NCBI RefSeq assembly: GCF_003363135.1
Contig: NZ_QRBB01000001.1
Location: forward strand, 372,001 to 436,000
Direction of reading: 5' to 3'
Origin: Alteriqipengyuania lutimaris
GTDB lineage: Bacteria > Pseudomonadota > Alphaproteobacteria > Sphingomonadales > Sphingomonadaceae
DNA: 64,000 nucleotides
A model generated the notes under the pieces. That model was not told where the DNA came from and made no database searches. It saw nothing but the letters and a program-made list of their open reading frames with translations. Positions 1-64,000 of this stretch are shown piece after piece. How positions within the stretch are numbered: the first letter of the stretch is position 1; every line of letters begins with the position of its first letter. The position numbers and the translations under genes were made by a program.

Positions 1-1302
1 TGCCGGCTGCGGCTCGAGAGCGTCGGCGGATCGGGCATCGAGGGCCTGCGCGTGAGCTGCTCGGCCGAAGGGTGCGGCGCTTCCGCCTCAATGGCGGGCG
101 CGTTTTCCTCCAAGGGTCTCGAAGGCCACAAATGCTCCGGCCGCCGCCCTTGGCTGACCGACGACCGCGAGCCGTGCACCGCACCGCCGCGAACATTGCA
201 GCGCGGGGCATCCAATCTCTATTTCCCGGTCACTTATTCAACGCTCAGCATCCCGCCCTGGACCGATGCAATCCAGCAGGAACTCAATGCCTATTGGGGC
301 GCGCTGCGCGAATTGAGCTCCGATATGCGAGAGACGATGATCGCCAGCCTGGCTGCGACCAACGCGTCGATGCACAATATGTCCGTCGACGAATATGCGG
401 CGGTGATCCGCGAACGCCTCAAACTGGACGAAGAAACGACGCTTGATACGCTACGCTTTGAAGAGTTCATCCGGCTCGAGCGCGATGCTGAAGGGGGCGA
501 CTTTCAGGTCAAGCAGGAAGCGGTCCCCGAGGAAGTGCAGCCCTATATCGCCAGGTTAGGCCGGGTCGAGCGCCTGCGCGAAGTGCGAGCGCTCACCGGG
601 TTCAAACGCATCTATCAGAACGCATCGGTTGATGAGCCCGGCCGCGGCCGGTTCGGCGACTTGTCGCTTGCCCCTCTGCCGTGGCTTCCCGCAATCGAGG
701 TGCGCGGCGAAGGTATATTTGTCTCGCTCAAAAACGAGGCGATTGATGCCTGGCTCGCCAATCCGGAAATACACGAGCGCGCCCGCTTGGTCGAGGAAGC
801 TCGCGCCGCGGAATACGAGCGCATTCACGAAGATGAGAGCGTGGGTGATCCGATCACGCCGACATTCCTCCTCGTCCACTCGCTCGCCCACGCCGTAATC
901 AAGCGCCTGTCGTTCGAATGCGGCTACGATGTCGCGTCGCTTCGCGAACGGATTTATGTCGGCGACAAACCGCGCATGGCGGGGTTCCTCATCTACACCT
1001 CGACCAGCGATGCCGACGGGACACTCGGCGGTCTGGAGCGTCAGGGACGGGCCGATCGTTTTATTCCGGTTCTCGCTTCGGCAGTGCGCGACGCATTCTG
1101 GTGCTCATCCGACCCGCTGTGCCGGACCGGCGTTTCCAGCCTTTCTGAAAGCATGAACCTTGCGGCCTGCCACAGCTGCCTTCTGCTGCCCGAAACCTGC
1201 TGTGAAGAGGGCAACCGCTATCTCGACCGCTCGATGCTAGTCGGCGACGGCGTGGGCGGGATGAAGGGCTTTTTCGATTCCTTCATCGAAACGGACGGTT
1301 GA
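1..1302 (+). CDS. drmB: DrmB-family protein (DUF1998), 5' end missing
   Basis: The reading frame is open from the first base, so the gene starts left of the window; 433 codons are visible. Codons 20, 25 and 45 are cysteines of a zinc-ribbon-like cluster, followed by GRRPWL and LQRGASNLYFP, which are hallmarks of the DrmB family. The C-terminal third carries the DUF1998 signature: HSLAHAVIKRL, RERIYVG, TSTSDADGTLGGLER, CSSDPLC and a terminal cysteine cluster (CHSC, CCEEGNRYLDR). DrmB is a core DISARM protein that works with the helicase DrmA in anti-phage defence. The usual next gene, drmC (phospholipase D type), is absent; a NERD helicase follows instead. DrmA, if present, would lie outside the window. 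The family call is firm; full DISARM membership is inference. Confidence 0.88.
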   Translation, partial: CRLRLESVGGSGIEGLRVSCSAEGCGASASMAGAFSSKGLEGHKCSGRRPWLTDDREPCTAPPRTLQRGASNLYFPVTYSTLSIPPWTDAIQQELNAYWGALRELSSDMRETMIASLAATNASMHNMSVDEYAAVIRERLKLDEETTLDTLRFEEFIRLERDAEGGDFQVKQEAVPEEVQPYIARLGRVERLREVRALTGFKRIYQNASVDEPGRGRFGDLSLAPLPWLPAIEVRGEGIFVSLKNEAIDAWLANPEIHERARLVEEARAAEYERIHEDESVGDPITPTFLLVHSLAHAVIKRLSFECGYDVASLRERIYVGDKPRMAGFLIYTSTSDADGTLGGLERQGRADRFIPVLASAVRDAFWCSSDPLCRTGVSSLSESMNLAACHSCLLLPETCCEEGNRYLDRSMLVGDGVGGMKGFFDSFIETDG

Positions 1303-1307
1303 GGCCG

Positions 1308-3008
1308 ATGCCTGCGCGGATGATCCCGCCGATGCTCCCGCCCGAGATACGCAGAGATCCGAAGCGCAGCGGCGAAACGGCGGTCTATGACCTGCTCGCG
1401 GAAGATCCGATGCTGACCGGTGCGACGGTATTCTACTCCTGCGAATGGGTCGGGCTGGACGGCGGACTGCTGCGCGACGGTGAAGCCGACTTCGTCATCG
1501 CCCATCCGCAAATTGGTTTTCTCGTGCTTGAGGTCAAAGGCGGCCGCGTCCAGCGACGGGTGGCCGACGGAAAATGGACAACCAAGAACCGCGACAACGA
1601 GGTTTTCGAGATCGAAAACCCTGTGCGTCAGGCGATGAAGTCAAAGAAAATCATTCTCAATGCCCTGAAGGAGCGCTGGCCCGGCAATGCGCCGTGGCTT
1701 TCGGCGAGGCACGGCGTGATCCTGCCCCATTGCAGCAGACCCGCCAATGTCGCACATATGGGCGCAGCCGCTCCGCTTGAAATTTTCGCGTTCCGCGAAG
1801 ACTTGCCCAATCTCGGCGCGCGCCTGCTTCAGATGATGGTTTGGAAACCCGACGGAGAACGGGAGACTTTGGGCGGCCTCGGACCAGCGGGTATCGCCAT
1901 GCTCGAGGACTTTTACGGACGCGACATCGATTTCACACCGCGCCTGTCGTCGGTTATCGACGAATGCGAGGCGGCGATCGAAAGGCTGACTGAGACGCAA
2001 TACCGCTACCTCGATTTCCTCGGAATCACGAAACGCGCGCTTATCCAAGGAGGCGCGGGTACCGGCAAGACCGTCTTGGCGGCGGAGAAAGCGCGGCGCG
2101 CCGCCCGGGCGGATCGGCGGGTTCTCATGCTGTGTTTCAATCGGCCGCTCCTGGTGCAGCTTCGCACCGAGCTTGAAGGCAGCCCCGCCTCGGTCGCGAC
2201 GTTTCACGAATTCTGCGCCCGCATGTGTCTAGAGAAGGGCATTGATCTCAATTCCGAGCGCATGGCTTGCGAGGAGCAGCATTTCTGGTCGGTCCGCCTG
2301 CCCGAACTGCTCACCGACATCGGGCTCGATATCCCGCCGGAGCAATATGATGATCTCATCATCGATGAGGGACAGGACTTCAAGTCGGCCTGGGTCGAAG
2401 CTCTCCGCCTGTTTCTCGACCCCGAGGGCTCACTCTATGTCTTCCGCGACGATTTCCAGAATATTTACAGAGGCGATGATGCGGCCGCGGCAGTGCAGGC
2501 TGAACCGCTTGAGCTGACCGAGAACGTGCGCAACACTCAAGCGATTTTCCGTGCCGGAAGTGTCTTTCGACAAGGCCGCGAACAGACATGCCTCGGGCCG
2601 GAAGGCGCGCCTGTCAGCTGGGTGCCGTGCAACAAGGACCAGACCCTTCGAATAGTCGAAAGGGAATTGGGCCGACTGCTGACGGCGGACGACATCGCGC
2701 CTGGCGATATTGCCGTGCTGTGTGGCTGCGGTGCCGAAATGTCGGTCCTTCGGAAGGCGCCGACCTTGGCGGGGCGGCATTGGACCCCTGCCGACGAGCC
2801 TGCCGAAGATCGAATCATTGTTGACAGCATCATGCGGTTCAAAGGTCTTGATCGGCCGGTCGTAATCCTCTGCGAAATTGAGGAGATCGATGCGGAAGTC
2901 GCCTATGTCGGCCTGACGCGTGCCAAGAGCCATCTCATCGTAATCGGCGATGAAGCGACTGTAGACCGGCTGGGCCGCAATGACGCCGCAAAAGCAGCAT
3001 TGATCTAG
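1308..3008 (+). CDS. NERD-domain SF1 (UvrD-like) helicase
   Basis: About 566 residues. The N-terminal region (roughly 15-130) is a NERD nuclease-related domain, seen in GEADFVIAHP and LVLEVKGG. The central part is an SF1 ATPase: Walker A GGAGTGKT near residue 250, Walker B IIDEGQD near residue 350, and a C-terminal UvrD-like block with FKGLDRPVVIL and YVGLTRAKSHL. The gene begins 5 bases after the drmB stop, so the two are almost certainly co-transcribed. A TTG at 1299 overlaps the drmB stop and ATGs at 1320 and 1332 are alternatives; ATG 1308 is preferred because MPARMIP resembles family starts. NERD helicases occur in several defence loci. A role as effector or helper for DrmB is inferred from position only. 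Confidence 0.85.
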   Translation: MPARMIPPMLPPEIRRDPKRSGETAVYDLLAEDPMLTGATVFYSCEWVGLDGGLLRDGEADFVIAHPQIGFLVLEVKGGRVQRRVADGKWTTKNRDNEVFEIENPVRQAMKSKKIILNALKERWPGNAPWLSARHGVILPHCSRPANVAHMGAAAPLEIFAFREDLPNLGARLLQMMVWKPDGERETLGGLGPAGIAMLEDFYGRDIDFTPRLSSVIDECEAAIERLTETQYRYLDFLGITKRALIQGGAGTGKTVLAAEKARRAARADRRVLMLCFNRPLLVQLRTELEGSPASVATFHEFCARMCLEKGIDLNSERMACEEQHFWSVRLPELLTDIGLDIPPEQYDDLIIDEGQDFKSAWVEALRLFLDPEGSLYVFRDDFQNIYRGDDAAAAVQAEPLELTENVRNTQAIFRAGSVFRQGREQTCLGPEGAPVSWVPCNKDQTLRIVERELGRLLTADDIAPGDIAVLCGCGAEMSVLRKAPTLAGRHWTPADEPAEDRIIVDSIMRFKGLDRPVVILCEIEEIDAEVAYVGLTRAKSHLIVIGDEATVDRLGRNDAAKAALI

Positions 3009-3042
3009 ATCAGCAACACGCGTTGCTTGATACTGCTTAGAC

Positions 3043-3462
3043 TTACTCCGGATTGTTTCGCTCAAGAATGTCGCGCAGGCGCTCACTGAGCGTTTCAGCA
3101 TCTCGCGTTTCGCATTCCCAGATCACTTCAGGCTGCCACCCGGCCGCGCGCAGAGCTGCTGCCTGCTCGGCATCGCGTTCAACCGTTCGTGCGAACTTCG
3201 ATTCCCAGAATTCCCTCCGCGTTGAGGGCATGGATGCGCGAGGACAATTTTCGTGACGGTGCCAGAAGCAGCCGTGCACGAAGATCGCCAGGCGGTTCTT
3301 GGCGAGCACGATATCGGGTTTGCCCGGAAGGTCCTTGCGGTGCAGGCGGAAGCGTCTGCCGAGTGTGTGCAGCGCGTGCCTAACCGTCAGTTCCGGTCCG
3401 GTGTCCTTGCCCTTGACGCGACGCATGTTCTCGCTGCGCCGCTCCGGATCGAGATGGTCCAC
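3043..3462 (-). CDS. vsr: Very short patch repair (Vsr) mismatch endonuclease
   Basis: 139 residues, the usual length for Vsr. The sequence opens with DPERRSENMRRVKGKDT, a family hallmark, and carries KPDIVL (catalytic Asp near residue 50) and FVHGCFWHRHENCP with the active-site and zinc-binding residues. Vsr nicks at T:G mismatches left by deamination of 5-methylcytosine, so it protects the host from the mutagenic cost of the methyltransferase two genes upstream. The start is a GTG at 3462, 2 bases after the HNH stop; an open frame extends further upstream through the HNH gene but lacks family similarity there. Third gene of the methyltransferase-HNH-Vsr operon. Confidence 0.92.
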   Translation of the reverse strand: MDHLDPERRSENMRRVKGKDTGPELTVRHALHTLGRRFRLHRKDLPGKPDIVLAKNRLAIFVHGCFWHRHENCPRASMPSTRREFWESKFARTVERDAEQAAALRAAGWQPEVIWECETRDAETLSERLRDILERNNPE

Positions 3463-3464
3463 AG

Positions 3465-4433
3465 CTAGAGTTCCAGCGTCAGGCGACCTGCGTGGACCTG
3501 GTCGTGATGGACGTTGCACAGCGTGACGAGATTCTCGCTGCTGTTTTCGCCTTTGTCCGCATGCGCCTTGAGATGGTGCAGTTCGAGGAATTTGCGCGGA
3601 TCGTCCGGATTGAGCTGGTCGCGCGTCCATCCGCAGACCTTGCAGGCGAAGTTGTCGCGGATCAGGACTTCGACGCGTACGTCGTCGGGGATGCGCCGAT
3701 CATGTTCGGGCGCCTGCTTGTCTTCTTCGAGAATATAAGTTCCGACCGGGAGATCCGACCGGCCCTGCATCCTGGTATAGATCGGCCAGCCGTCTTCGGT
3801 CCTCAGCTCGCGCATTCGTCGCGCCCATTCGCTCTTGTCGCCCGCGAGGTAACGCAGCTCCTCGATCGATACTGCGCTGCCGACATTTGCCCGCATATAT
3901 TCGAGCAGCCGCGCTTTTACCGACAGCCGCTTCTTGCGGATGGTGTTCAACACGTTCCAACGCAGCGCGGCTTCGCGGTCCTGTTCCGGACTGATCAGCA
4001 CATATTGGTCGGGCCGCAACGACAGCGGATCGGCGCCAAGCGCGGCCTCAAGTTCTTCGACCGTCTCGGGCTCATCTTCGGCCAGATCCTTGAACGTCAC
4101 GCCGCTGCAGATCGACCAGCCGAACTGCACCCTCAGTTCGCGCAGGCGGCGCGCCCATTCGCCGATCCCGGCGACGACCAGCAGTTCGTCCCCCTCAATC
4201 ACCTGCAGCGGATAGCGCTGCAGATAAACGAGAATACGTTCGCGCGCCGAAGAGGCCAGTTCGGGCGGGATGAGCGATTTGCCCAGATCGCGCACGGCGT
4301 GGAAGGCGGGGATCAGGCTGCGCACCTGCGCGCGCAGATCGTCGTCATCGATGCGCTCGAGAAATGTGTCGAGCAGATGCTTGATCTCATCGACAGTGCG
4401 CGCCGGGTCATGCACGGCTGTGCGCCTCGCCAT
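3465..4433 (-). CDS. HNH endonuclease, probable type II restriction enzyme
   Basis: 322 residues. The C-terminus (about 255-320) is an HNH nuclease: CKVCGW zinc-type knuckle, LELHHLKAH and LVTLCNVHHDQVH. Two related modules precede it, each with an EWARR-[LM]RELR core followed by GW and I; they look like a duplicated winged-helix DNA-reading domain. The gene starts 2 bases after the methyltransferase stop and ends 2 bases before vsr. This layout, methylase, HNH nuclease and Vsr in one operon, is typical of a type II restriction-modification system. The recognition sequence cannot be read from the protein. An alternative is a modification-dependent nuclease, but the linked methylase makes that less likely. 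Confidence 0.86.
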   Translation of the reverse strand: MARRTAVHDPARTVDEIKHLLDTFLERIDDDDLRAQVRSLIPAFHAVRDLGKSLIPPELASSARERILVYLQRYPLQVIEGDELLVVAGIGEWARRLRELRVQFGWSICSGVTFKDLAEDEPETVEELEAALGADPLSLRPDQYVLISPEQDREAALRWNVLNTIRKKRLSVKARLLEYMRANVGSAVSIEELRYLAGDKSEWARRMRELRTEDGWPIYTRMQGRSDLPVGTYILEEDKQAPEHDRRIPDDVRVEVLIRDNFACKVCGWTRDQLNPDDPRKFLELHHLKAHADKGENSSENLVTLCNVHHDQVHAGRLTLEL

Positions 4434-4435
4434 AG

Positions 4436-5500
4436 TCAGGCGGACTTGGCCATTGGCGCCAGAAGATCCGCAACCATCCGCGCGATCGACCCCGCCAGCG
4501 CAGGCGGAACGGCATTGCCGATCTGGCGGGCGATTCCGACCTTGCTGCCGCAGAATTTGAAATCATCGGGGAAGCCCATCAGTCTCGCTGCCTCCCGATG
4601 AGTGATCGGGCGATGCTGCGTCGGATGCAGGTAGCGACCCTTTTCGGGTTTGTAGAACTCGGTGCGGATCGTGACCGAAGGTCTGTCCCACCAAAGCCGC
4701 CCGAACAGGTCGGTGCCGCCTGAGGTCTTCCTGATCCAGCAGTTCGGCGTGATCTCGGGCGCGTTGCGCTGCAGGTCGAAACGATTGCCGCCCGGCGGAA
4801 CGGCCTTGTAACGGGCGATGCTCTTCTCGGTGGGATTGCGGCGGATATGCAGGTCGAGCGGCGCTTCGCCCTTAATCTCGGTTCGGCGCGGCCGCGGCAG
4901 ATCGCCAATCGCGTCGCGCACGGTCAGCCAATGGGGTAGGTTACTGTCACTGCCCGGTTCAGCATGCGAGCGCAACGGAGGGAACTGCGGTTGCCAAGCG
5001 CCCGGCTTCCATCCGATGACGATAGTCCGGCGGCGGGTCTGCGGCGCACCAAAATCCGCAGCGTTGAGAATGGCGGCGTCGGTCCGGAAGCCGTCAGATT
5101 CTGCTCGTGCGCGGATGTCATCGAGCTCGGGCGAGCGAAAAAGTTCGGCGACGTTCTCCATAATGAAAACGCGCGCACCCGAGCGGGCGGCGACATCGAG
5201 GAATGGCTCCCACAAAGCGCGACGCGCATCACCGTCGCGCTTTTTGTTCAGCAGGCTGAACCCTTGGCAAGGCGGCCCGCCTATTACGACGTCAGCCTGC
5301 GGAATGTCCGCATCGAGCAGCCATGTTTCAATGTTTCCGCAAACGGCTTCGCCTGAGAAATTGGCTTGATGCGTTGCGATTGCCGCCTCGTCATTATCGA
5401 CAGCAAGTACACACTCGAAACGGCCGCAAAAGCGCGGATCGACGAACCCGAGCGACATTCCGCCAGCACCACTGAATAAGTCGATCACTTTCCACGCCAT
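4436..5500 (-). CDS. DNA (cytosine-5-)-methyltransferase
   Basis: 354 residues with the ordered C5-methyltransferase motifs: LFSGAGGMSLGF (motif I), GGPPCQGFS with catalytic Cys78 (motif IV), MENV at about 114-117 (motif VI), QTRRR near 154-158 (motif VIII) and GNAVPP near the end (motif X). The target-recognition region lies between about 215 and 300. It is first in a three-gene operon with the HNH nuclease and Vsr. An AGAAGG ribosome site lies 9 bases before the ATG and a promoter is visible further upstream. It most likely protects the host from the HNH enzyme. Because DrmB converges from the left, it could also serve as a DISARM class 2 type methylase; the sequence does not decide. Confidence 0.94.
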   Translation of the reverse strand: MAWKVIDLFSGAGGMSLGFVDPRFCGRFECVLAVDNDEAAIATHQANFSGEAVCGNIETWLLDADIPQADVVIGGPPCQGFSLLNKKRDGDARRALWEPFLDVAARSGARVFIMENVAELFRSPELDDIRARAESDGFRTDAAILNAADFGAPQTRRRTIVIGWKPGAWQPQFPPLRSHAEPGSDSNLPHWLTVRDAIGDLPRPRRTEIKGEAPLDLHIRRNPTEKSIARYKAVPPGGNRFDLQRNAPEITPNCWIRKTSGGTDLFGRLWWDRPSVTIRTEFYKPEKGRYLHPTQHRPITHREAARLMGFPDDFKFCGSKVGIARQIGNAVPPALAGSIARMVADLLAPMAKSA

Positions 5501-5563
5501 AGCTCAAACCTTCTGTCATGTTGGATTCCGGCGCGCAACGGCACTCGGCAAGAACATAAATAG

Positions 5564-5593
5564 AACATAGTGGGTAGCCCAGTTGGCAGTCAA
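5564..5593 (-). promoter_or_regulatory. Candidate promoter of the methyltransferase operon
   Basis: On the minus strand TTGACT (5588-5593) and TATGTT (5564-5569) are separated by 18 bases, about 65 bases upstream of the methyltransferase start. A second TATGTT follows at 5553-5558, so the -10 region is a short direct repeat. Assigned from motif similarity and position only. Confidence 0.5.
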
Positions 5594-5768
5594 ACGATCT
5601 TTGAAACGAGTTCTCGTCATAGGTTCTTTGCCCCGCCCAACTTGAGGCTTGGCTGACGACAGCCCAAGTCAGAAGATTGCAATCGCTCGGAAATTATTGG
5701 TTAGCTCGGGCTATTCTCGTACACTCAAGCGCTACCCTCTGCTTGATGCATGACAGTCAGCGAAATTC

Positions 5769-5874
5769 CGGTGCCCTTCATGAGCCCCCCCCTTGAAGTT
5801 TCGACCACGGAAGTTTTTTTGCCCCCCGCCGGTGTCTTCGCGAAAACCACCAAGGTTTTCGACGCCCCCCCGGC
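5769..5874. repeat. C-tract module, copy A
   Basis: A 106-base unit with three C-runs (8 at 5785, 6 at 5822, 7 at 5865) around a fixed core CCCCCGCCGGTGTC and ending in CCCCCCCGGC. A diverged second copy lies about 309 bases to the right with the runs in the same register. The right half also holds a hairpin, CGAAAACC with GGTTTTCG around 5 bases. No convincing protein is encoded on either strand. Function unknown. Confidence 0.6.
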
Positions 5875-6076
5875 ACTACCAAGCCTAGCTCGCAAAAAAC
5901 TCGACATCCAGGTGGCGTTTCTCGGATTGAAATTGTGGTATTTCAATATGTTGCCAATGCACGACGTGCTTGCACCCCTATTGCCCCCACTCTTCCAGCC
6001 GCCCTTTCGCAGAAATTATTGATCATCTAGAAGAGCCAAGCTTCTGAATTTACAGCATAAGATTGGGTCGAAGCGG

Positions 6077-6184
6077 CGGTGCGCGCTTGGACACCCCCCC
6101 TCCCTAATTTCGCGGGCAGAATTTCGTAAGACCCCCGCCGGTGTCCGGTCTCAAATCCCAGGAGTTTTGCCTACCCCCCCCGGC
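6077..6184. repeat. C-tract module, copy B
   Basis: A 108-base counterpart of the unit at 5769-5874. Both begin CGGTGC, carry a C-run (7 at 6094 here), then TTTCG, then CCCCCGCCGGTGTC (6132-6145), then a GG..TTTT element, and end in a C-run plus CGGC (8 C at 6174). The spacer sequences between these fixed points have diverged. The equal spacing, not just the C-runs, is what identifies it as a copy. Confidence 0.6.
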
Positions 6185-6343
6185 TATGGGCCGTGGATAC
6201 CGAAATGGCTTTGGAGTCGGGCCAACGACAAAGGGGTTAGTCCTAGGCCAGTCATCGCTGAGCGGCGGGCCCTCGAGTTGGATAGGCCCCGGCCCGTGGC
6301 TCGAGCACTTTGCTCGTCGGTAGCCACTCAGATATCGCTGCCT

Positions 6344-6514
6344 CTATGAGCGGGCAGCGATCCGAGCTTCGATCCACTCCTCAACCTCAGCTTCCACCCA
6401 GGCAACGCCGCGTGCACCTAAGGGAACCCGCGCAGGAAACGTTGCGTCGGCGTAGAGCCCGGAGCGCGAGAGCCCCGTTTTCTCCAAAACCTCAGGAAGT
6501 CGAATGAGTCGCAT
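6344..6514 (-). CDS. AlpA-family phage/island regulatory protein
   Basis: 56 residues: opens MRLIRLPEVLEKTGLSRSGL, continues with a YAD turn, then FPARVPLGARGVAW and an acidic EAEVEEWIEAR tail. This is the AlpA/CP4-57 winged-helix pattern (LPEV..TGLSRS..Y, then W...EVE.WI). Members activate or regulate integrase and excision genes of P4-like islands. It lies downstream of the integrase and one other gene on the same strand. A hairpin (ACCGAT with ATCGGT, 6517-6538) covers the AAGGA ribosome site just before the ATG, with the site in the loop. Confidence 0.85.
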   Translation of the reverse strand: MRLIRLPEVLEKTGLSRSGLYADATFPARVPLGARGVAWVEAEVEEWIEARIAARS

Positions 6515-6587
6515 GAACCGATCCTTTTTAGTATCGGTCCGAGAGGGTATTCAGATGTCCTATGAATACCACAAGAGTCCTGGGGGG

Positions 6588-7235
6588 CTATCTAAGTTTT
6601 GCGACCCTTTGATCCCCGGATCTGAGCGCGTCCTTTACGGCCGAGCGGATGTCGATCTCGTGCCGCAAGGCGAGACCGTCGAGGGTCAAGGTCGTGAGCC
6701 TAGTCAGTTCCGGCTGGAACTTCTTATCCCACTCCCGACCCGCTAGGCGAAGCTGGAGCGCAAGCTTCACGACTAGGTCCGGCATTGGATGCGGGAGGCT
6801 CCGCGCATCAATCCCAGATGCGTGTGACGATAGCTCGTCTGTTCTTGTGAGGAGCGCTTCTACCATCTCACTGGCGCGCTCGTGCAGCGACGCGCTACCT
6901 GTAGAGGACTCAAGGTAGCCCAGCGAACGGCGAGCGGGCTCGCGACACGCCTCCAAAGCCTTGCGCAATCTCTCTGCAGCGGCAGAAACACCGCAGAGAT
7001 CGTCGCGCCAGCCGACAAACCCATCCCGGTTGGATCCTCGCTTTGACCACGCGGATTCAAATTCCTTGGCCGCCAAATCAACCCATGTGAGATCAAGCTC
7101 AGGCCACAACGCGACCATCTTCTCGCGTGAGGTTTTGGAGATACGCCAGTCATCGTAAACGTAGCCGCCGGGCCCTTCGCGTTGTAAAAGCTTATCAGCG
7201 CTGGGATTGCCACTTGAGGGTATCTCGAAAGCCAC
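6588..7235 (-). CDS. Hypothetical protein of the integrase operon
   Basis: No family recognised. About 215 residues from a GTG at 7235, soluble, with several charged helices and no signal or membrane segment. The frame is open further upstream, but that part overlaps the integrase end in another frame and is taken as shadow. It sits 40 bases after the integrase stop and 73 bases before the AlpA-like gene, so the three look like one unit. The start is uncertain because there is no ATG near the integrase end. It may be an accessory island protein; nothing in it points to a specific activity. Confidence 0.5.
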   Translation of the reverse strand: MAFEIPSSGNPSADKLLQREGPGGYVYDDWRISKTSREKMVALWPELDLTWVDLAAKEFESAWSKRGSNRDGFVGWRDDLCGVSAAAERLRKALEACREPARRSLGYLESSTGSASLHERASEMVEALLTRTDELSSHASGIDARSLPHPMPDLVVKLALQLRLAGREWDKKFQPELTRLTTLTLDGLALRHEIDIRSAVKDALRSGDQRVAKLR

Positions 7236-7275
7236 GCCCTCTTCGTAAGGCTCTGAGCTGAAGAGTCGAGATGCG

Positions 7276-8550
7276 CTAACCTTGGTAGCGCTGCCGCCGG
7301 CTTGCCAGGTCGACCACGTTTCCAGCGGCGTCGAGCGACGAACCGCCATATTGAATGACCTCACCCCCATCTCGAAGTTGGTCGAGGTAAGTGCTCCACC
7401 ATTGGTGCATGTCGACCCGTTCCTGCCAGTAGCTTGCGCGGTTGTAGGTTCCGCGCACAGCGTTCCGATCGGTATGCGCGAGCGACCGTTCGATTGCGTC
7501 TGGATTGAACTTGCCACTTTCATTGAGCAGCGTGGATGCAGTCGAACGCCAGCCGTGCGAAGTCATCTCGTCCTTTGAGTAGCCCATTCTACGCAGCGCT
7601 TGGTTCATGGTGTTCTCACTCATTGGTCGGCGCCGTGTGTGAAAGGCTTCGAATGCGTAGCCGTCAGGACCGGTCAGCTCATAGAGTTCGCGTAGATATG
7701 CGATCACTTGCCGCGTGAGGGGCACCATATGGGGTTTGCGCATCTTCATTCGCTCAGCTGGAATACGCCATTCCGCCTTTTCGAAGTTGAACTCGTCCCA
7801 TGTTGCCATGCGCAACTCTCCAGGACGGGCCATGACATGCGGTAGGATCTGCAGAGCGAGGCGCGTTATTAGGTGACCGTCGTATTCGTCGATCGCGCGA
7901 AGCAGGTCCGCGACCTGCTCGGGTTTCTCAAGCGCCGCGTGATGCTTCGGCTTAGGGCTCTTTAAGGCTCCCTTGAGGACGGCAGCCGGATCGTTTTCAG
8001 CCCGTAATGTGGCAACCGCGTAGCGAAAAACGCGACTCACAAAAGAGCGACATCGCCTCGCCGTTTCGAACTTGCCATGGGCTTCGATGCGTCGAAGGGC
8101 GGCAAGCACGTCGGCAGGCCGGATCTGGCCAACAGGAAGCGGATGCAGCGGCTTGAGCTCGTCGAGATACCAAAGGGCCTTCTTGATGGTCTGTTGCGAT
8201 AGCTCCTCATCCACCATCTTCTTTTCAATAAATTCGCGCGCTACCGATACGAAGGTGGTCTCTGCAGCGAGCGCCGCAACCAATTTGGCTTGTCGACGCT
8301 CAATCGCAGGATCCTTCCCTGCAGCGACGAGTGCACGCGCCTCATCACGAAACTTGCGAGCCTCCGCGAGCGAGACATCCGGATAGCGGCCAAGAGATTG
8401 TCGCTTTTCGACGCCGTGAAGACGGTATTTGACCCGCCATAGTTTCGAGCCATTGGGCATCACCTCGATGTAGAGCCCGCGCTCGTCAGCACGCTTATAG
8501 GGTTTCTCTGTAGGTTTGAGATTGCGCAAGGCGATATCGGTGAAGGCCAA
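7276..8550 (-). CDS. P4-type tyrosine integrase
   Basis: 424 residues. The N-terminus (about 1-90) is the DUF4102 arm-binding domain (LTD-like start, KLWRVKYR, SLGRYPDVSLAEAR). The catalytic domain has the tyrosine recombinase set: Arg242 in MARPGELR, His332 and Arg335 in HGWR, His359 in LAHTD and Tyr369 in GTYNR. Enzymes of this class insert islands at the 3' end of tRNA genes, and a tRNA-Leu whose 3' end faces this gene lies 237 bases away. The gene reads away from the tRNA into the island, with candidate arm sites in between. It appears intact. Confidence 0.95.
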   Translation of the reverse strand: MAFTDIALRNLKPTEKPYKRADERGLYIEVMPNGSKLWRVKYRLHGVEKRQSLGRYPDVSLAEARKFRDEARALVAAGKDPAIERRQAKLVAALAAETTFVSVAREFIEKKMVDEELSQQTIKKALWYLDELKPLHPLPVGQIRPADVLAALRRIEAHGKFETARRCRSFVSRVFRYAVATLRAENDPAAVLKGALKSPKPKHHAALEKPEQVADLLRAIDEYDGHLITRLALQILPHVMARPGELRMATWDEFNFEKAEWRIPAERMKMRKPHMVPLTRQVIAYLRELYELTGPDGYAFEAFHTRRRPMSENTMNQALRRMGYSKDEMTSHGWRSTASTLLNESGKFNPDAIERSLAHTDRNAVRGTYNRASYWQERVDMHQWWSTYLDQLRDGGEVIQYGGSSLDAAGNVVDLASRRQRYQG

Positions 8551-8600
8551 CGTCCTATTCCCTTTTCGGAGCCAGCCGAGAACTAGAGATTACAGCCAAC

Positions 8601-8677
8601 CCAGTTTTGGGGGCAACTCAGGGTTCAGAGGCAGGTTCAAAATCGCCTACTTGCCCCCAAGCTGCCCCCAAAACTGG
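8601..8677. promoter_or_regulatory. Candidate integrase arm-type sites
   Basis: Between the integrase and tRNA-Leu there are three copies of a TGCCCCCAA-type word. Two lie in direct repeat 11 bases apart (8652 and 8663) and one is inverted at 8605-8615. The outer pair extends to a 15-base perfect inverted repeat, CCAGTTTTGGGGGCA (8601-8615) and its complement (8663-8677). Repeats of this kind beside an attachment core suit the arm-binding domain of the integrase; autoregulation of its promoter is the alternative. Confidence 0.5.
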
Positions 8678-8786
8678 CTTGGCTGCCCTGATATCTCACT
8701 GGACATTCCAGGACTAACAACCCCTCGAAACTGGCAGATTTCTGCGGGTTTGTCGAGGCATCTTGGGATGCACTGGAATGGAAAAG

Positions 8787-8873
8787 TGGTGCCCAGAAGA
8801 GGACTCGAACCTCCACGACCTTGCGATCGCCGCCACCTGAAGACGGTGCGTCTACCAATTCCGCCATCTGGGC
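8787..8873 (-). tRNA. tRNA-Leu(CAG)
   Basis: 87 bases on the minus strand with the CCA tail encoded. The acceptor stem GCCCAGA pairs with TCTGGGC. The anticodon loop TTCAGGT is closed by CCGTC/GGCGG and gives anticodon CAG, reading CUG leucine codons. The T-arm has GGTTCGAGTCC. A long variable arm is present, as expected for tRNA-Leu. Its 3' end faces the integrase, so it is the likely attachment site of the island, and the gene is intact after integration. Confidence 0.95.
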
Positions 8874-8921
8874 ACACAGGGGCAGCGCGTCACGTTTGCG
8901 CTCGCCCGGGGTAGGGGCGGG

Positions 8922-8951
8922 CCATTAGCGAAGGGCGCCCTGCCCTGTCAA
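8922..8951 (-). promoter_or_regulatory. Candidate promoter of tRNA-Leu
   Basis: On the minus strand a perfect TTGACA (8946-8951) is followed after 17-18 bases by CTAATGG (8922-8928), about 50 bases before the tRNA 5' end. Confidence 0.55.
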
Positions 8952-9101
8952 CGCATTTGGCAGGCAATCCGCCATGGACGTGAGGGCGGTCTTGCAGCGC
9001 TGGCCGCCATCCGGCAAAGCGGCGACCATATTTCGGCTGGGAAAGCGCGTGCCTTCGTGCCGGTGCGGTTCAGCCCATGCTCGCAGGAAAGGCCCGATAA
9101 C

Positions 9102-10052
9102 ATGCCCATCACCAATCCGCTCGCCGACAAGCTGGTGACGATCTTCGGCGGAAGCGGGTTCATCGGCCGCCACGTCGCGGAAGACCTGCTGCAGCACAAT
9201 GCGCGCGTCCGGATCGCGAGCCGCAATCCCGAAGAGGCCTTCTCGCTCAAGCCGCTCGCCAAGCTGGGCCAGCTCCAGTTCGCCCGCTGCAACCTGCTCG
9301 ACGAAACCAGCGTGCGCGCCTGTGTCGAGGGCAGTCATGCGGTGGTCAACCTCGTCGGCAGCTTCGAGGGCGACCTGATGAAGCTGATGGGCGAGGCGGC
9401 CGGCGCGCTCGCCAGAGCGGCGAAGGAAACCGGCGCGCAGAACTTCGTCCAGATCAGCGCGATCGGCGCGGACCGCGATGGCGAAAGCGAGTACGCGCGC
9501 GCCAAGGCGCTGGGCGAGGAGCTTGTGCGCGACGCCTTTCCCGGCGCGACGATCCTGCGCCCCTCGATCCTGTTTGGGCCCGATGGCGGCATCCTCCAGA
9601 TGTTCGCCGGACTGATCTCCAGCTTACCCGTCCTGCCCGTCTTCGCGCCCGAAGCGCCGCTCCAGCTGGTGCATGTGGACGATGTGGCGGCGGCGATCGC
9701 CAAGGTGCTGGTCGAGCCGGCGGTCCATGCCGGCAAGACCTACGAGCTTGCCGGGCCGGATCGCTGGACGATGCTCGACCTGAACCGGAGAATTGCAGGG
9801 GCCCAGCGGCGCAAGCGCACCTTCCTGCCCATGCCGGACCGGGCGAGCGCGGCCTTCGCCGCCCTGCCGGGCACGCCGATGAACAAGGACCAGTGGCGCA
9901 TGCTCCAGCAGGGCAGCATCGCCGACGGGAGCCATCCGGGTCTGGACGCGCTCGGCATCCAGCCGCGCCCGCTCGAACTGGTGATCGACCGCTACATGGT
10001 CCATTTCCGCAAGCATGGGCGCTTTGCGGACAAGCTGGATACGGCGCGCTAG
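9102..10052 (+). CDS. NAD(P)-binding epimerase-like protein (complex I NDUFA9 family)
   Basis: 316 residues. The N-terminal Rossmann motif VTIFGGSGFIGRHVAEDLL binds NAD(P). Later features include NLVGSFEG, ISAIGADRDGESEYARAKALGE with the YxxxK pair, and ILRPSILFGPDGG. This is the atypical SDR subgroup that includes the 39-kDa NDUFA9 subunit of respiratory complex I; free-standing bacterial members are common in alphaproteobacteria and their substrate is not settled. The ATG at 9102 has AGGAAAGG upstream and gives the normal N-terminus; the frame is open a little further up. It ends overlapping the stop of the converging NfeD gene by 4 bases. Confidence 0.85.
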   Translation: MPITNPLADKLVTIFGGSGFIGRHVAEDLLQHNARVRIASRNPEEAFSLKPLAKLGQLQFARCNLLDETSVRACVEGSHAVVNLVGSFEGDLMKLMGEAAGALARAAKETGAQNFVQISAIGADRDGESEYARAKALGEELVRDAFPGATILRPSILFGPDGGILQMFAGLISSLPVLPVFAPEAPLQLVHVDDVAAAIAKVLVEPAVHAGKTYELAGPDRWTMLDLNRRIAGAQRRKRTFLPMPDRASAAFAALPGTPMNKDQWRMLQQGSIADGSHPGLDALGIQPRPLELVIDRYMVHFRKHGRFADKLDTAR

Positions 10053-10540
10053 CGTCCCGCCGCCGGTTCGCTGCCGTCCGAAGGGGCCTTGTCAGCGATC
10101 AGGGCGATCGGCTCGACCAGCAGGATCGCACCGTCATTGCCGCTGATCCTTACGCGTTCGCCCGCGGCGGTGTCCGGCCCGCGCGCGATCCATTCGCTGT
10201 CGCCCACGCGCACCCGCCCGCTGCCGCTTTCGATCGGCTGCACCACTAGGGCAGTCTCGCCTACCATACGCCCGCCGCGCTGGTTGAGCAGCGGGTCCGA
10301 ACTCACGATCGGCTGATCGCGCAGGTAGCGGCGCGCGCTGTAGACCGAGATCAGCGACAGGCTGACGAAGCTGATGATCTCCAACGGCCAGCCGAAGTCG
10401 AACAGGAAGCTGAGGCCCCCGGTGGCGAGCGCGGCCACCGCGAGCCACATGAGGTAGACGCCCGGGGCCAGCAGCTCGAGCGTTGCGAGGGCGAGGCCCA
10501 GCGCCAGCCACAGCCAGTAATTGTCGATCCCGTCGATCAC
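10049..10540 (-). CDS. NfeD-like membrane protein
   Basis: 163 residues. Three to four hydrophobic segments fill the first half (YWLWLALGLALATLELLAPG is typical of NfeD). The second half is the soluble OB-fold NfeD domain with GGRMVGETALVVQPI and a GRVRVGDSEWIARG stretch. Proteins of this type partner with SPFH proteins in membrane microdomains and quality control. Its start overlaps the stop of the SPFH gene by 4 bases, so translation is probably coupled. Confidence 0.88.
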   Translation of the reverse strand: MIDGIDNYWLWLALGLALATLELLAPGVYLMWLAVAALATGGLSFLFDFGWPLEIISFVSLSLISVYSARRYLRDQPIVSSDPLLNQRGGRMVGETALVVQPIESGSGRVRVGDSEWIARGPDTAAGERVRISGNDGAILLVEPIALIADKAPSDGSEPAAGR

Positions 10541-11574
10541 GATGGGTCGCCGCTGCCCGTGCGCGGAACTCCGCTGCCCGACATGGGCGTGCGTTGCCGT
10601 TCCCGGGTCACGGGATCGCGTCCGCCGGAGAGCGGCACGCCATTATCGGGCGCGTTGCTGTCGCCCGGTTGCACCGCGCCGCGCACCAGCTCGCCGATGC
10701 CGCCGAGCGAGCCGATCAGCTGCGTCGCCTCGACCGGGAACAGGATCGTCTTGGCATTGGGGCTGTCGGCGAACTTGCCGATCGCCTTGGTGTATTCCTG
10801 CGCGACGAAGTAATTGATCGCCTGTTGGCCGTTGCTGGCGATCGCGTCCGAGACGAATTGCGTGGCCTTGGCTTCGGCCTCGGCCGCACGTTCGCGCGCT
10901 TCGGCGTCGCGGAAGGCGGCTTCGCGCTTGCCTTCGGCTTCGAGGATGGCGGACTGCTTGGAGCCTTCGGCGCGCAGGATGGCGGACGTCTTGTCACCCT
11001 CCGCCTCGAGAATTTCGGCGCGCTTGAGGCGTTCCGCCTTCATCTGCCGTGCCATCGCCTCGGAAATGTCGCGCGGCGGACGGATGTCCTTGATCTCGAC
11101 CCGGGTGATCTTGATCCCCCAGGGCGACGTCGCGTGGTCGACCACGCTGAGCAGGCGCGCATTGATCTCGTCGCGCTTGGACAGGGTTTCGTCCAGATCC
11201 ATGCTGCCCATGACGGTGCGCAGGTTGGTGGTGGTGAGCGCCATGATCGCATTGTTCAGGCCAGAGACCTCGTAGGCGGCCTTGGGCGCATCGAGCACCT
11301 GGAAGAAAACCACCGCGTCGACGCCGACCATCGCATTGTCGGCGGTGATGATTTCCTGACCGGGAATGTCGAGCACCTGCTCCATCATGTTGATCCGATG
11401 GCCGACGCGGTCGAACACCGGAAAGATGATGGTCAGCCCGGGCTGGGCCGCCTTGGTGAATTTGCCGAAACGCTCGATCGTGTAGACGTAGCCCTGCTTC
11501 ACCGTCGTGACGGCTGCCATCACGAACACGAGCAGCAGGAAAACCAGCAGACCCAGTGCGATTGCCAAACCCAT
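10537..11574 (-). CDS. SPFH/Band 7 protein, stomatin/QmcA type
   Basis: 345 residues. A single N-terminal membrane helix (about 3-22) is followed by VKQGYVYTIERFGKFT, the classic start of the SPFH domain, then ITRVEIKDIRPP and a long Ala/Glu-rich coiled coil (roughly 195-245) built from RAEGSKQSAILEAEG-like repeats. Such proteins form large membrane-anchored cages that work with FtsH or NfeD in membrane protein quality control. First gene of a two-gene operon with the NfeD homologue. Confidence 0.9.
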   Translation of the reverse strand: MGLAIALGLLVFLLLVFVMAAVTTVKQGYVYTIERFGKFTKAAQPGLTIIFPVFDRVGHRINMMEQVLDIPGQEIITADNAMVGVDAVVFFQVLDAPKAAYEVSGLNNAIMALTTTNLRTVMGSMDLDETLSKRDEINARLLSVVDHATSPWGIKITRVEIKDIRPPRDISEAMARQMKAERLKRAEILEAEGDKTSAILRAEGSKQSAILEAEGKREAAFRDAEARERAAEAEAKATQFVSDAIASNGQQAINYFVAQEYTKAIGKFADSPNAKTILFPVEATQLIGSLGGIGELVRGAVQPGDSNAPDNGVPLSGGRDPVTRERQRTPMSGSGVPRTGSGDPS

Positions 11575-11663
11575 TGCGACCTCTCCCTAGATAGATCGCA
11601 AGTCTAGCCCGCGCGGCTCGCCCGGCCAAGGAAAACCGGATGCGCAGGGGCGCGAGGCGCACG

Positions 11664-11694
11664 AAAAAAGGGGCCGCCTCGCGGCAGCCCCTTC
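11664..11694 (-). terminator. Rho-independent terminator
   Basis: Reading the minus strand, AAGGGGCTGCCG and CGGCCCCTT form a strong stem around a GAGG loop and are followed by a run of Ts. It lies 30 bases after the small exported protein gene. The operon of SPFH and NfeD starts just beyond. Confidence 0.75.
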
Positions 11695-11723
11695 TTGAAT
11701 ACGTTCACTGATCGGTCTGGCGA

Positions 11724-11948
11724 TCAGGCGCTGACCGCATCGTCGTCATCGTCGGTAAGTTCGATACCGGCAAAGATCGCGCCGGCGACGAGGGCGATGA
11801 CTGCCAGCTGGCTGATCCCGGCCGAGCCGCCCAGTTCCGATTCACCGCCGACCGGAGCGGTCGTACGTGCGGTTTCGGCGTGTGCGGCGATCGAGCCGCC
11901 AGCCATGAGAAGTGCCGCTGCCGCGACGAAAGTTTTACCAAAACGCAC
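11724..11948 (-). CDS. Small exported protein with C-terminal membrane segment
   Basis: 74 residues from a GTG at 11948, chosen because AGGGGA sits 6 bases upstream; a TTG at 11966 is in frame but has no such site. A signal peptide (cleavage after AAHA) is followed by a short polar stretch, a hydrophobic segment ISQLAVIALVAGAIFAG and an acidic end with five consecutive aspartates. No family recognised, though exported mini-proteins with a glycine/alanine helix of this kind are frequent in sphingomonads. A terminator follows, so it is transcribed alone. Confidence 0.65.
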   Translation of the reverse strand: MRFGKTFVAAAALLMAGGSIAAHAETARTTAPVGGESELGGSAGISQLAVIALVAGAIFAGIELTDDDDDAVSA

Positions 11949-12066
11949 AAGTTGTCCCCTAATCAAAAAACAATTTCGTTGCCGTTTTGCATGGGCTCGG
12001 CGCCGAACGCAAGCCCATCAATTCAATTGCTTCGGGCACGTCACATTCGCGCAACAGGTCCGGCGG

Positions 12067-12945
12067 TCACAGCGCCGCGTCGTACAGCGCCATCAGATCC
12101 GCATAGGCACGCTCCGCCGCGGCTTCGTCGTAGGCCGGGCTGTCGGGCACGGTCCATCCATGGTCGCCCGCGTAGACTTCGATCTTGGCAGGCCGCCCCG
12201 CTTCGGCGGCGGCTTCGCGCAAGATCGTCTTGTGATCGGGTGCTTCGGCATCGTCGTCCTGCGCGATTGCCACGAGGTAGCGCGCCTGCGTATCGTCGAA
12301 GGTGCGATGCGGGCTCAGCGGATCGTCGTCCCGCACCAGCCCGCCGCCGTGGAAGCTCGCCACGCCCTTGATGCGCGAGGGAACGGCCGCAGCAGACCAG
12401 AAGGTGAAGGGCCCGCCCATGCAGTAGCCCTGCGTCCCGATGCCGCGCGACGTATCGACCTCCGGCTGCGAGTCCAGCCAGCCGACCGCCGAGGCGGCAT
12501 CGGCCATGATCGCTTCGGCGTCGAGCTTGCCGCGCCACGGGCGGACCTTCTGGAAACCGTCATTGCCCGCGAAATCCGCGAAGTCGGTAAATTGCTGACC
12601 GGACACGTCGCGGTAGTAGGGATTGACCACCAGCACCGCGTAGCCCCGCGCGGCGAGCCGGCGTGCCATGTTGCGCTTCGCCTCGCGCAGGCCCGCGATG
12701 TCGGGCCAGAAGAGCACGGCAGGCGACGGGCGCGAGACCGGCGCGACGAAAAAGCCGTCCATGGTCCCTGCGCTGGTCGTGAAGCTGACCTGACGCTCGC
12801 TCAGCGCAGGGGGCGCGATGGCGCCATCCCCGCTGGCGCCCATCGGCGCGCACGCGCCCACCGCGGCAACGCCGGTCAGCAGACCGAACTGCCGCCGGTT
12901 GAGCCCGTCCTTCGCCCAGCGGGCCAGTTTCGCTTCATCGCACAT
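12067..12945 (-). CDS. Dienelactone hydrolase family protein, Tat-exported
   Basis: 292 residues. A twin-arginine stretch NRRQFGLLTGVAAVGAC near the start suggests Tat export, possibly as a lipoprotein. The alpha/beta-hydrolase part has the dienelactone hydrolase nucleophile motif GYCMGG (Cys in place of Ser), an aspartate in the VAIAQDDD region and the histidine in GDHGW. Substrate unknown. ATG 12945 is preferred over 12951 because GGAGG lies 6 bases upstream of it. Stands alone between the YceI gene and the small exported protein. Confidence 0.87.
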   Translation of the reverse strand: MCDEAKLARWAKDGLNRRQFGLLTGVAAVGACAPMGASGDGAIAPPALSERQVSFTTSAGTMDGFFVAPVSRPSPAVLFWPDIAGLREAKRNMARRLAARGYAVLVVNPYYRDVSGQQFTDFADFAGNDGFQKVRPWRGKLDAEAIMADAASAVGWLDSQPEVDTSRGIGTQGYCMGGPFTFWSAAAVPSRIKGVASFHGGGLVRDDDPLSPHRTFDDTQARYLVAIAQDDDAEAPDHKTILREAAAEAGRPAKIEVYAGDHGWTVPDSPAYDEAAAERAYADLMALYDAAL

Positions 12946-13018
12946 GTGCATCCTCCCCCATTCATCCGACGAGATGTCGTTCGGCTCTTACGTCGCCCGG
13001 TCGTGCCGGGTTACGCGC

Positions 13019-13669
13019 CTAGCGCTTTTCGAACGCGACGGTGATTTCCAATTCGACCTCGTCGCTCACCATCGGAACGGCATATGCGACGCCGAAGGCC
13101 GAGCGGTTGATGGTCGTTTCGCCCTGGAAGCCGATCGTCTCGACATCGCTCATCGGATTGGAACCCGCGCCGGTGAACTCGGTGTCGATCACGATCGGGC
13201 GCGTCACGCCGTTCATGGTCAGGTTGCCCCTGACCATGGCCGAGGTGCCGTCCTCACCCAGCTCGACCGAGGTCGACTGGAAGCGCGCCATGCCCGGTTC
13301 GGGGCCGAAGAAATCGGGCTCGGCACCGTCCTTGCCGGGGCGCAGCAGGTGATCGCGCAAGCCTTCGCTCACCACCGACAGGCTCGTGATCGGAAGGCTG
13401 ACATCGACCACCGCTTCTTCGGGATTGGCGGGATCGATGGTGAGCGTGCCCTCGGCATCGCCGAAGAGGCCGAAATAGTCGTTGAAGCCGAAGTGATCGA
13501 CCGTCCAGCCGACCAGCGTGTGCGCCGGGTCGGTCTGGTACGTCCCGCCACTGACGCGGCTTACGTCGACCTGTCCGGGCAGTTCGGGCGCGCTGTCCTG
13601 CAGCGCGAGGGCGGGGACGGTGGCGGCCCCGACAAGGGCTAGAACGGCGGCGGATTGATAGGTGCGCAC
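13019..13669 (-). CDS. YceI family periplasmic protein
   Basis: 216 residues from a GTG with GGGAG 6 bases upstream. Signal peptide ends near ALA at about 23. The YceI lipocalin-like barrel shows as YQTDPAHTLVGWTVDHFGFNDYFGLF near the start, LTMNGVTRPI in the middle and NRSAFGV near the end. YceI proteins bind polyisoprenoid lipids in the periplasm; a physiological role is often unclear. Single gene, upstream of the dienelactone hydrolase on the same strand with a 73-base gap. Confidence 0.92.
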   Translation of the reverse strand: MRTYQSAAVLALVGAATVPALALQDSAPELPGQVDVSRVSGGTYQTDPAHTLVGWTVDHFGFNDYFGLFGDAEGTLTIDPANPEEAVVDVSLPITSLSVVSEGLRDHLLRPGKDGAEPDFFGPEPGMARFQSTSVELGEDGTSAMVRGNLTMNGVTRPIVIDTEFTGAGSNPMSDVETIGFQGETTINRSAFGVAYAVPMVSDEVELEITVAFEKR

Positions 13670-13883
13670 GGCTGACTCCCGGAAATGATGTTCGTGAAGA
13701 AGTGGGAACGCATTCCCCTGCTCGACCTTTCAACCCTCCCGCTTCCCGCGCGTTCCGGAAAAATTGTTCCGAGCCTCTGCTAGGCCGAGACCGGATGCGC
13801 CTGCCCGGCCCCGATCGCCAGACCACGTGACAGCCCGGTCATTGCGATATAGCATCGACCCTTCGGCTACGAAGGGACGCGAT

Positions 13884-15014
13884 ATGAAGGGTTTGCACGG
13901 ATTGGCGCTGGCGGCGGCGCTGGGCATTGCCGGAGGCTGCACACCGATCGCACAGGCTCCCGATGCTGTCGGCAGCCCGTCGATTTCTGCCGCAGCCGAG
14001 CTCGATCTCGCGGACTGGACGACGTTCGCCACCGAACCCTACCAGGGCAAGCGCGACGCGGTGAGCTTCGTCGATCGCGATCACGGGTGGTACGGGACCG
14101 GCGCCGGCGACCTCTTCCGTACGACCGACGGCGGCGCTAGCTGGCAGAAGATCGCGAGCAGGCCCGGTACCTTCGTGCGCAGCGTCGCCTTCCTGAACCG
14201 CACGACCGGCTTCATCGGCAATATCGGCACCGACTACTATCCCGGCGTGACCGACGAGACTCCGCTTTACCGGACCGACGATGCGGGCGAGACGTGGACC
14301 CGGGTCGACACGGGCGATGCGACGATCAAGGGCGTGTGCGCGATCGACGTGGTGGAGGCGCAGCGCATCCATCAGGGCCGGCTGGTGCCCCGCACGGTCA
14401 TCCATGCCGCCGGGCGCGTGGGCGGCCCCGCGGGCATCCTGCGCTCGGTCGATGGCGGCGCGACCTGGACCATGATCGACCTGTCGGACCAGGCGGGCAT
14501 GATTACCGACATCGCCTTCATGGATGAAAATGTCGGCTTCGTGTTCGGCTCCAGCAACGCCAACGTCCAGCTCTCCGAAGGTATCGTGCTGCGGACCGAA
14601 GACGGCGGGCGGACCTGGTCGGAGGTCTACCGCTCGGGCCGTCCGGGCGAGATCATCTGGAAAGGGCATTTCCCGAGCTTTGAGACCGGGTTCGGGACCG
14701 TGCAGAGCTACGATGGATCGAACGCGCAACAACGCGTCATCCGCACCCGGGACGCAGGTGCTACCTGGGAGGAGCTGAACCTCGTGCAGGATGCCGCGGC
14801 GCGCCAGTTCGGGATCGGCTTCATCGACGAACGGCGCGGCTTCGTGGGCACGATGAAAGGCGGCTTCGCGACCAACGATGGCGGCGAGACGTGGCGGAGC
14901 GTGCCGATCGCGCAGGCGGCCAACAAGTTCCAGATCCTGCGCGGCGAGGAAGAAGGGCGCGTCTACGCCATCGGCACCCAGCTGCAGGCGCTCGACTTCG
15001 CCTACGCGCGCTAG
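13884..15014 (+). CDS. Exported beta-propeller (BNR/Ycf48-like) lipoprotein
   Basis: 376 residues from ATG 13884 with GAAGGGA upstream; an open frame extends further up without family features. The start MKGLHGLALAAALGIAGGC looks like a lipoprotein signal with Cys19. The rest is made of repeats of the pattern LFRTTDGGASWQK, LYRTDDAGETWTR, LRSVDGGATWT and LRTEDGGRTW, that is, BNR/sialidase-type propeller blades, as in the photosystem assembly factor Ycf48. Bacterial members are often surface or periplasmic proteins of unknown role. Ends overlapping the converging oxygenase gene by 4 bases. Confidence 0.82.
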   Translation: MKGLHGLALAAALGIAGGCTPIAQAPDAVGSPSISAAAELDLADWTTFATEPYQGKRDAVSFVDRDHGWYGTGAGDLFRTTDGGASWQKIASRPGTFVRSVAFLNRTTGFIGNIGTDYYPGVTDETPLYRTDDAGETWTRVDTGDATIKGVCAIDVVEAQRIHQGRLVPRTVIHAAGRVGGPAGILRSVDGGATWTMIDLSDQAGMITDIAFMDENVGFVFGSSNANVQLSEGIVLRTEDGGRTWSEVYRSGRPGEIIWKGHFPSFETGFGTVQSYDGSNAQQRVIRTRDAGATWEELNLVQDAAARQFGIGFIDERRGFVGTMKGGFATNDGGETWRSVPIAQAANKFQILRGEEEGRVYAIGTQLQALDFAYAR

Positions 15015-16027
15015 CGGCGGGTCAGCGCCTCTTCGCTTTCGGCCATCAGCGTCGCAATGATCTCGGCCGCAGGTTCCTCCGCCTTGACCATGCCGACCGA
15101 CTGGCCGGCCATCAGGCTGCCGTTCTCGACATCGCCGTCGATCACCGCGCGGCGCAGCGCGCCTGCCCAGTAATGCTCGACCTGCAACTGCGCCTCCTGC
15201 ATCGCGATCTCCTCGCGGTCTAGTGACCCTGCGATCTCGCGCTGCTTCGAGGTGAACTCCTCGGTGCCCTTGTTCTTGAGCGCGCGCACCGGGATCACCG
15301 GCAGGCGCGCGTCGACCTGCACGCTGGCCACCGCGTCGCGGGCCGATGCGCGGAAGAAGGCCTTCTTGAAGTTCTCGTGCGCGATGCTTTCGGTCGCGCA
15401 GGCGAAGCGCGTGCCGAGCTGCACACCGCACGCCCCCATTTCGAGGTAGCCGGCGATCGCAGATCCGCGGCCGATCCCGCCCGCGACGAACACGAGATGC
15501 TCTTTGCTCAGCTCGGGCAGGATTTCCTGCGCCAGCACGCTGGTGGAGACCGGGCCGATATGGCCGCCTGCCTCCATCCCTTCGATCACCAGCGCATCCG
15601 CGCCGCTTCGCAACAGCTTCTTGGCCAGCGCGAGAGTAGGCGCGAAGCAGATCACCTTGGCGTGGTTCTTGCCGCCCTTGATCGCCTCGACGCTGCCCTT
15701 GGGCGGGATGCCGCCTGCCAGCACCACGTGCGTGACGCCGTGCCGCTCGCACACCGCGATCAGGTCGAACAGATCCGGATGCATCGTGATCAGGTTCACG
15801 CCGAAGGGCTGGTCGGTCAGCTTCTTCGTCTCGGCGATCTCGGTATCGAGCAGGTCGGGCGTCATCGCACCGCAGGCGATCACGCCGAAGCCGCCCGCGT
15901 TGGAGATCGCGGAAACGAGGTTGCGCTCGCTCACCCAGCTCATCGCGCCGCACAGGATCGCGTGCTTGCTGCCGAGGAACTGGGTGCCGCGCGCCATCAG
16001 CGCGTCTGTCTTGGGAGTGTTGCTCAT
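15011..16027 (-). CDS. Nitronate monooxygenase / NPD-type flavoprotein
   Basis: 338 residues from ATG 16027. A TIM-barrel FMN enzyme: GAMSWVSERNLVSAISNAGG near the start, GVNLIT, then VIEGMEAGGHIGP and VFVAGGIGRGSAIAGYLEMGA for flavin phosphate binding. The family contains nitronate monooxygenases and FabK-type enoyl-ACP reductases; the sequence alone does not decide, but the GGHIG motif and length favour nitronate monooxygenase. Probably cytosolic. It follows the LytTR gene on the same strand by 40 bases in the direction of reading order reversed, so no operon is claimed. Confidence 0.82.
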   Translation of the reverse strand: MSNTPKTDALMARGTQFLGSKHAILCGAMSWVSERNLVSAISNAGGFGVIACGAMTPDLLDTEIAETKKLTDQPFGVNLITMHPDLFDLIAVCERHGVTHVVLAGGIPPKGSVEAIKGGKNHAKVICFAPTLALAKKLLRSGADALVIEGMEAGGHIGPVSTSVLAQEILPELSKEHLVFVAGGIGRGSAIAGYLEMGACGVQLGTRFACATESIAHENFKKAFFRASARDAVASVQVDARLPVIPVRALKNKGTEEFTSKQREIAGSLDREEIAMQEAQLQVEHYWAGALRRAVIDGDVENGSLMAGQSVGMVKAEEPAAEIIATLMAESEEALTRR

Positions 16028-16067
16028 GCCAGCGCGGTTACGAGCGTCGGGCGCGGCGGGCAAGCGC

Positions 16068-16892
16068 CTAGAACCAGCCTGCCTGCTTCAGGTCCGCAAC
16101 CTTCGCGCGCGCAACCGGCGCTTCCAGCCCGCCGGGCAGCACGAGGCGGATATTGCGCCCGTCGCGGGTCACGTCCTCCACCGCGTGGCGCGCGACCCAC
16201 CAGCTGCGATGGACCTGCTCGCCCTCGATCCCCGCCAGCTCGCCCACGGCATCGCGCATCCGCATCAGGATCAGCTCGCTGCCGAGCGCGGTGTGTGCGC
16301 GCACGTAGTGGTCTTCCATTTCGAGCGCGATCAGGTCGCTGCCGAGGTGCGCGGGCAGGCGGTCGAGGAAGCGGGGCTCCGGCGGAGGGACGGCAGCGGG
16401 CGCAGGTTCGGGTGCAGGCGCAACGGCTGAGGTGGCGGGCTGCGCGGGCGGCGCGGGCGGCGGGGCCTGTTTGGATCGCTCGATCAGATTGAACAGAACG
16501 GTGATGCTCGCGCCGATGACCAGAACGTTGAAATAGGCTTCGAGCGCCTGCTCCCCGGTCGGCATCGGGACGGGGCGCGGCCAGAAGCCGATGGCCCAGA
16601 CGATCGCCGTCATCGGGATGGTCGCGATCAGGCAGCCGGCGATCCACAGCCCGATCTCGGGCAGGTGCAGCATATGGTGCAGCCGGTCGACCACCCAGCC
16701 GATCGGGTTGTAGACCGCATAGCCGACCCAGGCGAAGAGCAGCCAGCTAGGAAGCCGCACCGCGAGCGGAGCATCGGCGCTGCCGAACGGGCCGATCAGC
16801 GCGAGGATCACGCCGACCACCGTCATGACCGACAGGTCGATCAGCAGCTTGCGCGCGAAGGGGTGCGGGCCGGTGGATGCGTCGTCGCTCAT
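16068..16892 (-). CDS. Membrane-anchored LytTR transcriptional regulator
   Basis: 274 residues. Four hydrophobic segments occupy residues about 15-155, then a proline/alanine linker, then a C-terminal LytTR DNA-binding domain (ALEMEDHYVRAHTALGSELILMR and VHRSWWVAR are diagnostic). There is no receiver domain, so the signal is likely sensed through the membrane part. It is divergent from a DUF2306 membrane protein, a pairing seen repeatedly in sphingomonads, which suggests that it controls that gene. An inverted repeat GGTGCGC/GCGCACC (16963-16998) lies in the shared upstream region. Confidence 0.88.
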   Translation of the reverse strand: MSDDASTGPHPFARKLLIDLSVMTVVGVILALIGPFGSADAPLAVRLPSWLLFAWVGYAVYNPIGWVVDRLHHMLHLPEIGLWIAGCLIATIPMTAIVWAIGFWPRPVPMPTGEQALEAYFNVLVIGASITVLFNLIERSKQAPPPAPPAQPATSAVAPAPEPAPAAVPPPEPRFLDRLPAHLGSDLIALEMEDHYVRAHTALGSELILMRMRDAVGELAGIEGEQVHRSWWVARHAVEDVTRDGRNIRLVLPGGLEAPVARAKVADLKQAGWF

Positions 16893-17057
16893 CGCCTGCG
16901 AACCTAGCGCCCGTTCGCGCTTCGTAAAGTGGCACGGCAGCGCAAATGCGCCATTTCGCGAAGGTGCGCGACACGCCGCGCAAGCCGCGTTGCGCACCAA
17001 CGGGCGGCTGGCAGAACAGGCTCATCGAACGCCACACCGGCCAACCGGAGACACAAG

Positions 17058-17603
17058 ATGACCAGCCTCGCCGCCTCCCTGCCCTTCTCTTCGCCCCGCT
17101 CCCGGCGCCCCGCCCGGTTCGATATCGGGCCGGTTACGCGTACGATCGTCGGCCTAGCGTGCTTTACGATGACCTTCGCCTGCGTCATCGCGCTGGGTAA
17201 GGCCGCGCTCGGCATGGTCGACAACCTGCAGCACTACGCCAAGCTGCCGATCATCATCCATGTCGCGACCGTGCTGCCCGCGATCCCGCTGGGCGGCTAC
17301 CTGCTGCTGGCACCCAAGGGCACGCCGATGCACAAGATGCTGGGCAAGGTGTGGCTGATGCTGATGCTGGTGACCGCGACCAGTGCGATCTTCATCCAGT
17401 CGACCGGCGGCTTCAGCTTCATCCATCTCTTCGTGCCGATCACCTTCCACGCGGCATGGAGGGTCGTCGCCACCGCGCGCAAGGGCGACATCGCGGGGCA
17501 CAAGAAGCAAATCGTGCTGATCTACCTGACCGCGCTGATGATCCCCGGCATCTTCGCCTTCGTGCTGCCCGGCCGCCTGATGAACGTGATGCTGCTGGGC
17601 TGA
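17058..17603 (+). CDS. DUF2306-like membrane protein
   Basis: 181 residues with four predicted membrane helices. Conserved-looking features are HVATVLPAIPLGGYLLL, the KGTPMHKMLGKVW loop and a second His-rich face (FIHLFVPITFHAAW, GHKKQIV). The regular histidines within or near helices suggest cofactor or metal binding, but this is inference. Start ATG 17058 is chosen because it begins the conserved part; the frame is open upstream through the LytTR promoter region. Divergent partner of the LytTR regulator. Confidence 0.75.
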   Translation: MTSLAASLPFSSPRSRRPARFDIGPVTRTIVGLACFTMTFACVIALGKAALGMVDNLQHYAKLPIIIHVATVLPAIPLGGYLLLAPKGTPMHKMLGKVWLMLMLVTATSAIFIQSTGGFSFIHLFVPITFHAAWRVVATARKGDIAGHKKQIVLIYLTALMIPGIFAFVLPGRLMNVMLLG

Positions 17604-17653
17604 TCCTGGAGTTAGGCGCGCCGGTCGCCGGTCGGACAAGGCGCAACAGATGA

Positions 17654-17718
17654 AACTTGTGACGGAGAAAATATTGCATTGTCACAGAAGATTATTTCCT
17701 CAGTCCGCAACTTGTCAC
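17654..17718. promoter_or_regulatory. Repeated AACTTGTSAC words upstream of urcA-like gene
   Basis: AACTTGTGAC at 17654-17663 and AACTTGTCAC at 17709-17718 lie 55 bases apart, with GTCACA at 17681-17686 completing an inverted repeat with the first (TGTGAC, 17-base spacer). The stretch is AT-rich for this genome and precedes the UrcA-family gene. A regulator-binding role is inferred from the repetition. Confidence 0.35.
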
Positions 17719-17804
17719 CAAACTTTGCAAGAGGGGCCGCGGCGGCCGATCGCCCCCCAAGGGTCGGCCGCTTTCGATTTCGACGATAGGAAAGGCGCTG
17801 CCCC

Positions 17805-18143
17805 ATGTTCACTCGTATCGTTTCTTCCGCTCTCGCCCTCTCGCTCATCGCGGGCGCCACCCCCGCAGCCGCGCAAACCAGCCGTGTGGAGGTCGCGTTC
17901 GGCGATCTCGACCTGACCAGCGAAGCCGGTCGTGCGACGCTCGACACCCGCCTCCAGGCCGCGGCACGCAAGGTATGCGGCGGTCGCATCAATGCCCGCG
18001 ATCTGGGCTCCCGGCAGGCCTACCGGACCTGCGTCAACGAAGCGAAGCTGGGTTACGAGCCGCAGGTCCGCATCGCGCTGTCGCGCGCAGGCGAGACAAC
18101 CACGGTCGCCGTGCTCACCTCCGGCCTGCGCAATCCGGCCTGA
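17805..18143 (+). CDS. UrcA family protein
   Basis: 112 residues. Signal peptide (cleavage after AAA near 23), then VEVAFGDLDLTSEAGRATLDTRLQAAARKVCGG, the UrcA pattern, with a second cysteine in YRTCVNEA that could form a disulfide. UrcA proteins are small exported proteins found in sphingomonads and caulobacters; their function is unknown. Single gene with an AT-rich upstream region; it converges with purT. Confidence 0.88.
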   Translation: MFTRIVSSALALSLIAGATPAAAQTSRVEVAFGDLDLTSEAGRATLDTRLQAAARKVCGGRINARDLGSRQAYRTCVNEAKLGYEPQVRIALSRAGETTTVAVLTSGLRNPA

Positions 18144-18166
18144 GCAGGCTCCGGCTGCGCGCACGC

Positions 18167-19324
18167 TCAGCCGTAGCTCATCCTGACCTTGCCCGCTGCC
18201 TCCTGCGCGAGGCGGCGGGCTTCGTCCGTATCGCCCGCCGTGGCCAGTGCGACGCCCATCCGGCGGAAGGGCCGCGTGACCGGCTTGGCGAAGATGCGGA
18301 GGTCGCAGCCATTGGCCATCGCCTCCGCCAGCCCGTCGAAGGAGACACTCTCGCTCTCGCGGTCGGCGAGGATCACCGCACTGGCCGCAGGGCGCGCGCG
18401 GATCTTCTCAGGCACGGGCAAGCCCATCGCCGCGCGGGCGTGGAGGTCGAACTCGGTCAGGTTCTGGCTGACCAGCGTGACCATTCCGGTGTCGTGCGGC
18501 CGCGGGCTGAGCTCGGAAAAGATCACCTCGTCTCCGCACACGAAGAACTCGACCCCGAACAGGCCGTGGCCGCCCAGATTGTCGACGACCTTGCGCGCCA
18601 TCTCCTGCGCTTGGCCCAGCGCGGCCTCGCTCATGCCGTGCGGCTGCCAGCTTTCCTGGTAGTCGCCACGTTCCTGCCGGTGCCCGATCGGCGGGCAGAA
18701 GGTGATGCCATCCTTATGCCGCACCGTCAGCAGCGTGATCTCGTAATCGAAGTCGATAAACTGCTCGACGATCACCCGCGCCCGGTCGCCGCGCATATTG
18801 GCCACGGCGTAATCCCAAGCGGCCTCCAGCCCATCGGCGTTCTGCACCGTGCTCTGGCCCTTGCCCGAGGAGGACATGACCGGCTTGATGACGCAAGGGA
18901 AACCCGTGTCGCCCGCCGCCGCGCGCACTTCGTCGAGGCTGGTCGCGTAGCCGTAGCGCGAGGTCCGCACGCCCAGCTCCTGCGCCGCGAGGTCGCGGAT
19001 CGCATCGCGGTTCATGGTCAGCTGCGCGGCGCGCGCGGTCGGCACGACATGCACGCCCGCCGCCTCGACCTCGGCCAGCACCTCGGTCCGGATCGCCTCG
19101 ATCTCGGGCACGACATGGTCGGGCTTATGCTTCTCGATCACGTTGCGCAGAGCATCGCCATCGAGCATCGAGAACACTTCGCGCGCGTCGGCCAGCTGCA
19201 TCGCGGGCGCATTGTCGTAGCTGTCGCAGGCGATCACGTAGGCGCCCAGCCGCTTGGCCGAGATAACGAACTCGCGCCCCAGCTCACCCGAGCCGAGCAG
19301 CAGGATCTTGGCAGTGTGGCTCAC
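18167..19324 (-). CDS. purT: Formate-dependent GAR transformylase
   Basis: 385 residues, close to the 392 of the E. coli enzyme. It makes formylglycinamide ribonucleotide from GAR, formate and ATP in purine synthesis. ATP-grasp features: ILLLGSGELGREF at the N-terminus, IKPVMSSSGKGQS, HRQERGDYQESWQPH, GLFGVEFFV and FSELSPRPHDTGMVTL with metal-binding Glu and Asn-side positions. The GTG at 19324 gives the family N-terminus; an in-frame ATG at 19354 would overlap lysC. It follows lysC by 10 bases and may be co-transcribed. Confidence 0.95.
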   Translation of the reverse strand: MSHTAKILLLGSGELGREFVISAKRLGAYVIACDSYDNAPAMQLADAREVFSMLDGDALRNVIEKHKPDHVVPEIEAIRTEVLAEVEAAGVHVVPTARAAQLTMNRDAIRDLAAQELGVRTSRYGYATSLDEVRAAAGDTGFPCVIKPVMSSSGKGQSTVQNADGLEAAWDYAVANMRGDRARVIVEQFIDFDYEITLLTVRHKDGITFCPPIGHRQERGDYQESWQPHGMSEAALGQAQEMARKVVDNLGGHGLFGVEFFVCGDEVIFSELSPRPHDTGMVTLVSQNLTEFDLHARAAMGLPVPEKIRARPAASAVILADRESESVSFDGLAEAMANGCDLRIFAKPVTRPFRRMGVALATAGDTDEARRLAQEAAGKVRMSYG

Positions 19325-19334
19325 GCCGCCAGCC

Positions 19335-20624
19335 TCAGGCCGCGTCTTCCGCATCGAGGCCGTAGGCGGTGTGGAGCACGCGCACGGCCAGTTCGGTCTC
19401 GTCCTCGTCGATCATCACCGAGACCTTGATCTCGCTGGTGGTGATCGCCTGGATGTTGATGCCCCTGTCCGCCAGCGCGCGGAACATGTCGCTCGCGACG
19501 CCCGCGTGGCTCTTCATGCCGACGCCGACGACGCTGATCTTCGCGATGTGGCTGTCGGTGATGATCCGGTTGTAGCCGATCGATTCGCGCTTGTCCTCCA
19601 GCAGGGCCTGCGCGCGCGCGAGGTCGGTCTGCGGGATCGTGAAGGTCACGTCGGTCTCGCCCTTGTCGCGGCCCACGTTCTGGATGATCATGTCGACATT
19701 GATGCTAGCCTCGGCCAGCGGGCCGAAGATCTCCGCCACCGCGCCCGGCTTGTCGGGCACGCGGGTGAGGATGATCTTGGCTTCGTTCTTGTCGTGCGCG
19801 ATGCCGGTGACGAGCTTGCGTTCCATAAGTCCCTCTTCGACCATCCGCTCCATTTCGTCCTCGGAGACGATCAGCGTGCCCGGCAGGTCGTCTGCGGGGG
19901 TCGCGTTGTCGTCCACGAAGCTGGAGAGAACCTGTATCCTGACGCCTTCCTTCATCGCGAGGCTGACAGAGCGGGTCTGCAGCACCTTCGCGCCGACGGA
20001 GGCGAGTTCGAGCATTTCCTCGTAGGTCACCGCCTTCAGCTTGCGTGCCTTGGCGACGATGCGGGGGTCGGTGGTATAGACCCCGTCTACGTCGGTGTAG
20101 ATGTCGCAGCGGTCGGCCTTGACCGCCGCCGCCACCGCAACCGCGCTCGTGTCCGAGCCGCCGCGCCCCATCGTGGTGACGCGCCCTTCCGCGCTCAGCC
20201 CCTGGAAGCCCGGAATGACGGCAATGGTGCCCTCGGCCATGCTCGCGAGCAGCGCATCGCCGTCGATCGCATCGACGCGTGCCTTGGCATGCGCTTCCAC
20301 CGTACGGATCGGCAGCTGCCAGCCGAGCCAGCTGCGCGCCTTTGTGCCGAGCGATTGCAGCGTGAGCGCGAGCAGCCCGCTGGTCACCTGCTCCCCACTG
20401 GCAACGACGACGTCGTATTCCGCCGGGTCGTACAGGGCGTGCGCCTCGCGCGCGAAATTGACCAGCCGGTCGGTCTCGCCCGCCATGGCCGACACGACGA
20501 CCGCGACCTCGTTGCGCCCGCCATCCCTGGCAGCCGCCTGCTTGCGCACGATCTGCGCAACCCGGCGAATACGCTCGGTCCCGGCCATCGACGTGCCGCC
20601 GAATTTCATCACGATCCGCGCCAA
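19335..20624 (-). CDS. lysC: Aspartate kinase
   Basis: 429 residues from a TTG at 20624, chosen because it yields the family start (M)ARIVMKFGGTSMAG and has GAGGAGAG upstream; the open frame runs much further up without similarity. The kinase domain shows KFGGTS, VVSAMAGETDRL, TMGRGGSDTSAVA and CDIYTDVDGVYTTDPR. Two ACT domains follow (from about residue 265), which give feedback inhibition by lysine and/or threonine. First step of lysine, methionine and threonine synthesis. Divergent from ubiG. Confidence 0.96.
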   Translation of the reverse strand: MARIVMKFGGTSMAGTERIRRVAQIVRKQAAARDGGRNEVAVVVSAMAGETDRLVNFAREAHALYDPAEYDVVVASGEQVTSGLLALTLQSLGTKARSWLGWQLPIRTVEAHAKARVDAIDGDALLASMAEGTIAVIPGFQGLSAEGRVTTMGRGGSDTSAVAVAAAVKADRCDIYTDVDGVYTTDPRIVAKARKLKAVTYEEMLELASVGAKVLQTRSVSLAMKEGVRIQVLSSFVDDNATPADDLPGTLIVSEDEMERMVEEGLMERKLVTGIAHDKNEAKIILTRVPDKPGAVAEIFGPLAEASINVDMIIQNVGRDKGETDVTFTIPQTDLARAQALLEDKRESIGYNRIITDSHIAKISVVGVGMKSHAGVASDMFRALADRGINIQAITTSEIKVSVMIDEDETELAVRVLHTAYGLDAEDAA

Positions 20625-20677
20625 GGGATAAGCTCTCCTCGCTGGTGCCCTTTCGGGCGCGGTGTTAGGGAGCGGGG

Positions 20678-21418
20678 ATGAGCGATGCAACAGCCCAGAA
20701 GGCGACAACGATCCGCCCCGAAGAAGCGAGCCATTTCGGCGCGCTGGCCGCCGACTGGTGGGACCCGAAGGGATCGTCCGCCATGCTCCATCGCCTGAAC
20801 CCGGTGCGGCTGGGCTTCGTGAGGGACGCGATCGACCGGCACTGGGGCGGCGATATCGAGGACGCGCGGCCGCTGGCGGGCAAGTCCGCCGTGGATGTCG
20901 GCTGCGGCGCAGGGCTGCTGTGCGAGCCACTGACGCGGCTCGGTGCGCAGGTGACGGGCGTCGACGCCGCGCCCGAGAATGTCGCGGCGGCGAGCGCGCA
21001 TGCGCAGGCGGCGGGCCTCGATATCCGCTATGTCGCGGGCGAGGTGGGCGCGCTGGACCTCGGCAGTTTCGACCTCGTCACCGCGATGGAAGTGATCGAG
21101 CATGTGGCGGACAAGCCCGCTTTCGTGGCCGCGCTGGCAGGCAGGCTTGCCGATGGCGGGCTCCTGATCGTGTCGACGCCCAATCGCACGCTCGCGAGCC
21201 GCGCGCTGCTGGTCGGGGCAGCGGAGGCCGTGGGCGCGGTGCCGAAAGGCACGCACCACTGGGACGACTTCGTGACGCCCGAAGAGCTGACCGACCTGCT
21301 CGGCGCGGCGGGCCTGACCGTCACCCAGACCCGCGGCATCGCCTGGCGGCCGGGCAAGGGCCTGCACCTGTCGGACGATACCGGCCTCAACTACATTCTG
21401 GCGGCGCGGCGGGGGTAG
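20678..21418 (+). CDS. ubiG: Ubiquinone biosynthesis O-methyltransferase
   Basis: 246 residues. Class I SAM methyltransferase: FGALAADWWDPKG near the start, motif I VDVGCGAGLLCEPL, DAAPENVAAA, MEVIEHV and GTHHWDDFVTPEEL are all UbiG hallmarks. It performs the two O-methylations of ubiquinone synthesis, at the inner membrane. Divergent from lysC with a 53-base gap; a REP-like palindrome follows. Confidence 0.95.
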   Translation: MSDATAQKATTIRPEEASHFGALAADWWDPKGSSAMLHRLNPVRLGFVRDAIDRHWGGDIEDARPLAGKSAVDVGCGAGLLCEPLTRLGAQVTGVDAAPENVAAASAHAQAAGLDIRYVAGEVGALDLGSFDLVTAMEVIEHVADKPAFVAALAGRLADGGLLIVSTPNRTLASRALLVGAAEAVGAVPKGTHHWDDFVTPEELTDLLGAAGLTVTQTRGIAWRPGKGLHLSDDTGLNYILAARRG

Positions 21419-21444
21419 CCAACCTTTTCCTACAAAAACCATTC

Positions 21445-21510
21445 GTGCCGAGCTTGTCGAAGCACTGTTCTTTTTCGAAGAGAAGTGCAGCCCTTCGACA
21501 GGCTCAGGGC
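21445..21510. repeat. REP-like extragenic palindrome 1
   Basis: The arms GAGCTTGTCGAAGCAC (about 21450-21465) and CCCTTCGACAGGCTCAGG (21491-21508) form an imperfect stem around an AT-rich loop. The same arm sequences recur at 23023-23087. Such palindromes are widespread in sphingomonad genomes. Confidence 0.75.
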
Positions 21511-21537
21511 TAGCGGGAATTGCTGCGGGTGGGGTCC

Positions 21538-22617
21538 TTACTCCCCCCGCACCAGTGCCGGATCGTCGGTGAAGTAGCCGTCGACCCCGGCGGCCTCGAG
21601 CAGCTTCACCAGCCCCATCATGTTGCCCACGCCGTTCTCGCTCGCGTCGGAGCGCAATGACGGCGGCAGGAAGACGTTTTCCTTGCGCACGGTCCACGGA
21701 TGGACCTCGAGGCCGGCGGCGTGGGCATCGCGCACCAGATCGGTGGGCGTGCCATCGTCGTTCAGCACATGGCCCGTCCACGGCCCTATTCCATCGGCAT
21801 AGGTCGCCACCTCGGCGAGGCCGGTGGGCGTCATGATGCCCGCCCAGGTCATCGCAGGCTCGTCGAACGGGCCGCCTTCGGGCCGGATCAGCAGGATCAG
21901 CGGCGTGTCGATCATCTTGTCGAGCCGCTGCAGCGGGCCGACCTCGAACACCTGCACGAAGACATCCGCGTCCGCTGCGTCGAGGCCTTCCTCGCGCAGC
22001 TGCGTCACCAGCAGGTCGACCGTGTCGATGCCCGTCTCCTGCAACAGCCAGGTCGGGTGCTTGAGCTCGGGATAGAGGCCGATTTTGCGACCCGTCTCGG
22101 CCTCCTTGGCGCGCTTGAGCGCGATGATCTCGGCAAAGGTGGGCACCTGATACAGCCCGTCGAAGCGCGTGTTGGCCGGGCGCAGCGCGGGCATCCGCTC
22201 CTTTGCGCGCAAGGATCGCAGTTCGGCCAGCGTGAAGTCCTCCGCGAACCAGCCGTTGACCAGCTGGCCCTCGATATTCTTGGTCTTGCGCCGGTCCGCA
22301 AATTCGGGGCGATCGGCCACATCGGTCGTCTCGCCGATCTCGTTCTCGTGCCGGGCGACCAGCACCAGATCCTTTGTCACGACCAGATCGGGCTCGATAT
22401 AGTCCGCGCCCGCGTCGATCGCGCGCTCGTAACTGGCGAGCGTATGCTCGGGCCGCTCCCCGCTCGCGCCGCGATGCGCGATCACCAGCAGGTCGCCATC
22501 GGCGTTGACGGGGGCAAGATCGGGCACGGGGTCGGGCATGGGCTGAGCCATAGCGGGGCTCCAGGTCAGCGCCATGACGAGCGCGGCGATCGGTGCAAGC
22601 AGCGCCTTTTCCAGCAC
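21538..22617 (-). CDS. Glycerophosphodiester phosphodiesterase, exported
   Basis: 359 residues from GTG 22617, which has AGGA 6 bases upstream and directly precedes a clean signal peptide (cleavage after AMA). Catalytic motifs of the GDPD barrel: VIAHRGASGERPEHTLASYERAI and YIEPDLVVTKDLVLVARHENEI, with the two histidines and the acidic metal ligands; HPWTVRKEN and GVDGYFTDDP near the end. It resembles periplasmic GlpQ, releasing glycerol-3-phosphate from phospholipid head groups. In-frame starts extend to 22677 and overlap the ArsC gene; between them the codons look like an imperfect repeat rather than protein. Confidence 0.9.
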   Translation of the reverse strand: MLEKALLAPIAALVMALTWSPAMAQPMPDPVPDLAPVNADGDLLVIAHRGASGERPEHTLASYERAIDAGADYIEPDLVVTKDLVLVARHENEIGETTDVADRPEFADRRKTKNIEGQLVNGWFAEDFTLAELRSLRAKERMPALRPANTRFDGLYQVPTFAEIIALKRAKEAETGRKIGLYPELKHPTWLLQETGIDTVDLLVTQLREEGLDAADADVFVQVFEVGPLQRLDKMIDTPLILLIRPEGGPFDEPAMTWAGIMTPTGLAEVATYADGIGPWTGHVLNDDGTPTDLVRDAHAAGLEVHPWTVRKENVFLPPSLRSDASENGVGNMMGLVKLLEAAGVDGYFTDDPALVRGE

Positions 22618-22655
22618 GGCAGTTCCTAACACGGACTTTTTTGACACCGCTTTTT

Positions 22656-23003
22656 CTAACACAGTGCATTCTCCCATTCGGTAGCGGCGAAGCCGACGAT
22701 CACGCGATCGCTGTCCGCCGGCTCCAGCACGGGCCGCTTGATGAGGCTTGGATGTTGCAGCATCAGGGCAATCGCGCTCTCGCGCGTCAGATCGGCCTTG
22801 TCGCCCTCGTCCAGCTTGCGGAACGTCGTCCCGCGCCGGTTGAGCAGCACCTGCCAGCCCGCATCGTCCGCCCAGCGGCCGACCTCATCGGCGGTGGGCG
22901 GATCGGTCTTGAAGTTGCGGAAGGTGTGGTCGAGGCCCTGCGCCTCGAGCCATTTTCGCGCCTTCTTCACCGTGTCGCAATTGGGAATGCCGTTGATCCG
23001 CAT
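22656..23003 (-). CDS. ArsC/Spx-family (YffB-like) reductase
   Basis: 115 residues. Thioredoxin fold with a single active-site cysteine in GIPNCDTVKKARKWLE, then FRNFKTDPPTADEVGRW and RGTTFRKL, ending with PSLIKRPVLE. It belongs to the ArsC/Spx superfamily, YffB type, which use glutathione; true arsenate reductase activity is doubtful without the usual arginine triad. Located directly upstream of the phosphodiesterase gene and after a REP element. Confidence 0.87.
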   Translation of the reverse strand: MRINGIPNCDTVKKARKWLEAQGLDHTFRNFKTDPPTADEVGRWADDAGWQVLLNRRGTTFRKLDEGDKADLTRESAIALMLQHPSLIKRPVLEPADSDRVIVGFAATEWENALC

Positions 23004-23022
23004 CGTATATTCCGCCGTTCTT

Positions 23023-23087
23023 ACCGAGCCTGTCGAAGTGCGAAGGCCCCTTGCACCATGCTCGCCCTTCGACAAGCTCAGGACGAG
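23023..23087. repeat. REP-like extragenic palindrome 2
   Basis: The arms CCGAGCCTGTCGAAG (23024-23038) and CCCTTCGACAAGCTCAGG (23065-23082) match those of palindrome 1 with the two half-types swapped. It lies between the ArsC-like gene and a monooxygenase gene. Confidence 0.75.
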
Positions 23088-23106
23088 CGGTCGTAGGCCC
23101 CTTCGC

Positions 23107-23406
23107 TCACGGAAACCCGGTCACCTGCGGATCGAGGCAGGTGAACATCGTGTACTCGGCATAGTGGCTTTGCCGCCCCTCTCCCTGAACCCGCGCATGG
23201 TCGGGATGGCAACGCCACGCCTTTGCCGCCTCGCGCGTCGCCCATTCGGAAATGGTGACCGTTTCCCCATCGGGCGCGGCGTAGGTCTTCACCGCGAGGA
23301 AACCCGGCTGCTCCTTCGCGAGCCGCTCCATCGCCTGCGCATGTCCGGAATAGGCGACCGCATCGTAATCGGCGCGCTTTCGGCTGCGGAAGACGACGAG
23401 GTACAT
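23107..23406 (-). CDS. Antibiotic biosynthesis monooxygenase (ABM) domain protein
   Basis: 99 residues. A ferredoxin-like ABM domain: MYLVVFRSRKR at the start, a middle helix AYSGHAQAMERLAKEQPGF and TISEWATREAAKAWRCHPDH. Such small dimeric proteins act as cofactor-free monooxygenases or haem-degrading enzymes; the substrate is unknown here. The start at 23406 gives the domain; the upstream frame has no similarity. Confidence 0.82.
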   Translation of the reverse strand: MYLVVFRSRKRADYDAVAYSGHAQAMERLAKEQPGFLAVKTYAAPDGETVTISEWATREAAKAWRCHPDHARVQGEGRQSHYAEYTMFTCLDPQVTGFP

Positions 23407-23608
23407 CAGCGCGCTCCGGCTCGGCTCGTCGCGCACGGGCAACGCCTGACACACCTGACACACTGTCCTGAGGTGAAAAAACCGCACCACGACACATCCC
23501 CGGCCAAAGCGATCGGGAGGGGAGGGCCACGAAAAGACATGGCCCATGCAATAGCGTGGCGGTACCGGTTAGGACAGCATTACCCGCGCCCGCGGGCCGG
23601 GTCGGCCA

Positions 23609-23986
23609 TCAGCCGAGCTTGAAGTCGATGATCCGGCCCGAACTGGAGAATTCGCAGGTGAACTGGTCGCGCCGCCGATCGCGATTATCGGTCCGCCCCT
23701 GCACGGTATAGACGCCGCGATCGCGCTCCTCGGCATAGGTGATCTCCACCCGGCCATACCGGCTCGCCTCGCGCCCGCAGGCATTCACCGCCGCGCGCTC
23801 GAACTCCTGCTCGCCCCGGTAGGAATAGCCGTAGTCGCCGCCATAATTGCCGTAGCGGTCGCCATAGCGGTCGCCGTACCCATCGTCGTAGCCGTAACCG
23901 CCGCCCAGGCCGAAGCCCGAACCATAGGCGCAGCCGCCGAGCATGAGGATGCCAGCGAGAAGGGCGGACATCGTCGTCTTGCGCAT
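23609..23986 (-). CDS. Gly/Tyr-rich lipoprotein
   Basis: 125 residues with GGAGAG before the ATG. The lipobox LMLGGC places the lipid on Cys19. Residues about 22-60 are a Gly-Tyr-Asp-Arg low-complexity stretch (GYGDRYGDRYGNYGG). The C-terminal half has EFERAAVNACGREASRYGRV and a second cysteine in FTCEFSSSGR. Lipoproteins of this build are common in Erythrobacteraceae; function unknown. Confidence 0.78.
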   Translation of the reverse strand: MRKTTMSALLAGILMLGGCAYGSGFGLGGGYGYDDGYGDRYGDRYGNYGGDYGYSYRGEQEFERAAVNACGREASRYGRVEITYAEERDRGVYTVQGRTDNRDRRRDQFTCEFSSSGRIIDFKLG

Positions 23987-24085
23987 GAAATCTCTCCGAT
24001 GACAGTGCGAGACCACCATTCTCGCGGGTTTTCATGGGCTTTCTACGGTCGGAGCCTGTTGCCTGTTCCCGCTCGCGCGGCGCGA

Positions 24086-24556
24086 TCAGCCGCGCGAATG
24101 TGCGTCGGCGATGGCCACCGCGAGCGCGTCAGCCGCGTCGGCGCCCGCGATCCGCGCGCCGGGAAGCAGCACCTTGAGCATGGCCTGGACCTGGCGCTTC
24201 TCCGCCGCGCCGGTGCCGACGACCGCTTTCTTGACGCTTCGCGCCGCGTGCTCGCGCACGTCCAGCTCCGCTGCGCCGCACGCGGCGAGCACCGCGCCGC
24301 GTGCCTGCGCCAGCTTCAGCGTCGATTGCGGGTTCTTGTTGAGGAAGATTTCCTCGCACGCGGCGCGCTGCGGCGCGTGCTCTTCGATCACTGCCGCCAG
24401 TTCGCGCTGGATCTGCGCCAGGCGTTCGACGATCGGCGCCTTGGCGTTGGTGGCGATCTGGCCATTGGCGACATGGCTCAGCCGCGACCCCTCGGCGCGG
24501 ATCACGCCCCAGCCGGTGCAGGAGAGCGAGGGATCGAGGCCGAGGATGATCGTCAT
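24086..24556 (-). CDS. ruvC: Holliday junction resolvase RuvC
   Basis: 156 residues. RuvC signature: ILGLDPSLSCTGWGV with the first catalytic Asp, the EEIF glutamate, and DAADALAVAIADAH with the final acidic pair. It cuts four-way DNA junctions in concert with RuvAB during recombination and fork repair. The gene follows yebC on the same strand, the usual order, but a REP element lies between them here. Confidence 0.96.
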   Translation of the reverse strand: MTIILGLDPSLSCTGWGVIRAEGSRLSHVANGQIATNAKAPIVERLAQIQRELAAVIEEHAPQRAACEEIFLNKNPQSTLKLAQARGAVLAACGAAELDVREHAARSVKKAVVGTGAAEKRQVQAMLKVLLPGARIAGADAADALAVAIADAHSRG

Positions 24557-24573
24557 GGAATGAGCGCGCTTCC

Positions 24574-24664
24574 GTCACGCTGAACTTGTTTCAGCATCCA
24601 GTCCGGCACCCGCACCCCCTTTGCAACTTGCAGGGCTGGACCCTGAAACAAGTTCAGGGTGACG
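24574..24664. repeat. REP-like extragenic palindrome 3 (second type)
   Basis: A long inverted repeat: GTCACGCTGAACTTGTTTCA (from 24574) against TGAAACAAGTTCAGGGTGAC (ends about 24663). The arms differ from palindromes 1 and 2 (TTTCA in place of TCGAA). It sits between yebC and ruvC. Confidence 0.75.
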
Positions 24665-24697
24665 AGAGACGAAGCAAAGGCAGGCGGCGAGGGCAGC

Positions 24698-25441
24698 CTA
24701 GTCCATCTTCTCCATCACCTCGTCCGAGATGTCGTAATTGCCCCAGACGGTCTGCACGTCGTCGTCGTCGTCGAGCGCGTCGATCAGCTTCAGGAGCGTT
24801 CCCGCGTTCTTCTCGTCCATGTCGACGGTCAGGTTGGGCTTCCAGGCCAGCTTCACGGTCTCCGCTTCGCCGAGCGACTTCTCGAGGCTCTCCGCCACTG
24901 CGTGCAGGTCGTCGGGCGCGGTCCAGATCTCGTGCCCGTCGTCGCTGCTGGCAATGTCTTCGGCGCCCGCTTCGAGTGCGGCTTCGAGGACCTTTTCCTC
25001 GCCGCCCGCATCGGCGGGGTAGATGATCAGGCCCAGCCGTTCGAAGCCGTGCGCGACCGAGCCTTCGGTGCCGAGATTGCCGCCGTTCTTGGAGAACGCG
25101 GTGCGGATATTGGTCGCGGTGCGATTCCGGTTGTCGGTCAGCGCCTCGACGATGATCGCGCTGCCGCCGGGGCCGTAGCCTTCGTAGCGCACTTCCTCGT
25201 AGTTATCGCCGTCGGTGGCGGAGGCCTTGTCGATCGCGCGCTGGATATTGTCCTTGGGCATCGACTGCGCCTTCGCGGCGTTCACCGCGAGGCGCAGGCG
25301 CGGGTTCATGTCCGGATCGGGCATGCCCATCTTCGCCGCCACGGTAATCTCGCGGCTGAGCTTGGAAAACAGGTTGGAGCGCTTTTTATCCTGCGCACCC
25401 TTGCGGTGCATGATGTTCTTGAATTTGGAATGGCCTGCCAT
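24698..25441 (-). CDS. YebC/PmpR family transcription/translation regulator
   Basis: 247 residues, starting [21 protein letters not shown], which identifies the family at once. It continues with [21 protein letters not shown] and YEGYGPGG, and an acidic end. YebC proteins bind DNA or the ribosome; recent work on the family links them to translation of proline-rich stretches. Located upstream of ruvC, as in most proteobacteria. Confidence 0.95.
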
Positions 25442-25551
25442 GGGGAACCTGCGATGTAAGTAGAATGCTGTTGGGCGGACCCCGGACGGGGCCCAGTGCG
25501 CCAGGCCTTACACCCGTGTTGCCGCACTGGGCAACCGCCCGGCAAGCAGGG

Positions 25552-26475
25552 CTAGAGAGCCTCGCGCCGGTAGCGTTCGAAGAAGGCCCACATCGCCTCG
25601 TTGTCGACCACCCAGCTGTGAGCGCCGTCGACGTCGATGCGCGAAGCGACGACCGTGCCGTCCGCGCAGTCGCCGTAGCGCTCCTCATAGGTGTCGTGGT
25701 CGACCCACTTGGTGGTGGGCGCCGCGCGGCAGGCGTTGATCTGCGCCCAGCGCTGTTCGGCCGCGTGCATGGAATAGCCCCAGCGCATTCCCTGCCCCCC
25801 GGCGAGCGGGTTGGTGTTGTCCTTCAGCCCGTTGAAGGCGAGCACCGGCATGGGCTTTTCGGGCGTGCAGGTGGCGGGATCGACCTCGGCCTCGTCCTCG
25901 GCCCGCGCCCGGCCCGCGCGCAGGCCGACGACCGGCGCGATCGCGGCATAGCGGGCGCTCTCGACGCAGCCGAGCCACGAGGTCATCCGCCCCCCGCCCG
26001 ACAGGCCGGTGGCGTAGACGCGTGCGGTATCGGCGCAGCCACCGTCCGCCAGCGCATCGGCGATGCGGGCGATATATTCGACATCGTCGCGCTCTTCGGG
26101 TCCGGGCACTTCGCCCGCCACGGTGGGCACGCCGGGGATGTTCCAGGCAAAGCCGCGCTCCAGCGGGATACCCGCATCGGGCGCGACGAGGATGAAGCCG
26201 TGCGCGTCGGCGGTTTCGGCGAGCTTGCTGTCGCGCAGCATCGCCGCACCCGTGCCTCCGCTGCCGTGGAGCAGGAACACCAGCGGCACCGGGCCATGGG
26301 ATGCATCGTAGCCAGCAGGCGTGTGAACCAGGACCTGTTGAACGGGCGCCTGCGGGCCGTCTTGCGAGCCGACCGGCACGACCGCGCTCTGCCCGGGGGC
26401 AGGAAGCAGGCAGGCGGCACCGGCGCTTGCGGGGACGAACAGCGAGGCGACGAGGGCGAGGGAGAACAGACGCAT
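25552..26475 (-). CDS. Exported PHB-depolymerase/feruloyl-esterase-like hydrolase
   Basis: 307 residues from ATG 26475. Signal peptide (cleavage after AGA near 20). The alpha/beta-hydrolase core has VFLLHGSGGTG (oxyanion region), the nucleophile GLSGGG with Ser, and the His in GAHSW near the C-terminus. Two cysteines flank the nucleophile region. The family (LpqC/esterase PHB) acts on polyesters or feruloyl esters; the true substrate is unknown. Confidence 0.85.
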   Translation of the reverse strand: MRLFSLALVASLFVPASAGAACLLPAPGQSAVVPVGSQDGPQAPVQQVLVHTPAGYDASHGPVPLVFLLHGSGGTGAAMLRDSKLAETADAHGFILVAPDAGIPLERGFAWNIPGVPTVAGEVPGPEERDDVEYIARIADALADGGCADTARVYATGLSGGGRMTSWLGCVESARYAAIAPVVGLRAGRARAEDEAEVDPATCTPEKPMPVLAFNGLKDNTNPLAGGQGMRWGYSMHAAEQRWAQINACRAAPTTKWVDHDTYEERYGDCADGTVVASRIDVDGAHSWVVDNEAMWAFFERYRREAL

Positions 26476-26549
26476 GCGGGACAAATGCACGCAGCGGGCT
26501 CGCGTCGCAACGGAAGATTGCGCAGGGGGCCGGCCAAACGGCACGCGTG

Positions 26550-27353
26550 TTACAGACTGCCATCGACCGCGAGCGAGAGCGCCGCGAATACGGCGTTGAA
26601 CACGGCGTGCTGCGCGATCGCCGCGCGCAGCCCGAGATGCACCCTGGTGTAGGCGAGGAGCAGAGCGCCCGCCGTTTGCGAAAGGATCAAAAGCGCATCG
26701 AGCGGGCTCGAAACCCCCTCGAAATTGCTCAGATGGACGGCACCGAAGGCGAGCGTGCTGCCCCAGACGAACCAGCGGAAATTGCTTCGAAACCAGCCGG
26801 GCACCTGAGGCTCTTCATGGCGCCGGTCGCGGACCCGCAGCGCCGCAAAGATGGCCAACCCCAGCGCGAATAAGGTGATGAAGGCCAGAATGGCCCCCGG
26901 CAGTACGTCGACCGAAACGGCGGCCAAGGTGAGCAGGACGACCACAATAGCCATGTGCAGTCCGAAGCGCAGCCACGCACGCGTGCCCGCCAGCCATCCG
27001 CGAAAGATCGCCTCCTCGATCAGCGGCGCGAACAGGACGAGCGCGGCCAGTTCCCACCCCAGCGACCACTCGCTGTCGACATAGGCCGGCGGCTCGTATC
27101 CGGCCTCGGTCGCAAAGGTCTCCAGCGCGATGGCCCCGCCCGCCAGAGTGAAGTCGAGCGTCAGGAGAATCGCGAAGACGAAAGCGCAGGCGCGGCCCGG
27201 GCCGATCTTCGCCGCCGGCAGGCTGGGGCGCAGGACGAAGCGCCCCACGTCGTGCACGACCTTCCGCGCACCCCGTGCTCCGAGCGGCAGGTTTGAGTCG
27301 GTCAGCGCCCCGGGAGTCGATCCCGATCTTCCATCAGGCACGAGCTGACGCAC
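26550..27353 (-). CDS. CPBP family intramembrane metalloprotease
   Basis: 267 residues, about six membrane helices. The CPBP (Abi) motifs are visible: EEAIFRG (EExxxR), FGAVHLSNF with the first His, and IAQHAVFN with the second His and Asn. Members process prenylated proteins or act in bacteriocin immunity; target unknown. The start is a GTG at 27353 with AGGGG upstream; a later GTG is possible because residues 1-30 lack family features. Confidence 0.82.
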   Translation of the reverse strand: MRQLVPDGRSGSTPGALTDSNLPLGARGARKVVHDVGRFVLRPSLPAAKIGPGRACAFVFAILLTLDFTLAGGAIALETFATEAGYEPPAYVDSEWSLGWELAALVLFAPLIEEAIFRGWLAGTRAWLRFGLHMAIVVVLLTLAAVSVDVLPGAILAFITLFALGLAIFAALRVRDRRHEEPQVPGWFRSNFRWFVWGSTLAFGAVHLSNFEGVSSPLDALLILSQTAGALLLAYTRVHLGLRAAIAQHAVFNAVFAALSLAVDGSL

Positions 27354-27383
27354 GAACCCCTGGCGGGCAATGGAGGCGCAATA

Positions 27384-27734
27384 TCAGATCCTGACCGCCG
27401 TGCCGCTGGCGCTCACCATCAGCATCGATCCGGTATCGCCGATCACCTCGTAATCGAGATCGACGCCGACCACCGCGTTCGCGCCCAGCTTCTGCGCTTC
27501 GGCCTGCATCTCCTCGATCGCGTCGTGGCGCGCTTCCTTGAGCACCTTTTCGTAGGAGCCCGCGCGCCCGCCCACGATGTCGCGGATGCCGGCGAAGATA
27601 TCGCGGAACATGTTCGCGCCGATGATCGCCTCGCCGGTCACGATGCCGAGGTAATCCTGCACCGGGCGCCCCTCGACCGTGGGGGTGGTGGTGACGATGA
27701 TGCCGCTCTCGGCGGTCTTCCACGGGCTAGCCAT
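27384..27734 (-). CDS. YbjQ family protein (heavy-metal-binding domain)
   Basis: 116 residues. [32 protein letters not shown] and [28 protein letters not shown] are characteristic of YbjQ/DUF74, a pentameric cytosolic protein of unknown role. The ATG at 27734 overlaps the SDR stop by 8 bases, so the two are translationally linked. Confidence 0.92.
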
Positions 27735-28602
27735 TGACGATGATCCCTCCGTTGGGGTGCAGCACCTGGCCCGACATATAGGACGAATCCTCGCAGGCGA
27801 GGAAGAGGAATGCGGGCGCGACCTCGTTGGGCTGGCCGGGGCGGCCCATCGGCGTGCCTTCGCCGAAATGCTCCAACTTCTCCTCACTCGCGCCGCCCAT
27901 GGGGTTGAGCGGGGTCCAGATCGGGCCCGGCGCGACCGCGTTCACGCGGATACCGTCCTCGATCAGGTTGCCGCTGAGCGAGCGGGTGAAGGCGGTGATC
28001 GCGCCCTTGGTGGCGCTGTAGTCGAGCAGCTCGGGGGCGCCCTTGTACATCGTCACGCTGGTGCAGTTCACGATCGCCGCGCCTTTCTTCAGGTGCGGAC
28101 GCGCGGCCTGCACCAGATAGAACTGGCTGAAGATATTGGTCTGGAAGGTGCGCTGCAGCTGCTGCGCGGTGATATTGGTCACATCCTTGTCGGGATGCTG
28201 TTCGCCCGCATTGTTCACCAGCACGTCCAGCCCACCGAACCGGTCCACCACCGCCTTCACCAGCCCCTCACAATGGTCCGGATCGCCAAGGTCGCCGGCG
28301 GAGAGCAGCACCTGTGCGTCTTCGGCCTCGCACGCCTCGCGCGTGATATGCGCGTCGTCGTGCTCCTCCAGATAGGCGATCGCCACGTTGGCGCCCTCGC
28401 GCGCGAACAGCACCGCAACCGCGCGGCCGATGCCGCTGTCCGCGCCCGTGACCAGCGCGGTCTTGCCCTTGAGCCGCCCCGATCCGGGATAGCGCGGCTG
28501 CCACTGCGGCTTGTCGTCGAGGTCGGTCTCGTGCCCCGGCATCCGCGGTTCTTCGGATGTCTCGCGCACGAAGGCGGTGTCGGTCTCGGTCGGGTCGGTC
28601 AT
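27727..28602 (-). CDS. SDR family oxidoreductase (YghA-like)
   Basis: 291 residues. The first 40 residues are a polar extension as in YghA-type SDRs. Then the NAD(P) motif [25 protein letters not shown], the Ser of NCTSVTMY and YSATKG with catalytic Tyr and Lys. C-terminal [10 protein letters not shown] and [10 protein letters not shown]. These enzymes are often stress-induced aldehyde or ketone reductases. First gene of a pair with ybjQ-like. Confidence 0.93.
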
Positions 28603-28713
28603 CGGCGGGGCTCCTTGAAAAGAGGGTGTTTTCCCTTTTTCAAGTTCCGCCCCGCCCGACCGGTTCCGTCACCTGCCTTTGTTAAGCCCGGGCGGCACCC
28701 GAGCTCACCCGGC

Positions 28714-28950
28714 TCAGCCCATGCCGAGCGCGGCCTTGTAGGTGTCGAGGATCATTTCCTGTTCGCTGCGGTCGTCGGGCTTCATCTTCCGCAGGCGCAC
28801 GATCTGGCGCATGATCTTGGGATCGTAGCCGACCGCCTTGGCCTCGGCATAGACGTCGCGGATGTCGTCGGCGATGCCCTTCTTCTCTTCCTCGAGGCGT
28901 TCGATACGCTCGATCAGCAGGCGCAGGCGGTCGTCGGTGGTCTCGGCCAT
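28714..28950 (-). CDS. gapR: GapR family DNA-binding protein (DUF2312)
   Basis: 78 residues: [45 protein letters not shown]. This matches GapR, an alphaproteobacterial nucleoid protein that clamps over-twisted DNA ahead of replication forks and transcription and stimulates topoisomerases. Coiled coil in the first half, basic patch in the second. Single gene. Confidence 0.92.
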
Positions 28951-29031
28951 GATGGGGTACTCCGGTATGATGAGAGAATCGGTTGGCGGCTGACTAGCCA
29001 GCGATCCGCGCGCGGTGAACCCGGCGCGCAG

Positions 29032-29343
29032 CTAATCCACGCGATTCTTCTTCACGCTCGCCTCCATCCGGTCGATCTGTTCCTGCGTGGCAGGCGTCTG
29101 GCGGGTCGCTTTCCACTCGTCCTGCGGCATTCCATGGATCAGTTCGCGCGCCTCTGCCTTGTCGCCGTCATAGCCCGCATCGCGGATCCAGTCGGCGAGG
29201 CAATTGCGGCAGAAGCCCGAGAGGCCCATCAGGTCGATGTTCTGCGCATCGTGGCGATGGCGCAGGTGGCGCACCAGCCGCCGGAAGGCCGCTGCGGCCA
29301 CTGCGTCGTCGAGTGAGTCGAGCGGATCGGGTGATTGCGGCAT
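29032..29343 (-). CDS. DUF1244 family protein
   Basis: 103 residues. AFRRLVRHLRHRHDAQNIDLMGLSGFCRNCLADWIRDA with the CRNC cysteine pair and HGMPQDEWKA identify DUF1244, a small helical alphaproteobacterial family of unknown function that may bind metal or be dimerised through the cysteines. Divergent from pyk with a 55-base gap. Confidence 0.88.
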   Translation of the reverse strand: MPQSPDPLDSLDDAVAAAAFRRLVRHLRHRHDAQNIDLMGLSGFCRNCLADWIRDAGYDGDKAEARELIHGMPQDEWKATRQTPATQEQIDRMEASVKKNRVD

Positions 29344-29398
29344 GATCTGTTACCTTTCGGACTTGTGCTGAAACATTCGCCTGCCATAGCCTCGCGCC

Positions 29399-30859
<1,461 letters not shown>

Positions 30860-30958
30860 GGCGCGCGCCGGACCCCGGTCGGCGGGCGAACCCTCCGGCC
30901 CGTCATAAGAAAACCTTTATCCTATCGCGGTAGACCCGTTCCCCATGCGAAGGGGGCA

Positions 30959-32121
30959 ATGGTGGCGATAGCGGTAGACCTGCATCTGATGATCCTGGGA
31001 GTCATCATCGGATTGCTCCTCGTCTCGTCGATGGTCCACCTTGCCCTGCGTCGTGGCTCGGCACTCGGCTGGATGGCGGCCGCGCTGCTGTGCGTGTCGG
31101 TCGAATTGCTGATCCTGCGATATGGCACCCCGTCGCGACTGGGCGTCGCGGCCATCGCCATGCTGATCCCCGCGATCTATTTCTGCGCCTCGCAGGCCGT
31201 TCGCCGGGGAGCGGGCCTGCCCCTTACAGGCCATCGCGTGGTTCTGGCCGCGACCCTCCTGACCGCGCTTTCGCTCGTGCTGCTGGCGATGCCGGTGCCG
31301 CCCACGCTGCAATATATGCCCTTCCAGCTCGCAGGAATCCTCGTCTTTTTCGACACCACCCTGGCGCTGGCCCGCAAACGCACCCGCGACAGTTTCGAAA
31401 ACGGGCTGGTGGCGCTGTGCTTCGTCATCATCGCAGGCGTGGTCCTGCGCGTGCCGATGTTCCCCACCCTCCTGGGCGAGCCGACCCCCTGGGCGCCGTT
31501 CGATGCCGCCTCGTTCGAGCGCGTCTTCATCCAGTGCATGGGCGTGCTCAACACGAGTTTCGCCCTCCTTGTCCTCGCCCGGATCGTGACCGATGTGATC
31601 GCCGGCTACCGGCACAGCTCCGAACGCGACGGCCTGACCGAGCTTCTCAATCGCAGGGCCTTCGATGCCGTGGTGGATACCTCAGCCCCCTCTTCGGGTG
31701 CGATCGTCATGTGCGACATCGACCGCTTCAAGACGATCAACGACCGCTTCGGCCACCATGTCGGCGACGAGGTTATCCGCTCCTTCGCGCGCATGATCGG
31801 CCGGCGGGGGGAGCATGCGGGCGCGTCGGCGGGGAAGAGTTCGCGCTGCTGCTGCCCGCCACGCGGCTCGAGGATGCGGTCGCACAGGCCGAGCAAATCC
31901 GCAGCGACTTTTGTCGCCTGCGGCACCCGGCCATCGGCCCCGCGGCGCAGCTGAGCGCCAGTTTCGGGGTGGCGGCATTCGGGCCAGGCACCTCGATCCG
32001 CACGGCGATGCGGCAGGCCGACCGGGCGCTCTATGCGGCCAAAAGCAGCGGCCGGAACCGCGTCGAGGTCGCGCAGGAAGAACAGCGGGCGCATCCCCAG
32101 CCGATCCTCTCCGCCGCCTGA
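30959..32121 (+). pseudogene. Diguanylate cyclase with a frameshift in the GGDEF motif
   Basis: Six membrane helices fill the first 210 codons, then SSERDGLTELLNRRAFD starts a GGDEF domain and CDIDRFKTINDRFGHHVGDEV follows in the same frame. At about 31815-31830 the frame changes: the first frame reads out of the family and ends at 31954, while the frame one base earlier continues as RVGGEEFALLLPATR and on to ADRALYAAKSSGRNRVEV, ending at 32121. A single missing base just before the active-site motif explains it. Either the gene is inactive in this strain or the base is a sequencing error; there is no other damage. Confidence 0.85.
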
Positions 32122-32141
32122 TCGATCGGGCGGGGGGACGA

Positions 32142-33152
32142 CTAGCCCCAGCCGCCCAGGAACGCCGCGACGTTCGCGCCCAGCGCATCGACCGCGTAGC
32201 CGCCTTCCATCACCACCAGCGTCGGCAGGCCGAGGCCTGCGATCCGCTGCCCCATGGCGGTGTAGTCCTCGCGCACGAGGCTGAAGTGCGAGATCGGGTC
32301 GCGGGCGAAGGTGTCCGCGCCGTAGGACACGATCAGCAGGTCCGCACCATGGCCCCGCACCGCTTCCAGCGCGGTGTCGAGCGCGGGCGCATAGGTCGAC
32401 CAGTCGGTGCCCTGCGGCAGCGGGAGGTTGAGCGTTGCGCCCTCTCCGGCCCCCGCGCCGCGCTCGTCGGCATGGCCCCAGTAGAAGGGATAGTCGGTCT
32501 TCGGGTCGGCGTGGATCGAGGCGAACAGCACCTCGCCATCGCCGTAGAAGATGTCCTGCGTGCCGTTGCCGTGGTGGTAGTCGACGTCAAGGATCGCGAT
32601 GCGCGAAACCCCGCGCGCCTGCGCCGCGCGCGCTGCGATGGCGGCGTTGTTGAGGTAGCAATAGCCGCCCATGTAGTCGGCCCCGCAATGGTGGCCCGGC
32701 GGGCGGCACAGCGCGAAGGCGGCGGTCTCGCCACCCAGCACCGCGTCGAGCGCGGTCAGCGCGCTTTGCGCGCCGCCATAGGCCGCCTCCCACGTGTGCT
32801 CCGCGATCGGGGTCGAAGCGTCCATGGCGAAGGCGCCGATCTTCGCATCGATCCGGTCGAGATCGAGCGCGCGGCGCCCGACCACCGGGAAGACGTAGCC
32901 CATCGCATCGCCCTCGCGCCCGGCGGCGCGCCAGAGGCGGTGCGCCTCGCGCAGGAAGGCGACATAGGCCGGGTCGTGGACCGCAAGGATAGGGTCGAGG
33001 CCGAAATCGCGCGCCGGCTCGCCCGGGCCGAGCGTGTCGAGCATCGCGGCGAAGCGCGCGGGGCTCTCCGCAAAAGCCGTCCAGTCGCCATTGTGGAGCT
33101 CGCGCGCAGGGGCGTGGCGGGCCTGCGCGGGGTCGGAGAAGTGGCGCATCAT
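32142..33152 (-). CDS. Histone deacetylase family (acetylpolyamine amidohydrolase-like)
   Basis: 336 residues. Zinc-hydrolase motifs: CRPPGHHCGADYMGGYCYLNNAA with the His pair, ILDVDYHHGNGTQDIFY with metal ligands, YGADTFARDPISHF and a final EGGY. Bacterial members remove acetyl groups from polyamines or other amines rather than histones. The ATG overlaps the gltX stop by 4 bases (ATGA), so the pair is coupled. No neighbouring polyamine gene supports a specific substrate. Confidence 0.92.
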   Translation of the reverse strand: MMRHFSDPAQARHAPARELHNGDWTAFAESPARFAAMLDTLGPGEPARDFGLDPILAVHDPAYVAFLREAHRLWRAAGREGDAMGYVFPVVGRRALDLDRIDAKIGAFAMDASTPIAEHTWEAAYGGAQSALTALDAVLGGETAAFALCRPPGHHCGADYMGGYCYLNNAAIAARAAQARGVSRIAILDVDYHHGNGTQDIFYGDGEVLFASIHADPKTDYPFYWGHADERGAGAGEGATLNLPLPQGTDWSTYAPALDTALEAVRGHGADLLIVSYGADTFARDPISHFSLVREDYTAMGQRIAGLGLPTLVVMEGGYAVDALGANVAAFLGGWG

Positions 33153-34543
33153 CCGCCCGGTGCCGCCGCCCGCTCCAGCCGCGCACGCGCCTCGTCCTCG
33201 CCGATCAGCGGCAGCAGCTCGCCCATGTCGGGGCCGTGATCCCTGCCCGTCAGCGCCTGGCGCAGCGGGAGGAACAGCGGCTTGCCCTTGCGCCCGGTGC
33301 GCTCCTTGAGGGTGGAGGTCAGCTTGGCCCACGGATCGTCGGACCATTCCAGCGCCTGCGCCGCATCGGCGAGGAAGCCGCGATCCTCGTCGGAGAAATC
33401 GGGCGGATCGATCGGCCCGGTCACCAGCCGCCACCACTCGGCGGCTTCGTTCACGTGCGAAAGATTGGGCCGGATCGCGTGCCAGCCCGCCTCGTCGATC
33501 CCGTCGGGCAGGCGATCCTTCACTGCGTCGTAGTCGAGCTGGTGCACGATCGCGGCATTGAGCCGCTCCAGCTCCGCCTCGTCGAACTTGGCGGGCGCGC
33601 GCCCGAAGCTGGCGAGATCGAAGCTTTCGATCAGCACGCCGCGATCGACGATCGGCTCGACCGGCTTGCTCGTCCCCAGCCGCGCCAGCAGCGAGAGGAT
33701 CGCCTCGGGCTCGATCCCCTGTTCGCGCAGCGCCTCGCACGAGAGCGATCCGAGCCGCTTGGACAGCTTGCCTTCCTTGCCGACGAGCAGCGCGGTGTGG
33801 CCGAAACGCGGAAAGCTGTCGACGACCGAGCAATGCTCCGGGCCGACGCCCGCCGCATGCAGGGCGGAGAACATCTGAATCTGCACCGCGGTGTTGGAGA
33901 CGTGATCCTCGCCGCGCAGCACGTCGGTCACGCCCATGTCGAGGTCGTCGACCACGCTCGGCAGCATATAGAGCCAGCTGCCGTCGGCGCGGCGAATGAC
34001 GGGGTCGGAAAGCTGCGCGGGATCGAATTTCTGCGGCCCGCGCACTTCGTCTTCCCAGTCGATATGCTCTTCCCGGTCGAGCTTGAAGCGCCAGTGCGGG
34101 CTGACCCCGTCGGCCTCCTTCGCCGCGCGCTCATCCTCGCCCAGCTGCAGGGCCGCGCGGTCGTAGATCGGCGGCAGCCCGCGCCCCAGCGCGATCTTGC
34201 GCTTCAGCTCCAGCTCCTGCGCGGTTTCATAGGCGGGGTACACGCGCTCCGCCTCCTTCAGCCTGGCGAAGGCGTCCTCATACAGGTCGAGCCGCTCGGA
34301 CTGGCGGAACTCCGCATCGGGTTCGAGGCCGAGCCAGGCGAGGTCTTCGCGGATCGCCTCGACATAATCCTCGCGGCTGCGCTCGGTATCGGTGTCGTCG
34401 ATCCGCAGCAGGAAGCGACTCTCATCCCCGCCATCGCTTCCTCGCGCCCCATGGCGTGCGAGCAACCAGTTGTGGAGCGCGGCGCGCAGGTTGCCGACAT
34501 GCAGGCGGCCGGTGGGCGAGGGGGCGAAGCGGGTGACGGTCAT
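33149..34543 (-). CDS. gltX: Glutamate-tRNA ligase
   Basis: 464 residues from ATG 34543, giving the normal start MTVTRFAPSPTGRLHVGN with the HIGH-like motif HVGN. The second signature KLSKR is at about residue 240. RIDDTDTERS and GEDHVSNTAVQ are typical. It charges tRNA-Glu (and possibly tRNA-Gln in bacteria that use the amidotransferase route). Linked by a 4-base overlap to the deacetylase gene. Confidence 0.95.
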   Translation of the reverse strand: MTVTRFAPSPTGRLHVGNLRAALHNWLLARHGARGSDGGDESRFLLRIDDTDTERSREDYVEAIREDLAWLGLEPDAEFRQSERLDLYEDAFARLKEAERVYPAYETAQELELKRKIALGRGLPPIYDRAALQLGEDERAAKEADGVSPHWRFKLDREEHIDWEDEVRGPQKFDPAQLSDPVIRRADGSWLYMLPSVVDDLDMGVTDVLRGEDHVSNTAVQIQMFSALHAAGVGPEHCSVVDSFPRFGHTALLVGKEGKLSKRLGSLSCEALREQGIEPEAILSLLARLGTSKPVEPIVDRGVLIESFDLASFGRAPAKFDEAELERLNAAIVHQLDYDAVKDRLPDGIDEAGWHAIRPNLSHVNEAAEWWRLVTGPIDPPDFSDEDRGFLADAAQALEWSDDPWAKLTSTLKERTGRKGKPLFLPLRQALTGRDHGPDMGELLPLIGEDEARARLERAAAPGG

Positions 34544-34594
34544 GGTCGCCAGCGCTACTCCCCGCAATCGCCCCCTTCAAGCGCTACGCGGTGC

Positions 34595-36904
34595 TCAGGC
34601 GACGTTGGTGCGCAGGCGATGGACGTTCGATCCGGCGGCCGACTGCGCCGGCAATTGGGCGAGAGCGGCAATCGGTTCGGCGGCCATGTGCGATTCGACC
34701 GGACGCGAGATGAGGTACCCCTGCGCCTCGGTGCAGCCATGCCGGGTCAGCCATTCGAGCTGCTCAGTCGTCTCCACGCCCTCGGCGATGGTTTCCATCC
34801 CGAGTTCTTCGGCGAGCGAGACGATGCTCCGCACGATGGCCTGGCAATCGGGCCGGTCGAGCAGTTCGGACACGAAGCAGCGATCGATCTTGATCTTGTC
34901 GAAGGGGAAGGCGCGCAGGTAATTGAGCGAGGAATAGCCGGTCCCGAAATCGTCGAGCGCGATCCGCAACCCCATTTCGCGCAGGCGGTAGAGTATCTGC
35001 ACGTTGGCCTCGCTGTCGTGCATCAGCGCGCTTTCGGTGATCTCGATCTCGACCCGCTGCGGTGTGATCTTCGCGGTCGCGATGGCGCTGGCGAGCACGT
35101 TGACGAGATTGGGATTGCGCATCTGGATCGGCGACAGGTTGATCGCGATCGTATGCGGCTCTCCCCAGCTGGCCGCTTCCTCGATCGCACGGCGGATGAT
35201 CCATTCGCCCAGCGGAATGATCAGGCCGGTATCCTCGGCAATCCCGATGAACTCGACCGGCATGATCCGGCCGCGGACCGGATGTTCCCAGCGGACCAGC
35301 GTTTCCTTGCCGGTCCAGCGCCCGGTCGCGAGGCAGATCTGTGGCTGGTAGACGAGCGTGAACTGACCTTCGGTGATCGCGGTCCGCAGGTCGAGCTCGA
35401 GGTCGCGGCGCGAGCGTTCGCTCTGGTTGAGCGAGGCGTCGTAGTCCGCGAAGGTCGAACGGCCCGCGCGCTTCGCGGCGTAGAGCGCAAGGTCGGCCTG
35501 ACGCATGAACTCGTCTCCGTCGCAGCACCGCGTGCGGCCGAAAGCGACCCCGACCGAGGCCGAGACACGCACCGTCCGACCCATGAGGCTGAAGGGCTGG
35601 GCCATGGCGTCGACGATCCGCTGCGCGCAGGCATGCACGGTCTCGAGATCGCGCACACGCGTCAGCAGCACGGCGAACTCGTCGCCCCCCAGCCGGGCGG
35701 CGAGATCGTGCTCGCGAACCACGCCGGAAATACGCCTCGCCGCCACGCGGATCAGCTCGTCCCCGATATGGTGGCCGAGCGTGTCGTTGACCGACTTGAA
35801 ATGATCGACATCGATGAAGAGGAGCGCGATCCGCTGGTTCTTGACCTGCCCGGCGAGCGCGGTTTCGAGCGATTCGTTGAACAGGTCGCGGTTGGCGAGG
35901 CCGCTCAGCGTGTCGTAGCGTGCCATGCGCGCGAGCCGCTGTTCGGCCTCGCGGCGATCGGTGACATCGCAGAGCACTCCGCGCATCGAGCCATCGACCG
36001 ACGGGTTGCCCGAAATCGTCCACCAGCGCGTCTCGCCGGCGACCGTGATTTCCACGACAAGATCGCGGAAGGATGCGCGCTCGAGCAGCAATCCCGCCAG
36101 CTTCTCGCGCGCGGGACCCGAATCGAACAGGCCCACAAGTTCGCGCCCTTCGAGCAGATCGTGGTCGATCTGCGCCGCCTGGCCGAACCTTTCGCACACG
36201 TTGCGCAGGCAGTTGCCCTCGTCGACTTCCCACAGCCAGTCGGACGAGGAGGCTTCGTATTCGTGGAGCAGCAGCTTGATCGTCTCGGACGTGCGTTGCT
36301 GATGGATCTGTTCGTGGCACGATGCTTCGAACTGGCGGCCCTGTCGCCGCGTCGCGCGGATGAGCGCGTATCCGAAGGCGAGAGCAAGCGCGAGCGAGGG
36401 CCAGGAAAACTCGTCCCTCATGGTGAAGGACAGCACCGCCGCGGCGGCCATCGCCCCGCCGAGATAGCTGGTCATCGGGGCCGGCATGGAGCGGTAGGCG
36501 ATCACCGAGGATGCCAGAAGGCCCGCGGTCAGCACCGCGAAGAAGACCGGATGCGCCTCGAACAGGGTCGGGAAGAACGCCACCGCGCCCGCCACCCAGC
36601 ATGCGGTCTCGGTATTGGCGGCGATCTGCAACTGGCGGTGGTACTTGTGCAGGTGGCCGACGTCGATCGTCTCTGCATAATAGTCTTTGCTGAGCTGCCA
36701 CTGGCGGAAATTGCAGGCCGCGATCGCGCCCGCCCAGGGCAGCCCGTAGACGGCCGCAGGCTGACCCCACAGGGCAAGCGCGCAGGCGAGCGCCGCAAAG
36801 GAATGCAGCGCGCACAGGGAAGGCAGATGCGATGTCAGTTCGCGCAGGCGCCAGGCGAGCAGAAGATTGCGCTCCCCCAATACCGCCATCTGTTTCTGGA
36901 TCAC
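34595..36904 (-). CDS. GGDEF-EAL cyclic-di-GMP signalling protein
   Basis: 769 residues. About five membrane helices in residues 20-175, then a PAS-like segment (roughly 210-330), a GGDEF domain with an intact RLGGDEF near 405 and an EAL domain beginning near 510. The EAL signature reads KETLVRW (Thr for Ala), still with the Glu, Leu and Arg; the later ligands (NLSPIQM, EITES, DDFGTGYSSL, KIDR, EGVET) are all present, so phosphodiesterase activity is likely. With the broken cyclase at 31 kb it makes two c-di-GMP genes close together. Confidence 0.94.
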   Translation of the reverse strand: MIQKQMAVLGERNLLLAWRLRELTSHLPSLCALHSFAALACALALWGQPAAVYGLPWAGAIAACNFRQWQLSKDYYAETIDVGHLHKYHRQLQIAANTETACWVAGAVAFFPTLFEAHPVFFAVLTAGLLASSVIAYRSMPAPMTSYLGGAMAAAAVLSFTMRDEFSWPSLALALAFGYALIRATRRQGRQFEASCHEQIHQQRTSETIKLLLHEYEASSSDWLWEVDEGNCLRNVCERFGQAAQIDHDLLEGRELVGLFDSGPAREKLAGLLLERASFRDLVVEITVAGETRWWTISGNPSVDGSMRGVLCDVTDRREAEQRLARMARYDTLSGLANRDLFNESLETALAGQVKNQRIALLFIDVDHFKSVNDTLGHHIGDELIRVAARRISGVVREHDLAARLGGDEFAVLLTRVRDLETVHACAQRIVDAMAQPFSLMGRTVRVSASVGVAFGRTRCCDGDEFMRQADLALYAAKRAGRSTFADYDASLNQSERSRRDLELDLRTAITEGQFTLVYQPQICLATGRWTGKETLVRWEHPVRGRIMPVEFIGIAEDTGLIIPLGEWIIRRAIEEAASWGEPHTIAINLSPIQMRNPNLVNVLASAIATAKITPQRVEIEITESALMHDSEANVQILYRLREMGLRIALDDFGTGYSSLNYLRAFPFDKIKIDRCFVSELLDRPDCQAIVRSIVSLAEELGMETIAEGVETTEQLEWLTRHGCTEAQGYLISRPVESHMAAEPIAALAQLPAQSAAGSNVHRLRTNVA

Positions 36905-37089
36905 ACCGCGTCCCTCCCCGGGAAACGCGGTTAACCCGCAATTCTTAATGTATTATCAAACAGATTGTCTCGCACGCGTAACATTATTGCCGCGCGCCCT
37001 CACTTTCTGCCGGCCGACTGTGGAGACAATCGCAAAGCTCCATCTCCAGGATCGGAAATTGCGCCGCGACCGCTATTGGCTGAACCCCG

Positions 37090-37587
37090 CTACTGGCTGA
37101 ATAACGTGAGGCTGTGGCCCTCGCCCGACAGCCTGATCCCGTTGGCAGAGGTGCGCTCGATCCGGTCGGCGGCGCGGATCGCCGTCATCACCTCGGGAAG
37201 GCGTTCGGGGAGTCCGATCAGGCAGACGACATTCGCGGGGGCGGGCTCGGCACCCGGTTCGGGGGCGGGCAGCGGCGGCGGCGGCACGGCTTCGAAACGG
37301 CCATCCGCGATCCGGTAACGGATGCTCTGTCCCGCGCACCGCGGCTCCCACCAGATTTCTTCCTCGTCGGCACTCAGGGCGAGGCCATAGGATTCGTCGA
37401 AGGCTTCGCCGTCGATCCCCGCCACCCGCCATTCGCCCGCGAGGGTGGTCGGCGCGAGAGCCCGGTCGGCGGAGGCCTGCGCAGCGTCGGAAGCGGCACC
37501 GTCGTTCTGGCCGGCCTGGGTCCCGGAGGGCCCGGCCTGCGGCGTGCACGCGGCGAGCAGGGCCGCAATCAGGATGGTCGCTCTCAT
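37090..37587 (-). CDS. Lipoprotein of unknown function
   Basis: 165 residues with GGAG upstream of the ATG. Lipobox LLAAC gives lipid attachment at Cys14, followed by a Ser/Gln/Ala-rich linker and a folded part beginning LAGEWRVAGIDGEAFDESYGLAL, which resembles the META/HslJ start (L.G.W.V..IDG). Two cysteines could pair. The link to META is tentative. Starts just after the rpoC terminator. Confidence 0.75.
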   Translation of the reverse strand: MRATILIAALLAACTPQAGPSGTQAGQNDGAASDAAQASADRALAPTTLAGEWRVAGIDGEAFDESYGLALSADEEEIWWEPRCAGQSIRYRIADGRFEAVPPPPLPAPEPGAEPAPANVVCLIGLPERLPEVMTAIRAADRIERTSANGIRLSGEGHSLTLFSQ

Positions 37588-37607
37588 CGTAAATTCTCCA
37601 CGCAAAG

Positions 37608-37644
37608 AAAAAGGCCCCGAAGGACAAGCTCCTCCGGGGCCTTT
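37608..37644 (-). terminator. Rho-independent terminator of rpoC
   Basis: On the minus strand AAGGCCCCGGAGGA and TCCTTCGGGGCCTT form a stem around GCTTG, followed by TTTCTTTG. It is 25 bases after the rpoC stop. Confidence 0.85.
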
Positions 37645-37668
37645 CTCGATGTGTCGGTGAACCGGAGC

Positions 37669-42024
<4,356 letters not shown>

Positions 42025-42063
42025 GTCTGTGTTCCCTTTGAAGGGTGCATCCTGTTTCGTCGG

Positions 42064-42240
42064 CTACGCTTTTGAGCGATTCAACCAAGAAACGATCAGC
42101 AAGAATATTCCTAAGCCCAAGAAGATCAGCCCAAGGGTGGCATCGGATACTAGGAAGAGAATGAAGCCAATGAATGCGCTAAGGAGACCGCTCTCAAGCG
42201 CATATTTCCATTCGATCGTCCGAGGCCACCTCTTGGGCAT
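42064..42240 (-). CDS. 58-residue membrane protein between rpoB and rpoC
   Basis: Begins 3 bases after the rpoB stop and ends 39 bases before rpoC. An in-frame ATG has GGAG 7 bases upstream, inside the end of rpoB. A basic N-terminus (MPKRWPRTIEWKY) leads into two hydrophobic segments, about residues 18-31 and 36-51, separated by SDAT, and ends in a basic WLNRSKA, giving a helical hairpin with both ends inside. The DNA is clearly less GC-rich than rpoB and rpoC. No family recognised. Position in the operon implies that it is strongly expressed. Confidence 0.72.
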   Translation of the reverse strand: MPKRWPRTIEWKYALESGLLSAFIGFILFLVSDATLGLIFLGLGIFLLIVSWLNRSKA

Positions 42241-42243
42241 CAA

Positions 42244-46437
<4,194 letters not shown>

Positions 46438-46683
46438 AAGTCGAAAGAACCTTTTTCGCCGTGTCGCGATGCGAACGAAGGCTTGCGCCGACGCCCGCAT
46501 GGCGAGGATAAAATTGTCTCTGCACGAGAGGAATGGCCAGACATCAGTATCGGGCGGTCGGCATGCCGCGATGAGGCATGTCGATTGGGGTGCTGTCCGC
46601 CGCGATGGTCTGGCCGCGCCGCTTCCTTCCCTGGCATCGAATCTCGCGCGTGATTCGGCCTTGCTCGAAGCTGGCGTGTGCGC

Positions 46684-46712
46684 GGGATGTAGGAATATGC
46701 GCGCCGAATGTC
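46684..46712 (-). promoter_or_regulatory. Candidate rpoB promoter
   Basis: On the minus strand TTGACA (46707-46712) and TACATC (46684-46689) are 17 bases apart, which would give a leader of about 240 bases before rpoB. No gene or clear structure is seen in that leader (46438-46683). Confidence 0.5.
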
Positions 46713-46746
46713 AAAGGCCCGGAGCTTCGGGCGGGATTTTTTCGTT

Positions 46747-46843
46747 TATCGATCAGCGTCTTATCGTTTTTCGATATTTATCGATTGACGATATGTCGGC
46801 ATGCGATTATTGAATATCGATATCGAGCACATAGGAGATCGAT
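46747..46843 (+). promoter_or_regulatory. Promoter with repeated TATCGAT operator sites
   Basis: TATCGAT occurs at 46747-46753 and 46779-46785, with further ATATCGATAT at 46814-46823 and partial copies (TTATCG, TCGATA, CGATAT, ATCGATA) between and after. A TTGACG at 46785-46790 with TATTGA 17 bases later would be the promoter, so the sites overlap the -35 and follow the -10. The likely ligand is the HTH protein at 47823, in line with autoregulation of DUF2975/HTH units. Confidence 0.55.
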
Positions 46844-46845
46844 AA

Positions 46846-46986
46846 ATGACCGAAGCAACCCAACGTATCGCCGCGGCGCTCGTCGCCGCTCTCATCGCCG
46901 GCACCAGCCTGACCGCCGTGGTCACCGTGCCCCCCGCCGACGACGGACAGCCCGTCGCCACGATCGCGGCGCCCGAAGTCGCCTGA
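46846..46986 (+). CDS. 46-residue membrane/exported micro-protein, copy 1
   Basis: MTEATQRIAAALVAAL starts a single hydrophobic segment ending in AGTSLTAVVTVPPAD, followed by a polar tail. The next gene encodes a clear paralogue (AGTSMTAVVTVPDAG). GGAG lies 7-8 bases before the ATG and the start follows directly on the TATCGAT promoter. The pair precedes DUF2975 and HTH genes and probably forms one operon with them. No family recognised; a single-pass inner-membrane protein is the best guess. Confidence 0.68.
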   Translation: MTEATQRIAAALVAALIAGTSLTAVVTVPPADDGQPVATIAAPEVA

Positions 46987-47025
46987 GGCGCACTTCGCCG
47001 ATCCGAGCCATCCATGGAGGCCATC

Positions 47026-47163
47026 ATGACCAAGCTTGCCCAGAACCTTTTCGCCCTCACCCTCGCCATCATCGTCGCAGGGACCAGCATGACCGCGGTG
47101 GTCACCGTGCCCGACGCCGGCGATCGCACCGCCGCGATCCCGGCCACGGACAATCTCGCCTGA
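47026..47163 (+). CDS. 45-residue membrane/exported micro-protein, copy 2
   Basis: MTKLAQNLFALTLAIIVAG opens a hydrophobic helix ending in TSMTAVVTVPDAG, then a short polar tail. It shares the GTS-[LM]-TAVVTVP core and overall length with the protein encoded 40 bases upstream, so the two arose by duplication. GGAGG is 5-6 bases before the ATG. Conservation is restricted to the helix end, which suggests a membrane-interface role; nothing more can be said. Confidence 0.68.
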   Translation: MTKLAQNLFALTLAIIVAGTSMTAVVTVPDAGDRTAAIPATDNLA

Positions 47164-47217
47164 CCCTACCCGACCGATGCCGGCCGGAAGACGACCGCCA
47201 ACAGGGACATTTCCATC

Positions 47218-47781
47218 ATGACCAAGACCCTCAACGACCCGCTGCTGCTGATCGGCAAGATCTTTACCATCGTCCTGCAGGCCGTCATGGCTCTCGGATC
47301 GGTCGCGCTGCTGATCGCCATTCCCGCCGTCCTGATCGCCCAGGGGCCGATCGAAGCCGAGATCGCCCAGGAACTGCCCGGCTTCACCCAGGACTTTCCC
47401 GGCATCCTGATCGCCGCGATCCTGGCGATCGGCCTCGCGTTCCTCGTGATGCTGTTCTTCTTCTTCGGGATGCTGCGACAGATCATCGGCACGGTCGGTG
47501 ACGGAGATCCTTTCCAGCCCGCCAACGCACGCCGGCTCAGCAACATGGCCTGGCTGATGCTCGGGACACAGCTGCTCGTCATTCCCGCCGGGATCATCGC
47601 GTTCCAGCTGACCGGCTATGCCGATGCGATCGAAGCGGCCGGTGCCGAAAACTTCAACATGGACTTCGACGATGACGGCTTCGACATGACCGCGTGGCTG
47701 CTGGTCGTCATCCTGTTCATCCTCGCCCGCGTCTTCCGCCACGGCGCCGCGATGCGCGAAGACCTGGAAGGAACCGTGTGA
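47218..47781 (+). CDS. DUF2975 membrane protein
   Basis: 187 residues with four membrane helices (about 15-42, 60-85, 105-130, 155-170). The loop GTVGDGDPFQPANARRLSNMAWLML is the DUF2975 signature. Members are nearly always encoded with a small Xre-type HTH protein, as here, where the HTH start follows or overlaps the stop. Function unknown; the pair behaves like a membrane sensor with its own regulator. Third gene of the micro-ORF operon. Confidence 0.87.
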   Translation: MTKTLNDPLLLIGKIFTIVLQAVMALGSVALLIAIPAVLIAQGPIEAEIAQELPGFTQDFPGILIAAILAIGLAFLVMLFFFFGMLRQIIGTVGDGDPFQPANARRLSNMAWLMLGTQLLVIPAGIIAFQLTGYADAIEAAGAENFNMDFDDDGFDMTAWLLVVILFILARVFRHGAAMREDLEGTV

Positions 47782-47822
47782 TGCCGCCCCGCACCGACGA
47801 CTCGATCGAAGGAACACGCATC

Positions 47823-48032
47823 ATGGTGAAACTCGACGACCTGCTGCACGACCGGCGCATGACGCTGACCGAACTGGCCGAGCGGGTCGGCATGACGCTC
47901 GCCAACCTCTCGATCCTGAAGACCGGCAAGGCCAAGGCGATCCGATTTTCGACCCTCGAAGCGATTTGCCGCGAACTGGATTGCCAACCGGGCGACTTGC
48001 TCGGTTACGAGACGGAAGCACCCGGGGGCTGA
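47823..48032 (+). CDS. Small Xre/Cro-type HTH regulator
   Basis: 69 residues: VKLDDLLHDRRMTLTELAERVGMTLANLSILKTGKAKAIRFSTLEAICRELDCQPGDLLGY, a complete single-domain HTH of the YozG/DUF2975-partner type. ATG 47823 has GAAGGA upstream; an in-frame ATG at 47781 overlapping the DUF2975 stop is possible. It probably binds the TATCGAT sites ahead of this operon and represses it. Confidence 0.88.
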   Translation: MVKLDDLLHDRRMTLTELAERVGMTLANLSILKTGKAKAIRFSTLEAICRELDCQPGDLLGYETEAPGG

Positions 48033-48256
48033 CCGGCGCCCGGGCGACCGCAGAAGACAAGCGCTGAATAGGCTTGTGCCCTCGTCGGATAAACGCCCGA
48101 CTTCTGCCATCGGGCAAAAACGAGTCGTTGACCCGGCCGAGGATTGCGCGCACTGGACCTGACGGCCATATTTTCGCCATGAGGCGGAACCGGCCTGACA
48201 AGCATGTATTAACTGTCGATCCGCGGGTGCGGACGCCAGGTTAGGGGAATACCACT

Positions 48257-48496
48257 ATGAAGAAGATCATTGCAGTCGCCACCGTCGCCGCTTTCGGCCT
48301 TTCGCTTGCCGCATGCGACAGCGCAGCCGAAGAGCAGGCCGAAGACACCATGGAAGCCGAAGCTGAAGTGATCGACGAGCAGGCCGAGCTGAACGAAGCC
48401 GAAGCCGACCTCGCCGAAGAACAGGGCATGGAAGGCGAAGCAGAAGCTCTCGAAGCCGAAGCCGAGCAGATGGAAGAAACCGCCGACGAGATGTAA
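48257..48496 (+). CDS. Acidic Glu/Ala-rich small lipoprotein
   Basis: 79 residues with AGGGGA upstream. Lipobox LSLAAC sets the lipid on Cys20. The mature part is almost entirely Glu, Ala, Asp and Met with EAEAE-type repeats and should form one long acidic helix. A similar protein is encoded at 62538-62810. Such proteins resemble the outer-membrane lipoproteins with a coiled-coil rod, but no family is recognised. Confidence 0.8.
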   Translation: MKKIIAVATVAAFGLSLAACDSAAEEQAEDTMEAEAEVIDEQAELNEAEADLAEEQGMEGEAEALEAEAEQMEETADEM

Positions 48497-48523
48497 TCTC
48501 GCGTCGTCTTTCGACCGAATTCG

Positions 48524-48563
48524 CGGCCGCGCAGTCCCCCGGGATTGCGCGGCCGTTTCTTTT
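48524..48563 (+). terminator. Rho-independent terminator
   Basis: CGGCCGCGCA (48524-48533) and TGCGCGGCCG (48546-48555) form a 10-base perfect stem followed by TTTCTTTT, 28 bases after the lipoprotein gene. Confidence 0.9.
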
Positions 48564-48589
48564 CGGGCGCAGGCCGGTCGGCGTTGCGG

Positions 48590-48943
48590 TCAGCTCTCTT
48601 GGCAGCGGATCCAGTGGCGCTTGCCCCGGTAGGTGACCGTGCCGTCGTAGGTGGCGCCCTTGCGGGTCGCGCGGACCACCGCCAGCTCCTCGTCCGCCTG
48701 CGGATCGGTCAGCACGACGCGCAGCTCGCGATCGTCGAGCCACCATTGCGGCGCGGCGACCGCGATCTGTCTGCCGTCCACCTCCAGGCCCTGCGCGAAG
48801 AGCGCGCTGCCCGCCACGTGCCCGAAGCCGAGCGTGACGACGATCGCGGGCGTGCGCGCAGTGGCGCAGCGCATCCCGCCGGTCGCGTGGGCGGGCGCGG
48901 CCAGCAGGAGGATCGCAGCAAGGGCGAGCAGGCGGTTTCGCAT
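48590..48943 (-). CDS. Small exported protein
   Basis: 117 residues from ATG 48943. Signal peptide MRNRLLALAAILLLAAPAHA, then GGMRCATARTPAIVVTLGFGHVAGSALFAQG and a C-terminal CQES cysteine that may pair with the first. No family recognised. A single gene, convergent with the lipoprotein and divergent from rplJ. In-frame codons further upstream overlap the rplJ promoter and are not counted. Confidence 0.7.
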   Translation of the reverse strand: MRNRLLALAAILLLAAPAHATGGMRCATARTPAIVVTLGFGHVAGSALFAQGLEVDGRQIAVAAPQWWLDDRELRVVLTDPQADEELAVVRATRKGATYDGTVTYRGKRHWIRCQES

Positions 48944-49008
48944 GCCGGATCGGGTAGCGCGCCCGGCCTGAACCATGCGTGCACGCGCCGCGCCACCCGT
49001 GCTTTCGC

Positions 49009-49036
49009 TTGACTCCGAGGGCGAGGCCGCTAAGTG
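49009..49036 (+). promoter_or_regulatory. Candidate rplJ promoter
   Basis: TTGACT (49009-49014) and TAAGTG (49031-49036) with 16 bases between. Transcription would start near 49043, at the first stem of the leader. Confidence 0.45.
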
Positions 49037-49042
49037 CGCGTC

Positions 49043-49294
49043 CGACCGTTTTCGAACGGTCATCCGTCCGAGACAGTTGGCGACCGGAATATGCCGGTCT
49101 TAATCTCCAGCCTAGACGGGGAAACGAGATTTCAGGCGGCCGGCGCTCCGGTGCATGTCCGCATTCGCATCCAGTCGATGGATGCACCTCCTTCCCCATC
49201 AAACGGACCCATGGCTGCGCGGCGCAAGCTGCGCGGTCGAACGTGAGCCGGTCGTTTCCGTTTGTGCGGATTCGGCCATAGTGAAGGAGTAAGC
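49043..49294 (+). promoter_or_regulatory. Structured rplJ leader (putative L10 autoregulatory leader)
   Basis: About 250 non-coding bases. The 5' end is a perfect hairpin GACCGTT-TTCG-AACGGTC (49044-49061), followed by GACCGG/CCGGTC (49082-49099). Further on GGGGAA (49118) and TTCCCC (49192) could form a long-range stem enclosing GGTGCAT/ATGCACC (49150-49156 and 49182-49188). Such nested stems before rplJ fit the L10-L12 binding leader known from many bacteria; the exact binding motif was not matched. Confidence 0.5.
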
Positions 49295-49810
49295 ATGGAT
49301 CGTTCGCAAAAAACCGATGCGGTCGCTCAGCTGAACAACGTCTTCAACGAGGCGGGCGTGGTGGTCGTCACCCGCAACCTCGGCCTGACGGTGGCGGAAT
49401 CCACCGATCTGCGCGCGAAGATGCGTGAGGCCGGCGCGACCTACCAGGTTGCGAAGAACCGTCTTGCCAAGATCGCCCTCAAGGACACCGACTACGCAGG
49501 TATCGAAGAATACCTGTCCGGTCCGACCGCGCTGGCCTATTCGGCCGATCCGGTCGCCGCGGCCAAGGCCGTGGTGGAGTTCGCGAAGACCAACGACCGC
49601 ATCGAAGTGGTCGGTGGCTCGATGGGCTCGCAGGTGCTCGACGAAGCAGGTGTCAGGGCTCTCGCCTCGATGCCCAGCCTCGACGAACTGCGTGGCAAGC
49701 TCGTTGGTCTGGTCAACGCCCCCGCGACGAAAATCGCGCAGGTCGTCAATGCCCCGGCGAACAAGCTGGCCCGTGTCTTCGGCGCATATGCCGCCAAGGA
49801 CGCCGCGTAA
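49295..49810 (+). CDS. rplJ: Ribosomal protein L10
   Basis: 171 residues, MDRSQKTDAVAQLNNVFNEAG, then RAKMREAGATYQVAKNRLAKIAL, typical of bacterial L10. GAAGGAG precedes the ATG. L10 anchors the L7/L12 stalk on 23S RNA and represses its own mRNA. Followed by rplL after 69 bases. Its usual downstream neighbours rpoBC are here on the opposite strand. Confidence 0.97.
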   Translation: MDRSQKTDAVAQLNNVFNEAGVVVVTRNLGLTVAESTDLRAKMREAGATYQVAKNRLAKIALKDTDYAGIEEYLSGPTALAYSADPVAAAKAVVEFAKTNDRIEVVGGSMGSQVLDEAGVRALASMPSLDELRGKLVGLVNAPATKIAQVVNAPANKLARVFGAYAAKDAA

Positions 49811-49879
49811 GACGTTTTTCCGCACGACATTCCGGCCGCGGCAGACGCCCGGCCACGCTATCATTTGGAGTGAAATATC

Positions 49880-50254
49880 ATGGCAGACATCGCCAAGCTT
49901 GTTGAAGAACTTTCGAAGCTGACCGTCCTCGAAGCAGCTGAACTCGCCACCGCGCTCGAAGAAGAGTGGGGCGTGAGCGCCGCTGCCGCCGTTGCGGTTG
50001 CCGGCCCGGCTGCCGGTGGCGACGCCCCGGCCGCTGAAGAAAAGGACGAATTCGACGTCATTCTCACCGGCGACGGTGGCAAGAAGATCCAGGTCATCAA
50101 GGAAGTCCGCGCCATCACCGGCCTGGGCCTCACCGAAGCCAAGGGTCTCGTCGAAGGCGCGCCCAAGCCGCTCAAGGAAGGCGTCAACAAGGCCGAAGCC
50201 GAAGAAATCAAGAGCAAGATCGAAGCCGCTGGCGGCACGGTCGAACTCAAGTAA
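49880..50254 (+). CDS. rplL: Ribosomal protein L7/L12
   Basis: 124 residues: [32 protein letters not shown]-terminal dimerisation region, an Ala/Gly hinge, and the C-terminal [43 protein letters not shown]. It forms the flexible stalk that recruits translation factors. Ends at a strong terminator, so the operon is rplJL only. Confidence 0.98.
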
Positions 50255-50282
50255 GCTTCACGCTTCAGTTCGAAAGAACGAA

Positions 50283-50313
50283 GGGCGGTGCCAGCGATGG
50301 CGCCGCCCTTTTT
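50283..50313 (+). terminator. Rho-independent terminator of rplJL
   Basis: GGGCGGTGCC and GGCGCCGCCC around AGCGAT, then TTTTT, about 30 bases after rplL. Confidence 0.88.
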
Positions 50314-50344
50314 CGTGCGCGGCCCTTTTTCGTGTGCGGCCCGG

Positions 50345-52108
50345 TCAGCTCTGCGCGCGCGATCCACGCAGCACGTGTGCGTCCTTGCCCGCAAACATGT
50401 CGCCCGCCGCGGCCTGCGATCGCAGCCGCTCCATGTCGGTCTCGCGGAACTTGCGCTCCAGCCCGTCGATCTCGGCTTCGTCGGTGTCGATCCAGCTCAG
50501 CGCGGCACGGCTCATCGCGATTGCCGATTCGCGCAGTTCGCGAACCTGGAACGCGATGTCCGAGCCCGCCAGCCTGATCGACGTGCGCCGGTCGTAACTG
50601 CGCACGAACAGCGCTGCCCCGGGAAAGGCCTCGCGCACCGAGGCGATGAAGTCGGGTTCGAGCTGGTCCCCGTCGATGCAGAAGCAGATGACTTCCGCCT
50701 CGCCCGCACCCGCCTGCCGCATGATGTCGAGCCGCAGCCCGTCGCCATAGAAGACCTTGATCCCGAAATTGCCCGCAGTGTCGATCGAATCCACCTTCCG
50801 GTCGATCATCGTCACGTCGAGCCCGGCGGTGGCGAGCATCTGGGCCACGGTCTGGCCGAAGCGGCCGAAGCCGATCACCAGCGCCTGCGACGTCTCGCCG
50901 TTGGGCCCCTCGCGCTCCTCTTGGGCACCGCGCGCGGGGGCGCGCAGCCGCCGGGTGGCCATCATCAGGAAGGGCGTGGTCGCCATCGAGATCGTGACGA
51001 TGGCGGTGAAGAGGCTGCCGGTCCCGGCATCGATCACCCCGCCGCGCTGCGCCTCGTTGAACAGCACGAAACCGAACTCGCCGCCCTGGCTCAGCAGCAG
51101 GCCGAGCGCGAGCGCGCTGCGCCACGGCAGCTTCACCGCCATGCCCAGCCCGGTGATGATCGCGGCCTTGGTCGCGACCAGCGCCGCCGCCATCGCGAGC
51201 ACGAACAGCGGCTGCGCGGCGATCGCTTCGAGGTCGAGCATCATGCCGACCGAGATGAAGAACAGGCCGAGCAGGATCGAACGGAAGGGTTCGATATCCG
51301 CCTCAAGCTCGTGCCGGTAGGGCGTGTCGGCCAGCATCACGCCCGCGATGAAAGCACCGAGCGCGGTCGACAGGCCGATCGCCTGCATCACCGCAGCCGA
51401 CGCGACCACCGCGAACAGCGCGGCGACGACGAACATCTCGCGCTCCCCCAGCCGCCCGATCAGCCGCAGCAGCGGGCGCAGGGCGAACCGCCCGGCAAGG
51501 ACGAGGCCGATGGTGGCGCCGAGCGCGATCAGCACCTCGACCAGGGGCGAAGTGCTGGCCTGGTCGCCGCCCTGCGTGCCGAGCGCGGCGACGATGGCCA
51601 GCAACGGAATGATCGAGAGGTCCTGGAACAGCAGGATGGAAAACGCCCGCTCGCCCACCGGCGTGCGCAGGTTGCCGCCCGATTGCAGCATCGGCAGCAC
51701 CTGCGCGGTGGAAGAGAGGCCGAGCGAGAGGCCCACCGCCAGCGCGGTCGCCATGGGATAGCTCGTCGCCAGCCACAACACGCCGGTCAGCGCCAGCCCG
51801 CACAGCACCACCTGCGTGAGGCCGAGCCCGAAGATGGCGGCGCGCAGCCGCCACAAACGGCTCGGCGCGAGCTCCAGCCCGACGATGAACAGCAGCATCA
51901 CGATGCCGAACTCGCCGATGACCAGCGTTTCTTCGGCCCCGCCTGCCAGACCCAGCACCTGCGGGCCGACGACTGCTCCGGCGACGAGGTAGCCCAGCGT
52001 CGCCCCCAGCCCCAGCTTGCGGAACGCGATCACGAACAGCAGCGCGGCGGCGAGCAGAACCACGCCGCTTCCCAGTGCGACATGCGCCGCCCCTTCGCCA
52101 TGCTCCAT
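50345..52108 (-). CDS. Kef-type cation:proton antiporter with TrkA-N domain
   Basis: 587 residues from ATG 52108. About 12 membrane helices form a CPA2 antiporter (GYLVAGAVVGP, IGEFGIVMLLFIVGLEL, LSLGLSSTAQVLP, FQDLSIIPLL). From about residue 405 an NAD-binding TrkA-N domain (ALVIGFGRFGQTVAQML) gates it. This is the KefB/KefC architecture: potassium efflux against protons in response to electrophiles or redox state. No KefF/G partner is adjacent. Confidence 0.93.
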   Translation of the reverse strand: MEHGEGAAHVALGSGVVLLAAALLFVIAFRKLGLGATLGYLVAGAVVGPQVLGLAGGAEETLVIGEFGIVMLLFIVGLELAPSRLWRLRAAIFGLGLTQVVLCGLALTGVLWLATSYPMATALAVGLSLGLSSTAQVLPMLQSGGNLRTPVGERAFSILLFQDLSIIPLLAIVAALGTQGGDQASTSPLVEVLIALGATIGLVLAGRFALRPLLRLIGRLGEREMFVVAALFAVVASAAVMQAIGLSTALGAFIAGVMLADTPYRHELEADIEPFRSILLGLFFISVGMMLDLEAIAAQPLFVLAMAAALVATKAAIITGLGMAVKLPWRSALALGLLLSQGGEFGFVLFNEAQRGGVIDAGTGSLFTAIVTISMATTPFLMMATRRLRAPARGAQEEREGPNGETSQALVIGFGRFGQTVAQMLATAGLDVTMIDRKVDSIDTAGNFGIKVFYGDGLRLDIMRQAGAGEAEVICFCIDGDQLEPDFIASVREAFPGAALFVRSYDRRTSIRLAGSDIAFQVRELRESAIAMSRAALSWIDTDEAEIDGLERKFRETDMERLRSQAAAGDMFAGKDAHVLRGSRAQS

Positions 52109-52208
52109 GCTGCTGTGCCCCTTGCGCCTCACTGATGAAGCAATCGCAATGCAGCGCCGACGCGCTCTAGGCAAGCGAGGCTGTGGCACATATTCGGGCC
52201 GGCTTTTC

Positions 52209-53639
52209 ATGACCGACACAGATCACCCTGCAGGGGCTGCGGCCCCCTGGCGCACCGAGATTATCGCCACGCTCCGGCTCAGCTGGCCGCTGGCGCTCGC
52301 CAACCTGTTGCAAATGCTCACCTATGCGATCGACGTGATCTTCATCGCGCGGCTGGGGGAGGAACCGCTGGCCGCGTCCGCGCTGGTCGTTTCGGTCTTC
52401 GGCCTGATCGTGTGGGCGCTGTCGGGCCTGACCGGCGCGGTCGCACCGGTGATTTCGGCGGCGCTGGGGGCACGCGCACCTGCGCTGCGGCCCGTCCGCC
52501 GGGCGACACGCATGGCCTTGTGGCTGGCGGTCATCAGCGGGGCGGCAGGAATGATCGCGATGCTGGGGTTCGAGCAGTTCGCGCTGCTGACCGGGCAGGA
52601 GCCCGCGCTCGCCGCGCTCGGGCAGAGCTACGCGCTGGTGCTGGTCTTCTCCACCATTCCATTTCTGATCAACAACGTGCTGCGCAGCTTCGTCTCCGCG
52701 CTCGACCGGCCGATCTTCGCGACAGCGATCACCGCGCTCGGCATCGGGGTCAACGCCGTGGGCAACTACGCCTTCATCTTCGGCAACTGGGGCGCCCCCG
52801 AGATGGGCCTGCCCGGGGCCGCGGTGGCGACGCTGATGACGTCGCTGTTCACGATGGTCGCCTACGTCATCGCGATCCGTATCGATCCGAAGCTGCACCG
52901 CTATCATATCTTCGGGCGCTGGTGGGTGCCCGACTGGAGCGCGTTCGGCCGGATCGTGCGCATCGGCACGCCGATCGCGCTTATGATCTGCGCCGAGGCC
53001 GGGGTCTTCGGTGCCGCCGCCTTCCTGATGGGCAATATCGGCGCCGCGCAGCTCGCCGCGCATACGATCGCCTTGCAGATCGCCGCGCTCGCCTTCCAGG
53101 TGCCCTTCGGCGTGGGCCAGGCGACGACCATCCGCGTCGGCTATTTCTACGGCGCGCGCGACCGCGAAGGGATGGCGCGTGCCGGGTGGAGCGGCATCGG
53201 CATCGCGCTGCTTTTCATGAGCTGCACCGCCAGCGCGATGGTGCTGATCCCCAAGCCGCTGCTCGCGATCTATATCGACCCGTGGGACGTCGCGAATGCC
53301 GGGCTGGTCGCCTTCGCCACGCGCTACCTGCTCGTCGCCGCCGCGTTCCAGCTGGTCGACGGGGTGCAGGCCGTGGCGGCGGGCGCGCTGCGCGGGTTGC
53401 AGGACACCCGCGTGCCGATGTGGATCGCCGCCTTTTCCTACTGGGTGCCGGGCTTCGGCCTGTCGCTGACGCTCGGCTTTGCCACCGGCCTTGCAGGGGT
53501 CGGCGTGTGGATCGGGCTCGCCACCGGCCTCGCCTTCGCCGCCGTGCTCCTGAGCTGGCGGTGGGCGCGGCGCGAGGCGCTGGGCCTGACGCGCTTTTCG
53601 CCCGACGAGGCTGCGATCAGGCCTATGAGCAGCCCGTGA
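52209..53639 (+). CDS. MATE family efflux transporter
   Basis: 476 residues with twelve membrane helices, two-fold related. Near the start SWPLALANLLQMLTYAIDVIFIARLG and in the second half GTPIALMICAEAGVFGAAAFLMG match MATE halves. It exports cationic drugs or metabolites driven by protons or sodium. Divergent from the antiporter with a 100-base gap. The frame continues upstream into that gene but ATG 52209 begins the family. Confidence 0.93.
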   Translation: MTDTDHPAGAAAPWRTEIIATLRLSWPLALANLLQMLTYAIDVIFIARLGEEPLAASALVVSVFGLIVWALSGLTGAVAPVISAALGARAPALRPVRRATRMALWLAVISGAAGMIAMLGFEQFALLTGQEPALAALGQSYALVLVFSTIPFLINNVLRSFVSALDRPIFATAITALGIGVNAVGNYAFIFGNWGAPEMGLPGAAVATLMTSLFTMVAYVIAIRIDPKLHRYHIFGRWWVPDWSAFGRIVRIGTPIALMICAEAGVFGAAAFLMGNIGAAQLAAHTIALQIAALAFQVPFGVGQATTIRVGYFYGARDREGMARAGWSGIGIALLFMSCTASAMVLIPKPLLAIYIDPWDVANAGLVAFATRYLLVAAAFQLVDGVQAVAAGALRGLQDTRVPMWIAAFSYWVPGFGLSLTLGFATGLAGVGVWIGLATGLAFAAVLLSWRWARREALGLTRFSPDEAAIRPMSSP

Positions 53640-54500
53640 TCAGCCCTGTACCATAGTCACTTCGCGCTGCGGGTAGGGGATCGACAGGCCGACCTCGTCG
53701 AACTTCGCCTTGGCCGCCTCGGTCAGGTCCCATTGGAGCTGCATGTAATCGCTCGTTGCGCACCAGACGCGCAGCCCCACCCCGACCGAAGAATCGTCGA
53801 GCGAGGCGACGAAGGCCTGCGGCTCGGGATCGGCCATCACCCGCTCGTCATCTTCGGCCAGCGCGAGCAGAACTTCGCGCGCCTGCTGCATGCTGTCGTC
53901 GTAGCCGATGCCCACGATCAGCTCGATCCGGCGCGTGGGATGGCGGTGCAGATTGACGATCGGCTGGTTCCAGAGTTCGGAATTGGGGACCATCACGAAC
54001 AGCCCGTCGAACTGCTTCAATTCGGTCGTGAACAGGCCGATCCGCTGGACGGTGGCGGTGAACCGGTCGACGCTGATCGCCTCGCCCACCACGAAGGGCC
54101 GCTGGACCAGGATCATCACGCCCGAGGCGACATTGCTGAGCGTGCCTTGCAGCGCGAGGCCGATCGCCAGCGCCATGCCGCCCAGCGCGGCGAGGATGCT
54201 GGCGGTCTCGACCCCGAACTGGCTCAGCACGGTGACCAGCACCACCGCCCACAGCGCGTATTTGACGATGTTGGACAGGAAGCTGGCGACCGTGGGGTCG
54301 AACTTGTGCGACTTGTTCAGCGCGCGCTCGGCGGCGCGCGAGAGCACGCTCGCGATCAGCAGGCCGATCACCAGCACCGCGACCGCGCCGATGATCTGCA
54401 TGATGTTGGCTTGCAGCCACAGCCAGATGCTCTCGGCGAACGTCAGGTCGAGCGCGGCGGTCTGGCGGGGGGTCGGTGCGGCAGCGGGGGAAATGGCCAT
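53640..54500 (-). CDS. Small-conductance mechanosensitive channel (MscS family)
   Basis: 286 residues. Two N-terminal helices and the pore-lining TM3 in GGMALAIGLALQGTLSNVASGVMIL, with the Gly/Ala packing typical of MscS, then the beta domain (RPFVVGEAISV, MVPNSELWNQPIVN). It opens on membrane tension to release solutes on osmotic downshock. It abuts the MATE stop exactly, tail to tail, without a gap. Confidence 0.93.
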   Translation of the reverse strand: MAISPAAAPTPRQTAALDLTFAESIWLWLQANIMQIIGAVAVLVIGLLIASVLSRAAERALNKSHKFDPTVASFLSNIVKYALWAVVLVTVLSQFGVETASILAALGGMALAIGLALQGTLSNVASGVMILVQRPFVVGEAISVDRFTATVQRIGLFTTELKQFDGLFVMVPNSELWNQPIVNLHRHPTRRIELIVGIGYDDSMQQAREVLLALAEDDERVMADPEPQAFVASLDDSSVGVGLRVWCATSDYMQLQWDLTEAAKAKFDEVGLSIPYPQREVTMVQG

Positions 54501-54649
54501 GCGGTTGGTCCGTTAACAGCTATCGGGTCGGTCTCAGGCAGCCGCCCCTAGCGAAGCGCGCTCGCGCTTGCAAAACCGGCCAGCGAACGGCTTGACGCAG
54601 GCGCGATGCGGGCCATCTCGGCAGGCGCAAGAATTTCGCCTCCCCCCGC

Positions 54650-54711
54650 TTGACGCATGAACGGCCGCTGCACATATGCGCCGTGCTGGCACTCTCCATA
54701 TGGGAGTGCCA
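54650..54711 (+). promoter_or_regulatory. groESL promoter with CIRCE element
   Basis: TGGCACTC (54687-54694), nine bases, GAGTGCCA (54704-54711): the CIRCE operator bound by the repressor HrcA. TTGACG (54650-54655) and CATATG (54673-54678, 17-base spacer) are the probable -35 and -10, so the operator covers the start of transcription. hrcA is not in the window. Confidence 0.9.
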
Positions 54712-54746
54712 ACCAACATCATTCACTCTAACAAGAGGTATCACGC

Positions 54747-55034
54747 ATGGCATTTCGTCCGTTGCACGACCGTGTTCTGGTTCGTCGTATCGAAGCCGAG
54801 GAAAAGACCGCCGGCGGCATCATCATTCCCGACAGCGCGCAGGAAAAGCCCAGCGAAGGCATGATCGTTGCCGTGGGTTCGGGTGCGAAGGCCGAAGACG
54901 GCACGGTCACCCCGCTCGACGTCAAGGAAGGCGACCGCGTCCTGTTCGGCAAGTGGGGCGGCACCGAAGTCAAGATCGACGGTGAAGACCTGCTGATCAT
55001 GAAGGAAAGCGACATCATGGGGATCGTTTCCTGA
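54747..55034 (+). CDS. groES: Co-chaperonin GroES
   Basis: 95 residues: [33 protein letters not shown], with the mobile loop [11 protein letters not shown], and [31 protein letters not shown]. It caps the GroEL barrel. First gene of the CIRCE-controlled groES-groEL operon. Confidence 0.98.
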
Positions 55035-55068
55035 TCCGCTGACCCCTCGCATGTACTTCATCAACTAA

Positions 55069-56742
<1,674 letters not shown>

Positions 56743-56782
56743 GCCCTCCCCCAACCACGCCTGCCGTTACGGCAAAGAAAAG

Positions 56783-56814
56783 GCCCCGTCGGAGCGATCC
56801 GGCGGGGCTTTTTT
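56783..56814 (+). terminator. Rho-independent terminator of groESL
   Basis: GGCCCCGTCGG and CCGGCGGGGC form a stem around AGCGAT, followed by six Ts, about 40 bases after groEL. Confidence 0.9.
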
Positions 56815-56820
56815 GTGCCG

Positions 56821-57471
56821 CTATCCGGCGAGATGCCGCGCGATCTCGACCGTCCGCTCTCGCGCTGTCTCGACCGACTTTCGATGGCGTTCGTCCTTGA
56901 ACTCCTGGTATTCGATCGCGACGGTTTGGATGCCATCGCGGGCGACGCCGAGATAATGCGCGCACGCCGCAATGGCCGGGTCCAGCATATTGCTGTCTGC
57001 ACGAACCCCGCCTTCGGCGAAGCCGAACTCCCCTCTGGACGAGAGCACCACCAGCTTCTTGCCCGACAGCATCGGCTCTATCGGAAAGTCTCCCCGGTCG
57101 AGATCGAAGGAGAAGGTCCGGCCAATCCGCGCCACCTGATCGAACCACGCTTTCAGCGCGGCGGGCATGCCGTAATTGTACATCGGCGCGCCCATTACGA
57201 TGATGTCGGCGGCGAGCACTTCGTCGATCAGCGCGTCCGAGGGCTTTAGCACCCCGGTCATCCACGGCTCGCGCTGCTCTGCCGGGGTGAAGGCAGCGTG
57301 GATGAAACGATGGTCTACGAAGGGCGGCGGCGCGCGCCCCACGTCCCGCGCGATCATACGAACCTGAGAGGCTTCTTCGCGCAAGGTGTCGGCGAACAAG
57401 GTTGTGAGTTGGCGAGTTAGCGAGCGGTCTTCGAGTTGCGCGCTCGCGTCGATCTTCAAGAGGGTTAACAT
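56821..57471 (-). CDS. azoR: FMN-dependent NADH-azoreductase
   Basis: 216 residues, flavodoxin-like. LLKIDASAQLEDRSLTRQL near the start binds FMN phosphate, and MGAPMYNYGMPAALKAWFDQVARIGRTF and LSSRGEFG are AzoR hallmarks. It reduces quinones and azo compounds with NADH. Divergent from a LysR gene, a standard regulator-target layout; converges on groEL with its terminator between. Confidence 0.94.
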   Translation of the reverse strand: MLTLLKIDASAQLEDRSLTRQLTTLFADTLREEASQVRMIARDVGRAPPPFVDHRFIHAAFTPAEQREPWMTGVLKPSDALIDEVLAADIIVMGAPMYNYGMPAALKAWFDQVARIGRTFSFDLDRGDFPIEPMLSGKKLVVLSSRGEFGFAEGGVRADSNMLDPAIAACAHYLGVARDGIQTVAIEYQEFKDERHRKSVETARERTVEIARHLAG

Positions 57472-57573
57472 AGGGTTCGTCCTTTTCCGCGTTTCGGTTG
57501 GGATCGCAGCTAGAAATGGACGCAGCCCTTGGCGAAGGGCGTTTCCTCAGGCAGTGGATGAGCCAGACTCATC

Positions 57574-58467
57574 ATGAGAAAGCTTCCGCCACTCCATGCG
57601 TTGCGCGCCTTCGAAGCGGCGGCCCGTCACCTTCACTTCGGGCACGCGGCCGCGGAGCTGGGCGTCGATCCCACCGCGATAAGCCACCAAATCCGCAAGC
57701 TCGAAGCGATCCTGGGCGGGCCGCTCTTCATCCGTCGCCCCCGGCCGATGCGGCTGACCGCAGAGGGCGAAGCGCTGTATCCGGAGATCCGCGCCGCCTT
57801 CGACCGGATGGCGAATGCGGTCGAGCAGGGCCGCGCGACGGCCCGGCGCACGCTTACCATCTCCACCACGATGGCCTTCGCCGCCGAATGGCTGACGCCG
57901 CGGCTCACCCAGCTCTCGCAAGAGTTGGGTGTGGATGTGCATATTGATGCCGAAAATCGCCCGGTCGATCTCGATACGGGCGAGATCGATCTCGCCCTGC
58001 GCTCGCAATTCGACCGAGGTCATAAGGGACTGTGGCGCCACCTGTTCGACGATCGTCTGATCGCGGTGGCCGCGCCCGGCCTCTTGGAAGAGTATCCCAA
58101 TAGGGGAAATGCGGAGGGTCCGATCGACCTGCCGCTGATCCAGTATCGCTGGACCTCGCAAAACCGCGAATCGCTCGATTGGTCAGGCTATTTCGCGCAG
58201 TCCGGTCAGGCGAACCGCGATTTGAACATCGTGGCATCGTTCAGCGAAGAGAGTCACGCCGTCGGGGCCGCGCTATCCGCAATGGGGGCGGCCTTGCTGT
58301 CCGAATGCCTGATTGCCGACCGGCTCGCACGAGGTGAGCTTGTACGCATCGGGGAGACGAGCTTGGCGGCGCCCGCGTTGTGGGCGGTCTCTCGCGACGA
58401 CCATCCGCAGGCGGCGCAGATCGCGGCGGCGATCGCATGGATCGCCGCCGCGCGCCCCCTTGCCTAG
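57574..58467 (+). CDS. LysR-family transcriptional regulator (GcvA-like)
   Basis: 297 residues. N-terminal winged helix: LPPLHALRAFEAAARHLHFGHAAAELGVDPTAISHQIRKLEAILGGPLFIRRPR, which is the GcvA-type LysR form, followed by the periplasmic-binding-like effector domain. It lies divergent from azoR and probably controls it in response to an electrophile or quinone. The stop overlaps the next gene's stop by 4 bases. Confidence 0.93.
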   Translation: MRKLPPLHALRAFEAAARHLHFGHAAAELGVDPTAISHQIRKLEAILGGPLFIRRPRPMRLTAEGEALYPEIRAAFDRMANAVEQGRATARRTLTISTTMAFAAEWLTPRLTQLSQELGVDVHIDAENRPVDLDTGEIDLALRSQFDRGHKGLWRHLFDDRLIAVAAPGLLEEYPNRGNAEGPIDLPLIQYRWTSQNRESLDWSGYFAQSGQANRDLNIVASFSEESHAVGAALSAMGAALLSECLIADRLARGELVRIGETSLAAPALWAVSRDDHPQAAQIAAAIAWIAAARPLA

Positions 58468-60707
58468 CCCCCCTTGCGGCTCGCCTCCACCGCAGCGATC
58501 ACATCTGCCGGCCAGGTCACCTGCGTCTGCGTTTGCGGATTGAACACATCGCCCGGATACTGCGCCGCCTCGGCCGCCGCGATTTCCTCTGCGGTGAGGA
58601 ATTCGCTGGGTTCGAGCGCGAACACGTCGAGCCCGCGCGCGATCTCGGTCGCATAGATGCGGCCCTTGTACCAGTAGGCACTCCAGTAGCCGCCGGTGAT
58701 CAACTGGTCCTCGTCCACCGGGCCGCGGTCGAAGTATGCGATCTCGACAGGATTGTCGGAATCGGTGAAGTCGATCACGCTGATGCCGCCCTGATACCAG
58801 GCCTGCACGAAGATATCGCGCCCCGGCACGGGGATGATGGAGCCGTTGTGCGCGACGCAGTTCTCCTTGTCGGACTGGACGCCGGGGATCTTGAAGTGGC
58901 TCTCGTAGGTCAGCTCGCCATTCTCGAGCGAGTAGATCGCATTGGCACCCCAATCCATCGGATCGCCGGCGAGGCAGCGCGGGCGGCCACCTCCGCCCCA
59001 TTCATCGGTGAACAGCACCTTGGTGCCGTCGTTGTTGAAGGTGGCCGAGTGCCAGTAGGCGAAACCCTGGTCGGTCACGTCGTCGACGCGGGTCGGCTTC
59101 ATCGGGTCCGAAATGTCGAGGATGATGCCGTTGCCTGAGCACGCGCCCGCCGCGAGGTTGAGGGAGGGGAACACGGTGATGTCGTGGCACTGGTTGGTGA
59201 CAGAGGTTTCCTGCGTGCCGTCGCCGTGGTCGCCGCCGCGCCACAGGCCGGCAATCTGTCCATCGCTGGCGAAGATGCGCGGGCTGTCGACGATCCGCGA
59301 GGCCGCCGGATTGGCCAGCGGAATTTCGATGACGTCGATGCTGAACAGCGCGGTCTCGTCGCCTGCGGTATCGAAGCAGCCTTCGAGTTCGGCATCGTCG
59401 CGCACGTAGCTGGTGCCCGAATTGTACACCACGATGCGGGTCTCGTCGGCATCGACGACCGAATGCGTATGGCTGCCCCGGCAGGTCTGCACCTGGCCCA
59501 CCTGGCGCGGGTTGGTGAGATCCGAAATGTCGAAGATGCGCAGACCCCGGAAGCGGTCTTCGCTCACCCGGCCCTCGACCCCTTCGAGCCCGCAATCGAT
59601 GCGCGCGCGGCTGTCCTGCACGCTCATCACCAGAATGTCGCCGACGATCGAGACGTCGCCCTGCCCGCCCGGACACACGACCGAAGTGACGAGCTGCGGC
59701 ACTCCGTCGTCGCCTAGGCGATAGGCGTTCCAGCCGTGATAATTGCCGGTCACCAGAATATCGTCGGAGAAGGCCATGTCGGTCTGCGCGAAGCTCAGCA
59801 GCGAGCCGCGCTGACCGAAGCGATCCTCGCTTTCCTCGTCTTCATCACGCGGATCGGGCGCGGCGGTGCTGACCAGTTCGGGCTCTTCCTCGCTGTTGAC
59901 CGCTTCGCCTTCCTCGTCCTCGGGCGTCTCCTCCTCGATCCGCGGCTGAAGCTGCGCCGGGTTGGCGGGGTCGAAGAAGCCGGTCGGCTTGGGCATCGCT
60001 GTGACGAGGCGCAAGTTGCTGATCGCCTCGCCCGCATCGCGGAAACCGGCGGCGAGGCCGGCACGCGGATCGGCGGAGAGCGTGGCGGCGATCGCATTCA
60101 TCCGGTCGATCTCGCCCTGCTGCTCGGTCTTGATGTCGTTGACGAACTCGAACAGCACCGGGTCGTAGGCGGTGCCCGGCTCGCGCAGCAGGTCGTCGAC
60201 CATGTCGGTCGCGCCCTGGTGGTGCCGGATCATCAGTTCGAGGAACAGCGCGTCGAATTCGGTGCTATTGAGCGATGCGAGCCGCGCCATCTGCTCGGAC
60301 GTCGCCATGCCCATCGAGGCCATGTGCTCCGCGTGGCTCAAGCCAGCCATATGCTCCATACCGAGCGGTTGCCCGCGCGAGGTCAGCCAGTCCCGCATGA
60401 ACTGGATCTCGTCGGCCTGGCCGGCATCGATCCGGCCGGCGATCGCGACGATATCTTCGTTGTTGGTCCGCTCTTCGACCAGCTGCGTCATCTCGGTGGC
60501 CTGCGCATGGTGCGGGATCATCATCCGCATGAAACGTGCATCGGCCTGCGTGAAGGTCGTTGCCGCCAGCTTGGTCGCATCCTCGGCCTTCAGGGTCCGG
60601 TTTTCGGCCCCCGGTGCGCCAGGCTGGATGATCGGCGCGTCCTGCGCGGCCAATGGCGATGCGACGGCAAGAAGGCTGGCTGCGGCGGCGAGGGTCCGGA
60701 TGGTCAT
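58464..60707 (-). CDS. DUF305-LVIVD fusion protein, exported
   Basis: 747 residues. Signal peptide (cleavage after LAA near 21). Residues about 45-215 are a DUF305 domain with FMRMMIPHHAQATEM and the HHQGATDM pair, a histidine-rich four-helix bundle that binds metal, copper in known examples. An acidic linker (EEETPEDEEGEAV region) leads to a beta-propeller of LVIVD-type repeats (GLRIFDISDLTNPRQV, GIILDISDPMKPTRV, ISVIDFTDSDNPVEI) with several cysteines. The combination suggests an extracytoplasmic metal or adhesion role; the exact task is unknown. Confidence 0.87.
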   Translation of the reverse strand: MTIRTLAAAASLLAVASPLAAQDAPIIQPGAPGAENRTLKAEDATKLAATTFTQADARFMRMMIPHHAQATEMTQLVEERTNNEDIVAIAGRIDAGQADEIQFMRDWLTSRGQPLGMEHMAGLSHAEHMASMGMATSEQMARLASLNSTEFDALFLELMIRHHQGATDMVDDLLREPGTAYDPVLFEFVNDIKTEQQGEIDRMNAIAATLSADPRAGLAAGFRDAGEAISNLRLVTAMPKPTGFFDPANPAQLQPRIEEETPEDEEGEAVNSEEEPELVSTAAPDPRDEDEESEDRFGQRGSLLSFAQTDMAFSDDILVTGNYHGWNAYRLGDDGVPQLVTSVVCPGGQGDVSIVGDILVMSVQDSRARIDCGLEGVEGRVSEDRFRGLRIFDISDLTNPRQVGQVQTCRGSHTHSVVDADETRIVVYNSGTSYVRDDAELEGCFDTAGDETALFSIDVIEIPLANPAASRIVDSPRIFASDGQIAGLWRGGDHGDGTQETSVTNQCHDITVFPSLNLAAGACSGNGIILDISDPMKPTRVDDVTDQGFAYWHSATFNNDGTKVLFTDEWGGGGRPRCLAGDPMDWGANAIYSLENGELTYESHFKIPGVQSDKENCVAHNGSIIPVPGRDIFVQAWYQGGISVIDFTDSDNPVEIAYFDRGPVDEDQLITGGYWSAYWYKGRIYATEIARGLDVFALEPSEFLTAEEIAAAEAAQYPGDVFNPQTQTQVTWPADVIAAVEASRKGG

Positions 60708-60835
60708 CTTAGGCGGTCTCCTGTTTGGCAGGGACCTTACAAAGTTTGTCCCGCAGGGGAAGAGGGCGTTTTTCCGAGCGTTTCTCGCAACGAAACAGCC
60801 ACTCGCGGATTGAAAACACGAAGGAGAGACAATCT

Positions 60836-61243
60836 ATGAAATTACCCCACAACGCCCATGTCGCCGTCGTCGACGGCAACCGCTTCATGCTGCTGAAGAA
60901 CACCGGCCAGATTTTCGAGCCGACGCTGGAAATGGTGGAGCAGCCCGATCTGGAAGCGAGCAATTACAGCGCGGGCGTGCGCCACCAGGACGATGTGAGC
61001 CAGCGGACCGGCGCGACCGACCTCGACGAGCTCGCTCACGGCGCTGCCGTGGCGGAGTGGCTGAACGCCAAGGCCATCTCGGGCGATGTCTCGCAGTTGC
61101 TCGTGCTCGCCGATCCCAAGACGCTGGGCGAGATGCGCAGGCACTATCACAGCGAGCTTGAGAAGGCCCTGGTGGGCGAAATAGACAAGACGGTCACCGG
61201 CGAACCTCTGGAAAAAATTGCCAAAGTCATCGCCGGAAGCTGA
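60836..61243 (+). CDS. Host attachment family protein
   Basis: 135 residues with AAGGAG before the ATG. HVAVVDGNRFMLLKNTG and a later LLVLADPKTLGEMRRHYHSELEKALVGEIDKTVTG are the Host_attach (PF10116-type) pattern. The family was named from Agrobacterium work, but most members are probably cytosolic eRF1-fold proteins. Transcribed alone. Confidence 0.88.
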   Translation: MKLPHNAHVAVVDGNRFMLLKNTGQIFEPTLEMVEQPDLEASNYSAGVRHQDDVSQRTGATDLDELAHGAAVAEWLNAKAISGDVSQLLVLADPKTLGEMRRHYHSELEKALVGEIDKTVTGEPLEKIAKVIAGS

Positions 61244-61377
61244 CAATTGAAGCGGCCCGTCCATCGGTCCGTCGCAGGTTTTACAAGGCCGGTCGTGCCA
61301 AACTCGTGCAGACGGCCGTTTTGTGTTGAGACCTTGTTAAGGTCGCGCATTAATGCTGCGATCACGAGACACGGACT

Positions 61378-62436
61378 ATGGACGGGCACATGTTTAAGAA
61401 ATTCGGGTCGACATTCGCACTCGCGCTGGCCGCAGCCGCGCTTCCCCAGACTCCGGCTGCAGCGCAGGCTGTTTCGCTCGAAGCGCAGTTCGACCGGATG
61501 CTGGGTACCGAAGTGCGTGCTCCGCAAAGTTTCGAGGCCGTTTATGATTCGGCGTTCGAGCGTCAGATCGCCAACCTGGCCGATGGGTCGGACGGGCGCA
61601 TCGGCGTCTATGCCATCGACCTCGTCACCGGGCAGGAAGTCGGAATCCTCGCCGACCAGCGCTTCCCCATGGCCAGCACCAGCAAGGTCGCCATCGCCGC
61701 GACCTTCCTTGCAGGCGTCGACCAGGGTCGCTGGAGCCTCACGAGCGAGTTCGAACTGCCCGGCCGTGGGAAATATATCTCCGCGCGCGAACATCTCGAC
61801 CTCATGATCAGCCGCAGCTGCAACGACTGCACCGACGCGCTGCTCTATGCCGTCGGCGGGCCGCAGGCGGTCAACGCCTGGATGCGCAACACCGCCGGCA
61901 TTTCCGAATTCGAGTTGACCCGCGATATCGCAACGCTGGTGCGCGAGGACGGGCGGATCGATCCCGCCAGCCAGATCGCCTTCGAAGACAGTGCGAGCCC
62001 GCGTGCCATGGGCCAGCTTCTTGCCGGGATCTACCAGGGCAAGTGGCACAGCAGCTATTCGCGCCAGGTGCTCATGAATGCCATGTCGGCCACGGTGACG
62101 GGCAAGCGGCGCATGACCTCGGCCCTTCCGATGAGCGCGAACCTCGCGCACAAGACCGGCACGCTCAGCCGCACGGCAAGCGATATCGGCATTTTCTACA
62201 CGCCCGACGGCCGCCCGATCGCCGCCGCGATCTATGTGACCGGGCAGAGCCCGTCGATGGCGGTCGAAAACGGCAACCGCTCGCAGAAGCTCGCCGCGCG
62301 TGCCTCGCGAGACGAACGGATCGCATCGATCACCGGCGCGCTCTATCGCGGTTTCGGCCAGCGCGCGGTCAATGACGGCCGGATCGACGATGGGCGTGTG
62401 TATGCCACCGCGAGCTACGGCGGCGGGCAGCAGTAA
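61378..62436 (+). CDS. Exported class A beta-lactamase-like serine hydrolase
   Basis: 352 residues with a signal peptide (cleavage after AQA near 31); ATG 61390 is an equally good start. Penicillin-fold motifs: STSK at 100-103 (nucleophile Ser), SCN at 147-149 in the place of SDN, and HKTGT at 258-262. The omega-loop glutamate of true class A enzymes is not obvious: the region reads LTRDIATLVRED, with a longer loop before DSASPRAM. So it may be a penicillin-binding or esterase-like relative rather than an efficient beta-lactamase. Confidence 0.85.
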   Translation: MDGHMFKKFGSTFALALAAAALPQTPAAAQAVSLEAQFDRMLGTEVRAPQSFEAVYDSAFERQIANLADGSDGRIGVYAIDLVTGQEVGILADQRFPMASTSKVAIAATFLAGVDQGRWSLTSEFELPGRGKYISAREHLDLMISRSCNDCTDALLYAVGGPQAVNAWMRNTAGISEFELTRDIATLVREDGRIDPASQIAFEDSASPRAMGQLLAGIYQGKWHSSYSRQVLMNAMSATVTGKRRMTSALPMSANLAHKTGTLSRTASDIGIFYTPDGRPIAAAIYVTGQSPSMAVENGNRSQKLAARASRDERIASITGALYRGFGQRAVNDGRIDDGRVYATASYGGGQQ

Positions 62437-62479
62437 GCTTGCCCGACTGCAGCGCTCCGTTGCGGGCGCAGCCGGGATG

Positions 62480-62518
62480 AAAAAAGGGCGGCGCCATGAT
62501 GGCACCGCCCTTCTTTTT
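62480..62518. terminator. Bidirectional terminator
   Basis: GGGCGGCGCCAT and ATGGCACCGCCC form a stem flanked by As on the left and Ts on the right, so it can serve the hydrolase on the plus strand and the lipoprotein on the minus strand. Confidence 0.88.
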
Positions 62519-62537
62519 GTCCCGAAGGAAGCGTGCC

Positions 62538-62810
62538 TTAGTCGGCAGCGGCTTCGGCTTCGGTTTCGCCTTCGATGTCGGCTTCCGCTTCGGTAGCTTC
62601 TTCTTCGGCTTCGGCGGTCGCGTCTTCGGCAGCGGCTTCGGTGTCCGCAGCGGCTTCTTCCATTTCGTCGCCCATGGCGTCGAGGTTGGCTTCGGTGTCG
62701 GCTGCGGCGCCTTCGACGGTGTCTTCAGCGTTTTCTTCGGTGGTTTCCGAGCAAGCGGCGAGGCCCAGAGCGGAAACGGCGATTGCCGAAGCGAGAATGA
62801 TCTTGCGCAT
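62538..62810 (-). CDS. Acidic Glu/Ala-rich small lipoprotein
   Basis: 90 residues from ATG 62810. Lipobox LGLAAC, lipid on Cys20, then an acidic Glu/Ala/Thr/Asp repeat (AEAEEEAT-like) predicted as one helix or coiled coil. Same build as the protein at 48257 (MKKII- versus MRKII- start, LAAC lipobox, acidic rod). No family recognised. Confidence 0.82.
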   Translation of the reverse strand: MRKIILASAIAVSALGLAACSETTEENAEDTVEGAAADTEANLDAMGDEMEEAAADTEAAAEDATAEAEEEATEAEADIEGETEAEAAAD

Positions 62811-63022
62811 GATTTTGATCCCTTTTCGAATTTGTCCTACCGCAACCAGGTGCGGCGGGATGAAACCCCCACCTGTGGGATGCTTCACGAGTCCCTAGAT
62901 AATGGCAGGAATATGGCATGGCAAGGCCAAATTGGGCGGGATGACATCTTTTTGCCTTTTTGCTGCCTTTTTTCTGCGGACAAGCAGGCTGACGGGCCAT
63001 CGCGGCGCTGCTAGCAGAAACT

Positions 63023-64000
63023 ATGGCCGATAAGCAGCATCTCTACCTCGTCGATGGTTCCGCCTACATTTTTCGCGCATACCATCGCCTGCCCCCGCTG
63101 ACCAATCCGCAAGGAACGCCAGTCGGCGCGGTTTACGGCTACACCACCATGCTGTGGAAGCTGGCCGAGGACCTCGACAAGGCCGCCGGACCGACGCACC
63201 TCGCCGTGGTGCTCGACAAGTCGAGCTACAGCTTCCGCAACGAGATTTACGACCAGTACAAGGCCAACCGACCAGACCCGCCAGAGGATCTGGTTCCGCA
63301 GTTTCCGCTGATCCGCGACGCGACCCGTGCCTTCAGCCTGCCTCTGATCGAGGAACCCGATGTCGAGGCCGACGACATGATCGCCTCCTATGCCCGCGCG
63401 GCGACCCGCAAGGGCTGGGACGTGACCATCGTGTCCTCCGACAAGGACCTGATGCAGCTGATCGGCCAATGCGCCGATGACGAGGTCGAGGACGGCGTCG
63501 AGACGGGCGGCTGCATCGACATGCTCGACACCATGAAGAACGCGCGGATCGGGCCGGCGGAGGTCGAGGAAAAGTTCGGCGTCCCACCCGAGCTGGTGGG
63601 CGACGTGCTCGCCCTGATGGGCGATTCGGTCGACAATATTCCCGGCATCTACGGTGTCGGGCCGAAAACCGCGACCAAGCTGATCCAGGACCACGGATCG
63701 CTTACCGCCGCACTCGACGCGGCGGCGGAGATGAAGAAGTCCAAGCTGAAGGAGCGCCTGATCGAGCATCGCGGCGATGCCCAGCTCAGCCGTGTTCTCG
63801 TGACGCTGAAGGAAGACTGCGGGCTGCCGATCGCAATCGAGGATATGAAACTGTCCTCGATCCCGCCCGAGCCGCTCGCCGCATTCCTCACCGATCATGG
63901 CTTCACCAGTCTGCTGCGGCGGCTGGAAGGGGGTAACGGCGGACCGGGCCCCAAGACGCAGCTTCATCCCGCAAAGCCCCAGCACAAGGGTGAGGCACAT
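63023..64000 (+). CDS. polA: DNA polymerase I, 3' end missing
   Basis: 326 codons visible before the window ends, all in the N-terminal 5'-3' exonuclease: HLYLVDGSAYIFRAYHRLPPLTNP, VGAVYGYTTMLWKL, VVLDKSSYSFRNEIY..YKANRP, EPDVEADDMIA with acidic metal ligands, and MGDSVDNIPGIYGVGPKTA (helix-hairpin-helix). The polymerase part lies beyond the right edge. It fills Okazaki gaps and repairs DNA. Confidence 0.96.
   Translation, partial: MADKQHLYLVDGSAYIFRAYHRLPPLTNPQGTPVGAVYGYTTMLWKLAEDLDKAAGPTHLAVVLDKSSYSFRNEIYDQYKANRPDPPEDLVPQFPLIRDATRAFSLPLIEEPDVEADDMIASYARAATRKGWDVTIVSSDKDLMQLIGQCADDEVEDGVETGGCIDMLDTMKNARIGPAEVEEKFGVPPELVGDVLALMGDSVDNIPGIYGVGPKTATKLIQDHGSLTAALDAAAEMKKSKLKERLIEHRGDAQLSRVLVTLKEDCGLPIAIEDMKLSSIPPEPLAAFLTDHGFTSLLRRLEGGNGGPGPKTQLHPAKPQHKGEAH

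Follow-up and report, generated by a model that had tools for sequence, protein, structure and literature searches.

A DISARM-like operon, probably anti-phage, with a NERD-domain SF1 helicase in the position of DrmC

In Alteriqipengyuania lutimaris, a four-gene operon, probably an anti-phage system, encodes, in this order, an SF1 helicase (TerB–UvrD), DrmA, DrmB and an SF1 helicase-nuclease with a NERD domain (NERD-SF1). The DrmA/DrmB core is known from DISARM; what appears to be new here is the SF1 helicase in front of it and NERD-SF1 in the DrmC slot. The reading that we favour, and consider fairly probable, is that of a DISARM-like anti-phage system in which NERD-SF1 replaces DrmC after drmB and a second SF1 helicase precedes drmA. 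The literature searched contained no description that we could find of an SF1–DrmA–DrmB–NERD operon.

The operon is cut by position 1 of the window, i.e. the stretch of 64,000 nucleotides analysed here (contig NZ_QRBB01000001.1, positions 372,001 to 436,000). The initial annotation had proposed looking for drmA to the left of this position, and it lies directly upstream (1063 amino acids; C1:368246-371437, or L003:2246-5437 in our locus numbering), preceded by the first gene of the operon, that of the SF1 helicase with an N-terminal TerB domain (739 amino acids; C1:366054-368273, L003:54-2273). Within the window, drmB occupies positions 1..1302 of the plus strand (433 codons, open on the 5′ side); the whole gene starts 567 bases to the left of position 1 and encodes 622 amino acids (C1:371434-373302, L003:5434-7302). 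These 622 intact codons rule out a lone decayed fragment. The NERD-SF1 gene follows at 1299..3008 (+), in the drmC position of DISARM. It encodes 569 amino acids from the TTG at 1299, which overlaps drmB by 4 nt, or 566 from the next ATG (1308), which leaves the 5-base gap first noted between the two genes. Successive gene junctions in the operon are overlaps of −28, −4 and −4 nt.

DrmB reaches 450.7 bits with the NCBIfam model DrmB_fam (cut-off 240), which identifies it as a DISARM DrmB, and both DrmB and DrmA match their namesakes in PDB entry 7s9v. DrmA scores 713 bits with the PADLOC DrmA model and 887.9 bits with NCBIfam DISARM_DrmAS, under the cut-off of 950. It has an acidic loop of 37 residues whose position overlaps that of the trigger loop described in print for DrmA. 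The trigger-loop motif pattern fitted four of the 19 mapped loci with the SF1–DrmA–DrmB order (each time with 37 residues, and with three of these loci near copies) and five of the 11 class-1-like DISARM loci (37 to 64 residues), too few for any difference in length to be claimed between the two groups. The helicase of the first gene matches Pfam UvrD-helicase (65.7 bits) and TerB (35.3 bits) and has homologues in synteny at 18 other loci; its structure model (pLDDT 61) was set aside. NERD-SF1 matches Pfam NERD (34.4 bits, cut-off 22.1) and UvrD-helicase (27.7 bits, cut-off 23), and Glu62, Asp64, Glu78 and Lys80 of its NERD domain are invariant in two alignments, of 11 and seven homologues. 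In a structure model of moderate quality (pLDDT 72, pTM 0.44) the NERD domain has the element order of PD-(D/E)xK. A fold search with the NERD-SF1 model returned Schlafen 11/14, Upf1, UvrD and Dna2 with query TM-scores of 0.29 to 0.36, from which we read a predicted SF1 helicase core and nothing more.

The gene order recurs. NERD-SF1 lies directly 3′ of drmB in 14 of the 19 mapped SF1–DrmA–DrmB loci, among them loci of Erythrobacter, Rhizobium, Shinella, Azospirillum and predicted viral contigs; the other five have no NERD protein in this slot. It should be noted that many of the 19 loci are close kin of one another. The pairing of DrmB with a NERD helicase in the absence of drmC, suggested at first as a candidate module, is therefore found in many genomes and is not confined to one, although the module proper is the whole SF1–DrmA–DrmB–NERD order and not the pair. 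In a sample of 398 genomes of the phylum, NERD-SF1 (E ≤ 1e-20) occurs in ten and DrmA (E ≤ 1e-60) in 11; three genomes, one of them that of the window, carry both, compared with about 0.3 expected, and in all three the genes are adjacent, with NERD-SF1 behind drmB in G000 and G561 and before drmA in G572. The other seven of the ten genomes have no DrmA match, so NERD-SF1 is a wider family; one locus (L098) likewise has NERD without DrmAB. The seven plasmid records that rank highest for DrmA also rank highest for NERD-SF1, though several of these are near copies of each other. Among 61 DrmA-bearing plasmid records, eight were inspected (H1, H4, H6, H7, H8, H9, H26 and H28), and there was no intact SF1–DrmA–DrmB core in H48 to H51, four of the eight NERD plasmid records ranked below the first seven. 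A search of genome contigs with the DrmB protein alone returned one locus only (L016), and GenBank phages gave no DrmA match at 1e-10.

In a tree of DrmAB, 17 of the 19 SF1 loci form one clade (SH-aLRT 99), which sits beside the 11 class-1-like rows (support 89, midpoint root). Four of these 11 have a PADLOC DrmC match in the slot after drmB. Inside the SF1-type clade itself, one locus (L088) carries a PLD protein in this very slot (PADLOC DrmC, 102.4 bits; Pfam PLDc_2, 59.1 bits), so NERD-SF1 may plausibly be regarded as standing in for DrmC at this position. Two further architectures fall in a different part of the tree (98) and were excluded from the counts of the four-gene system: NERD-SF1 upstream of drmA (L071, L072, L073, L081, L094, L022 and L115) and a short SF1 protein following drmB (L039, L074, L079 and L116). 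The second tree leaves out L096, which had a very long branch in the first, and L007, L024, L044, L089 and L104, which are partial, broken or short; in L044 the DrmA and DrmB pieces are broken. L095 and L090 are one and the same contig, and L099 and L100 lie outside the mapped set.

The initial annotation had seen no drmC behind drmB, and a wider search agrees: none was found near the operon at 0.37 Mb or elsewhere in the island among the ORFs scanned one by one, which lie outside window positions 5501 to 7275, and the four PLDc_2 matches of the genome lie far off, at 1.16 and 1.98 Mb. We may wonder whether this is simply an ordinary DISARM that has lost drmC and in which a NERD helicase happens to lie next to drmB, all the more as drmC is, in the part of the literature consulted, often missing (PMC9142583) and drmB is not directly followed by a gene on its own strand in four class-1-like loci (L021, L023, L046 and L075) either. 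The same order at 14 loci, between which DrmB identity to that of the window falls to 35–48%, contradicts this explanation, which we regard as highly improbable. The idea first put forward, a DISARM-like variant whose drmC position is taken by a NERD helicase, fits these data: drmA is present, the adjacency recurs and a PLD/DrmC protein takes the same slot in L088.

All four genes encode helicases or helicase partners, and the relatives found in the PDB include UvrD, PcrA and Dna2, as would be expected if the operon served DNA-end repair or recombination and not defence. Such a role is nevertheless very unlikely in our view, given that matches to DrmA or DrmB are patchy (per sample of 252 to 398 genomes, three to 11 have one, with differing E-value limits and the centre genomes included), that copies of the operon lie on plasmids and beside integrase-like ORFs, and that the DrmAB clade adjoins DISARM loci in the tree.

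Three genes converge on the operon from the minus strand, and their annotation as C5 methyltransferase, HNH nuclease and Vsr was borne out by Pfam matches. The C5-cytosine DNA methyltransferase (4436..5500; 354 amino acids; DNA_methylase, 192.1 bits) had been taken for the modification enzyme of class 2 DISARM; it is indeed a C5 methylase, but among PADLOC models it is closer to DruM2 (306.6 bits, the best) than to DrmMII (160.7 bits). The HNH nuclease (3465..4433; 322 amino acids; HNH, 25.7 bits, cut-off 21.4; PADLOC REase_II, 36.4 bits) is the probable restriction enzyme of the cassette. The very short patch repair endonuclease (vsr, 3043..3462) scores 134.9 bits with TIGR00632 (cut-off 97.85) and 104.7 bits with Pfam; its longest ORF runs from 3630, and from the DNA its start appears best placed at the GTG at 3462, just past the HNH stop at 3465. 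The family matches, together with the same trio elsewhere, are those of a type II restriction–modification unit with Vsr. Two plasmids carry the trio with no drmAB in the 13 kb around it, and an Erythrobacter locus has a different methylase next to four operon proteins that are 86–96% identical. On this comparison, the converging genes read as a separable type II cassette with Vsr, and the suggestion of two systems packed in one island was therefore also partly right.

In its full form, this suggestion makes the two systems independent, namely a helicase operon with its own self/non-self discrimination and an ordinary type II restriction–modification system (C5 methylase and HNH) with Vsr. Besides the plasmid trios, it finds favour in the comparison of L003 with L016, where operon and vsr are alike but methylase identity drops to 32% and L016 gave no HNH match, and in the five of 19 SF1 loci whose fetched DNA lacks a C5 methylase (in one of them, L035, a dcm gene is annotated about 6.5 kb upstream). 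On the other hand, some C5 methylase is present at 14 of the 19 loci, vsr was kept with the operon where the methylase differed, and one of the plasmids with a lone cassette, from Sphingomonas parapaucimobilis, carries a class 1 DISARM at another place on that circular molecule. Full independence seems to us unlikely, although much less so than the two preceding alternatives. The methylase count compares with two of the 11 class-1-like loci, a low figure that is partly expected because the methylase of class 1 DISARM is an adenine methylase; nor is a C5 methylase special to the SF1-type clade, as it is found in eight of the 13 DrmAB loci outside both the SF1-type and the class-1-like groups. 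Vsr occurs in ten of the 19 SF1 loci, always where NERD fills the slot, and in two of the 24 other DrmAB loci (SF1 versus class-1-like, Fisher p = 0.023, which is weak evidence as the loci are related). In L018 and L036 an AAA protein and a DUF2357 nuclease accompany the methylase.

For the favoured DISARM-like system, we infer defence as the function and propose the following scheme, in which complex formation, substrate, methylation dependence and the link between operon and cassette are all inferred. Like Serratia DrmAB, for which this has been published, DrmAB would load on DNA ends or on single-stranded 5′ overhangs; unwinding would fall to the two SF1 helicases, and degradation of the DNA to the NERD domain of the last one. 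The adjoining C5 methylase would mark self DNA, the HNH enzyme would cut unmarked sites and thereby also supply ends for the helicases, and Vsr would repair T:G mismatches arising from deaminated 5-methylcytosine. More tentatively, and with somewhat more doubt than conviction, one may see in these loci a separate DISARM-like class, with an SF1–DrmA–DrmB core, an exchangeable effector slot behind drmB (holding NERD-SF1, a PLD protein, a DrmB–HATPase fusion, an SNF2-type helicase or an unknown protein) and exchangeable C5 methylation cassettes, so that detector, effector and self-mark would evolve as plug-in parts.

The system resembles DISARM (drmA–drmB–drmC with drmMI/drmD or drmMII/drmE) in DrmA and DrmB, the tight operon, the linked DNA methylase and the acidic loop that overlaps the trigger-loop position. 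It differs in the SF1 helicase in front and NERD-SF1 behind, in a DrmA below the NCBIfam cut-off and in that no DrmC, DrmD or DrmE is among the matches listed in a PADLOC scan of ten island proteins. Neither DruF, DruG nor a PglX-like protein is among these matches; Druantia type II, whose DruM2 model is closest to the methylase, has its helicase in one piece, whereas the YprA-type helicase and DUF1998, in one chain in ARMADA and Druantia, here correspond to the separate genes of DrmA and DrmB. The best PADLOC models for NERD-SF1 are RTasNERD-Hel (186.6 bits), which is DRT-associated, and C3a187 (NERD+UvrD; 112.2 bits), but none of the ten proteins was recognised as a reverse transcriptase.

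Several published systems share single traits, as far as the sections of the papers that concern them go. The DISARM-like cassettes beside McrBC operons (PMC11090510; named in PMC12458937) link YprA/DUF1998 to McrB/McrC-type genes, which recalls L018 and L036, but the figure legend, which gives YprA, DUF1998, SWI2/SNF2 and PglX, lists neither SF1 helicase nor NERD; their full description is announced for a later paper (PMC11090510). ARMADA type II combines a YprA-type helicase, a UvrD/GajB-like helicase and a methylase, but its account (PMC12458937) has a BrxHII-like helicase, a PglX-like methylase and a fusion of a YprA homologue to a Vsr-type nuclease, with no split DrmA/DrmB and no NERD. 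TALON, in the same account, pairs a YprA-type helicase with a NERD-type nuclease; it differs in its TPR-CSD and TBP genes, its occurrence in Bacillati and a helicase fused to RNase H-fold domains, and no SF1 helicase is named. UvrD–Cas4 fusions likewise join an SF1 helicase to a PD-(D/E)xK-type nuclease and have dcm and vsr as linked genes, but the nuclease is of Cas4 type and the relevant passage gives no link to DrmAB; it also describes a separate Cas4-like nuclease linked to a YprA-like helicase (PMC5704561). For PLuB, a helicase family name among the weak matches, the search results examined held nothing relevant.

According to the pages of PMC9142583 that deal with it, DISARM can do without DrmC, which fails to co-purify with DrmAB and is frequently missing, and the nuclease of DISARM is left unresolved. 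Here one lineage has a helicase-nuclease in the DrmC slot, which bears on this open question of the finishing nuclease, and a close relative with a PLD protein in the same slot allows a direct exchange experiment. Moreover, the near-identical operons with different methylases are natural variants for asking whether DrmAB reads the methyl mark.

Finally, the right edge of the island is likely to be a tRNA-Leu(cag) gene (8787..8873, minus strand). No run of at least 13 bases shared with it was found as a left att repeat within 100 kb leftward, so the left edge is not fixed. Adjoining the tRNA, an ORF that reads as integrase-like (7276..8550, minus strand; 424 amino acids) makes a mobile-element context probable, and it has relatives at 50% identity in L016 and 41% in L017.

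The window covers C1:372001-436000 of its genome and opens within drmB. Of the operon at this end, the initial annotation had noted DrmB paired with a NERD-domain SF1 helicase (NERD-SF1). Fetching the flank to the left of the window (positions in the resulting locus, L003, equal window positions + 6000) recovered the rest of this operon: drmA, which that annotation proposed to look for left of position 1, and a further SF1 helicase gene. On the + strand the operon encodes, in order, an SF1 helicase carrying a TerB domain at its N terminus (739 aa; UvrD-helicase 65.7 bits, TerB 35.3 bits), DrmA (1063 aa; PADLOC 713 bits; NCBIfam DISARM_DrmAS 887.9 bits, under the cut-off of 950), DrmB (622 aa; DrmB_fam 450.7 bits, cut-off 240) and NERD-SF1 (569 aa; NERD 34.4 bits, UvrD 27.7 bits), with successive junctions of -28, -4 and -4 nt. 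DrmC, one of the criteria for DISARM, is missing from this operon, which we therefore class as DISARM-like and not as DISARM. In a PDB search, the only chains matched by DrmA and DrmB were those of 7s9v/7s9w, presumably the structure of Serratia DrmAB reported in PMC9142583. Farther to the right, the probable edge of an island is marked by an integrase-like ORF together with a tRNA-Leu; no left att repeat was found within 100 kb. Left of the operon and outside the window, DUF6615, HNH_2 and HNH genes (L002:10762-13875) are likely to be more defence genes of the island.

DrmB matches occur in 10 of 296 genomes of the order, and all four genes are present in order in four of these ten (G000, the genome studied here, G094, G295 and G206). 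A 3.7 kb contig of G036 carries DrmB flanked by the last part of DrmA and the first part of NERD; G065, G172 and G039 have DrmAB within class-1-like surroundings (our own label, based on gene order and clade); in G220 NERD precedes drmA and a short SF1 follows drmB; G225 has a DrmB fragment. DrmA matches were found in 8/385 genomes of a class sample and 11/398 of a phylum sample, each adding one genome with the four-gene form to G000 (G997 and G561, respectively). On contig C43 of G997, an insert of about 1.9 kb with two ORFs breaks drmB (L070:7960-11922), the other three operon genes being open. At E<=1e-120, matches were obtained in 4/254 genomes of the order of G561, with the SF1-DrmA-DrmB core in 4/4 and NERD in 2/4, and in 3/252 genomes of the order of G505, with the core in 0/3. 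Of 61 DrmA-bearing plasmid records, the seven that score best for DrmA also score best for NERD-SF1. They come from Rhizobium (five), Shinella and Azospirillum, some being nearly identical to one another, and the four examined all have the four genes in order. Predicted viral contigs carry all four genes (L090, L097), DrmB-NERD at the contig end (L089) or the core without NERD (L088, L091). The DrmB/NERD-SF1 adjacency thus recurs well beyond one genome, and the four-gene arrangement is a real, conserved DISARM-like variant, larger than first noted. We found no description of it in the literature consulted on DISARM, DUF1998, NERD, UvrD and Vsr, although a mention is possible in supplements and in the original DISARM paper, which lie outside this scope; the parts consulted of PMC10270631, PMC5704561 and PMC7251935 do not describe it. 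PMC11090510 associates McrBC branches with a DISARM-like system and DNA methyltransferases, deferring details to a later paper.

A quick DrmA+DrmB tree of 43 loci (midpoint root, SH-aLRT support, no bootstrap) places 17 of 19 SF1-DrmA-DrmB loci in one clade (SH-aLRT 99), the placement of L040 and L097 being unresolved. The neighbouring clade consists of 11 class-1-like loci (support 100; branch joining the two, 89), with DrmC confirmed by PADLOC in four (L020, L076, L082, L083); in L045 and L046 the annotation names drmD or a DNA methylase. In another architecture, NERD-SF1 lies upstream of drmA (L071, L072, L073, L081, L094, L022, L115). In the first five of these loci it is preceded by a protein of some 850 to 1,800 aa, and five of the seven (L071, L072, L073, L081 and L022) have a C5 methylase nearby. 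Short SF1 helicases (361-505 aa) directly follow drmB in L039, L074, L079, L116, L022 and L115; the two scanned with Pfam (L022, L079) gave no NERD match. Except in L039, a further protein (about 500 aa) comes next; its L022 representative matched nothing in Pfam or PADLOC.

Across the 19 mapped core loci (L003, L016-L019, L035-L038, L040, L070, L078, L088, L090, L091, L097, L112-L114), NERD-SF1 adjoins drmB in 14. The position behind drmB is otherwise held by a PLD protein in L088 (PADLOC DrmC 102.4 bits, Pfam PLDc_2 59.1 bits), a SNF2-type helicase in L040, a 418-aa protein without Pfam or PADLOC match in L091 and, 523 nt off, an AIPR protein in L112. L113 has no NERD; its 952-aa DrmB itself ends in a HATPase domain and is followed by a transposase-like gene (L113:11522-14380). 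On the Tsukamurella plasmid of L040, a RelA/SpoT-domain protein lies between the C5 methylase and the operon (L040:5357-6769). Upstream of the SF1 gene, L035:595-6488 and L113:188-6088 hold a divergent pair of about 1000 aa each, one a SNF2/DEAD-type helicase (nearest PADLOC models in L035, DpdE and BrxH); similar-sized pairs occur in L078 and L112 (divergent) and L037 (in the operon's direction).

The C5 methylase, HNH nuclease and Vsr read from the converging strand are borne out by family matches for all three. The trio also occurs together on plasmids of Pandoraea oxalativorans, where HNH and Vsr share one reading frame, and Sphingomonas parapaucimobilis, in both cases with no drmAB in the 13 kb covered; the latter carries a class 1 DISARM (drmD, methylase, drmA, DUF1998 gene) elsewhere on the circle. 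The DNA of L003 and L016 (Erythrobacter sp.) is 89.5% identical over a stretch that opens close to the start of the first gene and breaks off about 30 nt past the vsr start. Beyond this point the methylases differ (32% identity), and L016 yielded no homologue of the HNH nuclease. In L018 and L036 the methylase is accompanied by Vsr, an AAA protein and a DUF2357/PD-(D/E)xK nuclease. C5 methylase is present in 14/19 SF1 loci, 5/7 NERD-upstream, 1/4 short-SF1, 2/2 other and 2/11 class-1-like loci, and Vsr in 10/19, 1/7, 0/4, 0/2 and 1/11, respectively; by these counts the methylase is common in DrmAB loci outside the class-1-like group, and Vsr goes mainly with the SF1-type operon. NERD follows drmB in all ten SF1 loci having Vsr. 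Although separable and exchangeable, such a cassette usually accompanies the operon.

E62, D64, E78 and K80 of NERD-SF1, the residues expected of a PD-(D/E)xK nuclease, do not vary in either of two alignments, one with 11 homologues and one with 7, the latter adding L089, L090, L096, L097 and L098. The predicted model (pLDDT 72, pTM 0.44) has, among others, helix 21-35, strands 43-50, 61-69 and 73-79, helix 108-126 and strand 136-142, the order of helix, strands, helix and strand being the one expected for the PD-(D/E)xK fold. Its helicase half is similar to SF1 helicases in the PDB. Serratia DrmAB is reported (PMC9142583) to bind single-stranded DNA and DNA with 5' overhangs, to be restrained by a trigger loop and to have a lower ATPase activity with methylated DNA; the same paper reports that DrmC does not co-purify with DrmAB, is dispensable and is often absent. 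From these properties we infer, by analogy, how the operon and its cassette may work: DrmAB would detect DNA ends and NERD-SF1 would degrade the DNA, the methylase would mark self DNA, and HNH cutting could supply ends for the helicases. NERD-SF1 also occurs without DrmB, directly behind a very large protein, in L042:7040-13602 (1618 aa, annotated DUF3883) and L043:3840-11719 (2052 aa), possibly another NERD-SF1 defence unit.
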